DNA of 52,087 nt from Campylobacteraceae bacterium (GTDB taxonomy: Bacteria > Campylobacterota > Campylobacteria > Campylobacterales > Sulfurovaceae). Positions 1 to 52,087 of the stretch are shown one piece after another. How positions within the stretch are numbered: the first letter of the stretch is position 1; every line of letters begins with the position of its first letter. The stretch covers positions 1-52,087 of the forward strand of contig JAMOOQ010000018.1 in the NCBI GenBank assembly GCA_027100635.1. The letters are read 5' to 3'. The notes under the pieces were generated by a model that worked only from the letters and a program-made list of their open reading frames with translations, was not told the DNA's origin and ran no database searches. Both the position numbers and the translations under genes were made by a program.

Positions 1-1
1 G

Positions 2-82
2 ACTCAATTGGATTATTTTAATGAAAATCATGAGATTATTTTGGAGTGCTTAGGGGATGATTATGAAGAGTTTTATGATTAG
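2..82 (+). CDS. 3' end of an unidentified ORF (likely transposase tail), partial
   Basis: An open frame enters from the window edge and ends at TAG (80-82), giving an acidic C-terminus that finishes DDYEEFYD. The same tail is encoded at the other window end on the minus strand (52010-52087). The two copies differ at one base, GAT versus GAC, a synonymous Asp codon. Two near-identical copies with only a silent difference suggest a protein-coding multicopy element, most simply an insertion sequence transposase. The family cannot be named from 26 codons. Confidence 0.5.
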   Translation, partial: TQLDYFNENHEIILECLGDDYEEFYD

Positions 83-125
83 TTGTTTTATATTAGTTTA
101 AGTTTAGAGGGGTGATGAATGTCGG
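5..125 (+). mobile_element. IS-like element end, left copy
   Basis: Positions 5-125 match the reverse complement of 51967-52087 with a single mismatch (position 13). The repeat holds the end of an ORF, its stop codon and 43 bp of downstream sequence, then diverges abruptly at 126. Both copies have their outer end pointing into the contig. This is the pattern expected when an assembly breaks inside two copies of a repeated element. No target-site duplication can be tested because the other element ends lie outside the window. Confidence 0.6.
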
Positions 126-177
126 GAGTTACAATTATTGTCATTGTATATTAAAGTGCATTGAGTTTTTTAAAATT

Positions 178-283
178 AGATTCCCAGTCAAGCTGAGAAT
201 GACGGTTGTGTTTGACTGAGAATGACGGTTATGTTTGACTGAGAATGATGGTTGTTTGTTATTCCGTGCTTGACACGGAATCT
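178..283. repeat. REP-like hairpin element with three 23-bp tandem units
   Basis: The segment starts AGATTCCC and ends GGAATCT. A hairpin at 180-200 (ATTCCCAG/CTGAGAAT, one mismatch) and a perfect hairpin at 261-281 (ATTCCGTG, 5-nt loop, CACGGAAT) bracket three tandem units at 193-215, 216-238 and 239-261, each starting CTGAGAATGA. It lies just downstream of the potassium-channel gene, so the perfect hairpin could also act in transcription termination. The 13 bases at 271-283 recur in inverted orientation at 16983-16995. Confidence 0.65.
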
Positions 284-301
284 AAAAATGATATAAACCT
301 A

Positions 302-1432
302 TTAGACATATTGTAACTCTTTAGGTTTTTTATCTTTTCTGATTATTTTTCTAACTTTGCTGATACCTTCGCCAGTACCAACAAAAAGAAGTTTTGATTC
401 AGGAAGAATTGTAAGTGTTGCTGATGGCATTGGTATAAACTTATTATCTTTATATTTTATACCTATAATAGTAACATTTGCAATATCTCTAAAATTTGCG
501 TCTTTTATTTTTCCTAAAGTTAGCCAACTTATCTTTGGAACTTTTACCTCTTCCATATCAAGTGGACTATCTTGTCTATATAAAAAGTCTTGAAGCATAT
601 TTTCCATCTCTGGTCTAACTGCCATTGCATTTACTCTTTTTGCCATTAATTTAGAAGCTGTTACAACTTTATCTGCACCAAGTTTAGAGAGCTTTTCTTC
701 ATCTTCATTACTTTTTGCACTTGCAATAATTAAATATTTTCTTTTTCTTCCAATCTCATCTTGATATAACCTTGCAGATACAACAACTGCTATATTATCT
801 GTAACATTATTGGCAAGGGTAATAATCCCTTTTGCACTTGACATATATGATTTTAAAATTGCTTCTTGTGTATGTGGTTGAGCAGATACAAAATATGGAT
901 ATTTATATTTTTTTGCAATCTGTTCCATATCTTCTCTATTATCTACTACCACAAATGGTATATGATTCTCTCTTAAATTCTTTGTTACTTCAATTGTAAA
1001 TTCATTGTGATGACATACCACAAAATGTTGTTTTAATCTTGCTATCTCATAAAGCATTCGTCTCTCCCTTATAAGTTTTTGAAATTCACCTTTGTGAAAC
1101 ACCTCTGCTATGATACCCACAGATATAGAAAATAGTATAAATCCAAAAATAATTAATGTAATGGTAAAGATACGTCCTAAATCAGATAGAGGTCTTTGTT
1201 CTCCAAAACCAACTGTTGTAAATGTGATACCTGTTTGATATATAGCATCCATAAGAGGATAATCCTCTATAATTATATATCCCATTGTGCCAATAAGCAT
1301 AATAAAAACAGTTAATATAAAAGGATATCTAAAAGGTTTTAGGTGAGAGTAATACTCATCAGTTAAGTTTATATGTGGTTTTGGTGTTGTTGTCCAGCCA
1401 AGAAACTTTTTTATTTTTTGACTAGTATTCAA
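302..1432 (-). CDS. Potassium channel with RCK/TrkA-N and TrkA-C domains
   Basis: This 376-aa inner-membrane protein has two transmembrane helices (about 36-56 and 88-110) flanking a pore loop with the K+ selectivity filter TTVGFGE (72-78). That is the layout of two-TM channels such as MthK and Campylobacterota KchA. A cytoplasmic RCK_N domain starts near 135 and a TrkA_C domain fills the last ~90 residues. The first beta strand reads FVVCHHNEFT, so the usual GxGxxG nucleotide-binding loop is missing and gating may not use NAD or may use another ligand. The gene follows rpmB with a 27-bp gap and is probably co-transcribed with it. Confidence 0.85.
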   Translation of the reverse strand: MNTSQKIKKFLGWTTTPKPHINLTDEYYSHLKPFRYPFILTVFIMLIGTMGYIIIEDYPLMDAIYQTGITFTTVGFGEQRPLSDLGRIFTITLIIFGFILFSISVGIIAEVFHKGEFQKLIRERRMLYEIARLKQHFVVCHHNEFTIEVTKNLRENHIPFVVVDNREDMEQIAKKYKYPYFVSAQPHTQEAILKSYMSSAKGIITLANNVTDNIAVVVSARLYQDEIGRKRKYLIIASAKSNEDEEKLSKLGADKVVTASKLMAKRVNAMAVRPEMENMLQDFLYRQDSPLDMEEVKVPKISWLTLGKIKDANFRDIANVTIIGIKYKDNKFIPMPSATLTILPESKLLFVGTGEGISKVRKIIRKDKKPKELQYV

Positions 1433-1459
1433 GATATTATCCCTTGAAGTTTCAAGGAA

Positions 1460-1654
1460 CTATTGAGAAGCTTTTTTCTTCATTGTTCTTAAAGTAGATG
1501 CAGCAACTTTAATTCTTTTTGTTGTACCATCTTCTAATTTAATCTTTACAGATCTAAGATTTGGAAGTTGTCTTCTTTTCGTCTTATTATTAGCATGAGA
1601 AACATTATTTCCAACTAGTGGACCTTTCCCAGTAACATCACATCTTCTTGCCAT
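1460..1654 (-). CDS. rpmB: 50S ribosomal protein L28
   Basis: The 64-aa product starts [12 protein letters not shown], the conserved L28 N-terminus. It continues with the [13 protein letters not shown] segment and a basic C-terminal half, the normal length for the family. It is a structural protein of the large ribosomal subunit near the E site. It is the first gene of a short minus-strand unit leading into the potassium channel. A -10-like TATAAT lies upstream at 1720-1725. Confidence 0.97.
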
Positions 1655-1719
1655 TATATTGCCTTTGTATATTTAAATTATAAATCACCAATTAAAACCA
1701 TCAGTGAATACTTTTTGCG

Positions 1720-1725
1720 ATTATA
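1720..1725 (-). promoter_or_regulatory. Putative -10 box for rpmB
   Basis: On the minus strand the sequence reads GATATAATCGC about 65 bp upstream of the L28 start codon. A clear -35 hexamer is not visible, as is common for the primary sigma factor of Campylobacterota, which tolerates poor -35 boxes. The identification rests only on the TATAAT match and position. Confidence 0.4.
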
Positions 1726-1747
1726 TCAAAACAAATATAAATTTAAC

Positions 1748-2710
1748 TTAAAGTGGTAAATAAATCTTATCCAATAATTCTTGATATTCGCTTTGTTCAT
1801 CACTGTCAATTGTTATCCCTCCACCACTCTTATAATAAAGATTATTTTCATCTTTCTCTATAAACCTTATCATCACAGAAGAGTCTAAATTCTTTCCATC
1901 AAAAATTCCAAAAATTCCACTATAAAACTCTCTATCATAATTTTCTATATCATTGATTATCTCTATTGTCTTTTTTTTTGGTGTACCAGAGATTGACCCA
2001 GCAGGAAGAAGTTTATCTAATATATCACCCAAATCATCTTGCCAATTATTATTTAATTTTCCTGATATTTTGGAGCTTACTTGAAGAAGTTGTTTATCCC
2101 CTGCATTAATTTTTTGAATATATCTAAACTTATCAACTTTAACATTTTTTGAAACAATAGATAAATCATTTCGCATTAAATCAACCATCATAATATGTTC
2201 TGCCATCTCTTTTGGATTATTTAAAATTTTATCTTTGGCATTTAGAATATCTGCGTCAATTGTCCCTTTCATCGGGTATGTTGAGATTATATTATCTTCT
2301 ATTTTAATAAATCTTTCAGGGGAAAAACATATAAATTCATTATTAAAATAAAGTTTAAAATCAGCCTTAGATAATTTAAAAATATCTTTTAATTCAATAT
2401 TTGTCTCTATTTTGGTTTTAAAAGTAAGATTTAAAAGATATGTATCACCTTTTAATATTTTCTCTTTAACTTTTTGTATAGATTTTTGATATATTCTAAA
2501 ATCTAATGGAAATTTATTTAAGTAATATTCTTGATATTTTTTATTTATATTCGTAAAGTTTTGTTTATTTTTAAATTTATAATAAATATTCTTTAACTTA
2601 TCTAGTGGCTTAACAAAGATATTTTTTTTATCAAAGGAGATTATAAGCAAAAAAGGAGTTCTTTTTTTTGCTAGGTTTGTAATATCGTTAAAGGTATTAT
2701 TATATGGCAA
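1748..2710 (-). CDS. pabB: Aminodeoxychorismate synthase component I (short PabB)
   Basis: This chorismate-binding-family enzyme converts chorismate plus ammonia to 4-amino-4-deoxychorismate for folate synthesis. The 320 residues correspond to the catalytic chorismate-binding domain. Visible family motifs are KGDTYLLNLTF, the PMKGT segment, DLMRNDLS and AGSISGTPKKK near the active site, plus the C-terminal SGGGITIDS. At 320 aa it lacks the ~130-residue N-terminal region of TrpE/full PabB, as in many Campylobacterota homologues. The start is a TTG immediately after the pyrB stop codon (TAG-TTG), so translation is probably coupled to pyrB. The PabC lyase is not in the neighbourhood. Confidence 0.85.
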   Translation of the reverse strand: MPYNNTFNDITNLAKKRTPFLLIISFDKKNIFVKPLDKLKNIYYKFKNKQNFTNINKKYQEYYLNKFPLDFRIYQKSIQKVKEKILKGDTYLLNLTFKTKIETNIELKDIFKLSKADFKLYFNNEFICFSPERFIKIEDNIISTYPMKGTIDADILNAKDKILNNPKEMAEHIMMVDLMRNDLSIVSKNVKVDKFRYIQKINAGDKQLLQVSSKISGKLNNNWQDDLGDILDKLLPAGSISGTPKKKTIEIINDIENYDREFYSGIFGIFDGKNLDSSVMIRFIEKDENNLYYKSGGGITIDSDEQSEYQELLDKIYLPL

Positions 2711-3601
2711 CTAGCTATCTAATAGAAGATTTTTTAAAATAGCCATTCTAACATAAAGACCATTTTTTACTTGTGTCAAAACTTTACATCTATCATCAAG
2801 CAGTAACTCATCTGTAATATCTATATTTCTCATCACTGGTCCTGGATGAAGAATCAAAATATCTCTATCTTTTATTATATCTTTTGTGATACAATATTTT
2901 TTAGCATAAGATTCATAATCTTTAAATACTGGTGTTTCATGGCGTTCAAGTTGAACCCTTAAGCTCATAACAGCATCTACATTTTCAATTATTTTATCTA
3001 AACTTTCATATTGAGGCATCGCATCACTTGTAAAAGATAAAGGTGGCAAAAATTCTTTTGGACCAACAAAAATAACGTTCATTCCCATTCTTGTCAAAAG
3101 TCTTGTTGCAGATGAGGCAACTCTTGATGTTACTATATCTCCAACAATTGCAATAGTTTTACCCTTAATATCTCCAAAATGTTCTTTAAGTGTCATATAA
3201 TCTAACATCGCTTGAGTTGGATGAGCATAATTTCCTGCTCCTGCATTGATAACAGGCGTTAAATCTAATGCTGATAATTGTGATGGAATATCATTTTGAG
3301 AATGCCTAATTACAATAGTATTAGGATCCATTGCACATAAATTTTCAAATGTATCTTGCAGAGTTTCACCTTTTTTGGTTGAACTTGTTGATGGATTAAG
3401 GTGAACAACACTCATCCCAAGCTTTTTCCCAGCTATCTCAAATGAACTTCTTGTTCTCGTTGAATCTTCAAAAAATAGTGTTAGCATAACTTTATTTGCT
3501 AAAAGAGGAGGGGGAGATGATTTTTTAAATTTAATTGCATCTGCTAATATATCATCTATCTGTTTATTGCTCAAATCATTAGTATCTATTAAATGTTTCA
3601 T
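2711..3601 (-). CDS. pyrB: Aspartate carbamoyltransferase catalytic subunit
   Basis: PyrB condenses carbamoyl phosphate with L-aspartate to N-carbamoylaspartate in pyrimidine synthesis. The 296-aa protein has the carbamoyl-phosphate-binding STRTR motif (47-51), the HPTQAMLD segment (about 127-134) and the C-terminal HPGPVMRN loop that binds aspartate. Length and motifs fit the bacterial catalytic chain, and no regulatory pyrI is adjacent. A purine-rich AAAAGGGG-type ribosome-binding site precedes the ATG. pabB follows without any gap. Confidence 0.96.
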   Translation of the reverse strand: MKHLIDTNDLSNKQIDDILADAIKFKKSSPPPLLANKVMLTLFFEDSTRTRSSFEIAGKKLGMSVVHLNPSTSSTKKGETLQDTFENLCAMDPNTIVIRHSQNDIPSQLSALDLTPVINAGAGNYAHPTQAMLDYMTLKEHFGDIKGKTIAIVGDIVTSRVASSATRLLTRMGMNVIFVGPKEFLPPLSFTSDAMPQYESLDKIIENVDAVMSLRVQLERHETPVFKDYESYAKKYCITKDIIKDRDILILHPGPVMRNIDITDELLLDDRCKVLTQVKNGLYVRMAILKNLLLDS

Positions 3602-3628
3602 CTTTTCCCCTTTTTACTTTATATTATT

Positions 3629-3844
3629 CTACACTTCTTCTTCGTTTTTATTCTCTTTTTTAGGAAGAATATCACATTGACCAGTAATTTTACATAATGG
3701 ACAGAAATCTGCTATCCCTGCAACTAATGGAATAACTCCTAAAAAGAACCAAGGGATTGAAGTTGCAACTCCAGCACCAATCAAACCTAAACCTAATACT
3801 ATTCTAAATGGACGACATATTTTTCTAATTTTTTCTACATTCAT
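3629..3844 (-). CDS. Small DUF2892-like membrane protein
   Basis: The 71-aa product has a hydrophobic stretch at about 16-46 that can form one or two transmembrane segments with GxG small-residue patterns. A CPLC pair follows, then a charged Glu/Lys tail. This matches the DUF2892 family (the membrane part of YgaP-like proteins). The CxxC plus a third Cys (GQCD) might bind metal or be redox active, which is inference. It lies 27 bp upstream of pyrB on the same strand. Its function is unknown. Confidence 0.7.
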   Translation of the reverse strand: MNVEKIRKICRPFRIVLGLGLIGAGVATSIPWFFLGVIPLVAGIADFCPLCKITGQCDILPKKENKNEEEV

Positions 3845-3949
3845 CTTTTATCCTTATTTTTTTTGAAATATACCATAAATATACTAAAATATTGAAGTTA
3901 ATTTATTCTTTATTTTCCTAAAGTACCTATTCCTAGTTAAATAAAAATA

Positions 3950-3965
3950 AATGATTACTATCATT
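3950..3965 (-). terminator. Putative terminator after nrdG
   Basis: Three bases past the nrdG stop codon, the minus strand has a perfect 6-bp hairpin (AATGAT, AGTA loop, ATCATT) followed by a T-rich run (TATTTTTATTT). The stem is AT-rich and short, so termination may be weak. It marks the end of the anaerobic ribonucleotide reductase operon. Confidence 0.5.
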
Positions 3966-3968
3966 GGA

Positions 3969-4691
3969 TTAAAAATTTCTATATTTAATTTTTATATTGT
4001 TATTTTTATCTTGAATTTTATCTAAATTCAGGGTTTTATCTGAACTTTTAATATCACCTATATTACTAGAAGTATCTAAAAAGTTTTGCAAAAAATATAT
4101 CCCTTGATAATCTCTATCATTTAAATCTTGAATTATAAAATTTATATCATCTTCATCTAATAAATCTCTATGAAGTGTGGTACGAACTTCAAAGTCAAAA
4201 TTAATTTTTATTAAATAATTTAATATTTTTATAAAAGAGTCAAATTTAGAGATAAGGGTATGAGTGATTTTTTTAAATTTATATTTTGGTGCTTTATAAT
4301 CAAGTGCAATATAATCAATTAAATTTAAATCAACCAACTCTTTAATATGTTTAAAATTTATCCCATTTGTATCAAGTTTTATCTTAAAGCCTTTTAGTTT
4401 AATTGCCTTGCAAAACTCAACTAAATCAACGCTTGTAGCCTCTCCACCACTTAAAACTACACCATCTAAAAGATTTTTTCTTGTATCTAAAAAAGATAAA
4501 ATATCATTAAAACTAAACTTACCATTTTTTGCCAATACTATATCTTTGTTATAACAATAATCACATCTCAATTCACACCCAGCAATCCAAACTATGCAAG
4601 ATAGATGATTTGGAAAGTCAAGATGTGTAAATGGTGTAAGGTCATATACTACTTTTTTATTGAGTAAATTGAAGTCGTTGTTTGTGTTCAC
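3969..4691 (-). CDS. nrdG: Anaerobic ribonucleotide reductase activase (radical SAM, NrdG-type)
   Basis: This radical-SAM enzyme would use a [4Fe-4S] cluster and S-adenosylmethionine to place the glycyl radical on the class III ribonucleotide reductase. The 240-aa protein has the CxxxCxxC cluster motif (Cys39, Cys43, Cys46) and the SAM-binding GGE motif (82-84), followed by a partial TIM barrel. It is longer than E. coli NrdG (about 154 aa) and resembles the family often annotated as anaerobic NTP reductase activating protein. Its 5' end overlaps the separate glycyl-radical ORF by 35 bp, which ties activase and substrate peptide together translationally. Confidence 0.85.
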   Translation of the reverse strand: MNTNNDFNLLNKKVVYDLTPFTHLDFPNHLSCIVWIAGCELRCDYCYNKDIVLAKNGKFSFNDILSFLDTRKNLLDGVVLSGGEATSVDLVEFCKAIKLKGFKIKLDTNGINFKHIKELVDLNLIDYIALDYKAPKYKFKKITHTLISKFDSFIKILNYLIKINFDFEVRTTLHRDLLDEDDINFIIQDLNDRDYQGIYFLQNFLDTSSNIGDIKSSDKTLNLDKIQDKNNNIKIKYRNF

Positions 4692-4806
4692 CTGTTTTTC
4701 CTATATTAAAACTCTCAACTGGTCTATGATAACCCATAACTCTAGTATAAACTATACATTTTTGTCTTTTACTTTTTAATAATTCTAATTTTGCTTCTTT
4801 ATCCAT
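4657..4806 (-). CDS. Stand-alone glycyl-radical tail of anaerobic ribonucleotide reductase (split NrdD C-terminus)
   Basis: A 49-codon ORF (ATG at 4806, TAA at 4657) encodes a peptide with the motif YTRVMGYHRPVESFNIGK. This aligns with the C-terminal glycyl-radical segment of NrdD, which in E. coli reads RVCGYL with radical Gly681; here the candidate glycine is Gly25. The large nrdD subunit in the same operon ends exactly before this segment. The ORF overlaps the preceding gene by 22 bp and nrdG by 35 bp, in a different frame from both. The arrangement recalls the spare glycyl-radical protein YfiD/GrcA, but here the large chain has no tail of its own. I infer that the peptide docks on NrdD and carries the radical. 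Confidence 0.85.
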   Translation of the reverse strand: MDKEAKLELLKSKRQKCIVYTRVMGYHRPVESFNIGKTGEHKQRLQFTQ

Positions 4807-5087
4807 TCTTTTGTTTCCTTTTTTGTTTTTTTAATTATTTTAGATATTTTATCTTTTGTTATATTATCAAAATGAATACCACAAAGTATGATAACATCTT
4901 TCTTTAACTTTTTATAAATCTTTTTAGCCACTATTTTAGTAATTATATCATCTTTATGACCTCCTTTTTTAATAGTCGCAAAACTATTTTTTTCATATAA
5001 ACTAATAGCACCAATATGTATATCTCCTCCTGTAATTATAATTAAATAATCATCACCTATTTGCATACTTTTAAATTTGATTTTCAT
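4785..5087 (-). CDS. LpdD-like small protein in the nrdD operon
   Basis: The 100-aa protein has a GGDIHIGAISLY motif, a central GGHKDD motif and GIHFDNITKDKI near the end, then a basic Lys-rich tail. This pattern resembles the small LpdD-like family (described as prenylated-flavin chaperone-like from gallate decarboxylase operons). I recognise the motif pattern but cannot confirm the family without a profile search. The gene sits between the NifU-like gene (6 bp away) and the glycyl-radical ORF (22-bp overlap), so it is probably co-translated with the split reductase. A role in assembling or stabilising the reductase is only inference. Confidence 0.55.
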   Translation of the reverse strand: MKIKFKSMQIGDDYLIIITGGDIHIGAISLYEKNSFATIKKGGHKDDIITKIVAKKIYKKLKKDVIILCGIHFDNITKDKISKIIKKTKKETKEWIKKQN

Positions 5088-5093
5088 TATAAT

Positions 5094-5555
5094 TTAACCA
5101 CACGATTGTTGTGTATATGTTAGAGTTGTCTCTATCTCTTTATAGAAATAGTCCTCTTTGTTTGTTCCATCTTTTCTTTGGATATAGTTCTCGTGTGCTG
5201 CAATAAATGCTACTAAAATCATCTTGATACACTCATCACAATTATCTTTTGCATTTAGTTCATCTAACTCTAGTTGTGTAGTATAAAGAGCATCTCCTAA
5301 TGGCACATTTTTCAGCTCTTCTGTAAAAACTGAAGCTGTAAAAGAGATTGTTGGACAACCTTTATATATATATCCCAAATCTTGTAATATATCATTCTCA
5401 TCAATCAATAGATACATATCAACTTGTCCCCAGTTATCAGGATTTCTCCCCACTCCTCTAGCATTATAATCTTTTAACGCTTTATTATTTTTTGGGTTTT
5501 GATAATGCTCTACCAATTTATCTTCCATCTCTTTTGTTACTTTTTGATTGTTCAT
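5094..5555 (-). CDS. IscU/NifU-like Fe-S scaffold homologue in the nrdD operon
   Basis: The 153-aa protein (from the ATG at 5555) shows the IscU/NifU-N fold pattern: LVEHYQNPKNNK near the N-terminus, YKGCPTISFTASVFTE (second Cys region of IscU) and NCDECIKMILVAFIAAHENY (third Cys region). The first cluster ligand, normally in a GxxxCGD loop, is replaced by GRNPDNWGQVD, so one of the three canonical cysteines is missing. I chose 5555 because AAAGGG lies 6 bp before it. A TTG at 5570 is in frame but has no site. The location after nrdD suggests a role in cluster delivery to NrdG or the NrdD metal site, by inference. Confidence 0.75.
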   Translation of the reverse strand: MNNQKVTKEMEDKLVEHYQNPKNNKALKDYNARGVGRNPDNWGQVDMYLLIDENDILQDLGYIYKGCPTISFTASVFTEELKNVPLGDALYTTQLELDELNAKDNCDECIKMILVAFIAAHENYIQRKDGTNKEDYFYKEIETTLTYTQQSCG

Positions 5556-5587
5556 TTTATCCCTTTTCAAATATATTTGTTATATTA

Positions 5588-7672
5588 TCACTCTTGTGCT
5601 AAAAGTTCTTCATCACATTTAGGACAATACTCATGCTCTCCTGTAATATATCCATGCTTTGGACATACTGAAAAAAGTGGTGTAATAGTAATATATGGTA
5701 ATTTATAATTTGAAATCACATTTTTTACCAATTTTCTACAAGCCTCAGTTGAACTTACTTGCTCTTGCATATAGAGATGAAGTACTGTCCCACCTGTATA
5801 TTTACATTGAAGTTCATCTTGCAAATCAAGTGCTTCAAAAGGGTCGCTCGTCAAATCAACTGGTATTTGAGATGAGTTGGTATAATAGATATTATCATCC
5901 ATTCCTGCTTGTAAAATAGAATCTCCATATCTTTTTTTATCCTCTTTTGCAAACCTATAAGTAGTTCCCTCTGCTGGTGTTGCTTCAAGATTATATAAAT
6001 TTCCACTCTCCTCTTGAAACTCAACCATTTTATCTCTCATATACTCTAAAATCTCTAAAGCAAACTCTTCACCTTGCTTATCGCTTATATCAAACTTATC
6101 ACTTGTAAAGTTTCGTATCATCTCATTGATACCGTTTACTCCTATTGTTGAAAAATGGTTATTAAAGTGTGGTAGATATCTAGCAGTATAAGGGAACAAT
6201 CCTCTATCATACATATCTTGAATAAATACTCTCTTCTTTTCAAGTGTAGAGTATGCTATATCCATTAATTTTTCTACTCTTAGCAGTAAGGCCTCTCTGT
6301 CGCCTTTATATAAAAATCCAAGTCTTGCCATATTAATAGTAACTACGCCAATCGAACCTGTCATCTCAGCTGAACCAAAAAGACCACCACCTCGCTTTAA
6401 AAGCTCTCTTAAATCAAGTTGAAGTCGACAGCACATACTCCTTACATGCCCTGGTTTATAAGCCTCTTCATTTGGTATAAGTTTTCCATTCTCGTCTCTT
6501 TTATATTGACTACCTATAAAATTTTGAAAATAAGATGAACCTATTTTTGCTGTATTTTCAAATAATATATTTGTATTTTCACCATACCAATCAAAATCTT
6601 CAGTGATATTAACTGTAGGAATTGGAAATGTAAAAGGTTGTCCTGTTTTATCACCTTCTGTCATTATCTCATAATATGCTTTGTTGATTTGATTCATCTC
6701 TTTTTGAAAATGTTTATAAGTCATAGATTCAAAACTATCACAATTTCTATTTGTTAATTCTTCTATAAGCTCTTTATCTTCAATACCTTTTAAAAGATGT
6801 ATCTGTTTTCTTGTAGGAATTTGATCTTTAAGGTCATCTGGAACTGTCCAATCAATCGTTACATTTGTAAATGGACTTTGCCCCCATCTTGCTGGTACAT
6901 TAAGATTATAAATAAAACTTCTAACAGCTTTTTTAATATCTTTATATTGCAATTTGTCTTTAAAAATATAAGGTGCAAGATATGTATCAAAACTACTAAA
7001 TGCCTGAGCCCCTGCCCATTCACTTTGCAATATTCCCAAAAAGTTTGCCATCTGTCCAAGAGCCTCTCTAAAGTGCTTTGGAGCATCACTCTCAACTCTT
7101 CCTCTTACTCCATTAAAGCCCTCATCAAGCAAAACTCTTAAGCTCCACCCTGCACAGTATCCTGTTAAACAATCTAAATCATGAATATGATAATCCCCAT
7201 TTCTATGAGCATATCCTTCCTCTTTATTGTAAATTTTATCAAGCCAATAGTTTGCTATAACCTTACCTGCTGTGTTATTTACAAGCCCTGCATTTGAGTA
7301 TCCTGTATTTGAATTGGCTTTTATTCTCCAATCACTTCCATTTATATACTCCTCAATAGTTTGAGTTGAATTGATATATGTAGTATCATCCTCTATTAAA
7401 CTATCTCGTTGCATTTTATGAGTATGGCGATATACTAAAAATGACTTCATCACATCAAAATATCTAGCCTCATAAAGCTCTTTCTCTATTAAATCTTGAA
7501 TATCTTCAACAGAGGTTACTTTTTTATTTTTAAGTTTTTCTAATATATTAAAAAAAATATCCGTATTATAAGTTATATTTTCACTTTTAAAAGCTTTTTT
7601 AATTGCATCTTCTATTTTATAAGATAAAAATTCTTGAGTTTTACCGTCTCGTTTTAGTATTATTTTAAGCAT
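5588..7672 (-). CDS. nrdD: Anaerobic ribonucleoside-triphosphate reductase, large chain lacking the glycyl-radical tail
   Basis: This class III reductase would make dNTPs from NTPs in the absence of oxygen. Residues 1-90 form an ATP-cone allosteric domain. The catalytic barrel has HIHDLDCLTGYCAGWSL (Cys168, Cys173) and RSMCCRLQLD (413-420), which holds the thiyl cysteine region. The chain ends CPKHGYITGEHEYCPKC (Cys670, Cys683, Cys686) plus eight residues. Normal NrdD continues here into the RVxGY...GK glycyl-radical segment, which is absent. That segment is encoded at 4657-4806. Two intact genes lie between, so a simple frameshift or sequencing error cannot explain the split. An inverted repeat precedes the start. 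Confidence 0.95.
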   Translation of the reverse strand: MLKIILKRDGKTQEFLSYKIEDAIKKAFKSENITYNTDIFFNILEKLKNKKVTSVEDIQDLIEKELYEARYFDVMKSFLVYRHTHKMQRDSLIEDDTTYINSTQTIEEYINGSDWRIKANSNTGYSNAGLVNNTAGKVIANYWLDKIYNKEEGYAHRNGDYHIHDLDCLTGYCAGWSLRVLLDEGFNGVRGRVESDAPKHFREALGQMANFLGILQSEWAGAQAFSSFDTYLAPYIFKDKLQYKDIKKAVRSFIYNLNVPARWGQSPFTNVTIDWTVPDDLKDQIPTRKQIHLLKGIEDKELIEELTNRNCDSFESMTYKHFQKEMNQINKAYYEIMTEGDKTGQPFTFPIPTVNITEDFDWYGENTNILFENTAKIGSSYFQNFIGSQYKRDENGKLIPNEEAYKPGHVRSMCCRLQLDLRELLKRGGGLFGSAEMTGSIGVVTINMARLGFLYKGDREALLLRVEKLMDIAYSTLEKKRVFIQDMYDRGLFPYTARYLPHFNNHFSTIGVNGINEMIRNFTSDKFDISDKQGEEFALEILEYMRDKMVEFQEESGNLYNLEATPAEGTTYRFAKEDKKRYGDSILQAGMDDNIYYTNSSQIPVDLTSDPFEALDLQDELQCKYTGGTVLHLYMQEQVSSTEACRKLVKNVISNYKLPYITITPLFSVCPKHGYITGEHEYCPKCDEELLAQE

Positions 7673-7691
7673 TAAATACTCTTTATGTTTT

Positions 7692-7715
7692 AATTACTAC
7701 TTATGGGTAGTAATT
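7692..7715 (-). promoter_or_regulatory. Dyad in the nrdD leader
   Basis: A perfect 9-bp inverted repeat (AATTACTAC, 6-nt spacer, GTAGTAATT) lies 20-43 bp upstream of the nrdD start. An A/T-rich -10-like TATGATAAT is just upstream on the minus strand (about 7721-7729). The dyad therefore sits near the predicted transcription start or early leader, a position suited to a repressor operator or an mRNA hairpin. It does not match an FNR/CRP site or an NrdR box. Confidence 0.45.
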
Positions 7716-7790
7716 GAAATATTATCATATATATTATTAATAATAAGTTTATTGACTGATATTATGCATATTTAAATTATTTGTAAAATT

Positions 7791-7844
7791 CAAGGGTAAC
7801 CACGAGGGATTTACCCCTACAAAATGCTAATTAGCCGTAGGGGT
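7791..7844. repeat. Dispersed GGG(T/C)AACC...CCCCTAC hairpin repeat, copy 1
   Basis: The sequence GGGTAACCACGAGGGATTTACCCCTAC is followed by an inverted GTAGGGGT. The arms ACCCCTAC (7813-7820) and GTAGGGGT (7837-7844) form a perfect 8-bp stem. Related copies occur at 25921-25947 and 42454-42480. All three lie at gene ends, so they may double as transcription terminators. Confidence 0.6.
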
Positions 7845-7924
7845 ATCATAAAATATGGATAATTATAAATATTTATATAAAGTGCGTAACATCAGTTATT
7901 GAGTATATTTATACTATAAAATTT

Positions 7925-9124
7925 TCAATTTAAATCCAACTCTTTTACATTCCATGGCAATCCATTTAAATTTAATTCTTCCATAAAAATATCAGGGTCA
8001 AACTGTTCTATATTATAAACTCCTGTTTTATCCCATTTACCATCTAATATTATCTTTGCACCTATCATTGCAGGGACTCCTGTGGTATATGAAACACCTT
8101 GTGAACCAACCTCTTCGTAACAATCCTCATGCTGTTTTACTTGATAGATATAAATTCGTTTTTTTATCCCATCTTTTATTCCAGTTGCAATAATTCCAAT
8201 ATTAGTTTTACCCGTAGTTCGCTCACCTAATGAAGCTGGATCTGGCAAAAGTGTAGCTAAAAATTCCATTGGGACAATCTTTTGCCCCTTATGTTCAACC
8301 TCTTTTATCCCAAGCATCCCAACATTTTCTAAACACTTCATATGAGTAAGATAACTTTGAGAGAATGTCATAAAGAATCTTATTCTTTTTAGACCTTTGA
8401 TATGTTTTATAAGGCTCTCCATCTCTTCGTGATAAAGAAGATAACTATCTTTCTCCCCAACTTCTGGATAATCCCAAACTTCCATAATCTCCATTGGTTT
8501 AGTCTCTATCCATTTACCATTTTGCCAATATCTACCATTTGCAGATACCTCTCTCAAATTAATCTCAGGATTAAAATTTGTGGCAAAAGCATAACCATGG
8601 TCGCCATCATTACAATCCATTATATCAATAGTCTCTATCTCATCAAAATAGTGTTTCTGTGCATAAGCACAAAATAAATTTGTAACCCCAGGGTCAAATC
8701 CACTTCCTAAAAGTCCCATAATTCCAACCTCTTTAAAAGACCTATCTCTTGCCCACTGCTCTTTATATTCAAACTTTGCAGTATCAGGATGCTCATAATT
8801 TGCTGTATCAAGATAATCAACTTGAGTTTTAATACATGCATCCATAATTGTTAAATCTTGATATGGAAGAGCTACATTAATCACAATATTTGGTTTTAAT
8901 TCATTAATCAGTTCAACTAAATCATCTACACTATCAGCATCAATAGACCTTGTATCAATATCTATATTAAATCTATTTTTTACAGATTTTGCAATTTTTT
9001 CACACTTACTTACTGTTCTACTAGCTAGTGTGATATGATTAAATGTCTCACTATTTAACGCACACTTATGAGCCACAACACTACCCACACCACCTGCTCC
9101 AATGATTAATACTCTATTTTCCAA
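7925..9124 (-). CDS. Carboxynorspermidine dehydrogenase (saccharopine dehydrogenase family)
   Basis: The 399-aa protein starts with the Rossmann motif VLIIGAGGVGSVVAHKCA and has the family segments SRTVSKCEKIA, INVALPYQDLTIMDAC and GFDPGVTNLF. These fit carboxynorspermidine/carboxyspermidine dehydrogenase, which condenses aspartate semialdehyde with a diamine in the alternative spermidine pathway used by Campylobacter and Vibrio. A homology search could instead place it with Lys1/Lys9 saccharopine dehydrogenases, but the length and the PDPASLGERTTGKTNIG segment favour the polyamine enzyme. It is monocistronic or the last gene of a unit starting upstream of hemH. The decarboxylase partner is not in this window. 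Confidence 0.85.
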   Translation of the reverse strand: MENRVLIIGAGGVGSVVAHKCALNSETFNHITLASRTVSKCEKIAKSVKNRFNIDIDTRSIDADSVDDLVELINELKPNIVINVALPYQDLTIMDACIKTQVDYLDTANYEHPDTAKFEYKEQWARDRSFKEVGIMGLLGSGFDPGVTNLFCAYAQKHYFDEIETIDIMDCNDGDHGYAFATNFNPEINLREVSANGRYWQNGKWIETKPMEIMEVWDYPEVGEKDSYLLYHEEMESLIKHIKGLKRIRFFMTFSQSYLTHMKCLENVGMLGIKEVEHKGQKIVPMEFLATLLPDPASLGERTTGKTNIGIIATGIKDGIKKRIYIYQVKQHEDCYEEVGSQGVSYTTGVPAMIGAKIILDGKWDKTGVYNIEQFDPDIFMEELNLNGLPWNVKELDLN

Positions 9125-9186
9125 CTATTTATCCTTTATTAATTCAGATTCTATAATTGATTATAGCATATTATGAATTAAGAATT

Positions 9187-10140
9187 TTAAGGTTTGTTAT
9201 ATTTAATATAATTTACTTTTTTTGCTATAAAATCAATAAATTGATTATTATTACTATTAAAACATTTTGCCACAATAAAATCATCATATTTGAGTTTTTT
9301 GGCAATTTCGCGAGTTTCAATATCTAGTTCAAAAATTGTCTCTGAATTATCTATTGTAAAAGCCAATGGGTATATTATAACCTTACTATTTGTGGGATTT
9401 CTAATCGTATCAACTAAAGATGGTTCTAACCAACTTGAATTTCCTACTTTCGATTGATAAACAAGTTTTATATTATTAAATTCTAGACCTTTAAATTTGA
9501 GATAAGTTTTTAGAGCAGATACATTTGCTTCAACTTGTTTTTCGTAAGGGTCTCCATTTTTAATAATACTAACTGGTAATCCATGAGCTGATAATAACAA
9601 ATCATATTCAATACTATTTTTATCTTTAATTGCATCAATTATCTGTTCATAAGATGCTTTTATATACTCAAAATCATCATAATAACTATCAATTACTTTA
9701 ATTGTTGGATGATAATTTATCTCCTCACAAATTTGTTGAATATCTTCTATAGATGAGAGTGTAGTGGTTGTTGAGTATTGAGGATACATTGGAAATAGTA
9801 TAAGCTCACCTACCCAATCTTTTTTTAGTTGAAGTAGTGCCTCTTTGCTAAATGGAGGAACATATCTCATTGCCATATAGATTGGCATATCAAGTTTGGT
9901 AGAAAGTTTATCAATAAGTTCGCTAGTAAGAGTTGTTAAAGGAGACTTTCCACCAATAAGTTCAAAATTCTCTTTTACCTCATCTAATCGTTTTGATATA
10001 ATAATATTTCCTATAAATTTTCGTAAAACTTTATTTATAGGCAAAATATTTTTATCGCTAAACATATTTCTTAAAAATAACTCCACCTCATTAATATTAT
10101 TTGCTCCACCCATATTTAATAATAATAATGCTCTTTTCAT
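9187..10140 (-). CDS. hemH: Ferrochelatase
   Basis: HemH inserts Fe2+ into protoporphyrin IX, the last step of protohaem synthesis. The 317-aa protein starts LLLNMGGANN and has AMRYVPPF, LFPMYPQYSTTT, the catalytic LLSAHGLPVSII segment (His of SAHG) and VYQSKVGNSSWLEPSL. These are the standard family motifs and the length is normal. It directly abuts the bpt stop codon upstream. Haem supply fits with the large cytochrome c in the same window. Confidence 0.95.
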   Translation of the reverse strand: MKRALLLLNMGGANNINEVELFLRNMFSDKNILPINKVLRKFIGNIIISKRLDEVKENFELIGGKSPLTTLTSELIDKLSTKLDMPIYMAMRYVPPFSKEALLQLKKDWVGELILFPMYPQYSTTTTLSSIEDIQQICEEINYHPTIKVIDSYYDDFEYIKASYEQIIDAIKDKNSIEYDLLLSAHGLPVSIIKNGDPYEKQVEANVSALKTYLKFKGLEFNNIKLVYQSKVGNSSWLEPSLVDTIRNPTNSKVIIYPLAFTIDNSETIFELDIETREIAKKLKYDDFIVAKCFNSNNNQFIDFIAKKVNYIKYNKP

Positions 10141-10887
10141 TTAATTTTCCTGCCAATTTGCTGCTTTTGAAATATCAGGAAAACCATCTAATATCTCCTG
10201 ATTATTAAAGTTAGTTTTATATGCAAAAGCTTTGCATCCCTCTACCCAATAACCTAAATATATCCATTTTAAACCAAGACTCTTTGCTAATTCTATCTGA
10301 TATAATAAGGAGTAAGTACCAAGTGATAATCTCGAATAATCATGATCATAATAAAAATATATAGAACTAATTCCATCTTCTAAAATATCAATTAAATCAA
10401 CACCAATAAGTTTTTCATCTTTGATATAAAGTACCTCTTTCCCAAATTCATAAGCTCCTGTGACAAAGTTTTCGGAGTACTCACTGCCTTTAATATTACT
10501 ATGTTTCCATCCATCACTTTTCTCTTTTCCTTTATGATAACTATTGTATAAATCAAGATGATTTTTAGTTAAAGTTGGTTTTTGCATAACTATTTGGGTA
10601 TCTTTATTTCGTTTTATTGATTTCTTTTGTGAACTAGTCGGTTTAAAATTATCAACATCTATTCTAAGACTTTTACACTCTGTACAACCATTGCAAACAG
10701 GATGAAAAAAATATTTACCAAATCTTCTCCATCCTCTATGTATAACTGCTGTAACAAACTCTGTAGAAGCATGATAGACATATTTATAGTTCATTCTTAC
10801 CTTTTTATCAGGAAGATATGAACATTCATAATCTAACATTGAAAAATCTATCGATTTTGGATCTAGTTTATTTATATTTTGTTTCAT
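10141..10887 (-). CDS. bpt: Aspartate/glutamate leucyltransferase (Bpt/Ate family)
   Basis: Bpt transfers leucine from Leu-tRNA to N-terminal Asp or Glu of proteins, creating an N-degron for ClpS/ClpAP. The 248-aa protein has the N-terminal CSYLPDKKVRMNYKYV region, the RRFGKYFFHPVCNGCTECKSLRIDV Cys cluster and the C-terminal YLGYWVEGCKAFAYKTNF segment typical of the ATE/Bpt fold. Its stop codon abuts the hemH start, so the two are co-transcribed. Whether it transfers Leu or Arg is inferred from bacterial family membership. Confidence 0.9.
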   Translation of the reverse strand: MKQNINKLDPKSIDFSMLDYECSYLPDKKVRMNYKYVYHASTEFVTAVIHRGWRRFGKYFFHPVCNGCTECKSLRIDVDNFKPTSSQKKSIKRNKDTQIVMQKPTLTKNHLDLYNSYHKGKEKSDGWKHSNIKGSEYSENFVTGAYEFGKEVLYIKDEKLIGVDLIDILEDGISSIYFYYDHDYSRLSLGTYSLLYQIELAKSLGLKWIYLGYWVEGCKAFAYKTNFNNQEILDGFPDISKAANWQEN

Positions 10888-10902
10888 AATTAGGATTTTA
10901 CC

Positions 10903-11508
10903 TTAATTAAATAAACAGCATTTTTTTACTTTTAAATAGTATAAAATACTTAAAAAACTAACAACACTTATTGCAATAATAGTAGCATTTTTTAGATAAT
11001 TCTCAACTAAAGCTTGATTGTCTCCTATGATATAGCCAATGGCTAAAAGAACTATCATCCATATAGAAGCACCTAAAGAGGTATATATTGAGAATTTTGT
11101 GATATTCATTTGAGAAAGACCAGCAGGAAAAGATATATATTGTCTAACTCCTGGGATTAAACGCCCATTAAATGTTGATATTTCACCATGTTTGTTAAAA
11201 AAATCTTCTAATTTATTAAGTGTTGTTTCTTTAAAAAAAAACTTATTACCATATTTAATTAGAAAAGCTCTTCCATATTTAATTGCTAAAAAATAGTTAA
11301 ATAAAGCACCAAAAAGAGAACCCAAAACACCAGTAATAAATACTATATAGATATTCATCTCTCCCGTAAAAGCGAGATAGCCAGCTGGTATCATAATAAT
11401 TTCACTAGGAAAGGGAAAAAAGCTACTTTCTAAAAACATAAGAAAAAAGATACCTAAATATCCTATATCTCCTATGCTTTGAACTATAAAATTGGCTATT
11501 TCGTGCAT
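10903..11508 (-). CDS. DedA family membrane protein
   Basis: The 201-aa integral membrane protein has the DedA/SNARE-associated signature: FFPFPSEIIMIPAGYLA, then GALFNYFLAIKYGR, and FNGRLIPGVRQYISFPAGLSQM with the conserved GRxxPxxR segment. DedA proteins are implicated in lipid flipping (undecaprenyl phosphate or phosphatidylethanolamine) and membrane homeostasis. It has about five hydrophobic segments. It starts 3 bp after the accA stop and precedes bpt, on the same strand. Confidence 0.9.
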   Translation of the reverse strand: MHEIANFIVQSIGDIGYLGIFFLMFLESSFFPFPSEIIMIPAGYLAFTGEMNIYIVFITGVLGSLFGALFNYFLAIKYGRAFLIKYGNKFFFKETTLNKLEDFFNKHGEISTFNGRLIPGVRQYISFPAGLSQMNITKFSIYTSLGASIWMIVLLAIGYIIGDNQALVENYLKNATIIAISVVSFLSILYYLKVKKCCLFN

Positions 11509-11511
11509 ATA

Positions 11512-12447
11512 TTATTCCGAAAATGCACCAATAGATGTAACTTTATCATATCTTTTTTGAAGCAATTCTTCTGTTGATAATGCTTTAAGCTCTTTTATGC
11601 TTTCCAAAAAATAATCTTTTAATAAAAATGCTGCACCTTTTTTATTTCTATGAGCACCCATAATAGGCTCATCAATAATATCATCAATTAAATTATGTTC
11701 TAAAAGATAATTTGGTGTAATTTTAAGTGCTTTCGTTGCTTGTTCAACCTTTTTTGGATCACTCCATAAAATTGCTGAACATCCCTCTGGAGAGATAACA
11801 GAAAATACGGAATATGTCATCATTGCAAATTTATCACCAACCCCAATTGCCAATGCTCCACCACTACCACCTTCACCAATCACGACACATATAATTGGAA
11901 CTTTTACACTAATAAACTCAAATAAGTTTCTGGCAATAGCTTCACTTTGACCTCTCTCTTCTGCACCAAGACCAGGGTAAGCTCCAGGAGTATCAATTAA
12001 TAATAACACTGGAATATCAAATTTTTCAGCAAGTTTAACTGCTCTTAGGGCTTTTCTATAGCCTTCAGGATTTGGCATACCAAAGTTTCTCATTATCTTT
12101 CGTTTTATTCCACGACCTTTTTGTTCACCAATAACCATAGTTTTTTGACCATCTATCCAGCCAATATAACATACCATTGCAGTATCATCTTTAAAGGCTC
12201 TATCACCATGAATTTCATAAGATTTATCCATCATATTTCTTATATAATCTAATGCATAAGGACGATCAGGGTGTCTAGCTAATTGAAGTTTTTGATAATC
12301 ACTAAGTGAATTAAAACTTTTTTTAACCTCTTTTTGAAGATCTTTTTGTAATTTTTCTATTAAACCCTCATCAGAGACAGCCGTTGCTATCTCCATCTCA
12401 TTCATCACTGCTTCAATATTTTTCTCAAACTCTAAATATGTAGGCAT
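11512..12447 (-). CDS. accA: Acetyl-CoA carboxylase carboxyltransferase subunit alpha
   Basis: AccA is the alpha half of the carboxyltransferase that forms malonyl-CoA. The 311-aa protein has the family segments [57 protein letters not shown] cut here to its core TPGAYPG, and [12 protein letters not shown], which form the crotonase-fold active site. It is 11 bp downstream of fabF, placing it in a fatty-acid synthesis operon with acpP and fabF. Confidence 0.96.
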
Positions 12448-12458
12448 ATCATCACCAC

Positions 12459-13676
12459 CTATACTTTTTTAAATATTATAACACCATTTGTGCCACCAAA
12501 ACCAAAAGAGTTACTCATTGCAACATCTACAGTGGCTTTTCTAGCAACATTAGGTACATAATCTAAATCACAATTTTCATCAGGATTTTTATAATTTATA
12601 GTTGGAGGCAATATACCATCTCTCATAACCATAAGAGTTGTAACAGCTTCAATTGCTCCAGAAGCACCCAAACAGTGACCTAATTGACCCTTGATTGAAC
12701 TTACAGGTGGACAATCTTCTTTAGCACCAAACACCTCTTTAATTGCAGCAGTTTCATTTTTATCATTTGCAGGAGTACTTGTTCCATGAGCATTAATATA
12801 ATCTATTTTTGGATTTTTTGCCATTCGCATTGCTGCTTTTATTGCTCTTAATGGACCATCAACCACAGGAGAGGTAATATGGTTAGCATCTCCACTTTCT
12901 CCAAAGCCGATAATTTCAGCATAAATATTAGCTCCTCTAGCTTTTGCACTTTCATACTCTTCAAGTACTAATGCTCCAGCACCCTCACCCATAACAAAGC
13001 CACTACGAGTAGCATCAAAAGGACGAGAAGAACCTTGAGGATTATCATTATCAGTGGATAGTGCTTTCATTGCAGCGAATCCACCAATACCAGCAGGGCA
13101 AATAGCAGATTCTGCACCAACAACTAGCATTTTATCAGCACCATCAAGCATTATAGTTTTAACAGCTTCTGAAATTGCATGAGTTCCAGCAGCACAAGCT
13201 GTTACCGAAGATAAGTTAGGACCTTTCAGACTATGATAAATTGATATAAATCCACCAAGCATATTAACTAATGATGATGGTATAAAAAATGGTGATATTC
13301 GTCTAGGACCTCTATTTTCACATATAATAGAATTTTTTTCAATATTAGGTAGACCACCAATTCCAGAAGCGGAAGATACTCCAAATCGTTCAAAATCTAT
13401 ATCATTTGAAAAGTTTGCATCAGCCATAGCTTCATTAGATGCTTTAATTCCAAGTTGTATAAATCTATCAGCTTTTTTTATCTCTTTTTTATCCATTACT
13501 GATGATGGATCAAAGTCCAATATCTCTGCTGCAATTTTTACAGAGTGAGCAGAAGCATCAAAAGATTTTATCTCTTTTATACCACATTTAGCATCTACTA
13601 TTGCTTTAAAAGAACTCTCTTTATCTAAACCAACGCTATTTATCATCCCTATCCCAGTAACAACCACTCTTCTCAT
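12459..13676 (-). CDS. fabF: 3-oxoacyl-[acyl-carrier-protein] synthase II
   Basis: FabF performs condensing elongation of acyl-ACP with malonyl-ACP. The 405-aa thiolase-fold protein has the catalytic Cys in [13 protein letters not shown], the first His in [14 protein letters not shown], the second in [13 protein letters not shown], and the C-terminal [11 protein letters not shown] loop. Length and motifs are typical. acpP lies upstream on the same strand and accA 11 bp downstream. A long AT hairpin (13721-13762) separates acpP and fabF. Confidence 0.96.
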
Positions 13677-13720
13677 TAATCAACCCTTAATTTTCTATTA
13701 TTAACAAAATATACCTAAAA

Positions 13721-13762
13721 TATATAAAAATAATAATATAATAATATTATTATTTTTATATA
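13721..13762 (-). promoter_or_regulatory. 19-bp perfect A/T hairpin between acpP and fabF
   Basis: The arms 13721-13739 and 13744-13762 are perfectly complementary, are made only of A and T, and enclose a 4-nt AATA loop. The element sits between the acpP stop (13810) and the fabF start (13676). It could partly terminate transcription after the highly expressed acpP, or stabilise the acpP mRNA 3' end so that ACP is made in excess over FabF. Neither role can be chosen from sequence alone. Confidence 0.55.
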
Positions 13763-13809
13763 ACTTAATTTCTATACAAATCTATTATTATAGAGTTGTA
13801 TAGTTTGTG

Positions 13810-14040
13810 CTATTTATTTTCTTCAATAAACTTAATTGCATCAGAAACTGTAGAGATACCCTCAGCCTTATCATCTGGAATTTCAATATCAAATTCCTCT
13901 TCAAGAGCCATTACAAGCTCAACAACATCAAGTGAATCAGCGCCTAAATCTTCTACAAATTTAGAATCTTCTTTTACCTCATCAGGACTTACATTTAGTT
14001 GTTCAACAACAACATCTCTTACATCTTCAAATAGTGCCAT
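13810..14040 (-). CDS. acpP: Acyl carrier protein
   Basis: The 76-aa acidic protein carries growing acyl chains on a 4'-phosphopantetheine arm attached at Ser36 in the motif [11 protein letters not shown] strong AAGGAGTGA ribosome-binding site precedes the ATG, consistent with high expression. It leads the acpP-fabF-accA group. Length and sequence are typical for bacterial ACP. Confidence 0.97.
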
Positions 14041-14149
14041 TAGTCACTCCTTATTTTTATAAAAATACAGTTAGATTATATCAGAAAAATTATAAAAATA
14101 TCTTTCATCAGCCATTTTAATTTATAAAGTTTACAAAAATGGGAAATAT

Positions 14150-14830
14150 TTATATATATTCAAGATATAAATTTGGTAAATACTCACATATAGACACTAT
14201 TATAACTATAGATAATAAAACATATAATACCATAAATTTATTATATTTAGATGCAATCAAGCCACCAATAAATCCTACTATCATACCAGAAATATGAGCA
14301 CTCATATCAATTGATGGGAAAGCTAATCCAATTAAAAGATTAATACCCAGTATAACAGCCACATTATTCATCAACTCTTTAAATTGATATAATAACTCTT
14401 TTTTATGAACAATAAAGAAAGCAACTAATGCTCCAAAAATACCAAATATTGCCCCAGAAGCTCCTACTACAACTGATAATGGATGAAAATATATAGATGC
14501 TAATCCACCAATAATACCACTAACAAGATATATAATAATGTAATCTTGAGCCTTAAAATAATGCTCTATTGCTCTACCAACTATTACTAAAGATATTATA
14601 TTCATAGCAAGATGAATAAGTCCACCATGTAAAAATATTGATACTATGATTCTATACCACTCATTTTTAAGTGCCACAAATGGACCAAATATAGCTCCAT
14701 ATTCTGCTAAATCTTTAGATTGCATATCTAGTAAATTACCACTCATTATAATAGTATATACATAAGTTAATATTATAATTATAGATATACTATATGTTAC
14801 TTTGTATCTTTTAAACTCATTAATATCCAT
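14150..14830 (-). CDS. Rhomboid family intramembrane serine protease
   Basis: The 226-aa multi-pass membrane protein has the rhomboid catalytic motif GASGAIFG with nucleophile Ser125, the partner His179 in SAHISG, and the HLAMNI segment (Asn77) that forms the oxyanion hole. About six hydrophobic segments are visible. Rhomboids cleave transmembrane substrates within the bilayer; no substrate is suggested by the neighbours. The gene starts 4 bp after the hisF stop and is probably co-transcribed with it. Confidence 0.93.
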   Translation of the reverse strand: MDINEFKRYKVTYSISIIIILTYVYTIIMSGNLLDMQSKDLAEYGAIFGPFVALKNEWYRIIVSIFLHGGLIHLAMNIISLVIVGRAIEHYFKAQDYIIIYLVSGIIGGLASIYFHPLSVVVGASGAIFGIFGALVAFFIVHKKELLYQFKELMNNVAVILGINLLIGLAFPSIDMSAHISGMIVGFIGGLIASKYNKFMVLYVLLSIVIIVSICEYLPNLYLEYI

Positions 14831-14834
14831 AATC

Positions 14835-15599
14835 TTAAATCCGTACAGGGATATTATGTTTTTTTAAATAGTTTTTTAAATCCATAATATCTATCTCTTT
14901 AAAGTGAAATATACTAGCAGCTAAAGCAGCATCTGCGTTACCGAGAGTAAAAGAATCTTTAATATGCTCCATAGTTCCAGCCCCACCACTAGCAATAATT
15001 GGAATATTTGTAACCTCTCCAATTTTTGCATTAAGAATATTATCAAATCCAGCTTTTGTTCCATCTGCATCCATTGATGTAACTAGTAATTCCCCTGCAC
15101 CTCTATTGTACATCTCTTTTGCCCACTCTATAGCATCAATCTTTGTATCATTTCTTCCACCATGAGTAAAAATATGCCACTTATTATCTGATACTCTTTT
15201 TGCATCAATTGCCACAACTATACATTGAGAGCCAAATCTCTTAGCACTTTGATTTATAAAATCTGGATTTTTTATTGCTGCTGAATTGATACTTATTTTA
15301 TCACATCCCACATTTAAAAGTGAATAAATATCATTTAACTCTCTAATTCCACCACCTACAGTTAATGGTATAAAGACCTCTTTTGCTACTTGTTTTACAA
15401 CATCCACGATAGTATCTCTACCCTCATGAGTTGCTCCAATATCAAGAAATGTTATCTCATCAGCACCCTCTTGATTATATCTTTTTGCCACTTCTACAGG
15501 ATCTCCTGCATCTCTTAGCCCCACAAAATTAACACCTTTAACCACTCTACCACCTTGAACATCAAGACAAGGGATAATTCTTTTTGCAAAATAATCCAT
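14835..15599 (-). CDS. hisF: Imidazole glycerol phosphate synthase subunit HisF
   Basis: HisF is the cyclase subunit that, with the HisH glutaminase, forms imidazole glycerol phosphate and AICAR in histidine synthesis. The 254-aa TIM barrel starts [18 protein letters not shown] with catalytic Asp13. It has [27 protein letters not shown] with the second catalytic Asp, and the phosphate-binding [10 protein letters not shown] loop. hisH is not adjacent, so the his genes are scattered in this genome. Confidence 0.96.
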
Positions 15600-15786
15600 A
15601 AATTTCCTAGTTTTAATATATCTAATTATACAAAAAAAATCTAAACACTTATCTATAAATTATTTTAATTAACAAGTAACTTTTTGTATCATAATAAAAA
15701 TAAATAGATAAAGAGGTTTGTTTTCTTATTATATATAATAATAATATGTTATATTTTTATATAATTAAAATTAGGGAATTAATAAA

Positions 15787-16965
15787 ATGAAAAAAATAAT
15801 AATTTTGTCAATGGCAACAGCTTCTTTAATATATGCAACAAATGGTGATAATATGATAGGTCTTGGACCTGAATCAAGAGCTTTGGGTGGAACTGGTATT
15901 GCTTTAGGGATGGGAGCTGATTCGGTATTTAAAAATCCAGCATGGTTAGTTGATAGTAAAGGACTTCAAGGTATTTTTGGTGCAACTGTATTTATGCCAA
16001 CAGTAAAAGCAAGAAATACAGGTATGGGTAGTGGAGAATGGGGTGAGAGTAAGTCTGATTTATCTTTAATTCCAGAGATTGCAATTACTGATCATATTAC
16101 AGATGATTTGTCTTATGGTTTTGGTATGTTTGGAGTATCTGGAATGGGTGTTGATTATAGAAATGATGACCCAATAAAAGGTCTTTCTAGTATGAGAACA
16201 AATTTCCAATATATGAGATTTGTATCATCTTTAAGTTATAAAATGGGTGATTTAAGACTAGGTGCAGGAGCAAGTATCGCTTATGGTTCTTTGGGAATGG
16301 CGGCTCTTACACCAAGTGACCCAAATGATCCTTCAACTATGGCTCAGAGAGGTGGTGGAACAAGTGAAGATTTTGGAGTTGGTTTTCAAGTTGGAGCTGG
16401 TTATTATATGAGCGACACTATTACTCTTGGTACATATTATCAAAGTCAAATAGATACAGAATATGAAGATGTATTTGATTTTAATGCAGATGGTATATAT
16501 GACGCACTGAAATTATCTCAACCTGCTGAATATGGTGTTGGTATTGCATATAACGATGGGGATTTTGCAATAACTGTTGATTATAGAAAAATTATGTGGT
16601 CTGAAGCTGATGGATATGATAACTTTGCATGGGAAGATCAAGATGTAATAGCTCTTGGTGTATCATATAGAATGGATGACTTGACTCTAAGAGCAGGTTA
16701 TAATTATGCTGAATCTCCTTTAAAAGATATTCCTGCTGTTACAGATATGACACAATATCAAAATGTATACTTTAATATGTTAGGTTTCCCTGCTGTTTCT
16801 GATACGCATTATACAGTTGGTGCTGGTTACCAATTTACTCCAAAAATTTGTTTAGATGTAGCTTATGTTTATGCTCCTGAAGTAACAGAAGTTAGTATGT
16901 TGGGTCTTGAAGCTTCAAATGAACAAAATTCAGTATCTTTTGCTATTCATTATAAATTTGATTAA
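15787..16965 (+). CDS. OmpP1/FadL/TodX family outer-membrane transporter
   Basis: The 392-aa protein begins with a Sec signal peptide (about residues 1-18, MKKIIILSMATASLIYATN). The mature start is typical of FadL-type proteins: GLGPESRALGGTGIALG, followed by FKNPAWL. The rest has alternating beta-strand patterns, and the chain ends HYKFD with an aromatic near the C-terminus, as expected for a 14-stranded barrel. FadL-type channels import hydrophobic compounds such as fatty acids or aromatics; the substrate is not indicated. It is transcribed alone, divergent from hisF. A GGGA site lies 8-9 bp before the ATG. Confidence 0.9.
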   Translation: MKKIIILSMATASLIYATNGDNMIGLGPESRALGGTGIALGMGADSVFKNPAWLVDSKGLQGIFGATVFMPTVKARNTGMGSGEWGESKSDLSLIPEIAITDHITDDLSYGFGMFGVSGMGVDYRNDDPIKGLSSMRTNFQYMRFVSSLSYKMGDLRLGAGASIAYGSLGMAALTPSDPNDPSTMAQRGGGTSEDFGVGFQVGAGYYMSDTITLGTYYQSQIDTEYEDVFDFNADGIYDALKLSQPAEYGVGIAYNDGDFAITVDYRKIMWSEADGYDNFAWEDQDVIALGVSYRMDDLTLRAGYNYAESPLKDIPAVTDMTQYQNVYFNMLGFPAVSDTHYTVGAGYQFTPKICLDVAYVYAPEVTEVSMLGLEASNEQNSVSFAIHYKFD

Positions 16966-16999
16966 AGATTGATAGAACCTTTTAGATTCCGTGTCACAT

Positions 17000-17119
17000 T
17001 TTAAGTACCGTGTGATGAATAGCCACTTTTTATGATATAATACTCCAAAGATAATAAAAGATGGAAAAAGAGTACGAATAAACTTAGAAAAAATGTAAAT
17101 TCAATACACGGTACTTAAA
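17000..17119. mobile_element. MITE-like element with 14-bp terminal inverted repeats
   Basis: The ends TTTAAGTACCGTGT (17000-17013) and its perfect reverse complement ACACGGTACTTAAA (17106-17119) bound 120 bp with no credible ORF. Inside is a promoter-like TATAAT (about 17036-17041). A 13-base fragment of the hairpin repeat seen at 271-283 lies immediately left (16983-16995, inverted). Size, terminal repeats and intergenic position fit a non-autonomous transposable element, but no target-site duplication is evident. It could also act as a bidirectional terminator between the convergent porin and LemA genes. Confidence 0.55.
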
Positions 17120-17143
17120 TTTATATAAAATATCTCAGTTTTT

Positions 17144-17773
17144 TCAAAACTCTATCTTTGGCATCACTCTTTTACTTTGTTCTTCTATTTTAAAATACTC
17201 TACTTTTGTAAAATTAAACCGTTTAGAGATAATTAAATCAGGAAAGGTATCAATTTTAGCATTATATTCTCTTGATACAGCGTTATAATATCGTCTTGCA
17301 TTTTGTATATTATCTTCCATACTTGAAAGTTCATGTTGTAGATTTAAAAACATGCTATCGGCCTTTAAATCAGGATATGCTTCTGTTACGGCAAATAACT
17401 TTCCTAGAGCATTAGATAAAAAGTTTTGTGCATCTTGTGTTTCACCTATAGACGAAGCATCTAACCCTTTTTGTCTTGCACTTATTACATCTTCAAGGGT
17501 TTTAGATTCATACTGAGTATAACCTTTGACAGTATTTACTAGTGCAGGAATAAGATTATATCTTCTTTTAATCTGAATATCTATATCAGACCAAGAAGAC
17601 TCAATTGATGTATTTAATGATATAAAATCATTATAAATTCTGATAAAATAGGCTATTATCAATACAAGTACTATTATAGATATAAGCCTATAATCTAAAT
17701 TCAACTCTGATAAATCACCAGCATTTAAGTTTGTACAATAAATAAGCATAAAAGCCAAAAGATTCTTTTTCAT
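17144..17773 (-). CDS. LemA family protein
   Basis: The product (209 aa from the ATG at 17773) has an N-terminal hydrophobic segment, a second membrane helix at about 28-44 (LISIIVLVLIIAYFIRIYN), and the LemA core with SWSDIDIQIKRRYNLIPALV, KGYTQYE and ARRYYNAVSREYNA. LemA proteins are membrane-anchored helical bundles of unclear function, often beside TPM-domain proteins or HtpX; none is here. I prefer 17773 to the upstream ATG at 17791 because GGAGA lies 8 bp before it. It is convergent with the porin gene. Confidence 0.88.
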   Translation of the reverse strand: MKKNLLAFMLIYCTNLNAGDLSELNLDYRLISIIVLVLIIAYFIRIYNDFISLNTSIESSWSDIDIQIKRRYNLIPALVNTVKGYTQYESKTLEDVISARQKGLDASSIGETQDAQNFLSNALGKLFAVTEAYPDLKADSMFLNLQHELSSMEDNIQNARRYYNAVSREYNAKIDTFPDLIISKRFNFTKVEYFKIEEQSKRVMPKIEF

Positions 17774-18008
17774 TTTATTATCTCCAAACATATTTTAAGA
17801 TATAAATATTATATCATATAATACTTTTGAACTAATAAAAGAGATAATTTTAGGGGATAGCCCTTCTATAAATACAATTAGAGATAATAAAATATAGTAA
17901 AAAACTTGAATGGAATGGAATAAAAAGCAAATAATAGTTTATATTATTTAGCTTGAAGTAGAAGGAAAAGTTATACTAAGGCAACTCTAGAAGTAATCCT
18001 TTAAAATC

Positions 18009-19181
18009 TTATATAAGAGAGTCTCTAATACTTTTTAAGATAGGTGTTATATCTGTTGAAGATATTATTTTGCTATTTTTTATATTATGATGATTTAAAA
18101 GTGTTTCTTCTAGCAGATTATTTTTAATAATTCTTATATTTTCAATAGCTTGATATATATCTTTTTGATTAAAATACCACTCTCCTGATATTATTTTACA
18201 TCCAAACTGAGCAACCTCTGTAGCATTATGCCCTCCAACAGGGACAAACGATCCAGCAAGAATCACAATATCACTTATTGAGTATATATTTATTAATTCA
18301 CCTAATAAATCAACAACTGTTATATCAGACTTTAATGAGCTATTATTTGAATATCTGCTAAAAGTTAAATTATTATCTTTTGCTATTTTAGAAGATAATT
18401 TTACAACACTATTAAATCTATCAGGGTGACGAGGGACTAAGATAAGTTTTGCATTTTGATTACTTTTTTTTAGAGTTAAAAATGATGATAAAATCATCTC
18501 CTCTTCATTATTATGAGTACTTGCTCCACATATAATTAATCCATTTGGCTTTTTTAAATCTTTGGTGGCTTTTGCAATTTTATAAAGTTTAATATTACCT
18601 GTAACTTTTATATTTTTTGCTCCAAGGCTCTCTAATCTAATTTTATCTTGTGTGGTTTGTGCATAAACTTCATCAATAAAAAAGAAAATATGTTTATAAA
18701 ACCAAGCAAGTTTTAGATATTTACCATAAGATTTATCATTCATTCTAGCATTAAGTAGAATTGTTTTACTCCCCTTTACTTTTGCTAACATAAAAAGTAA
18801 AAACCAATATTCTGCTTCCATTACCACTAATACTTTTTGAGGTTTCATCCATATATATAATAATAAATCAAATGGTAAATATCTACTTTCATTACTATAG
18901 TTTTTAATTTCAGAAAATCCTGTATTTGTGGTTGTAGTAAGCCTTAATAAAGATTTTGGGAGTATATCTAATATTGGTTTAATTGCTTTTGCCTCACCTA
19001 AACTACAGGAGTGAAACCAAATACCATCTTCTTTAAGAGGTGTATTTTTGTATAAAAAAAATCTTGATGGAATTGATTGAGTATATTTTTGCTTGAAAGA
19101 TAACACTACTAAAAAAGGTAGTGCTATAATATAAATTATGATAGCGAAAATGGTGTAAAAAGTTAAAAATAATCTATTCAA
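18009..19181 (-). CDS. waaA: 3-deoxy-D-manno-octulosonic acid (Kdo) transferase
   Basis: WaaA transfers Kdo from CMP-Kdo to lipid A precursor at the inner membrane. The 390-aa GT30 enzyme has an N-terminal membrane anchor (about 5-28), GIWFHSCSLGEAKAIKP with the catalytic Glu region, the VVMEAEYWFLL segment, and the C-terminal GGHNATEVAQFG and CMP-binding PRHPDRF motifs. It follows the zinc-ribbon gene by 5 bp. The 217-bp gap between it and LemA (17792-18008) contains only the LemA leader and AT-rich sequence with no feature I can support. Confidence 0.93.
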   Translation of the reverse strand: MNRLFLTFYTIFAIIIYIIALPFLVVLSFKQKYTQSIPSRFFLYKNTPLKEDGIWFHSCSLGEAKAIKPILDILPKSLLRLTTTTNTGFSEIKNYSNESRYLPFDLLLYIWMKPQKVLVVMEAEYWFLLFMLAKVKGSKTILLNARMNDKSYGKYLKLAWFYKHIFFFIDEVYAQTTQDKIRLESLGAKNIKVTGNIKLYKIAKATKDLKKPNGLIICGASTHNNEEEMILSSFLTLKKSNQNAKLILVPRHPDRFNSVVKLSSKIAKDNNLTFSRYSNNSSLKSDITVVDLLGELINIYSISDIVILAGSFVPVGGHNATEVAQFGCKIISGEWYFNQKDIYQAIENIRIIKNNLLEETLLNHHNIKNSKIISSTDITPILKSIRDSLI

Positions 19182-19186
19182 CTATT

Positions 19187-19912
19187 TTAGTATTCCTCTT
19201 CTGGCTCTTCGTTTACCATATATAATATTCTCCCACAATGTGGACAACCAACTAACTCTGTACCTTTAATAACACTTGCATAAGTTTTGTCATTTATCTT
19301 CATAAAACAACCATAACAAGCTTGTTTACGCATAGGTACTACTGCTGTATTTCCTGCCCACATTCTGATTTTTTCATAAAACTGCAAAATATTTGGTTGA
19401 ATATCTTGTGTTGTATCTTCTCTTTTCTTATATAATTGCATTTTTGAATTATCTATATCAGAAATGATTAGACTAACATCTTTAGAGATAGTGTCTAAAC
19501 TCTCTTGTTCTTCATCAAAATAAGCTTTTAACTCTACAATCTCTTCACTTTTAATTTCATTGATACTCTGAAATTTTTCAATCTCTGCATTGGCAAATGT
19601 CATTTTCTCTTTTGCCATACTCTCTTCTAAAGTTAATGCTTTAATCTCTTTTTCAGTAGTTACACTTTTAGATTTTTTTGCAATATCCTTAAGTTGTTGA
19701 TTAAGTAAAACCAATTGGTTATCAAACTCAATCACCTTTTCTTCATTCCCTGTAACTATATTTTGAGTCTTATCAATCTTCTCTTGAATATTGTTTAACT
19801 TCTCTTGGGCATTAGCTAACTTTTTATTAGCTGCTTCTATTTTTGGGTTAAAGCTATCTATAGACTTATCTACATCTGATAACTTTATTAATTCAACTAA
19901 ATCACTGTTCAA
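19187..19912 (-). CDS. Coiled-coil C4-type zinc-ribbon protein (HP0958/FlgZ-like)
   Basis: The 241-aa protein is mostly coiled coil (about 15-175) and ends with a zinc ribbon of two CxxC pairs: ACYGCFMKIN and GCPHCGRILY. This matches Helicobacter HP0958, a protein reported to bind the sigma54 factor RpoN and flaA mRNA and to be needed for flagellation. It lies between the Nif3-like gene and waaA, an order common in Campylobacterota. Function here is inferred from that family. Confidence 0.85.
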   Translation of the reverse strand: MNSDLVELIKLSDVDKSIDSFNPKIEAANKKLANAQEKLNNIQEKIDKTQNIVTGNEEKVIEFDNQLVLLNQQLKDIAKKSKSVTTEKEIKALTLEESMAKEKMTFANAEIEKFQSINEIKSEEIVELKAYFDEEQESLDTISKDVSLIISDIDNSKMQLYKKREDTTQDIQPNILQFYEKIRMWAGNTAVVPMRKQACYGCFMKINDKTYASVIKGTELVGCPHCGRILYMVNEEPEEEY

Positions 19913-19930
19913 TATATATCCTTTGAAACT

Positions 19931-20653
19931 TTAACTATGGTAAAACGGGTTCTTTGAATTTGAAATTATAGCTAAAATAGGTAAATTATCCAACTCCAAT
20001 TTTAACACTTCTGCAAAAAACTTCTCACTCTCAAAATGTCCAATATCAATCATCATCAAATTTTGAGCCTTTGCCTTCATTGCATCGTGATATTTTATAT
20101 CTCCTGTAAGCATACAATCAACCTCTATTTTATCTATTAAAGAGGCTCCAGAACCAGTTGTAAGGGCAATTCCATTGATTTCATCTTTTGGATTTACTAC
20201 TTTCACTCTAGCAATATCCAACCTATCTTTAATATGAGATATTAATTTTGTTTTGCTAATTGTTTGGTTTGTAACACAAATAAAATTTTCAAAATTATTT
20301 ATATTAAAGTCCAAAATATCTTCAAAAACATATCTATTCAGATGAGTTTTGTCAAAATTTGTGTGCATAGCTATCAAAGATTGATTTTTTTTAATCATAA
20401 TTCTTATTAAATTTGCTGGATATTTAGAAAAATCAAACTCTGTTATTCCACTAAAAATAAGAGGATGATGAACAATAAATAAAACTCCTTCATCATGCTT
20501 TAAAAGTAACTCCTCATCAATATCAATACTTAATACTATTTTATCAATCTTAGTATCTCTATCACCTATCAAAATTCCACTATTATCCCATTTCTCTTGA
20601 AGCTCAAATGGACTAATTTTATCCAGTTCTTCATATATTTCTTGTAGTTTCAA
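19931..20653 (-). CDS. Nif3-like dinuclear metal-centre protein
   Basis: The 240-aa protein has the Nif3/YbgI motifs: EKWDNSGILIGD near the N-terminus, FIVHHPLIF and AMHTNFD for the two-metal site, and GDIKYHDAMKAKAQNLMMIDIGHFESEKF near the end. Family members form hexamers with two bound metal ions; the biochemical role is uncertain (GTP cyclohydrolase 1 type 2-like annotations are unproven). It precedes the zinc-ribbon gene by 18 bp and follows the TOPRIM gene by 15 bp. Confidence 0.92.
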   Translation of the reverse strand: MKLQEIYEELDKISPFELQEKWDNSGILIGDRDTKIDKIVLSIDIDEELLLKHDEGVLFIVHHPLIFSGITEFDFSKYPANLIRIMIKKNQSLIAMHTNFDKTHLNRYVFEDILDFNINNFENFICVTNQTISKTKLISHIKDRLDIARVKVVNPKDEINGIALTTGSGASLIDKIEVDCMLTGDIKYHDAMKAKAQNLMMIDIGHFESEKFFAEVLKLELDNLPILAIISNSKNPFYHS

Positions 20654-20668
20654 CTTTTATATCCTTTA

Positions 20669-21232
20669 TTATATTAAATTTTGTAGTTTTTGTTTTAAAA
20701 GTTTGAAATTTTGATGAGAAAAGTTGTAGAGTGGTTCTTTAAAAATAGTTTTGTATCCTGTAATCAATATCTTTTTATTACTATCTGTATGATAGGGTTT
20801 AATACAATCCAATAAATCTTTCATACATTTTTTAGGGTCTTTATCTAATGTTGATAAAATAAGATGTTCTAAATTTCCATCTCTTGTAATAGGGTCACAA
20901 ACAATATAATAGTCCGTATAAAAATCAAATCCTACAGACTCTTTTATCTCTATAATCATTTGTTCTATAGATATCCTACTCTTATCAAATCCATTATTAG
21001 TTTGTCCTGACTCTATGTAGTCACTATCAAAAATAAATATAATTTTATTATATTGACTATCAATTTTAGCTAAAATATTTTCATCTTGATAAATCTTTAA
21101 CTTAAAAAAATTAGATTTTGAACTTAACTTTTTAATATCAACTTTTCTTTTATCAATATTTAGAGATTTTAAAAATATATTCAAAAAAGCTTCATCATCT
21201 CCACCTTCACAAAGAATTAAACTCTTTACCAT
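20669..21232 (-). CDS. TOPRIM-domain protein, partner of the ParB-AAA ATPase
   Basis: The 187-aa protein has a TOPRIM pattern: a first strand ending in ILCEGGDDEAFL (catalytic-type Glu9) and a later strand IIFIFDSDYIESG (Asp69, Asp71, the DxD motif). It continues with YIVCDPITRDGNLEHLIL. It resembles DUF3226/DUF4435-type TOPRIM nucleases found with ABC-type ATPases in defence systems (compare OLD, Gabija and PARIS). Its start overlaps the stop of the ATPase gene by 7 bp, a sign of co-translation. Assignment to a named system is not possible from sequence alone. Confidence 0.7.
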   Translation of the reverse strand: MVKSLILCEGGDDEAFLNIFLKSLNIDKRKVDIKKLSSKSNFFKLKIYQDENILAKIDSQYNKIIFIFDSDYIESGQTNNGFDKSRISIEQMIIEIKESVGFDFYTDYYIVCDPITRDGNLEHLILSTLDKDPKKCMKDLLDCIKPYHTDSNKKILITGYKTIFKEPLYNFSHQNFKLLKQKLQNLI

Positions 21233-23343
21233 CCTCTTACCTCTTGATGTTCCTCTAACTCTTTTATCAGTAAATCACTACTAGAGTAAATTATTTTCAC
21301 CCTATTTTCTCTTTTATTTTCGACCATCAAATTAAAAGATATATCCTCATTCTCAAAATTATTACTAACAAATGCTTCTATAGTCTCTTTTGAATGTGTA
21401 GTCAAAAATACCTGTACATTAAGCTTAATTGCTAATTCTTGTATAAAATGGGTAAAACTCTCTAATAGTGTATAATGCAAACCATTTTCTAATTCATCTA
21501 TGAGTATCACCCCATTTTCAGCCGAAGCAAATTGTAATGCAATATAAAAAATCCTCTGTAATCCTTCTCCAAAGGCTGATAAGTCAATAGTAAAACTTTG
21601 ATGATTGACTTTGAAAGTTTCTATATATTCTTTAGTAAAACGAATATCTTTAAGCTGAGGGTCTATATGTTCTTTAATAAAGTCTAGAATATCATTTAAA
21701 ATATCTTTATTCACAGCTCTTGCGTAATGTTTTTCTAAATCATCTTTATTTTGAATAGAAAAAGGACTAGAATAAGAATTATTACACACTATTTTAATAC
21801 TCTTATAATGCTTCTTATTTTTCTCTTCATAAAGACGCACAGAAGAAGAGAGTGTTTCATCTCCAAAGGAAGCATTTATATCAATAGAAGATAAATAGCC
21901 CTCTTTATTGAGTGTTTCACTCTCTTCTTTTTGTTTTTTTATCTCTACTAGCAAAGGTATATAATTAAAGATTCCTCTAAGTTCAATATCTTCTAATAAT
22001 TCATTATTGAGCCATAAAGGATTTAATTTAATAAGTTTGGCTCTTCGTCTTTGTAAATCTAAAAAGTGATATATATCATTTTGATTAACTAAAAGGCTAA
22101 TAGCTTCAAGCAAAGAAGTTTTACCTGCATTATTAATTCCTGCAAAAATATTAATACGATTTAGTTTTTCTATCTTAAAATTTTCTAACTTTTTATAATT
22201 TATAATCTCTATTTGAGAAAGTCCTTTAGATTTAAAATTCATAAATGTTTCATTTTCTTGATTTATTTTAGTAAATAAATTCTCTTTTTGATGTTGTTTT
22301 ATTTTTTCTATTTTATTAGTCAAAATATTTAACTTATCTACCCTTTTTCTATCAATTAAAGAACTAAAATCATCAATTTCTATAAGCTTATTTTCTATAT
22401 TTTTTAAAAGTCTATTAAGCTTATCCTCTTTTACATTTTTAGAAATAGCAAAACCTTGGGCAAAAGAACGATTACTCTCCATCTCTTCAAGTGCTTTTTC
22501 ATCATCTATAATTTTTGCTAAATTTTTAGCTTCTGTTGAAGTAGAAATAATTCTATCTTTTGTAAAAATTTCTCCTGTTTCATCATCTTTTTCTTCTACT
22601 TCAGAAATCCAATAAAAGAGTCTATCTCTATTTTGTTTATTATGAATAAGCATATTATCATCTAAATCTATCCAATATCGTATTTTAGGTGCATAAGTCA
22701 ATGTTTGAAAAATAGAGTACATAGAACTTTTAAACTGGTCTCCAAACTCACTTTTTTTATAATCATCAATTAAAGCGATGGCTCTTTTTATTTTAATAAA
22801 CTCTTGCCTAGAGATAGCCAAAGATTTAATAATTTTCTCATCACTCATATTGTGCTGTTTTTGTAAGTTTACAACTAGTAGAGCTTGGTTATATGCACTC
22901 CATTTTTTATTTCCACTAATATGTTTTAATCCCATTACAACTAAATGATGAGCTTCATCTTCTACATCTTTGTAATAAGTAATTGGAATTTCTTTAAATA
23001 TAGCTAGGTCTAGTTTTCCTAGATTAACACTTTTATCTTGTTCATATTTATTCCATAATTTTTTTAAAATAGCAATGCGTCTATTGCCTTCTACCACCAA
23101 GAATTTATTATCTTTTATCTCTTTTACTTGAATAATATCAACAGGTAAATATCCATTTTCTTTAAAAGATTCTTCTAACTCTTTTAATCCTTTCTCTTCT
23201 AAAAAGTTATAACTTATCTGTTGTATTTTTTTATCAAAGAATTTATCATCCTCTATATGAATATAGTCACTATTATCAATAAATCTATAGTTATTTGGAT
23301 CTAAAAACAAATTATTAATATTTGTTGTTTCTTGTATTGCCAT
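21226..23343 (-). CDS. ParB-like nuclease domain fused to an AAA15/21-type ATPase
   Basis: The 705-aa protein has an N-terminal ParB/sulfiredoxin-like domain (about 1-130) with the motif VEGNRRIAILK (84-94). A helical middle region follows (about 140-370). The C-terminal ABC-like AAA domain has Walker A GINNAGKTS (402-410), Walker B GVILIDELENGLHY and the H-loop-like LTTHSKETIEAF. The ATPase half matches OLD/AAA15-type ATPases of anti-phage systems. The gene sits between a molybdopterin oxidoreductase and the TOPRIM gene in an otherwise housekeeping run of minus-strand genes. I infer a two-gene defence or genome-surveillance module. Confidence 0.8.
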   Translation of the reverse strand: MAIQETTNINNLFLDPNNYRFIDNSDYIHIEDDKFFDKKIQQISYNFLEEKGLKELEESFKENGYLPVDIIQVKEIKDNKFLVVEGNRRIAILKKLWNKYEQDKSVNLGKLDLAIFKEIPITYYKDVEDEAHHLVVMGLKHISGNKKWSAYNQALLVVNLQKQHNMSDEKIIKSLAISRQEFIKIKRAIALIDDYKKSEFGDQFKSSMYSIFQTLTYAPKIRYWIDLDDNMLIHNKQNRDRLFYWISEVEEKDDETGEIFTKDRIISTSTEAKNLAKIIDDEKALEEMESNRSFAQGFAISKNVKEDKLNRLLKNIENKLIEIDDFSSLIDRKRVDKLNILTNKIEKIKQHQKENLFTKINQENETFMNFKSKGLSQIEIINYKKLENFKIEKLNRINIFAGINNAGKTSLLEAISLLVNQNDIYHFLDLQRRRAKLIKLNPLWLNNELLEDIELRGIFNYIPLLVEIKKQKEESETLNKEGYLSSIDINASFGDETLSSSVRLYEEKNKKHYKSIKIVCNNSYSSPFSIQNKDDLEKHYARAVNKDILNDILDFIKEHIDPQLKDIRFTKEYIETFKVNHQSFTIDLSAFGEGLQRIFYIALQFASAENGVILIDELENGLHYTLLESFTHFIQELAIKLNVQVFLTTHSKETIEAFVSNNFENEDISFNLMVENKRENRVKIIYSSSDLLIKELEEHQEVRGW

Positions 23344-23349
23344 ATTTTT

Positions 23350-25110
23350 TTAATCCTTTAATAAATCAATTTTTACCATAACCTCTTGATAACAAGCATT
23401 ATCTCCCTCTTCGGAAATTATATCAGGAGTTAAAATATTTACACCAGTACAATTTGAAGAGATTAAAACAGAGTCTTCTCTAATATCTTCGCTACATTTA
23501 ACAAATAGTTTTAGCTCTCCATATTCAGACGAGACTAGAATTATTTCGTTATCTTTAAATCCACAATTAGGGTGAATAATAGCATAATCTATCCGTTTAA
23601 ATTGACTATTTAAAGAGTTTGAAGCTTTTGGAGTTATAAGCCAGTACTTTTTTATATCATCTTCTTGTTCTCTTCGTTTTCTTGGTCTTATAAACTGTTT
23701 TATCTCAATAAAATCATCATCAAAGTCATCCATAAATTCAAATTCTTCATCCCCATCTTCTCCAAATCCATCACAATAGGGAATCTTTTGATAAGAGGGA
23801 GATTGATTTAACCAATCTTTAATATATTCATCTTCCTCTTTCAGTGTGTTAATGTTTAAGATTTTTAATATCTCTTTTGTAAAATTATATTCACTAATTC
23901 CAAAACTACTTTTAGTTATCTGATTCATAGCTTGTATACTATAATGATTATAGCTTAATCTTACATCATTTTTTTCAAAAAAGTTTAATGCAGGGATAAC
24001 AACCCTTGAGAGCTTACTTGTCTCATTTTCATATAATCCGAAATAGATTAAGTTATCAACTTTTTGTAATTCATAAATAACTTTTGAGCTATTTGGCATA
24101 GAGTGAGCAGGGTTACCACCTTGAACTAAAACCGTCTTAAAATTTGAAAATTTAGTATTAGCTTTTTGAACTTTTTTACTATTTGTTTTAAATGGATTAT
24201 TATAGCCTAGTTTAGAATCCCCTAAAAAACCAACTCCACAACCCTCTTGTCCTATTTGACCTAAAATTATAGCAATAGAATCAATCATTCTAAGTACAGA
24301 ATCTCCAATACTATATTTTTGAACTCCTGCACCAACTAAATATACCACTTTTTTATTGCTAATTAAATTTATAAATTCACCCATATCACCTAAAGATAAA
24401 CCGATATAATTTAGGATAGCTTTAACTCTATAACCTCTAGTAAAATCATAAAAATCTTCATATTCAGTTGCAAACTCTTCTAAATAATTTACATTTTGTT
24501 CATCTTGCATAATTATAAATCTACAAACTATAAGAGCAAAATAGAAATCACTTCTAGGTTTAATTTGAATATGTAAATTGGAAAGTTTAGCGATATTTGT
24601 TTTAATAGGGTCAATAACTATAATTTTTTTATCTTTAATTAATGGTAACAGATGGGAGTTAGTTGTTGTTATATTTCTTCCCCAAACTACAACTACTTCT
24701 GATTTTTTAATCTGCTTAAGTGGTAACATTCTATTGATACCTCTACCTTGTATAATTCCAGCATCACCAGAACCATCACATAAACTACCTTTTGTCAAGG
24801 TTGAATCATTTAATTCTTTAAATAATAAGTTTGTAACCTCTTGCATCACTCCAATATTGCCAGAGCCTCTCCAAAGTAAAGAGTTATCTTTTAAAGATTT
24901 AGCCACCTCTTCTAAAGCCTCTTGCATACTCACTTCAATACCATCTATAGTAGGTTTTTCAATCCGTTTTTCTTTGTGAATATAACTATTTAAAAGTGAA
25001 CATAACACTCCATTTGTAAAACCATCTCTGCTTGGTTTAATCTTATCACCATCAAATTCTAATGAACAAGCATCCCAACAATCCAATCCACAAGCAGTTT
25101 TTTTTATCAT
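23350..25110 (-). CDS. Molybdopterin-dependent oxidoreductase (DMSO reductase superfamily, cytoplasmic)
   Basis: The 586-aa protein starts with a Fe-S motif CGLDCWDAC followed by GVLC, the [4Fe-4S] ligands of the Mo/W-bisPGD family. The central parts resemble formate dehydrogenase-like enzymes (WGRNITTTNSHLLP, VLVQGGNPAHSMPN). The C-terminal dinucleotide-binding domain ends in a LTPDIISEEGDNACYQEV segment typical of Campylobacterota homologues. It has no signal peptide or Tat motif. An acidic insert (about 458-480, rich in Asp/Glu) is unusual. The substrate is unknown. It starts directly after the HlyD-like gene. mobB for cofactor synthesis lies 12 kb away. Confidence 0.85.
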   Translation of the reverse strand: MIKKTACGLDCWDACSLEFDGDKIKPSRDGFTNGVLCSLLNSYIHKEKRIEKPTIDGIEVSMQEALEEVAKSLKDNSLLWRGSGNIGVMQEVTNLLFKELNDSTLTKGSLCDGSGDAGIIQGRGINRMLPLKQIKKSEVVVVWGRNITTTNSHLLPLIKDKKIIVIDPIKTNIAKLSNLHIQIKPRSDFYFALIVCRFIIMQDEQNVNYLEEFATEYEDFYDFTRGYRVKAILNYIGLSLGDMGEFINLISNKKVVYLVGAGVQKYSIGDSVLRMIDSIAIILGQIGQEGCGVGFLGDSKLGYNNPFKTNSKKVQKANTKFSNFKTVLVQGGNPAHSMPNSSKVIYELQKVDNLIYFGLYENETSKLSRVVIPALNFFEKNDVRLSYNHYSIQAMNQITKSSFGISEYNFTKEILKILNINTLKEEDEYIKDWLNQSPSYQKIPYCDGFGEDGDEEFEFMDDFDDDFIEIKQFIRPRKRREQEDDIKKYWLITPKASNSLNSQFKRIDYAIIHPNCGFKDNEIILVSSEYGELKLFVKCSEDIREDSVLISSNCTGVNILTPDIISEEGDNACYQEVMVKIDLLKD

Positions 25111-25866
25111 CTATTTTAGCTCTATTTTTATAAGTTTAGAAAATCTATCTTTTGGCTTTGGTATAATAATCCACGCTTTATAAGATGATATAAATTTTTC
25201 ATCAGTTACATTCCAAACTCTATCTATCTTATAATCTGTTTCTTTTTCATCTAAATAAATCTTTTTATCTTTTAAACTATCAATCTCTTCTGATTCTAAA
25301 AATAGAACTAATTTAGCTTTTGAAGTATCAGATATAGTTGCTAAAGGTGAGCCAAAATTAACGAAATCACCCTTTCGCACAGATAGTTTATACAGATATT
25401 TATCAGATAAAATAATATTTTTTTTAGAGATAGAATCCTCTAATTTAGCTATTTTATATTTTAAAGATAAAACTTTCTCTTTTGTTGTTAGATATTGATT
25501 TTGAGCCAACAGATAAGATGAATTTGCATTATCTTTTTGAGTTTTAGATGCAGTACTAAGTGCATTTATTCTATTAAAATAACTTTTTTTAATATTATAA
25601 GTTTTTTCAGAATTTTTTAATACAATTTGATTTAATTCTAGCATATCTTTAGAGATATTCAGATCAATTTTATCCATTTTATCATCAAGTTGGATTATCT
25701 TATGATTTGATATATCTTTACCCTCTGATTGAATATCAGCACTAATAACCAAAGCACTAACTGACGATTTTAAAACCACACTATCATAAGGTTCAACTTT
25801 TGCATAATGAACCTTTGAAAAGATAACCATAGGTGTTATCATTGCCATAATTAATACTTTTTTCAT
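25111..25866 (-). CDS. HlyD-like periplasmic adaptor protein
   Basis: The 251-aa protein has a signal peptide (about 1-17) and a barrel-lipoyl half near the N-terminus. A long coiled-coil hairpin (about 60-145) follows, then the second lipoyl half with YKLSVRKGDFVNFGSPLATISD. This is the layout of membrane-fusion (HlyD/AcrA) proteins, but no transporter or outer-membrane factor is adjacent. It is at the short end for the family. It abuts the molybdopterin oxidoreductase start. A role in an envelope assembly or export step with that enzyme is speculative. Confidence 0.7.
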   Translation of the reverse strand: MKKVLIMAMITPMVIFSKVHYAKVEPYDSVVLKSSVSALVISADIQSEGKDISNHKIIQLDDKMDKIDLNISKDMLELNQIVLKNSEKTYNIKKSYFNRINALSTASKTQKDNANSSYLLAQNQYLTTKEKVLSLKYKIAKLEDSISKKNIILSDKYLYKLSVRKGDFVNFGSPLATISDTSKAKLVLFLESEEIDSLKDKKIYLDEKETDYKIDRVWNVTDEKFISSYKAWIIIPKPKDRFSKLIKIELK

Positions 25867-25920
25867 CTTTTACCTTTTTTAATAATAAATATTTATGAAT
25901 ACAAATTAAATAATTTTAAA

Positions 25921-25947
25921 AGGGCAACCATAAAGGATTGCCCCTAC
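25921..25947. repeat. Dispersed GGG(T/C)AACC...CCCCTAC hairpin repeat, copy 2
   Basis: GGGCAA (25922-25927) pairs with TTGCCC (25938-25943) around a 10-nt loop, and the copy ends CCCCTAC. It begins 3 bp beyond the gltX stop codon on the minus strand, so it could terminate gltX transcription. It is related in sequence to 7791-7820 and 42454-42480. Confidence 0.6.
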
Positions 25948-25949
25948 AA

Positions 25950-27344
25950 CTATGAATTTTCTTTATTAGAATTTTCTATAAATTCAACAGCATTCTCAAT
26001 TCTGATAACTGCTTTTTCTACACCAATAATTGAGATAATCTCATCAAGTCCAGAACCTGTCATTGAACCTAATAGTGCCACCCTTAATGGTTGTCCTAGT
26101 TTTCCAAATCCAATCTCTTTTTCTGCTAAAAAATCTTCCATAAGTTTATGATATTCAGTAGTATCTGTAGTTTTTAACAGTTCACCAAACTCTGATATAA
26201 TATCTTTTGCCTCACCTTTAAATGCTTTTTTAGAGGCTTTAGCATCATATCTTTCAGGGGTATTTAAAATTATATTGATCTGATTAGCCAATTCAACCAA
26301 AGTTTTTGCTCTCTCTTTTGTTGCATTTAAAATTAGATCTATATTACTATTTTGAGTTATATCCACACCATAATTTTTAAGTAGAAGAGCCAACTTATCA
26401 TGAGCCATATTTTTAATATAGTGAGAATTTAACCATTCTAATTTTTTAAAATCATAATTAGAAGAACTTTTATTTATATTTTTAGGGTCAAAAAGTTTCA
26501 ACATCTCATCAATTGTAAATATCTCCTGATCTCCATGACTCCATCCAAGTCTTACCAAAAAGTTTAAAAGTGCCTCTGGCAAAAATCCAAGAGTTTGATA
26601 CTCCATCACATCAGTTGCACCATCTCTTTTTGATAACTTTTTACCTTTTTCATTATTTATCATCGCCACATGATAAAATTTTGGAATATCAAAGCCCAAA
26701 GCATTATAAACTACAATCTGTTTTGGTGTATTATAAAGATGATCATCTCCACGAATCACATCAGTAAGCCCCATCTCATAATCATCAATCGCCACAACAA
26801 AATTATAAGTTGGCACACCACCAGCTCTTGCAATAACAAAATCATCAACTTCAGACGAAGCTATATTAATTTCACCTTTTACACCATCATCAAATGTTAT
26901 CATCCCATCAAGTGGAGCTTTAATTCTAATTACAGGCTCAACTCCTTCTGGTGGAGTTCCATCAAAGTCACGGTATCGTCCATCATATCGCGCACGCTCT
27001 TTGTTAGCCATCTGCTTTTCTCTTAGCTCACCTAACTCCTCTTTACTCATATAACACTTATAAGCTTTACCCTCTTCTAATAATCTATCAATATATTTTT
27101 TATACACATCAAATCTTTTAGATTGATAAATTGCCTCACCATCATAACTCATCCCTGTCCAATTGAATGCTTTAATTATAGCTTTAACTGCATCTTCTGA
27201 GTTTCTTGCTTGGTCTGTATCTTCTATTCTTAATAAAAACTCACCACCATTTTTTCTTGCCCATAACCATGAAAAAAGAGCTGTTCTTAGCCCACCAATA
27301 TGTAAATACCCAGTTGGACTAGGTGCAAATCTTGTTGTAATCAT
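25950..27344 (-). CDS. gltX: Glutamate--tRNA ligase
   Basis: The class I synthetase of 464 aa has the HIGH-type motif PSPTGYLHIGGLRTAL and the KMSKS-type motif GKKLSKRDGA, plus LLRIEDTD. It charges tRNA with glutamate. Campylobacterota often have two GltX paralogues, one for tRNA-Glu and one mischarging tRNA-Gln; which one this is cannot be told by eye. It starts 25 bp after the trpS stop. Confidence 0.95.
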   Translation of the reverse strand: MITTRFAPSPTGYLHIGGLRTALFSWLWARKNGGEFLLRIEDTDQARNSEDAVKAIIKAFNWTGMSYDGEAIYQSKRFDVYKKYIDRLLEEGKAYKCYMSKEELGELREKQMANKERARYDGRYRDFDGTPPEGVEPVIRIKAPLDGMITFDDGVKGEINIASSEVDDFVIARAGGVPTYNFVVAIDDYEMGLTDVIRGDDHLYNTPKQIVVYNALGFDIPKFYHVAMINNEKGKKLSKRDGATDVMEYQTLGFLPEALLNFLVRLGWSHGDQEIFTIDEMLKLFDPKNINKSSSNYDFKKLEWLNSHYIKNMAHDKLALLLKNYGVDITQNSNIDLILNATKERAKTLVELANQINIILNTPERYDAKASKKAFKGEAKDIISEFGELLKTTDTTEYHKLMEDFLAEKEIGFGKLGQPLRVALLGSMTGSGLDEIISIIGVEKAVIRIENAVEFIENSNKENS

Positions 27345-27369
27345 ATTTTACCTTTTTCTTTTTTTTACT

Positions 27370-28335
27370 TTAATAACTCAAACCTACAGCATCTCTAATT
27401 ATTTTCATTTTTTCTTTTGCTATCTTTTGTGCTTTAGAAGCTCCGTGAGCCAATATCTCTTTAACCTCATTTGGATTATTCAAATAATATTCTCTTTTAT
27501 CATTATAAGGGGCAAAGTGTTCATTGATTTTATTTAATAATGTAAGTTTAAAGTGACCATATCCCTCACCAGCAGTCTCATATCTATTTTGTAATTCTAA
27601 CAACTCAGAATCATTCATAAAAAGTTTACAAAGAGTATAAACATTACAATTTTCCCACTCTTTTGGTTCTTCAAGAGCAGTGCTATCTGTTATTATTTTC
27701 ATAACTTGTTTTTTGATAACTTTTTTATTTCCAAACATATCAATCGTATTTCCATAACTTTTGCTCATTTTTGCACCATCAGTTCCAGGAACACTTTGAA
27801 CATCTGTATCAACTTTAAGCTCTGGCATTGTAAGAATATCACCATAAGTATTATTAAATGTATTTGCAATATCCCTTGTCATCTCAACATGTTGAATTTG
27901 GTCTTTTCCAACAGGGACAATATTACTATCAAAAAGCAAAATATCAGCAGCCATTAAAACAGGATATGAAAACAATCCGTGATTTGCTTTTATCCCTTTT
28001 GATGTTTTATCTTTATAACTGTGTCCTCTTTCAAGAAGCCCCATTGGAGTATGATTTGATAAAATCCAATAAAGCTCCAAAACTTCAGGCACATCACTTT
28101 GCACCCAAAATGTTGATTTCTCTGGATCCATCCCAAGACTCAAAAAATTTACAGCTGCTTCAAAAGTATTTCTTTGCAAAAACTCTTTATCTTTTACACT
28201 TGTTAAAGCGTGATAAGAAGCAATAAATGCAAATAACTCTCCATCATCTTGACTCTCTATCATCTTTTTTATCATTCCAAAATAGTTACCTATATGTATA
28301 GTTCCACTTGGTTGTATTCCACTTAGTATTCTCAA
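27370..28335 (-). CDS. trpS: Tryptophan--tRNA ligase
   Basis: The 321-aa class I synthetase has the HIGH-like motif GIQPSGTIHIGNYFG and the KMSKS motif GAKMSKSYGN. Other TrpRS segments include PVLMAADILLFDSNIVPVGKDQ, whose core is MAADILL. The length is typical for a bacterial TrpRS. gltX follows on the same strand. Confidence 0.96.
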   Translation of the reverse strand: MRILSGIQPSGTIHIGNYFGMIKKMIESQDDGELFAFIASYHALTSVKDKEFLQRNTFEAAVNFLSLGMDPEKSTFWVQSDVPEVLELYWILSNHTPMGLLERGHSYKDKTSKGIKANHGLFSYPVLMAADILLFDSNIVPVGKDQIQHVEMTRDIANTFNNTYGDILTMPELKVDTDVQSVPGTDGAKMSKSYGNTIDMFGNKKVIKKQVMKIITDSTALEEPKEWENCNVYTLCKLFMNDSELLELQNRYETAGEGYGHFKLTLLNKINEHFAPYNDKREYYLNNPNEVKEILAHGASKAQKIAKEKMKIIRDAVGLSY

Positions 28336-28351
28336 TTTCTTTCCTTCTATC

Positions 28352-28558
28352 TTAATTCTTTATAATATATCCATTACCATCAGGTGAACGAGTAATTATT
28401 ATACCAGGATTAGCTTTTGCATAATTTTGTGCTTCTTGTGCTGTTTGAAACCAATTTGGTTCTGACTCTTCTTCAAAATAAGTATTACTATAAGAGCTAC
28501 CTCCTGGCATACCACCTAACTCTGATGTTATACCCATATCATATGCATCTTGAACCAT
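28352..28558 (-). CDS. Small hypothetical protein
   Basis: A 68-aa ORF starts at ATG 28558, just after the stop of the APH-like kinase gene. It has a Gly/Ser-rich acidic N-terminal half (GGMPGGSSYSN). A more structured C-terminal half reads WFQTAQEAQNYAKANPG and TRSPDGNGYIIKN, which looks like a small folded domain. I do not recognise a family. Only a weak ribosome-binding site is visible upstream (GGAGAAG at 26 bp, overlapping the previous gene's end), so coupling to that gene is likely. Confidence 0.55.
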   Translation of the reverse strand: MVQDAYDMGITSELGGMPGGSSYSNTYFEEESEPNWFQTAQEAQNYAKANPGIIITRSPDGNGYIIKN

Positions 28559-28572
28559 TGATTGAACTCATT

Positions 28573-29535
28573 CTATTCTTCTCCCTCTAATTTTTTATTT
28601 ATATACTTTAGAAATATAATTCTTTTTTCTATATAAGTATCACTAATTATTTCATGACCAATTATATTAATTCTATTTATGTACATTGACATAATTATAA
28701 TATCTCTTATTGCTACGAAATATAATATATATTTAAGTTCCATAGTATTTATTTTTAAAATACTTTCATATCCTTTAATAAATTGTTCCCAATTAGTTGG
28801 TCTATTTCCAATCATACAACTCCATTTAAAAACTGCTAGTTCATATATTATATATCCATAGCCACAAAAATCAAAATCAAAAAAAGAAATATTTTTTTTA
28901 TTTATTTTGACATTCCCACCATGTAAATCATTATGGCAATATTGTTGTGTTAAATTTAAATTATTTAATTTTCTTAATAATTTTCTTGAAAATTTAGAAA
29001 AGAATAAAAGATGATTAGGATAATTTTTTGATAAAAAGTTTTCAATTATAGTTTGACTATTAATTAATATTTGATGAATATCATATTTCTTATTTTTAGA
29101 TATAAGAGAAAAATCTTTAGATACTATATGTAATTTTGCAATATCTCGACCATATAGATAAGCATCATAATCACTTTTATATGTTAATTCACTACCTTTT
29201 ATAAAGTTTGTTAAAATAGCAAATCTCATACCTTCAGGATAATTTACTGATATAATATATTGATTATTTATTGTCTTAAATGGATATGATACTAAAATAT
29301 TATTACTTTGTAAATAATGTATAAATTTTACTTTTATTTCCAAATCATTTATTTCTTTTGTATAATGATATATTTTAAATATGTATTGATTTTCTTTAGA
29401 AACTATTTTATAAATATCATTTATACCAGACTTAATCAAAAATATATTGTTAATATTCATTAGATTATAATTCTGAATTATTATATTTTTTATATAATTA
29501 AGTGAAAATATAGTTTTTAAAATATCAGATTTCAA
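28573..29535 (-). CDS. Aminoglycoside phosphotransferase-fold kinase (APH family)
   Basis: The 320-aa protein shows the APH/choline-kinase-like catalytic core: the loop YCHNDLHGGNV (catalytic Asp) and the metal-binding FFDFDFCGYGYIIYELA segment. The N-lobe has IFKIYHYTK, with the ATP-binding Lys. Such kinases act on small molecules (homoserine, choline, aminoglycosides and others); the substrate is not evident. The start is TTG at 29535 with AAAGG 7-8 bp before it. It lies in a very AT-rich accessory patch with the next gene 9 bp upstream. Confidence 0.8.
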   Translation of the reverse strand: MKSDILKTIFSLNYIKNIIIQNYNLMNINNIFLIKSGINDIYKIVSKENQYIFKIYHYTKEINDLEIKVKFIHYLQSNNILVSYPFKTINNQYIISVNYPEGMRFAILTNFIKGSELTYKSDYDAYLYGRDIAKLHIVSKDFSLISKNKKYDIHQILINSQTIIENFLSKNYPNHLLFFSKFSRKLLRKLNNLNLTQQYCHNDLHGGNVKINKKNISFFDFDFCGYGYIIYELAVFKWSCMIGNRPTNWEQFIKGYESILKINTMELKYILYFVAIRDIIIMSMYINRINIIGHEIISDTYIEKRIIFLKYINKKLEGEE

Positions 29536-29544
29536 TATAGACCT

Positions 29545-30540
29545 TTATGATTTATTAGGTATAAAAAAATTAAATTCATCTTTTCCTATATCTACTATAT
29601 ATACAAATAAATCAAAATTTAAATTAATCTTTTTAAAAGCATTTTTTATTTTATCATTATCTATATTTATGTGAAATGGAATACTCCAAATTAAACAACC
29701 TGTAAAATTGTCTTTTGATTTATATCTTCCTGATTTTTTTATAAGCTTTGTTAAATGACCATTATTTCTAATAAAAATATCGCATACTAATTTATCAATA
29801 TCATCTATTCTTTCTATATTTGAGCTATTTGAAATTTTAAGAACTTGATTAATATCTCTACTTTGTTTAGACTTTTTGTTAGAGTCAAAAATTTGAATAT
29901 TTTCACCATCATAAACATCTTCTTGTTTATCTATAAATATATTAATTTCTTTTAAAATAATTGGTAAATTACTATCATTTAAACTATCAACCTTTAAATT
30001 TATTTTAATATTTTTACCACTTAGAAATTTATTTTTTTCCAATAAACTATAACCATCAATATAATCATATAATCTTAATTTTCCAACATCAGGTGATTCT
30101 TTAAATTTTACTTCAAAATTATAAGTTTGTCCATCTTTACTCATAATTAAATAACAAGAACCTTGCTCTCTTGTAAAATCACTTATTATATACCCTTTAT
30201 TAAATAAATCTTGGTATGTTAGAAATTCTATAAATATTGAATGTAATTTTCTCACAAGATATATACCTCGTTCATTTTTAATCTCATCAAAAGTATCTTC
30301 AATTAGCTTTGGTGGTAAATTATCATAAAACTTTAAAAAATCTATTTTAAAAATAATATACTGAATTAATATTCTACACAATGAATTGGCTAAACTTTTT
30401 TCTTTCTCTTCTAAAATAATTGGTATTAAATAAGTTGCAAATATTTTGTTATTTTCACTTAAAGTTGAGTTACTTATATCAAAATTTTGTATGGCTTCTA
30501 GCCAATTTATTGGTAAAATTTTAGATTGTATTAGTCGCAT
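29545..30540 (-). CDS. Hypothetical protein, possible PD-(D/E)XK-type fold
   Basis: I do not recognise a family for this 331-aa protein. It has no signal peptide or membrane helix. A central beta-rich stretch reads LIMSKDGQTYNFEVKFKES. The Asp followed by ExK could be a restriction-endonuclease-like D...ExK motif, which is a guess from spacing only. The C-terminal ~90 residues form a mixed fold with LTKLIKKSGRYKS. An AAAGGA site precedes the ATG. It is probably co-transcribed with the APH-like kinase. Confidence 0.6.
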   Translation of the reverse strand: MRLIQSKILPINWLEAIQNFDISNSTLSENNKIFATYLIPIILEEKEKSLANSLCRILIQYIIFKIDFLKFYDNLPPKLIEDTFDEIKNERGIYLVRKLHSIFIEFLTYQDLFNKGYIISDFTREQGSCYLIMSKDGQTYNFEVKFKESPDVGKLRLYDYIDGYSLLEKNKFLSGKNIKINLKVDSLNDSNLPIILKEINIFIDKQEDVYDGENIQIFDSNKKSKQSRDINQVLKISNSSNIERIDDIDKLVCDIFIRNNGHLTKLIKKSGRYKSKDNFTGCLIWSIPFHINIDNDKIKNAFKKINLNFDLFVYIVDIGKDEFNFFIPNKS

Positions 30541-30561
30541 TTTATTTTTCCTTTATATCAT

Positions 30562-30798
30562 TTATTTATGGTATGATTCTTGATATAAAAGTTCTGGGTC
30601 TAAATCTAAACAGTTATCCCATTCTATGCTATCAAAAGATATTTTTACACTTTTAAATAATTTTTCATCTTTTAACTCTTTAAATTTTCCTATGTCCAAA
30701 TATGGTTTTACATCAAATAATTTTTCTTCATTATTTTCAAATTTTAATAATAAAAGATAATTCTCAATTGCTTTTACATCTTTAACTGCTAAATACAT
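30562..30798 (-). CDS. DUF2442 family protein
   Basis: The 78-aa protein matches the DUF2442 pattern: a strand pair LLLLKFENNEEKLFDVKPYL, then FKELKDEKLFKSVKISFDSIEWDNCLDLDPELLY. The last segment (W-D-x-x-x-D-L-x-x-E-x-L-Y) is the family hallmark. DUF2442 proteins are regularly encoded beside DUF4160 proteins, as here (10-bp gap). The pair has been suggested to act as a toxin-antitoxin-like unit, but that is not proven. Confidence 0.85.
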   Translation of the reverse strand: MYLAVKDVKAIENYLLLLKFENNEEKLFDVKPYLDIGKFKELKDEKLFKSVKISFDSIEWDNCLDLDPELLYQESYHK

Positions 30799-30808
30799 AT
30801 TATTTCTC

Positions 30809-31075
30809 CTATCTTAAAGGGTCTATTTTAAATGGTAATTCACCATTTTGAGCTAATATCCAATCAGCAAGTAACTCTTCTTGTCTTATCTCTACCCAAG
30901 CTAAAACCAATCTAAGTTTCTTTTTATGTAGTTTGCCTTCTATTAATTTAACTCTCTTTATATCTATAACTGCTCTATCATCTTGATAATAAACATGAAT
31001 GTGTGGTGGATTATGCTCTTTTGGAGCACAGTACATTCTGATAATTATTCCATAAAACATTGATATTGTTGGCAT
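30809..31075 (-). CDS. DUF4160 family protein
   Basis: The 88-aa protein has the DUF4160 signature: GIIIRMYCAPKEHNPPHIHVYYQDDRAVIDI, of which EHNPPHIHV is the core, followed by VLAWVEIRQEELLADW. It is immediately upstream of its usual partner DUF2442. The histidine-rich HxPPHxH segment suggests metal binding or catalysis, which is inference. It lies 24 bp after the mraY stop on the same strand. Confidence 0.88.
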   Translation of the reverse strand: MPTISMFYGIIIRMYCAPKEHNPPHIHVYYQDDRAVIDIKRVKLIEGKLHKKKLRLVLAWVEIRQEELLADWILAQNGELPFKIDPLR

Positions 31076-31099
31076 TATATATCTCCTTTATTCTCTTTT

Positions 31100-32161
31100 T
31101 TATCTTATCTTAAATGATATTAAAGCCAAAATATTAGCTATAAAACTAATCATCCAAAATCGTACAATTATTTTATTTTCTGCCCATTTTTTAAGTTCAA
31201 AATGATGATGAATTGGTGCCATCAAAAATATTCTCTCTTTTCGTATTTTATAAATTCCCACTTGTAATATTACCGATACAGTTTCTATTACAAATATAAT
31301 ACCAATTAAAATTAGCAATATTTCACTTTTCCCAATAATTGCTAAATATGCCAAAAATCCACCAAGAGATAAGCTTCCTGTATCTCCCATAAATATTTCA
31401 GCAGGATAACAGTTATACCATAAAAAAGCAAGTAATGCACCTATAAAACTAGCAATTAGAATAGTTACCTCACCCACCCCTTTGATATTTTCAATTAGCA
31501 GATACTCAGAGAATATTGCATGTCCTGTAGCGTATATAATAAGCCCTAGCGTAGCAAATGCAATGATAGAGGGTACAGTAGCTAATCCATCTAATCCGTC
31601 AGTTAGATTTACAGCATTAGAAGTTGCCAAAAATATAAATATCCAAAAAGGGATAGCAAAATATCCCATATCAAAAAGAGGAGATTTAACAAAAGGAACA
31701 TAAAAGGTGGTAGGAAACTTAGCTATAACAATTAAAAATATTGAGATTATTAATCCAAATATTAGCTGATAAAATAGTTTTGCTTTAGGTGATAAACCTG
31801 CAAGATTATCACCTGCTAAAACTTTGCCTATATCATCTTTAAAGCCAATAAATCCAAATCCAATAATTGTAAAAAGCCCACCAATAACATATAAATTTGA
31901 TAAATTTACAGTTAATAATGATGCAACAACTGTACCAAATATAAATATGGCTCCACCCATTGTGGGAGTTTTAGCTTTGGAATCATGAGCTGGGATATAT
32001 TTACTAATTGGTTGATTAGCATTTTTGCCAATAGCCCATGCTAAATATTTTGGCATAAAATATATTGTAAGGATAAAAGCAATAATAAATCCAATTCCTG
32101 CTCTAACAGTGGAATATTGAAGTAAGTTGAAATCTAACAAAAGGTAAAGTTCATATAACAT
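31100..32161 (-). CDS. mraY: Phospho-N-acetylmuramoyl-pentapeptide transferase
   Basis: MraY forms lipid I at the inner membrane in peptidoglycan synthesis. The 353-aa polytopic protein has the family motifs [23 protein letters not shown] with the catalytic Asp pair, [12 protein letters not shown] and the cytoplasmic APIHHHFEL histidine triad. About ten hydrophobic segments are visible. It is divergent from gpmI across an 85-bp gap, an order conserved in several Campylobacterota. Confidence 0.97.
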
Positions 32162-32246
32162 AGGGGCTTCTTTTTAGTTTTAATAAGTTGATAAGTGGTA
32201 TTCTACTATTATTTCAATAAAATTAACAATAAAAAATGGGAAAAAT

Positions 32247-33725
32247 ATGCAAAAAACGGTATTAATTATAACAGATGGAATAGGATGTAAACCTGATAGC
32301 ATTTGTAACGCATTTAAAGATGCGATAACTCCAACTTATGATAAACTATTTGAAACTGCTCCACGAACATTAATTTCTACGCATGGTCTTAGTGTTGGAT
32401 TGCCAATTGGTCAGATGGGAAATTCAGAAGTTGGACATATGACAATTGGAAGTGGTAGAGTTTTGTATCAAGATTTGGTAAAAATATCTTTAGCTATTGA
32501 AGATAAAAGTATAGAAGATAATTTGGCTTTAAATGATACTTTATCAAAAAGTGATAGAGTTCATATTATAGGATTATTAAGTGATGGTGGGGTTCATTCC
32601 CATATAAATCATATAATAGGTTTAGCAAAACTCTCTGATAATAGAGGTAAAAAAGTATTTTTGCATTTAATTACCGATGGAAGAGATGTATCTCCCTCTT
32701 CGGCAAAAAAGTATATCTCTCAAATAGAAAATATATGTAATAATAATATTTCAATTGCAACAGTTGGTGGAAGATTTTATACAATGGATAGAGATAATCG
32801 TTGGGATAGAGTGGAAAAAGGGTATAATGCAATTGCAAATGCTAATCCAAAAACTAATCTTACTATTAATGATTATGTTGATAACTTTTATGAAAAAGAT
32901 GAATTTGATGAGTTTATTGAGCCAATAGCTTTTAAAAATTATGATGGAATGCAAGACAATGATAGTGTAATTATTGCAAATTTTAGAAGTGATAGAGCAA
33001 GAGAGATTACGAGTGCTTTGGGTTCAAAAGAGTTTAATCATTTTTCAAGAGAGTATAAAAAACTAAATATTGCAACAATGACAAAATATGATGCTTCATT
33101 TACTTATCCAATTTTATTCACAAAAGATACACCAAAAAATACTCTTGCTGAGGTTATTAGTGAAAATAGACTTACTCAACTTCATACTGCCGAAACAGAA
33201 AAATATGCACATGTAACTTTTTTCTTTAATGGTGGAGTTGAAACCCCAATGATTGGAGAGAGCCGAGTTCTTGTACCATCTCCTGATGTTAAAACTTATG
33301 ATATGAAACCAGAGATGTCGGCTAATGAGGTTGGAGATGGTGTGGTTAAAGCTATGGGTGAAAACTATGATTTTATTGTTGTTAATTTTGCCAATGGTGA
33401 TATGGTTGGACATACTGGAGATTATGAAGCTGCCAAAATTGCAGTTAATACGGTTGATTCTCAGTTAGAAAAGATTATTAATCAAGCCAAAAATAAAAAT
33501 TATGCAGTTATTATTACAAGTGACCATGGAAATTGCGAAGAGATGAAAGATATTAATGGAGATGTTTTAACCAATCATACTGTTGGGGAGGTTTGGTGTT
33601 TTGTATTAGCTAATGGTGTTACAAAATTAAAAGAGAATATGGGACTTAGTAATATTGCATCAACCGTACTAGAATTAATGGATATAAAAACTCCTGATGA
33701 GATGGATGAGTCACTATTATCTTAA
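32247..33725 (+). CDS. gpmI: 2,3-bisphosphoglycerate-independent phosphoglycerate mutase
   Basis: This alkaline-phosphatase-superfamily enzyme interconverts 3- and 2-phosphoglycerate. The 492-aa protein starts [15 protein letters not shown] (metal-binding Asp). It has [15 protein letters not shown] with the phosphorylated Ser, [36 protein letters not shown] and [11 protein letters not shown]. It is somewhat shorter than the ~510 aa of E. coli GpmI, as is usual in Campylobacterota. It is transcribed alone. Confidence 0.96.
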
Positions 33726-33803
33726 GAAATTTTTCAAAAAGTCTACTCTAAGACTATATTAGTATAATTAAATATTATATATAAAAATAGTTTTGGAGAG
33801 TTA

Positions 33804-34625
33804 ATGGTAAAAGATTTAGTAATATACCCTGATAAAAGAATAGGTGTAGTATCAAGTGATGTAAGGGTATTTGACGACGAGTTAATAGAGTTGATTGAAG
33901 ATATGAAAGATACAATGAAAGAGCATAATAGCAATGGATTATCGGCTATCCAAATTGCTGTTCCTGCATCAATTATGATTATCAAAAATAGTGATGGTGA
34001 GTTTTTAGAATTTATAAATCCTAGAGTTGTTAATCACTCAGGAGAATTTGACTCTACAGAAACTACACAATATTTGCCAAATATCACAAGAACATTTAAA
34101 AGATATGAAAGATTTAGCATGGTTTATGAAGATAGATATGGTAAACAACATACAATGAATGTAGAGGGTGAACTATCTGCTATTATTCAACGAAAAATTG
34201 ATTATATATTTGGTAGTTCGTTTGTGCATAAATTTAACCCTGCTGGACGAAAAGATATAGAAAATGAATTAGCAGGAAAAGGTAGTGATGGATCGTTTGA
34301 AGATTATGAAAATATATCAGGACGAGACTACTTTAAAAGTATAGCTTCAAAACTTCTATTCTTTCAATTTTTGACTCTTTTTTCTGTATTATTTAATTTA
34401 TCAAACGAAACACTAAATAATCTTTATACTTATGATAAAATTGCCACAGACTTATCAACTCTTTTAATTATAATTTATTTTATCTACTCAAAATATGAAG
34501 CAACAAAAAAACTATCTTGTACTGGATGTCAAGTTATAAGTTTTGCAACAGTTACAGTTAAATTCTTTGGAATTATTGCTATTTTATTCTTATTAAGCTA
34601 TTATTTGGTAAACCCTAATATTTAA
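33804..34625 (+). CDS. Degenerate peptide-deformylase-like membrane protein (pseudoenzyme)
   Basis: Residues 1-145 follow the peptide deformylase fold: YPDKRIGVVSSDV at the start, SNGLSAIQIAVP for motif I (normally GxGLAAxQ), then FINPRVV. Motif II (EGCLS) is replaced by TTQYLPNI, so the metal-binding Cys is lost. Motif III (QHEIDH) reads QRKIDY (129-134), so both His and the catalytic Glu are gone. The C-terminal ~100 residues contain three hydrophobic helices (about 178-196, 214-230, 250-269). It is almost certainly not a deformylase. I infer a membrane-tethered binding or regulatory protein. A GGAG site precedes the ATG. Confidence 0.75.
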   Translation: MVKDLVIYPDKRIGVVSSDVRVFDDELIELIEDMKDTMKEHNSNGLSAIQIAVPASIMIIKNSDGEFLEFINPRVVNHSGEFDSTETTQYLPNITRTFKRYERFSMVYEDRYGKQHTMNVEGELSAIIQRKIDYIFGSSFVHKFNPAGRKDIENELAGKGSDGSFEDYENISGRDYFKSIASKLLFFQFLTLFSVLFNLSNETLNNLYTYDKIATDLSTLLIIIYFIYSKYEATKKLSCTGCQVISFATVTVKFFGIIAILFLLSYYLVNPNI

Positions 34626-34642
34626 TTAAAATGGAGATAAAA

Positions 34643-34963
34643 TTGAAGCAAGAAGAGATTATCAATACCCTTAAATCAACATATTCAAGAGAAATAAGAA
34701 AAAACTTAATAAAAGCTATAATTAATAGTGAAAAATTAAAAAATAGTGAGATGAAAGATAAACAATATAAAATAATCAATCAAATCTTCTCTTATGTTAT
34801 AAAACAAAGCAACTGGAAAATTTCTCAAAACTCAAATAATTTAGATACTACACCTCTTGAGATAATGTTAGAAGTCTTTCCTAAATTATCATCTACAAAG
34901 TGGTATGAGGAGCAGAATATTTCTGTGAAGAGTGGTATAGATGTTGTGATGGGTGATGAGTAA
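34643..34963 (+). CDS. Hypothetical helical protein
   Basis: This small basic, mostly helical protein (106 aa from the TTG at 34643, or 110 aa from the ATG at 34631) has no recognisable family. The GGAG in the first codons of the longer form is well placed as the ribosome-binding site for the TTG, so I choose TTG. It starts a few bases after the deformylase-like gene and is likely co-transcribed. It has no signal peptide. Its end is followed by 109 bp without a gene. Confidence 0.55.
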   Translation: MKQEEIINTLKSTYSREIRKNLIKAIINSEKLKNSEMKDKQYKIINQIFSYVIKQSNWKISQNSNNLDTTPLEIMLEVFPKLSSTKWYEEQNISVKSGIDVVMGDE

Positions 34964-35072
34964 TGGGATTAAATTTAAAAGCAGAAAAGAAATAGAATTA
35001 TTCTTGTCTAATTCATATTTTTATGAAATATTAATAATGTTGGTGCTAAAATATTATTTAAGGAATTAAAAT

Positions 35073-36479
35073 ATGAATGAAATTAAATGTCCACATTGTA
35101 AAAAAGATTTTAAAATAGATGAAGCTGGTTATGCTGATATACTTAAACAAGTTCGTGACCATCAATTTGAAAAAGAACTAAAAAATAGACTTGAAATTGC
35201 AGAGAAAGAAAAAGAAAGTGCTGTTAAAATTGCTGAGGCTAATATTAAAAGCTCTTTGCAAAAGGAAATAGTTAAAAAAGATAAAGAACTAATTGAGTTA
35301 AAAACTAAAAGCGATACTGAAATTACTGAAATAGAGAAAGAACGTGATAATCTTGCTAATGATTTAAAAACACAAGAGAATGATAAAAATAGTGCGATTA
35401 AACTAGCAGAAGCTAATATTAAAAATTCTTTACAAGATGAATTAGCAGAAAAGGATAAAGAACTATTAGAATTAAAAGCTAAAAGTGATACAAAACTTGC
35501 TCAAATGAAATCTACAATTGAAAATATAGCAACTAAAAATAAATTAGATATTTCTCAAGCTATTAAAAATATAGAAAAAGAACGTGATAATCTTGCTAAT
35601 GATTTAAAAATTAAAGAGATAGAAAAAGAGTCACTTGAAATCACAATTAAAGAAGATTTTACAAATCAGCTAGTTATAAAAGATTACACAATTCAAATGA
35701 AAGATGATGAAATAGCTCGTTTAAAAGATTTCAAGCAGAAACTTTCAACAAAAATGGTTGGTGAAACTTTAGAGCAACATTGTGAAACTGAATTTAATAA
35801 ACTTCGTGCAACAGCATTTCCGAATGCTTATTTTGAAAAAGATAATGATTCAAGAGGAGGTAATAAAGGTGATTTCATTTATAAAGAAAATGATGAAGTA
35901 GGAAATGAAATTATTTCAATTATGTTTGAAATGAAAAACGAAAATGATGAAACTATAACTAAAAAAAGAAATGAGGATTTCTTTGCAAAACTAGATAAAG
36001 ACCGTAATCAAAAAAATTGTGAATATGCAGTTTTAGTCTCTCTTTTAGAATCGGAAAATGAATTTTATAATACAGGTATAGTTGATGTTTCATATAAATT
36101 TAAGAAAATGTATGTAATTCGCCCACAATTTTTTATTCAAATAATCACATTACTTAGAAATGCTGCAATGAATTCAATGGAATATAAAGTGGAATTAAAT
36201 TTAATGAAAAATCAAAATATGGACATTACAAATTTTGAAGAAAAAATAAATACATTTAAAACAGGATTTGCAAAAAATTATGATTTAGCTAGTCGTAAAT
36301 TTAAAATAGCTATTGATGAAATTGATAAAACAATTACTCATCTTCAAAAAACAAAAGATGCTCTGTTGTCATCAGAAAATAACTTACGCTTAGCAAATAA
36401 TAAAGCAGAAGATTTGACAATAAGAAAATTAACATACGGAAACCCTACAATGAAAGCAAAATTTGATGAGTTAAAATAA
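35073..36479 (+). CDS. DUF2130 domain protein with repeated coiled coil
   Basis: The 468-aa protein starts with a treble-clef-like CPHCKKDF zinc motif. A long charged coiled coil follows (about 30-235) containing two near-identical repeats ([12 protein letters not shown] occurs twice; [11 protein letters not shown] and [11 protein letters not shown]). The C-terminal DUF2130 domain spans about 240-400 ([25 protein letters not shown] and [11 protein letters not shown]). DUF2130 is related to restriction-endonuclease-like folds in some descriptions, but its function is unproven. An AAGGA site precedes the ATG. The DNA-level duplication inside the coiled coil suggests recent repeat expansion. Confidence 0.85.
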
Positions 36480-36521
36480 ATAACAAGGCATATTATCCAA
36501 TATATTAAAAAAGGAGAAAAA

Positions 36522-37016
36522 TTGAATAAATACGCAGTGGCTTTTACAGGACCATCAGGAAGTGGGAAGACTACATTGGTTGAAAAACTTTCAATTGAGT
36601 TAATAAAAATTAAACAAGTAGCGATTATCAAAAATGACCCAAAAGATAAAGCAATTTTTGATGTAGAGGGGAAAGATAGTTATAAGTTTTCTCAAACAGG
36701 TGCAGAGGTGGTGGTGACTTCTCCTACAAGGACTACATATTTTAGCCAAAGAGAAAAAACTCTTGATGAGGTTGTGAGTATGTTAAGTAATTTTGATATA
36801 CTTCTTGTTGAGGGGCTTAAGACTTTGCCTTTGCCACGAATTGCTATATTTAGAAATAAGATAGATGAGAGTTATTTTAGTTGTAGTGAAGCGATAGCTG
36901 TGGATAATAGCATAAATTTAAGTGATTATGATATACCTAAAAATATAGATATATTAGATTTAAATAATACACAAATGATAATAGAGTGGATAGAAAAAAA
37001 TTCCAAGGAGATATAA
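36522..37016 (+). CDS. mobB: Molybdopterin-guanine dinucleotide biosynthesis protein B
   Basis: The 164-aa P-loop GTPase has Walker A FTGPSGSGKTTLVEKL (about 8-23). It continues with IIKNDPKDKAIFDVEGKDSYKFSQTGAEVVV and LLVEGLKTLPLPRIAIFR, the MobB signature. It assists MobA in adding GMP to molybdopterin. The start is TTG with GGAG 8 bp upstream. Its last codons lie inside a 24-bp direct repeat whose second copy is directly before fbp. fbp was therefore probably once its immediate downstream neighbour, separated now by the inserted cassette. Confidence 0.92.
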   Translation: MNKYAVAFTGPSGSGKTTLVEKLSIELIKIKQVAIIKNDPKDKAIFDVEGKDSYKFSQTGAEVVVTSPTRTTYFSQREKTLDEVVSMLSNFDILLVEGLKTLPLPRIAIFRNKIDESYFSCSEAIAVDNSINLSDYDIPKNIDILDLNNTQMIIEWIEKNSKEI

Positions 37017-37018
37017 AT
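36995..37018 (+). repeat. 24-bp direct repeat, left copy (end of mobB)
   Basis: The copy runs from six A residues through TTCCAAGGAGATATAAAT and includes the mobB stop codon (TAA at 37014-37016). An identical 24-bp copy is at 39163-39186, where it supplies the fbp ribosome-binding site and the first two bases of the fbp ATG. The repeat brackets the inserted cassette. Confidence 0.9.
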
Positions 37019-37019
37019 A

Positions 37020-37049
37020 TTGACAGTCAAGATATTTTTATGATATACT
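37020..37049 (+). promoter_or_regulatory. Sigma70-type promoter of the inserted cassette
   Basis: TTGACA (37020-37025) is followed by an 18-bp spacer and TATACT (37044-37049), about 28 bp upstream of the mazE start. It begins one base after the left direct repeat, so the cassette appears to bring its own promoter. Confidence 0.65.
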
Positions 37050-37076
37050 TTGGATATACATATAAAAGGATATATT

Positions 37077-37322
37077 ATGACTGCAACAATTTCAAGCTGG
37101 GATAATTCACAAGGTCTCAGATTTCCAAAAGAGATTATGAAAGAGTTAAGTTTATCTATTGGAGATAAAGTTAAAGTTTTAATTAAAAATAAAAAAATTA
37201 TCTTCGAACCATTAAAGCAAGAGAGAGCCATATATGATATTAATGATTTGGTTGCTAAAATACCTCAAAATTATAAAGTTTTTGAAGAGTTTAATGATAA
37301 AAATGGGTTAGAAGAGTGCTAA
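37077..37322 (+). CDS. MazE/AbrB-type antitoxin
   Basis: The 81-aa product starts MTATISSWDNSQGLRFPKEI and has the SpoVT/AbrB swapped-hairpin pattern (W-x-N-S-x-G-L-R-x-P, then IGDKVKVLIKNKKIIFEPL). The acidic C-terminal tail is typical of MazE antitoxins that cover the MazF toxin. I start at 37077 because AAAGGA lies 7 bp upstream. A longer in-frame TTG start (37050) would run through the promoter -10 region. The adjacent mazF is truncated, so the antitoxin is now an orphan. Confidence 0.8.
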   Translation: MTATISSWDNSQGLRFPKEIMKELSLSIGDKVKVLIKNKKIIFEPLKQERAIYDINDLVAKIPQNYKVFEEFNDKNGLEEC

Positions 37323-37447
37323 AATATATACCTGAACAAGGTGATCTTGTTGCTTTAAATTTTGACCCACAACAAAGGCGAAGACCTACAATAATTATTA
37401 CTAATAAAGTATTTAACAAAACCTATAAAATGTCAAATTTTTTCTAA
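37316..37447 (+). pseudogene. Truncated MazF-type toxin fragment
   Basis: A GTG-started frame overlapping the mazE stop by 7 bp encodes 43 aa: IPEQGDLVALNFDPQQRRRPTIIITNKVFNKTY in family order. This matches the MazF N-terminus (YxPxxGDxxxxxFDPQ...RRPxxVxS). It then ends in a stop after MSNFF. The conserved second half of MazF (the CPIT segment and C-terminal helix) is absent. Only ~50 bp separate it from the next gene, so the toxin is deleted, not frameshifted. The overlapping start with mazE shows it was once a normal mazEF pair. Confidence 0.75.
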
Positions 37448-37498
37448 AGTACATAATATCATGATATATATTAAAATAAATTTTGGAAAGGGGTATAA

Positions 37499-38113
37499 TT
37501 GAAACAACTTCATACAGTAGGACATTCAATATATGAAATGGAAGATTTTCTTTTGTTATTAAAAAAAAATAGCATAAACACTATTGTAGATGTGCGAAGT
37601 ACACCTTATAGTAAATTTACTTCTCAATATAATAGGGAAACATTAAAGCATTATTTAAAAGAAAAGAAAATATACTATATTTTTATGGGTGATTTATTGG
37701 GTGCAAGATATGAAGATAAAAGTTTATTATTTGATAATGGTAAAGTAAATTTTAAAAAAGTACAAGAGATAAAATCTTTTCAAGATGGTATTACAAGGCT
37801 AGAGAAAGGCATTGCAAAAGGATATAATATATCTTTAATGTGTTCTGAAAAAGAAGCTTTTGATTGTCATAGATTTGGACTTATATCAGAGTTTTTAACA
37901 AAAAATGAAATAGATGTAAATCATATTTATCCAGATAAAGTAGTTTCTCAAAAAATATTGGAACAGCAACTTTTAAAGAAATATGATAAAAAACTTCCAA
38001 AAGCAGACCTGTTTAATCCTAATATAACAGAAAGTTTACAAATTCAGTTAGCTTATGAATTAAGAAATAAAGATATTGCCTATAACTCAATAACAAAAGA
38101 AGGTGATGACTAA
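37499..38113 (+). CDS. DUF488 family protein, first of pair
   Basis: The 204-aa protein has DUF488 hallmarks: LHTVGHSIYEMEDFLLLL at the N-terminus, VDVRSTPYSK (conserved DxR), and ISLMCSEKEAFDCHRFG with the C-x-E...CHR motif that probably forms the active or metal site. The start is a TTG with AAAGGGG 6-7 bp upstream. It overlaps the next gene by one base (TAATG). DUF488 proteins are frequent in defence and conflict neighbourhoods; their activity is unknown. Confidence 0.85.
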   Translation: MKQLHTVGHSIYEMEDFLLLLKKNSINTIVDVRSTPYSKFTSQYNRETLKHYLKEKKIYYIFMGDLLGARYEDKSLLFDNGKVNFKKVQEIKSFQDGITRLEKGIAKGYNISLMCSEKEAFDCHRFGLISEFLTKNEIDVNHIYPDKVVSQKILEQQLLKKYDKKLPKADLFNPNITESLQIQLAYELRNKDIAYNSITKEGDD

Positions 38114-38544
38114 TGAATATATTTACAATTGGTTTTTCTCAAAAAAGTGCAGAACAGTTTTTTAAATTATTAACAGAAAATAAAATAAAGAAATTAATTG
38201 ATATTAGATTAAATAATAAATCTCAACTTGCAGGTTTTGCAAATGCAAAACATTTGCCATATTTTTTAAAATTACATAATGTTGAATATGAGTATAAACC
38301 TGAATTAGCTCCATCTAAAGAGCTATTAAGTAGATATAAAGATAAAATTATAAATTGGGAAGAATATATCAAAGTTTATAATAAATTATTAATAGACAGA
38401 AATATTTTAAAAGATATATCTATTGATGACTTAGATAATATAGTACTATTATGTAGTGAACCAACTGCTGAACAATGCCATAGAAGATTGATGGCAGAAT
38501 ATTTAGCAAAACATTTTGAAAATATTAAAATAGGACATTTATAA
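38113..38544 (+). CDS. DUF488 family protein, second of pair
   Basis: The 143-aa protein is a short DUF488 member: IFTIGFSQKSAEQFFKLL, IDIRLNNKSQLAGFAN (DxR) and VLLCSEPTAEQCHRRLMAEYL (C-x-E...CHRR). It is clearly divergent from the first copy, so the pair is not a recent duplication. It overlaps both neighbours by a single base, indicating coupled translation and a fixed three-protein ratio. Confidence 0.85.
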   Translation: MNIFTIGFSQKSAEQFFKLLTENKIKKLIDIRLNNKSQLAGFANAKHLPYFLKLHNVEYEYKPELAPSKELLSRYKDKIINWEEYIKVYNKLLIDRNILKDISIDDLDNIVLLCSEPTAEQCHRRLMAEYLAKHFENIKIGHL

Positions 38545-39152
38545 TGAATAAAACATTAGTAATTTTTGCAAATTCTGTTAAACATCATCAGCATTGTATT
38601 GCAGGAAAAGATATTTTAACAAAAGAATGGATAAGACCTGTTGGAGATAAAAATGGTTGTGAATTAAAAGATGAACAAACAAAATATCAAAATAAATATG
38701 GAAAATATTTAGTCAAACCTTTACAAAAAATGAATATTAAATTTTTAAAAAAAGCACCTCTGAAACAACAACCTGAAAACTATATAATTTCAAATAAAAT
38801 TTGGGAACAAAATTATAAAATTGAACGAGAGGATATTAAAAGTTTTTTAGATAATCCTAATAATTTATGGTTGGATGGTGTTAGTAAAAACGATAGAGTA
38901 AATTATCAATTAATTCAAAATGGTAAAATAAAAATATCACAATCATTATACTTAATAAAAGTAAATGATTTACAAGTAAATAAAGAAGATAGAAGAGCTA
39001 CCTTTAGTTTCAATGATACTAATTATAATTTAGCAATAACAGACCCAAAAATACAATATTTTGATAATAGTAAGAAATCATATTATTTGGTTATTAGCTT
39101 AGGAGAGGAATTTAAAGGATATTGCTATAAATTGGTAGCTTCTATTTTATAA
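38544..39152 (+). CDS. Dual-OB-fold-like protein linked to the DUF488 pair
   Basis: The 202-aa protein starts LVIFANSVKHHQHCIAGKDI and has TKEWIRPVGD, then a second beta-rich half ending in NLAITDPKIQYFDNSKKSYYLVISLGEEFKGYCYKLVASIL (core DPKIQYF). I recognise the pattern of the dual OB (DuOB)-type nucleic-acid-binding proteins that accompany DUF488 genes; the family call needs a profile search. There is no signal or membrane helix. It overlaps the second DUF488 gene by one base and is the last gene of the cassette. Confidence 0.6.
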   Translation: MNKTLVIFANSVKHHQHCIAGKDILTKEWIRPVGDKNGCELKDEQTKYQNKYGKYLVKPLQKMNIKFLKKAPLKQQPENYIISNKIWEQNYKIEREDIKSFLDNPNNLWLDGVSKNDRVNYQLIQNGKIKISQSLYLIKVNDLQVNKEDRRATFSFNDTNYNLAITDPKIQYFDNSKKSYYLVISLGEEFKGYCYKLVASIL

Positions 39153-39162
39153 AATATAATAT

Positions 39163-39186
39163 AAAAAATTCCAAGGAGATATAAAT
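39163..39186 (+). repeat. 24-bp direct repeat, right copy (fbp ribosome-binding site)
   Basis: Identical to 36995-37018. The AAGGAG in it is the fbp ribosome-binding site, and the copy runs into the fbp start codon. Read in the mobB frame it still encodes the C-terminal KNSKEI-stop of MobB, showing that it is the original junction sequence. Confidence 0.9.
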
Positions 39187-40042
39187 GAAAGATATTTTTA
39201 AAGCGATAGAAGATGTAGCATTTGCAATTGATAATGCAATTAAGAATGAGGATTTAGGATATAGTGATAGCGAGAACTCTTCGGGAGAAGACCAACTAAA
39301 ACTTGATGTTCAAAGTGATAAGATTATAGAAGATAGATTTGCCTCTATAAGTTGTGTAAAAGCCCTTGTTAGCGAAGAGAAAGAGGGTGTGATGAGTATG
39401 AATGAGGGTGGTAAATATACTCTATGTTATGACCCTCTTGATGGTTCTAGTTTGGTTGATGTAAATTTATCTGTGGGTTCTATTTTTGGAATATATGAGG
39501 GTGAGTTGGAGGGTGCTAATATTATCGCTTCTGCTTATATAGTTTATGGTCCTAGAATTGAGCTTGTTTGGGTAGAAAAAGGTAAAATGCCTACTCTTTA
39601 TCGTGCTATTAATGGAAAGTTTAAAGAGATTGGTGAGATTAAGCTTAATGAAAAAGGTAAATTAAATGCTAGTGGTGGGACTCAGCAACATTGGGAAGTT
39701 AAACATAAAGCTTTTATTGATGGACTTTTCGCTTCTGGATATAGACTGAGATATAGTGGTGGAATGGTGCCTGATTTACATCAAATATTATTAAAAGGTG
39801 GAGGGCTATTCTCTTATCCTGCTACTACTGATAAACCTGATGGGAAGTTAAGACAACTATTTGAAGTTATCCCTTTTGCTCTTGTTTATGAAGGTGCTGG
39901 AGGTCAAGCAGTAGATGCAAATGGTAAAAGACTTTTAGAGCTAGTACCATCTCATCCTCATGATACATCACCATGTTTTTTTGGTTCAAATAGTGAAATA
40001 AATGCACTAAAAGATGCTTATGGGATAAATAATGTCAAATAG
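39185..40042 (+). CDS. fbp: Fructose-1,6-bisphosphatase class 1
   Basis: The enzyme hydrolyses fructose-1,6-bisphosphate in gluconeogenesis. The 285-aa protein has the metal-binding signature [22 protein letters not shown] (core DPLDGSS), LVSEEKEG, and the C-terminal [20 protein letters not shown] segment (core LFEVIP). It is shorter than E. coli Fbp (332 aa), as in other Campylobacterota. Its start abuts the right direct repeat, so translation was probably once coupled to mobB. It overlaps the following small gene by 11 bp. Confidence 0.95.
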
Positions 40043-40226
40043 AATGACTGAGTGGGAGATAGCATTAGAGGATAGAACAAAAGAGCTAAAAGAGTGTCAA
40101 ATTAAGAATAATTTTAAAAGCTGTTTGGGCTGTAAGGATGTTAATAATTGCAAACTTAGAGATGCTTATATTAAGGCTGTTTATGAGAGTATGAATAGTG
40201 GTGAGAGTGGAGGATTTGAGTTTTAA
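40032..40226 (+). CDS. Small cysteine-containing protein conserved beside fbp
   Basis: The 64-aa protein begins [18 protein letters not shown] (using the second Met; the first is at 40032) and has [12 protein letters not shown] and [15 protein letters not shown]. The spaced cysteines (C-x9-C-x2-C-x5-C) could bind a metal. It overlaps fbp by 11 bp and the start of pbpC by 29 bp. It is likely real given the overlap with both neighbours; the function is unknown. Confidence 0.7.
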
Positions 40227-42417
40227 AAAGTTTCTATATCTTGTTTTATCTTTAATATTAGTGGTTATAGTTTTAAATTGGCTATATCCACTAGATATTG
40301 ATAAACTTGATAAACCTCGCTCAACCATTATTTATGATAAAGATAATAATATTCTAAGAATTCATCTTAGTAATGATGGATTTGTCCGTTTGGTTATTGA
40401 AAATAATAAAATTACACAAGATATAAAAAATATTGTAACAAGTTATGAGGATAGATATTTTTATTCCCATTATGGAGTTAATCCGTTTTCAATTATAAGA
40501 GCAATATGGTTTAATCTGAATAATCAAAGGGTCATTGGAGCTTCTACTATCTCTATGCAGGTGGCAAGAATGATGTATCATAAACCTCGTACACTTAAAA
40601 GTAAAATATCAGAAATTTTTAGAGCTTTTCAACTAGAGTGGAAATTTACAAAAGATGAAATATTAGCTTTTTATCTTAATAATACCCCTTATGGTGGAAA
40701 TATTGAAGGTTTTGCATCTGCTTCTTATCTCTATTTTGGAGTAGACTATTCACTATTATCAATTGCTCAAATATCATATCTTACATCTATACCAAAAAAT
40801 CCAAATAAAAATTCTCCTCAAAATATAGATAGAATAGATTATCTTAAACAAAGAGTTTTAAATAGTGTAAAAGAAAGAGAGATAATTGATATAAATATAA
40901 TAGATAGAGCATTAAAAGAAAATATAACACCAAAACGAGCTAAACTTCCTCAGTTACTACCACATTTAACAGGTAAAATTAAAACAGGTAATAAAGTATA
41001 TACAACAATAGATATTAAGTTGCAACAAAAAATAGAAAAATATATTAAGGATAGTGTTAAGGAGTTTCAAAAATATAATATTTTTAATGGTAGTGCTGTG
41101 GTAATTGAGAATAAAACAATGAATATTTTGGCTTATGTTGGTTCTCAAGATTTTTATGACAAATATCATGAGGGTGAAAATGATGGTGTAGTTTCAATTA
41201 TAAGTGCAGGTTCAACTCTAAAACCTTTTGTTTATGCTTTGGCACTAGAGGAGGGAATTATTACACCACTTAGAAATATATATGATATATCTCTGTATAT
41301 TGCAGGGTATAGACCACAAAATTATTCAAAAAAGTTTATAGGAGATATGACCACTTCATCTGCTTTGCAATATTCTATAAATACAGTAGCTGTAGAACTT
41401 GATAGATTATTGCAAAATAGATCACTATATGAACTTTTAGAAAAAGCTAAAATCAAATCAATAGATAAAAAGAAAAACTTTTATGGAAGTTCATTAACTT
41501 TAGGTGGATGTGGGATAACTTTACTTGATTTGGCACAACTTTATAGTGCATTAGCAAATGGTGGATATTATCAAAAAGCATCATATCTTAAAAATCTTAA
41601 AAATTCAAAAATAAAAATTTTAACTAAAGAATCATCTTATCTAATTGCTAATATTCTATCAAACTCTCCAAGAGATAATTTTTCATCATCATGGGAATAT
41701 ATTAAAGGGGCAAATAGAGTTGCATTTAAAACAGGAACATCTGCTAAAGCTAAAGATTTATTGAGTATTGGATTTACACCAAAATATACTGTAGCTGTTT
41801 GGTATGGAAATTTTAATGCAATGTCATCTAAACCAGCTTATAATAATAAAGATGATAAGCCAACTGGAATTAAAATAGCATCACCAACACTTTTAAAAAT
41901 ATTTAAGATATTAGATGATTCAGAGTGGTTTCAAAAGCCAAAAAATATCATAACTCAAAAAATTTGCCAAGATATAATAGAAATAGGAGAGTGTAAGAAC
42001 TACATAGAGGATGAAGTTATAAAGGATATTAATTTATCAACCCCTTGTAGAGTTCTTAGAGCAGAAGTTTTGAGCAAAATGATGCAAAATGGCACAATTA
42101 AATCAATGAATAATTTATCTAATCATAGGTGTTATAAAAAATGGAAAAGCTATAAACCATTGATTACTAGCCCTATTGATAATAGTAAATATATACATAA
42201 TAAATTTCTTCCTAATGAGTATAAAAAGATTAAATTTGAGTGCTACTCTTTTGAATCAAATAGCACAATTTATTGGTTTATTGATAATAACAAAATTATT
42301 AAATCACACTCAGCAAAACCAATATATCTTTATCTTAAAGAGGGGAGGCATAATATAAGTTGCCTAGACCAAGCTTCTAAGATAAAAAGTATAATTATTG
42401 ATTCTATAGAGGAGTAA
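40198..42417 (+). CDS. pbpC: Penicillin-binding protein 1C (bifunctional peptidoglycan synthase)
   Basis: The ~739-aa inner-membrane protein has one N-terminal transmembrane helix. The GT51 glycosyltransferase domain has EDRYFYSHYGVNP and GASTISMQVARM. The transpeptidase domain has SAGSTLKPF (SxxK), YSINT (SxN) and FKTGTSAKAKD (KTGT). A C-terminal BiPBP-type domain follows (about 650-735). This order is that of PBP1C. The exact start is uncertain: GTG codons at 40198, 40201 and 40207 and a TTG at 40215 are all possible, and no ATG is available. Confidence 0.9.
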   Translation: MVRVEDLSFKKFLYLVLSLILVVIVLNWLYPLDIDKLDKPRSTIIYDKDNNILRIHLSNDGFVRLVIENNKITQDIKNIVTSYEDRYFYSHYGVNPFSIIRAIWFNLNNQRVIGASTISMQVARMMYHKPRTLKSKISEIFRAFQLEWKFTKDEILAFYLNNTPYGGNIEGFASASYLYFGVDYSLLSIAQISYLTSIPKNPNKNSPQNIDRIDYLKQRVLNSVKEREIIDINIIDRALKENITPKRAKLPQLLPHLTGKIKTGNKVYTTIDIKLQQKIEKYIKDSVKEFQKYNIFNGSAVVIENKTMNILAYVGSQDFYDKYHEGENDGVVSIISAGSTLKPFVYALALEEGIITPLRNIYDISLYIAGYRPQNYSKKFIGDMTTSSALQYSINTVAVELDRLLQNRSLYELLEKAKIKSIDKKKNFYGSSLTLGGCGITLLDLAQLYSALANGGYYQKASYLKNLKNSKIKILTKESSYLIANILSNSPRDNFSSSWEYIKGANRVAFKTGTSAKAKDLLSIGFTPKYTVAVWYGNFNAMSSKPAYNNKDDKPTGIKIASPTLLKIFKILDDSEWFQKPKNIITQKICQDIIEIGECKNYIEDEVIKDINLSTPCRVLRAEVLSKMMQNGTIKSMNNLSNHRCYKKWKSYKPLITSPIDNSKYIHNKFLPNEYKKIKFECYSFESNSTIYWFIDNNKIIKSHSAKPIYLYLKEGRHNISCLDQASKIKSIIIDSIEE

Positions 42418-42453
42418 GAATTTTGTATAAATATTTATAGTTATCTAAATCTT

Positions 42454-42480
42454 AGGGTACCCATAAGGGGACACCCCTAC
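42454..42480. repeat. Dispersed GGG(T/C)AACC...CCCCTAC hairpin repeat, copy 3
   Basis: The copy reads AGGGTACCCATAAGGGGACACCCCTAC. Its AGGGG-ACA-CCCCT part is a tight perfect hairpin and GGGTACCC is palindromic. It lies between the convergent pbpC and metK genes and reaches the metK stop codon, a position suited to a bidirectional terminator. Confidence 0.6.
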
Positions 42481-43634
42481 AGTCCTAAATACTCTTTTAT
42501 ATTATCTACTCTATCTAATTTTTCCCAAGTGAAATCTTCATCTTCTCGTCCAAAATGTCCATAAGATGCAGTTTTTCTATAAATAGGTCTAAGTAAATCA
42601 AGCGAATCTATAATACCTTTAGGTGTTAAATCAAAAAGTTCAGCTATACATTGCGAAATCTTTTCTTCATCAACGACAGAAGTATTATGAGTATCTACAA
42701 AAATAGAAACTGGTTTTGCTACACCAATAGCATAAGCAATTTGAACTGTAGCTTTATCACAAACTCCAGCACCAACTAAATTTTTAGCGATATGTCTAGT
42801 TGCATAAGCAGCACTTCTATCAACCTTTGTAGGGTCTTTACCACTAAATGCTCCACCACCATGAGGACAACTACCACCATAAGTATCAACAATAATTTTT
42901 CTACCAGTTAATCCTGCATCACCTTGAGGACCACCAATTACAAATCTTCCTGTTGGATTGATATGATAAGTTATATCATCACTCATTAAATGCTCTGGAA
43001 TAACTGCTTTGATAACCTCTTCTAAAACTGCCTCTTGGACTGTCTCTAGTGTTACATTATCATGGTGTTGAGTCGATACAACTATAGTATCAATTGAAAC
43101 TGGCTTACCATCAACATATTTTACACTAACTTGTGCCTTACCATCAGGGCGAAGAAATGGAACTGTACCATTTTTTCTAACTTCTGCTAGTTTAGCCGTA
43201 ATTTTATGAGCCAATGATATAGGTAGTGGCATAAGTTCAGGTGTCTCATTACAAGCATAACCAAACATCAATCCTTGGTCTCCTGCACCTATCTCTCCAC
43301 ACTCTTTATCTACACCTTGATTAATATCAGGGCTTTGTTCTCCTATTCCATTAAGCACTCCTGCACTTCTATAATTAAATCCATAATTAGAATCAGTATA
43401 ACCTATCTCTCTAATAACATCTCTAGCAATATCTTGCATTGGTACATAAGTATGAGTTTTAAGCTCACCTGCAATGATACAGAAACCATTACTTAAAAGT
43501 GTTTCACAAGCTACTCTTGCATCTTTATCATTTTTAATTATATAATCAAGTATTGCATCAGAGATTTGGTCAGCCATTTTATCAGGATGACCCTCTGTTA
43601 CAGATTCACTTGTAAATATGTACTCTTTTATCAT
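42477..43634 (-). CDS. metK: S-adenosylmethionine synthetase
   Basis: MetK makes SAM from methionine and ATP. The 385-aa protein starts [22 protein letters not shown] and has [33 protein letters not shown] (core GDAGLTGRK) and [19 protein letters not shown] (core GKDPTKVDR), all diagnostic. Length is normal. SAM is the co-substrate of the NrdG radical enzyme elsewhere in the window. It is downstream of the tRNA operon on the same strand. Confidence 0.97.
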
Positions 43635-43747
43635 ATCTATCCTTGTTAATTTTTAATAATGAGATAATACTGTATAAAGATTAATATAATATTGGAATAT
43701 AAATAAAAGAAAAATTAATTTATGATTGATTTAATTTGAAAATATGG

Positions 43748-43821
43748 CGCGGTGGACGAGACTCGAACTCGCGACCCCCTGCGTGACAGGCAGGTATTCT
43801 AACCAACTGAACTACCACCGC
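43748..43821 (-). tRNA. tRNA-Asp(GTC), copy 1
   Basis: The minus strand folds into a cloverleaf with 5' GCGGTGG pairing 3' CCACCGC, the anticodon loop CTGTCAC (GTC) and the T loop GTTCGAGTC. CCA is encoded (43745-43747). It is the last gene of the seven-tRNA operon and differs from copy 2 at one acceptor-stem base. Confidence 0.95.
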
Positions 43822-43867
43822 ACCTATATAAGAAAAAAGTTGTATTATATTTACATAATACATATGG

Positions 43868-43940
43868 TGGTCGCTATAAGACTCGAACTTATGACATCTA
43901 CCTTGTAAGGGTAGCGCTCTACCAACTGAGCTAAGCGACC
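43868..43940 (-). tRNA. tRNA-Val(TAC), copy 1
   Basis: Acceptor stem GGTCGCT/AGCGACC, anticodon loop CTTACAA (TAC) and T loop GTTCGAGTC are visible, with CCA encoded at 43865-43867. The body is identical to copy 2 at 44312-44384. Confidence 0.95.
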
Positions 43941-43980
43941 TAAGATAATAAAGTTATAATTTATTTTAAATCATTAATGG

Positions 43981-44053
43981 CGACCCCTAAAGGATTTGAA
44001 CCTCTGTGTCTGCGATGAAAACGCAACATCCTTGGCCACTAGATGAAAGGGTC
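43981..44053 (-). tRNA. tRNA-Glu(TTC)
   Basis: Acceptor stem GACCCTT/AGGGGTC (with one G-T pair), anticodon loop TTTTCAT (TTC), T loop GTTCAAATC and encoded CCA (43978-43980). It is the only member of the array not duplicated. Confidence 0.95.
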
Positions 44054-44088
44054 GTAAATATTAAACCCAAATAAATCAAATTTAGTGG

Positions 44089-44161
44089 TGACCCGTTTAG
44101 GATTCGAACCTAAGGCCCATTCCTTAAAAGGGAATTGCTCTACCAACTGAGCTAACGGGTC
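44089..44161 (-). tRNA. tRNA-Lys(TTT), copy 1
   Basis: Acceptor stem GACCCGT/ACGGGTC, anticodon loop CTTTTAA (TTT), T loop GTTCGAATC and encoded CCA (44086-44088). Identical to copy 2 at 44402-44474. Confidence 0.95.
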
Positions 44162-44177
44162 ACTAAAAAGAAAATGG

Positions 44178-44251
44178 CGCGGCGGACGAGACTCGAACTC
44201 GCGACCCCCTGCGTGACAGGCAGGTATTCTAACCAACTGAACTACCACCGC
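44178..44251 (-). tRNA. tRNA-Asp(GTC), copy 2
   Basis: Same as copy 1 except one acceptor-stem base: the 3' strand is CCGCCGC, so the fifth pair of the stem (5' GCGGTGG) is T-G in place of T-A. CCA is encoded (44175-44177). The cloverleaf remains intact. Confidence 0.95.
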
Positions 44252-44311
44252 ACCTATAAAATATAAAAGAATTATATCATCAGTATCTTAATACAAGGAT
44301 AATACAAATGG

Positions 44312-44384
44312 TGGTCGCTATAAGACTCGAACTTATGACATCTACCTTGTAAGGGTAGCGCTCTACCAACTGAGCTAAGCGACC
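44312..44384 (-). tRNA. tRNA-Val(TAC), copy 2
   Basis: Identical body to copy 1 with anticodon TAC and encoded CCA (44309-44311). It follows tRNA-Lys copy 2 in the operon. Confidence 0.95.
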
Positions 44385-44401
44385 TAAAACACTTAAAGTG
44401 G

Positions 44402-44474
44402 TGACCCGTTTAGGATTCGAACCTAAGGCCCATTCCTTAAAAGGGAATTGCTCTACCAACTGAGCTAACGGGTC
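44402..44474 (-). tRNA. tRNA-Lys(TTT), copy 2
   Basis: First gene of the tRNA operon: acceptor GACCCGT/ACGGGTC, anticodon TTT, encoded CCA (44399-44401). A consensus promoter lies immediately upstream. Confidence 0.95.
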
Positions 44475-44491
44475 ATATTTAAGTGGACAAA

Positions 44492-44520
44492 ATTATATCT
44501 TATTTTTTTAAGATTGTCAA
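44492..44520 (-). promoter_or_regulatory. Consensus promoter of the tRNA operon
   Basis: On the minus strand a perfect TTGACA (44515-44520) is followed by a 17-bp spacer and a perfect TATAAT (44492-44497), ending 18 bp before the first tRNA base. Full -35 and -10 matches are expected for a stable-RNA operon and are rare elsewhere in this window. Confidence 0.85.
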
Positions 44521-44534
44521 GAGTTTTTTTAAAT

Positions 44535-45008
44535 TTATAATATTTTTTTACTTAATATCTCTATTGCTATATTTGTAGCTTGTTGTTGAACTTCATCTCT
44601 ATCTCCTAAAAATAGATATTTTGTTACAAATATATCTTTTGGTGTTAATACTCCAATATAAACTGTCCCCACTGGTTTATATTCAGTTCCTCCTGTTGGT
44701 CCTGCTATCCCACTAACAGCTATAGCATAATCACTATCTGCCATTTTCTTAATCCCTTTTAACATTAGAGTTACACATTCATCACTTACTGCTCCATAAT
44801 TATTTAATATTTCATTAGAAACCCCTAACCAATTATGTTTTATCTCATTTGAATAAGTTACACAAGAGCCATTAAAAACAGATGAAACCCCTGATATTGA
44901 TGTAAAAGCTGAGGCAATTCTACCACCTGTACAACTTTCAGCAAAACTTATGGTGCTATTTGATAATATTAATTTATCTACTATATTTTGTACTATTTGA
45001 TTCTTCAT
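44535..45008 (-). CDS. CinA C-terminal family nicotinamide-nucleotide amidohydrolase
   Basis: The 157-aa protein corresponds to the CinA C-terminal (PncC) domain: ISFAESCTGGRIASAF, VFNGSCVTYSNEIKHNWLGV, GAVSDECV and AVSGIAGPTGGTEYKPVGTVYIG (core SGIAGPTGG). PncC deamidates NMN to nicotinate mononucleotide in NAD recycling. The stand-alone domain without the N-terminal CinA part is common. It is divergent from the next membrane-protein gene across 57 bp. Confidence 0.93.
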   Translation of the reverse strand: MKNQIVQNIVDKLILSNSTISFAESCTGGRIASAFTSISGVSSVFNGSCVTYSNEIKHNWLGVSNEILNNYGAVSDECVTLMLKGIKKMADSDYAIAVSGIAGPTGGTEYKPVGTVYIGVLTPKDIFVTKYLFLGDRDEVQQQATNIAIEILSKKIL

Positions 45009-45065
45009 AATAAAATTATAACTAATTTATTCTAATATTTTATAAATTTTGGATAAAATTCAACT

Positions 45066-45455
45066 ATGAATTATTTAATAGAGATAATGGTAATAATGAT
45101 ATTACTGGAAATTTTTGAGGCAAATTGGCAACGAGCAGAGACGATTGAAGGGATACTCCAAAAATCTTACTTTTTATATAAAAAAAGTATTTTCTTATTC
45201 TTTTTAATGCATCCAACATTTTATTTTGTGCTATTTGTATCATTATATACAGATACATTAAATTTTGGAATTGTTGCCATATTAACATTTAAGGTATTAG
45301 ATTTTATGTTTAAACTAGATATTATAGATAAATATTTTATTAAAAATAATTTAGATTATACTTTAAAAGAGTTATTAAAAACTGAAACTAATCCTTGGTA
45401 TTTCTTGATGGGACTAAGCCTATATGTTCCTACTCTTTTTTACTCATTAACCTAA
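45066..45455 (+). CDS. Hypothetical membrane protein upstream of panC
   Basis: The 129-aa protein has three hydrophobic segments (about 3-16, 38-62 and 113-128) and no signal-peptide cleavage site. I do not recognise a named family. It ends 9 bp before panC on the same strand and is probably in one operon with panC and cysE. Its function is unknown. Confidence 0.7.
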   Translation: MNYLIEIMVIMILLEIFEANWQRAETIEGILQKSYFLYKKSIFLFFLMHPTFYFVLFVSLYTDTLNFGIVAILTFKVLDFMFKLDIIDKYFIKNNLDYTLKELLKTETNPWYFLMGLSLYVPTLFYSLT

Positions 45456-45464
45456 GGAGATATT

Positions 45465-46289
45465 TTGATAATAGCAAAAAGTATAAATGAACTATATGAA
45501 GCAAAAAAAAATTTAATAGGTTCTATCGGTTTTGTACCTACTATGGGTGCATTACACAATGGACATATATCGTTAATTAGACGAGCTAAGGATGAAAATA
45601 AAATAGTGATAGTATCTATTTTTGTTAATCCTACACAGTTTTTGGAGGGTGAAGATTTTTCTACTTATCCACGAAAAGATTTAGCAGATATAGAGATTTG
45701 TAAAATGTCAAAAGTGGATATTTTATTTATGCCATCTATTAATAGTATGTATAAAAAAGATGAGTTAATTATTATGGCTCCTTCAATAGGAGGATATGTT
45801 TTAGATGGAGCTTCAAGACCAAAGCACTTTGATGGAATGCTACAAATTGTTATGAAACTATTAAATTTAACATCCGCCACTAAAGCATATTTTGGCAAAA
45901 AAGATGCTCAACAGTTAGCGTTAATAAAACAGATGGTAAATCATTATTTTTTAGATGTAGAGATAGTTGAATGTGAAATTATACGAGAGTGTAATGGATT
46001 AGCAATGAGTAGCAGAAATAGTTATCTTTCGCCAAAAGATAAAATAAGAGCATTAACTATTTTTCAATCACTAAATTTAGCAATATCAATGATTTTTAAG
46101 AAAGAGTTAAACACAAAGATAATAAAACAAGAGATGAAAAAGGTACTCTCAAAAGTTGATAAGATAGAGTATATTGAGATAGTTAATAGAGATTTTCACT
46201 CATTAGAGAGTGTTGAGCTTCAAGGTACAATTATACTTGTGGCTGTTTATATTGGTGATACAAGACTGATAGATAATATTTGGATTTAA
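45465..46289 (+). CDS. panC: Pantothenate synthetase
   Basis: PanC joins pantoate and beta-alanine using ATP. The 274-aa protein has the HIGH-like motif VPTMGALHNGHISLI, FVNPTQF, FGKKDAQQLALI, and the KMSKS-like AMSSRNSYL. All are standard. The start is TTG at 45465 with GGAGA 6 bp before it. cysE follows after 12 bp. Confidence 0.95.
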   Translation: MIIAKSINELYEAKKNLIGSIGFVPTMGALHNGHISLIRRAKDENKIVIVSIFVNPTQFLEGEDFSTYPRKDLADIEICKMSKVDILFMPSINSMYKKDELIIMAPSIGGYVLDGASRPKHFDGMLQIVMKLLNLTSATKAYFGKKDAQQLALIKQMVNHYFLDVEIVECEIIRECNGLAMSSRNSYLSPKDKIRALTIFQSLNLAISMIFKKELNTKIIKQEMKKVLSKVDKIEYIEIVNRDFHSLESVELQGTIILVAVYIGDTRLIDNIWI

Positions 46290-46301
46290 GGAACAATAAT
46301 A

Positions 46302-47000
46302 ATGTTTAAAACAATTAAAGAGGATTTTGCAAATGTCAAAAGAAATGACCCTGCACTGCACTCTATATTTGAGCTATTTTTTAACTACCCTGGATTATGG
46401 GCTATGTTTTTTTATAGAGTAGCACATAAATTATATGGATATGGACTTCGTTTTTTACCAAGATTTATATCTGCTATTGGGCAATTTTTAACAACAATTG
46501 ATATTCACCCAGCAGCAACTATTGGCAAAAGAGTATTTATTGACCATGGTGTAGGTGTGGTTATTGGTGAAACTGCTATTATAGAAGATGATGTATTGAT
46601 ATATCAACAAGTTACACTAGGTGGTGTTAGCTTAACTCATGGGAAAAGACACCCAACAATCAAAAAAGGTGTAGTAATTGGAGCAGGAGCAAAAGTTTTA
46701 GGAAATATCACTATAGGTGAAAACTCAAAAATTGGTGCAAATTCTGTAGTGGTTAAAGATGTCCCACCAGACTCTACAGCAGTTGGAATTCCTGCAAGAG
46801 TTATAATTAGAGGGTTTGATAAAAGCCCACTAAGTCATAATAAAATACCAGATATTAACAAAGAGATTTTTGAATATCTTATCAAAAAAATAGCTGTTTT
46901 AGAACATACTATAAAAACTGGAGATACAGATTTAATGGATAAAGAGGATGATGAATTAGATGAGATATATAACACATTTTTAAAAACTATGGATAATTAG
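46302..47000 (+). CDS. cysE: Serine O-acetyltransferase
   Basis: CysE makes O-acetylserine for cysteine synthesis. The 232-aa protein has an N-terminal helical region and a left-handed beta-helix of hexapeptide repeats: DIHPAATIGKRVFIDHGVGVVIGETA (core IDHGVGVVIGE), GVVIGAGAKVLGNITIG, and the VPPDSTAVGIPAR end of the helix. It is followed by a ~30-residue acidic tail. It is in line with panC. Confidence 0.95.
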   Translation: MFKTIKEDFANVKRNDPALHSIFELFFNYPGLWAMFFYRVAHKLYGYGLRFLPRFISAIGQFLTTIDIHPAATIGKRVFIDHGVGVVIGETAIIEDDVLIYQQVTLGGVSLTHGKRHPTIKKGVVIGAGAKVLGNITIGENSKIGANSVVVKDVPPDSTAVGIPARVIIRGFDKSPLSHNKIPDINKEIFEYLIKKIAVLEHTIKTGDTDLMDKEDDELDEIYNTFLKTMDN

Positions 47001-47017
47001 GGGAAGGATATTTAAAT

Positions 47018-47062
47018 ATGACAGGAAAAGATATTAAAACTTATGGTAGCAAAAATAAGTAA
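47018..47062 (+). other. Very short ORF, possible leader or remnant
   Basis: Fourteen codons (MTGKDIKTYGSKNK) follow a good AAGGA site 17 bp after the cysE stop. The frame is short enough to be chance or the relic of a longer gene. Nothing in it identifies a family. It lies in the 115-bp gap before the cytochrome gene. Confidence 0.25.
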
Positions 47063-47076
47063 AAATTAATCAACTT

Positions 47077-47082
47077 TATAAT
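47077..47082 (+). promoter_or_regulatory. Putative -10 box for the multiheme cytochrome gene
   Basis: TATAAT lies 34 bp upstream of the cytochrome ATG; a second TATAAT at 47094-47099 is too close to the start to be the sole box. The -35 region is not clear. An AAGGA ribosome-binding site is 9 bp before the ATG. Confidence 0.35.
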
Positions 47083-47115
47083 ATTATCTGAAATATAATT
47101 TTAAGGATAAAACTT

Positions 47116-49506
47116 ATGAAGAGATTGATTTTAATATTTCTATTAATTACAAATATAGTTTTTGGAGCTGATAATAGCTGTGCATCGTGTCATAATGGCA
47201 TTGAAAAGATTCGTTCCCATAATTCTAAAATGATGAAAGCAATTTTGGAAATATCTGATAAATCAGGAAACAAAGGTAATGACTGTATAGTTTGTCATGG
47301 TGGAAATCCATCTAAAATGGCTAAAAATGAGGCTCATAGTGGAACAATTGAGTATTTTAAAACCAATAAAGGTCCAAAAGAGTTCTATCCCTCACCAACA
47401 AGCCCATGGATAAATAAGAACACTTGTGGTATGTGTCATCCTAATCAAGTAAATGCTCAAATGAACTCACTTATGGCAACAGAGGGTGGTAAAATTCAAG
47501 GTGCTTTATGGAGTTTTGGAGGTAAAAATGGATATAAACATAATATTGGAAACTTCAAAACTAAAAATCCTAAAGATTTACATTCAAGATTTGGTACAGA
47601 TAAGTATAGAAAATATATGGAGACTCTATCAAAATTAGAACCACAAGCATTTCCTAGCGAGATGATACCTCTTCCTCCTGCTCCAACTGCTGATGAGGTA
47701 GAAAAAGATCCATCATTAGCTGTTTATACATATCTTCGTCAAGAGTGCTTAAGATGTCATACTACAGGAAAAGGGCGACAAAAAAGAGGCGATTTTAGAG
47801 GAATTGGATGTGCATCTTGTCATATTCCATACTCAAATAGTGGGCTTTATGAAGGCAATGATACGATGATAGATAAAAACGCTTCAGGGCATCTATTAGT
47901 CCACTCTATCCAATCTTCAAGAAAAGTAAAAGTACAAGTCCATGATGTAAATTATAGTGGGATTCCAGTTGAAACTTGTAGCACTTGCCATAACCGTGGT
48001 AAAAGAATTGGAGTATCGTATCAAGGATTAATGGAGACTGCATATAACGCAACTTTTGATGATGAGGGTAATGGACAACCAAAACTTCATACTAAAAGAT
48101 ATATCCATATGCAAAAAGATATTCACTATCAAAAAGGGATGCTTTGTCAAGATTGTCATACATCTAATGATTTGCATGGTGATGGATTTTTAAGTGGGGC
48201 AAATGCTGGGGCTGTAGAGATTGAGTGTCAAGATTGTCATGGAACAACCAAAAAATATCCATGGGAACTTCCTCTTGGATATTCTGATGAGTTTAATACC
48301 ACTGCTAAAACTGGAGTGGGTAGAGGTATTACAAATACCTTAGCTGAGTATTTAAAACAGAGAACAGTATATCCTAAAAAAGATGGATATTTACTAAGTG
48401 CAAGAGGTAATCCATTGCCAAATGTGGTACGAAATGGAGATAAAGTTACAGTCCATTTAGCATCAGGGAAAGATATTGAACTCTCCCCTTTAAAGACTCT
48501 CAAAAATGAAGAGAAACTCTCAAAAGAGGGATTATTAGCCATGGATAGTATAAGTAGTCATACTGATAATATGGAGTGTTACACTTGTCATGCGACTTGG
48601 GCTCCTCAATGTTATGGATGTCATGTCAAGATTGATTATTCAGATGGTAAAAAAAATGTAGATTGGGTAAAAGCTGCTCATGATAGAGATATTCACGGCT
48701 CAACAGGAGTGATGAAAAATCTTAAAGATTATCTAGTAGATGGTAAAGTAACAGAAACACGAAGCTTTTTAAGATGGGAAAGCCCACCACTTGCACAAAA
48801 TGGAGAGGGTAGAATTAGCCCAACAATCCCAGGATGTCAAACCACAATTACAGTAATTGGCAAAGATGGAAAAGCACTACTTAAAAATCATATATATAAA
48901 ATTAAGAATGTAGAGGGTGCTGGAGAAGAGGGGCAAAATGCAATTGATATGGCACCAATCCAACCCCATACAATTAGCAAAGAGAGCCGAACTTGTGAAG
49001 ATTGTCATGCAACAAAAAAAGCTTTGGGTTATGGGATAACAGGAGCTACAACTACAGCATCACCTAGCAAAGATGCAATAGCAGAGATTATGAGTGCAGA
49101 TGGTCAAATCCTACCAAAGCAATATATTCCTCAAATAAATGCAATTCCAAATCTAATCAACGACTACTCTAAATTTATAGATGAAAATGGTACGCAACTA
49201 CAAACAGTAGGACATCATTGGAGTTTATCAGCTCCTTTAAATGCAGAACAACGAGCTAAACTTGATAGAGAGGGAGTTTGTATGAGTTGTCATATTGATA
49301 TTCCAAAAGGCAATCTTGCTATAAATGCCATGAGCCATATAGCACAATATGCAGGAGTAACGATTGATAATGATATGCACAAAGATATATTAAATAAAGT
49401 TGTAAATCTAGGGGCTATTGTACAAGTTGGTTTGCCACTTATTTTTGTGATTTTGTTTGTGATTTGGTGGGTTAGAAGAAAAAAGTATAAAGATGATAAA
49501 TATTAG
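47116..49506 (+). CDS. Membrane-anchored dodecahaem cytochrome c
   Basis: The 796-aa protein has a signal peptide (1-17) and twelve CxxCH haem c sites, starting at Cys22 and including CASCH (twice), CIVCH, CGMCH, CLRCH, CSTCH, CQDCH (twice), CYTCH, CYGCH, CEDCH and CMSCH. A C-terminal transmembrane helix (about 767-786, LGAIVQVGLPLIFVILFVIWW, core) is followed by a basic tail, so the haem domain faces the periplasm. I do not recognise a defined enzyme (not NrfA, Hao or Otr by haem count). It is likely an electron-transfer or reductase protein of anaerobic respiration. It overlaps the next gene by 14 bp. Confidence 0.85.
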   Translation: MKRLILIFLLITNIVFGADNSCASCHNGIEKIRSHNSKMMKAILEISDKSGNKGNDCIVCHGGNPSKMAKNEAHSGTIEYFKTNKGPKEFYPSPTSPWINKNTCGMCHPNQVNAQMNSLMATEGGKIQGALWSFGGKNGYKHNIGNFKTKNPKDLHSRFGTDKYRKYMETLSKLEPQAFPSEMIPLPPAPTADEVEKDPSLAVYTYLRQECLRCHTTGKGRQKRGDFRGIGCASCHIPYSNSGLYEGNDTMIDKNASGHLLVHSIQSSRKVKVQVHDVNYSGIPVETCSTCHNRGKRIGVSYQGLMETAYNATFDDEGNGQPKLHTKRYIHMQKDIHYQKGMLCQDCHTSNDLHGDGFLSGANAGAVEIECQDCHGTTKKYPWELPLGYSDEFNTTAKTGVGRGITNTLAEYLKQRTVYPKKDGYLLSARGNPLPNVVRNGDKVTVHLASGKDIELSPLKTLKNEEKLSKEGLLAMDSISSHTDNMECYTCHATWAPQCYGCHVKIDYSDGKKNVDWVKAAHDRDIHGSTGVMKNLKDYLVDGKVTETRSFLRWESPPLAQNGEGRISPTIPGCQTTITVIGKDGKALLKNHIYKIKNVEGAGEEGQNAIDMAPIQPHTISKESRTCEDCHATKKALGYGITGATTTASPSKDAIAEIMSADGQILPKQYIPQINAIPNLINDYSKFIDENGTQLQTVGHHWSLSAPLNAEQRAKLDREGVCMSCHIDIPKGNLAINAMSHIAQYAGVTIDNDMHKDILNKVVNLGAIVQVGLPLIFVILFVIWWVRRKKYKDDKY

Positions 49507-49891
49507 ATATTTGATTTTATTTTTTATTTTAAGTATTATTTATATATTTACTATTTTTGGTGGTGCAGTTATGGAATTAAATTTAACCTCTTTTTTAAGT
49601 GTATCATTTTTACTTATTCCATCTACTCCATTTATAGGAAAGTTTATATTAAAAGAAAATTCAAAAGTAGATAATTTTTATATATCTTATATTCTACTTA
49701 TTCTTGCTATATTACCTACTTCTGGAGATTTAGCAGGTAATATTAATTATCCTTATTTTATATTTGATTTAATGGAAATTAATCATTTTCATTATAGTAA
49801 AAATGGCGTTTCTGAATCTTATCTATATCCAATGATTTTTATTACAATGATAGGTATGATTATGGTTGCAAAATTTTATAATAAAGAATAA
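49493..49891 (+). CDS. Hypothetical membrane protein coupled to the dodecahaem cytochrome
   Basis: The 132-aa protein has about four hydrophobic segments (about 5-27, 30-51, 61-80 and 111-127). A loop carries histidines (MEINHFHYSKNG) that could bind haem or metal. The ATG lies 14 bp inside the cytochrome gene, so the two are translationally coupled. I infer a quinol-side or membrane partner of the cytochrome; no known family is recognised. Confidence 0.65.
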   Translation: MINIRYLILFFILSIIYIFTIFGGAVMELNLTSFLSVSFLLIPSTPFIGKFILKENSKVDNFYISYILLILAILPTSGDLAGNINYPYFIFDLMEINHFHYSKNGVSESYLYPMIFITMIGMIMVAKFYNKE

Positions 49892-49907
49892 TAAATTTAA
49901 TTCGTAG

Positions 49908-49929
49908 GTCGCGAGTCCCCGACTCCGAC
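49908..49929. terminator. GC-rich hairpin between convergent genes
   Basis: GAGTC (49913-49917), a CCC loop and GACTC (49921-49925) form a perfect stem, extended by GTCG/CGAC with one bulged C. It sits between the convergent membrane-protein gene and the CHASE2 cyclase gene. The GC content is strikingly higher than its surroundings, so it may be another dispersed small repeat acting as terminator. Confidence 0.5.
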
Positions 49930-49959
49930 TTTAATATCTTAAATTTTGATGTTACTTAG

Positions 49960-51979
49960 TTATTTAGTTGTCATTTTTAATATAGGTGTAAATTTTAAAG
50001 ATGAATTATCTAAAAACTGTTTACATCTTTTAATATAAAATTTATATAATATACTAGGGTTATCCTCTTCTAATTGAATAAAAATATTATAAGCAGTTTT
50101 TATATGAGCATCTCTAAAATATTCTATTGCTTTTGTATATATCTCTATTTCATTATTTGATATATCTTTATTTTTACATAATACTTCAAAAATCTCAACA
50201 GCTTTATTTTTACCTTTTACCTCTACCAAATCAATTGGTCTAATTTTATAACTCTCTTTTAATTTAGATTTTGTGGCACTAGATATTAAAATCTGACCAC
50301 CATATTGTTTAGTTAATCCCTCTAGTCTTGATGCAAGGTTTACATTATCTCCAATAATAGTATAATCTGAACGACCATAAGAACCCATATCTCCAGCAGT
50401 TACTCTACCAGTATGCAAACCTATCCCAATATTAATCGTTACATCATATTCAGGTGTAATCTCTTTATTTATATCAACAAGCATCTCAATTTGTGCTACA
50501 GCACTTTTTAATGCCTTATCAGCATGATTTGGAATCTCTATGGGTGCATTCCAGTATGCCATAATAGCATCTCCAATAAATTTATCAATTGTACCTTTAT
50601 AATCTATAATACAATCAACCATTGGAGTCATATATCTATTTAACATTTGAATTAGTCTACCAGGAGAACCTATTTTTTCTGATATACTAGTAAATGAGCG
50701 AATATCACTAAAGAATATTGTGGCTTCTACCTCTTTTGATATAATTAGCTCCTCTGCTGAGTGTTCTAAAAGATACTCCATTACAGCAGGAGATACTTTT
50801 TTACCAAGCATTCTTTTTGCCTCTTCTTTTTGTTTTGATGCTAAGATATAATCAATAGATACAGATAAAACTAGTGTAAGAATAAAAGATATTAAAGGAA
50901 ATAGAAGATTTAAAACAACACCATATTCAAATAAAAGTACAAAAAAGATTTGAAAGATAATATAAATTAGAATTATAGCAATAGGTATAACAATCCAAGA
51001 CTTAACGATGGAGAAGATAATCATAGAGATAATAATAATCAACCATATCATTGTTAAATCATACTCTTTCTTATCTGTAGGTATTTTTAAAAAGTCTCCT
51101 GATAAAATATTATCAATCACATTTGCATGTATCTCAACACCATTTATAGACCTATCAAAAACCATAGCTCTAGTATCTACTAAACCCATTGATGAAGTAC
51201 CAATAATTACAAACTTATCTTTTATATCATTTTTGTTAAAAGAGCCATCCATTATATCAGCTATACTAATATATTTAAAATGTTTTTTTGGACCTCTAAA
51301 ATTTATAATAAGCTGACCTTGGTTATCTGTGGGTATCTTATACTCTCCAAATTCAATACGCTCTACACCATTTGGACTACTAATAATTTGAACCTTATTG
51401 CTATTACTATAAATTCTTACCATCTCAAGAGCTAAAGATGGATAGATAGTATTATCATATTTTATAATTAAAGGGACTCTTCTAATCATACCACCAAAAT
51501 CAGGATTATTATTAAAAAACCCACTTGAATAGAGAGAGTTTTGGAGGATTGGTATATTTAAAACAACACTATTAAATGTATGAATATCTCCATCAATTAT
51601 TCCTCTTGATATAAATACTGCAGGAATCATTGGTACATTTGTTTCTTTTTTCTCATCAAAAGTAAATGTATATCCACCTACCACAGGGGTAGATGCAAAA
51701 CATTTAGCTAAAATTTCATCATAATTGGCTAATTTTTTTGATTTATTAATAATCTTTGATTGTAGTTTATGAGGAGATGTTCTATCCTCTTCTGCAAAAA
51801 CAATATCGAGTCCAATAATTCTAGCTCCAGCATCTGTGACTTTATATATTAAATCCGCAAAGATATTTCGCGACCATGGCCATTGTCCAAGTTTTTTTAA
51901 TGATTTTTCATCAATATCTACAATAACTACACTATCTGATTTTGGTAATTTCCCACGAACATTAAACCGACATTCATCA
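49960..51979 (-). pseudogene. CHASE2-adenylate/guanylate cyclase, 5' end lost at an IS-like junction
   Basis: The frame encodes a CHASE2 extracellular sensor domain, with FNVRGKLPKSDSVVIVDIDE and GQWPWSRN (core) near its start. Three transmembrane helices follow, then a class III cyclase domain with TIFFSDIRSFTSISEK, DKFIGDAIMAYWNAP and RSDYTIIGDNVNLASRLEG (core metal, transition-state and base motifs). Homology reaches back to about 51964. Upstream, the sequence becomes the IS-like end with an in-frame TAG, and no ATG lies in the 280 bp between them. The first possible in-frame start is the GTG at 51684, which would remove the first third of CHASE2 and the signal/TM anchor. The gene is probably disrupted. 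Confidence 0.75.
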
Positions 51980-52087
51980 CCCCTCTAAACTTAAACTAAT
52001 ATAAAACAACTAATCATAAAACTCTTCATAATCATCCCCTAAGCACTCCAAAATAATCTCATGATTTTCATTAAAATAGTCCAATTG
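51967..52087 (-). mobile_element. IS-like element end, right copy
   Basis: The reverse complement matches positions 5-125 with one mismatch. It carries the same ORF tail (stop TAG at 52010-52012) and the same 43-bp post-stop sequence. It then joins CHASE2 coding sequence directly, so this copy appears to have inserted into the cyclase gene. The rest of the element lies outside the window. Confidence 0.6.
52010..52087 (-). CDS. 3' end of the same unidentified ORF, partial (right copy)
   Basis: Twenty-five codons plus TAG encode the same C-terminal tail as 2-82, ending DDYEEFYD. The only difference is the synonymous GAC for GAT. It is consistent with a transposase reading into the contig from outside. 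Confidence 0.5.
   Translation of the reverse strand, partial: QLDYFNENHEIILECLGDDYEEFYD

Follow-up and report, generated by a model that had tools for sequence, protein, structure and literature searches.

The three-gene operon at positions 37499–39152 of a 52,087-nucleotide stretch of DNA from a Campylobacteraceae bacterium is a further copy of the known candidate system PDC-M45 and not a new system. The whole stretch is referred to here as the window, and the genes are arranged in it in the order DUF488-B, DUF488-C and DuOB. On a balance of probability only slightly better than even, the triad is regarded as a complete, horizontally mobile anti-element defence module in which DuOB, a tandem OB-fold protein, would guide a pair of enzymes that alter DNA ends or damaged sites. 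Its gene set, its motifs, its mobility and its embedding in defence systems are observed, and its folds are supported moderately. A preliminary description of the window had read the operon as a conflict system directed at nucleic acids with an undescribed biochemistry. The anatomy given there was right, and so, broadly, was the kind of system (tandem OB folds, intact motifs, mobility and a link to defence). The word "undescribed" had to be given up, as PADLOC already lists the triad as PDC-M45, and Pfam and RefSeq name its parts. The fixed stoichiometry assumed there goes beyond what a sequence can tell.

The genes of the operon are tightly packed (Table 1). Both junctions consist of the bases TAATG with an overlap of one base each, exactly as first described. 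Both DUF488 proteins belong to the DUF488 superfamily by profile and have intact C-x-E...C-H-R and D-x-R motifs. In DUF488-B, these are D31-V-R33 and C115-S-E117...C123-H-R125; in DUF488-C, they are D30-I-R32 and C114-S-E116...C122-H-R124. Residues C115, E117, C123, H124 and R125 are invariant in 85 homologues of DUF488-B, and C114, E116, C122, H123 and R124 are found at 99–100% in 118 homologues of DUF488-C. Overall, the motif residues of these B-type and C-type homologues are conserved at 98–100%. Together with the Pfam matches, this conservation upholds the earlier claim of two divergent DUF488 proteins with intact motifs, and, judging from sequence, both appear to be catalytically intact. 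DUF488-C scores 43.9 bits (3e-11) against DUF488-N3a (PF22751), which is above the curated cut-off of 27 bits. DUF488-B was not assigned to this family because it reaches 16.3 bits only. The third protein matches the Pfam family DuOB ("dual OB-containing domain") with 159.8 bits over profile positions 1–210, that is, over its full length. Residues C18, R31 and E78 of DuOB are invariant among 65 diverse homologues. Such residues exceed the needs of a passive DNA binder and possibly have a role in an active site or an interface.

Table 1. Features of the triad and of its insertion site in the window.
Feature	Position	Strand	Evidence
mobB, left flank of insertion site	36522..37016	+	Pfam MobB 1e-24
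24-bp direct repeat, left copy, end of mobB	36995..37018	.	exact match AAAAAATTCCAAGGAGATATAAAT
MazE-like antitoxin gene within insert, outside triad	37068..37322	+	Pfam MazE_antitoxin 2e-8
Truncated MazF-like reading frame, ~43 codons	37317..37448	+	by eye, from sequence
DUF488-B (PDC-M45B type), rhodanese/cysteine-phosphatase-like enzyme	37499..38113	+	204 aa, TTG start; Pfam DUF488 4e-19
DUF488-C (PDC-M45C type; Pfam "active DUF488-N3")	38113..38544	+	143 aa; Pfam DUF488 4e-21
DuOB (PDC-M45A type), tandem OB-fold protein	38544..39152	+	202 aa; Pfam PF22557 1.2e-46
24-bp direct repeat, right copy, fbp ribosome-binding site	39163..39186	.	exact match
fbp (fructose-1,6-bisphosphatase), right flank of insertion site	39185..40042	+	Pfam FBPase

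The identity of the system is given by three consecutive matches to the defence profiles of PADLOC-DB 2.0.0, namely PDC-M45B (1.3e-55), PDC-M45C (1.8e-52) and PDC-M45A, which is DuOB (1.2e-43). The same three families adjoin one another on one strand, and there is no difference in gene content. In RefSeq, the E. coli copies are named "dual OB domain-containing protein". The abbreviation PDC denotes a phage defence candidate. Such candidates come from a "guilt by embedding" study (Payne et al. 2024, bioRxiv 10.1101/2024.01.29.577857, via PMC12988326) and, according to PMC12988326, are mostly unvalidated. In the literature searched, no paper was found that mentions PDC-M45 by name and no experimental paper on the triad was found; by their titles and abstracts, none of the DUF488 papers found is about defence. 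DUF488 was reportedly placed by Burroughs and Aravind (2023) in a RapZ-C-DUF488-DUF4326 clade, for which DNA-end processing in conflicts is said to have been predicted. The domain families are the same as those of the triad, and that prediction is general and computational. The embedding in BREX and type III CRISPR, the RecQ fusion and the formaldehyde/UvrAB link described below come from the present analysis.

Structural models point to DNA as the partner of the system. AlphaFold2 models were built from alignments of the window and the related loci and reached a pLDDT of 94.4 for DuOB and 95.7 for DUF488-B. When the DuOB model was compared with the PDB by Foldseek, the best matches were HIN domains (E 9e-4), followed by Teb1, CST and RPA. 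HIN domains bind DNA in animal innate sensing. DuOB shares the overall tandem-OB fold with HIN-200 domains (IFI16, MNDA, p202) and with tandem OB proteins of the RPA/Teb1 type, but at about 10% identity and a TM of about 0.36, this likeness is weak, is one of fold type only and is not evidence of common ancestry; C18, R31 and E78 are DuOB's own. The proposal that the third protein is OB-like stands on its full-length Pfam match, its tandem-OB model and the Foldseek results, and the protein is probably a DNA binder. Profile searches, which could have assigned it to some other fold, returned DuOB.

For DUF488-B, the Foldseek matches include dual-specificity and PRL phosphatases and a baculovirus RNA 5'-phosphatase, with weak scores (E 0.01–0.05, target TM 0.4–0.5). 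The model has a Rossmann-like fold in which C115 closes the central strand (111–115) ahead of a helix. The catalytic cysteine of rhodaneses and phosphatases sits at the same place, at the end of a strand before a helix. No solved structures related by sequence to DUF488-B, DUF488-C or DuOB were found, and a library of viral folds gave weak matches only. Further information comes from fusions. In one locus (L107:1179-4142), DuOB forms a single protein with a complete RecQ helicase; an archaeal locus (L046:7391-8734) has it joined to an RQC domain, and Calothrix (L071:12241-13935) to WD40 repeats. The RecQ and RQC fusions favour DNA over RNA as the target.

The triad is carried on an insert between mobB and fbp, and the latter gene is present in 28 of 31 relatives. 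The site is empty, and mobB directly adjoins fbp, in G393, G003 and G250, three relatives from the same family. In the window, the two genes are separated by 2.1 kb delimited by an exact 24-bp direct repeat, by which mobB keeps its end and fbp its ribosome-binding site. The insertion is also present in the sister species G397, where the triad occupies the identical site and its proteins are 79, 80 and 70% identical to those of the window; the exact 24-bp repeat was not found at that site. The inserted cassette of the preliminary description is confirmed by the empty sites and the repeat. The G+C content of the insert is 24%, compared with 29% for the window. The dN/dS values of the three genes against G397 are about 0.13, 0.19 and 0.24, and the triad is therefore under purifying selection. 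Three further genomes of the genus were searched and lack DuOB. A core chromosomal locus, which would have contradicted the earlier reading, was looked for and rejected in view of the empty sites and of the presence of the triad in no more than 4 of the 397 genomes of the phylum.

The surroundings of the insert show several other features. A broken toxin-antitoxin pair (window 37068-37448) is carried along in it. Both the MazE-like gene and the truncated MazF-like start are missing from the G397 insert, which means either a later gain in the lineage of the window or a loss in G397. As a component of the system, the pair was rejected because it is not in the sister insert. The region upstream of mobB is variable, with GmrSD_N and HEPN genes in the sister species (L021:10903-12137) and a DUF2130 gene in the window (35073-36479), and the surroundings of mobB look like a small integration hotspot. 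At 33804-34625 of the window, a peptide deformylase-like domain is followed by an apparent membrane-spanning tail, which is an unusual pairing. A solo copy of DUF488-B is found elsewhere in the same genome (G000, contig C44, L028:8997-9632), inserted between pheT and aroA and 74% identical to DUF488-B of the window over the aligned core; neither DuOB nor DUF488-C was found near it.

The wider distribution of the triad is patchy. DuOB is present in four of the 397 genomes of the phylum and absent from 393; in two other phyla, it occurs in 28 of 194 and 6 of 198 genomes. When about 85,000 genomes were scanned with a DUF488-C profile, at least 559 relatives were obtained, of which the 80 nearest were studied. 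DuOB, DUF488-C and a second enzyme lie on one strand in 69 of these 80. Most of the remaining loci end at contig edges, and there are four or five genuine exceptions to the full triad (L095, L112, L114, L119 and perhaps L051). The sample was picked by closeness to DUF488-C and therefore represents the triad-type clade and not DUF488 proteins in general. These loci come from many bacterial phyla and from archaea. DuOB may be the first or the last gene of the operon. In a second variant, found on plasmids and prophage-like contigs, an mSLOG-DUF4326 protein often takes the place of DUF488-B. On the DUF488-C tree, order and variant together amount to nine changes and the DUF4326 variant to two. 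The pairwise distances of DUF488-B, DUF488-C and DuOB are correlated with r = 0.80, 0.61 and 0.62, the highest value under the null being 0.11, and shared ancestry contributes to these correlations.

DUF488-C is the enzyme present in both variants. DUF4326 has been assigned to the rhodanese-phosphatase superfamily and is predicted to act on phosphates of ADP-ribose derivatives (PMC9503650); it has also been predicted to bridge NAD+ signalling and DNA modification (PMC7824862). The swap of DUF488-B for mSLOG-DUF4326 suggests that the substrate of the second enzyme may be a sugar-phosphate or a nucleotide end. It also fits the single clade proposed for DUF488 and DUF4326 by Burroughs and Aravind. 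The PDC-M45 models of PADLOC do not include the DUF4326 protein of this variant, which is known from genomes other than that of the window.

Evidence for a role in defence comes from the loci of relatives. In L126 and L123, two closely related IMG/VR contigs, a B-type triad lies within a BREX operon with pglX and pglZ on either side, where it may serve BREX as an accessory immune module. The genes of this embedded triad overlap, and brxL follows downstream (L126:2884-13056 and L123). In these loci, PglX of L123 and BrxL were called by PADLOC profiles, PglZ by Pfam on both contigs, and PglX of L126 by its homology to that of L123 (blastp). On plasmid pAt1 of Allochromatium, the triad stands among csm6, csx16 and cas1 and adjoins a type III-B cmr set. 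A copy in Agrobacterium adjoins CBASS genes, one in Klebsiella adjoins a NotI-family restriction-modification pair, and one in Moraxella has a viperin-type gene at a distance of about 5 kb. On the other hand, a comparison of chromosomal neighbours in near and far sets of 140 proteins showed no clear PADLOC enrichment, with 94 families near the triad and 87 far from it, numbers that count families and not proteins. In the window itself, no known defence neighbour was found with Pfam and PADLOC profiles.

Close relatives of DUF488-C also occur alone, in a quite different setting. One such gene, with the same motifs as DUF488-C of the triad, is found on an IncHI2 plasmid (L162:14001-14432), where its cassette also comprises frmR, formaldehyde dehydrogenase (frmA), S-formylglutathione hydrolase (fghA), UvrA and UvrB. 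The IncHI2 form is known from 85 plasmid records, and the cassette of one copy was examined. On plasmids of Aeromonas, Comamonas and Shinella (L163, L164 and L165), the solo gene is accompanied by part of this set and by RarA. The solo proteins form one clade with a support of 99, beside the proteobacterial DUF488-C proteins of triads. Unlike the triads, these cassettes have repair and detoxification genes, and not DuOB or DUF488-B, beside DUF488-C. Their content suggests that C-type chemistry may act on DNA damage or adducts, and it strengthens a DNA-directed mechanism and a repair function alike.

For this reason, a module for repair or adduct tolerance has to be weighed first among the alternatives. 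DUF488-C would then reshape or remove damaged ends or aldehyde adducts, DuOB would target single-stranded or broken DNA, and the triad would be a stress-tolerance cargo. The solo clade in frmR/frmA/fghA/uvrA/uvrB and rarA cassettes argues for this, as do the RecQ and RQC fusions of DuOB and the chromosomal triad loci, whose neighbours are mostly ordinary genes. However, none of the triad loci examined had UvrA, UvrB, FrmA or FghA by blastp, and the triad was absent from the formaldehyde/UvrAB cassettes. Its embedding in BREX and its proximity to type III CRISPR, CBASS and restriction systems point away from repair, and its occurrence is very patchy for such a function. Repair is considered unlikely, at roughly one chance in four.

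Mobility is a further point in favour of a defence module. On a Klebsiella plasmid of 4,167 bp, DuOB, DUF488-C and DUF4326 are the only recognised cargo, and no further plasmid gene seems necessary. In E. coli, the variant occupies ffs and the e14 site. The elements at ffs are small and bear an integrase, and one of them also has type-III-restriction-like and HNH genes; at the e14 site, the variant adjoins mcrA. A second alternative is that plasmids and prophages use the triad as a counter-defence or clean-up module that undoes host modifications, such as ADP-ribose-derived groups, on incoming nucleic acid or nucleotides. The triad is indeed often carried by plasmids and by prophage-like contigs, there next to portal, terminase and head genes, and DUF4326, which is predicted to act on ADP-ribose phosphates, occurs both in phages and in large DNA viruses (PMC9503650, PMC7824862). 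However, no match to DuOB or to DUF488-C of the triad was found in 50,697 phage records, a result for which an ordinary phage gene was also rejected, even though prophage-like contigs do carry the triad. Moreover, the triad is common in plain chromosomal loci distant from viruses, and one would hardly expect an anti-defence tool to be embedded, as the triad is, in operons of host-type defence. Counter-defence is improbable.

The least probable explanation, and a very doubtful one, is a plasmid-addiction or toxin-antitoxin system made up of a toxic DUF488 protein and a partner that holds it in check: the compact overlapping operon on small plasmids and the solo DUF488-B copy in the same genome fit it, but both DUF488 proteins have full active sites and neither resembles a small labile antitoxin, profile searches gave no antitoxin family within the triad, solo B and solo C genes exist without partners, and the adjoining MazE/F remnant is not in the sister insert.

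The preferred explanation, an anti-element defence module, can be outlined as follows. From its fold and its fusions, DuOB would dock on DNA. DUF488-C would be the core enzyme, and the second enzyme would be another member of the same cysteine-based rhodanese/phosphatase clade, either DUF488-B or, in the variant, mSLOG-DUF4326. Jointly, they would probably carry out a transfer of phosphate, sugar or adduct at DNA ends or damaged sites, and replicating or broken DNA of an invader would be made unrepairable or uncopyable. DNA binding, complex formation, the reaction and its outcome are what we infer for the triad. No gene for a self/non-self marker or a sensor is visible for it. Hosts and elements most likely deploy the triad against other elements. 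A more speculative idea, which we hold only tentatively and regard as unlikely, is that DUF488-C represents a new enzyme class that works on DNA adducts or on DNA ends that are damaged or blocked. Its chemistry would serve repair in the formaldehyde/UvrAB cassettes and would become an immune weapon against mobile elements in the company of DuOB and a second enzyme.

The window adds one copy to PDC-M45, a candidate system that is widespread in bacteria and archaea, and the present evidence directs its mechanism towards DNA. The residues for mutation are named, and the 4.2-kb plasmid variant provides a natural minimal version. With the relative in the formaldehyde/UvrAB cassettes, the reaction of the system becomes testable.
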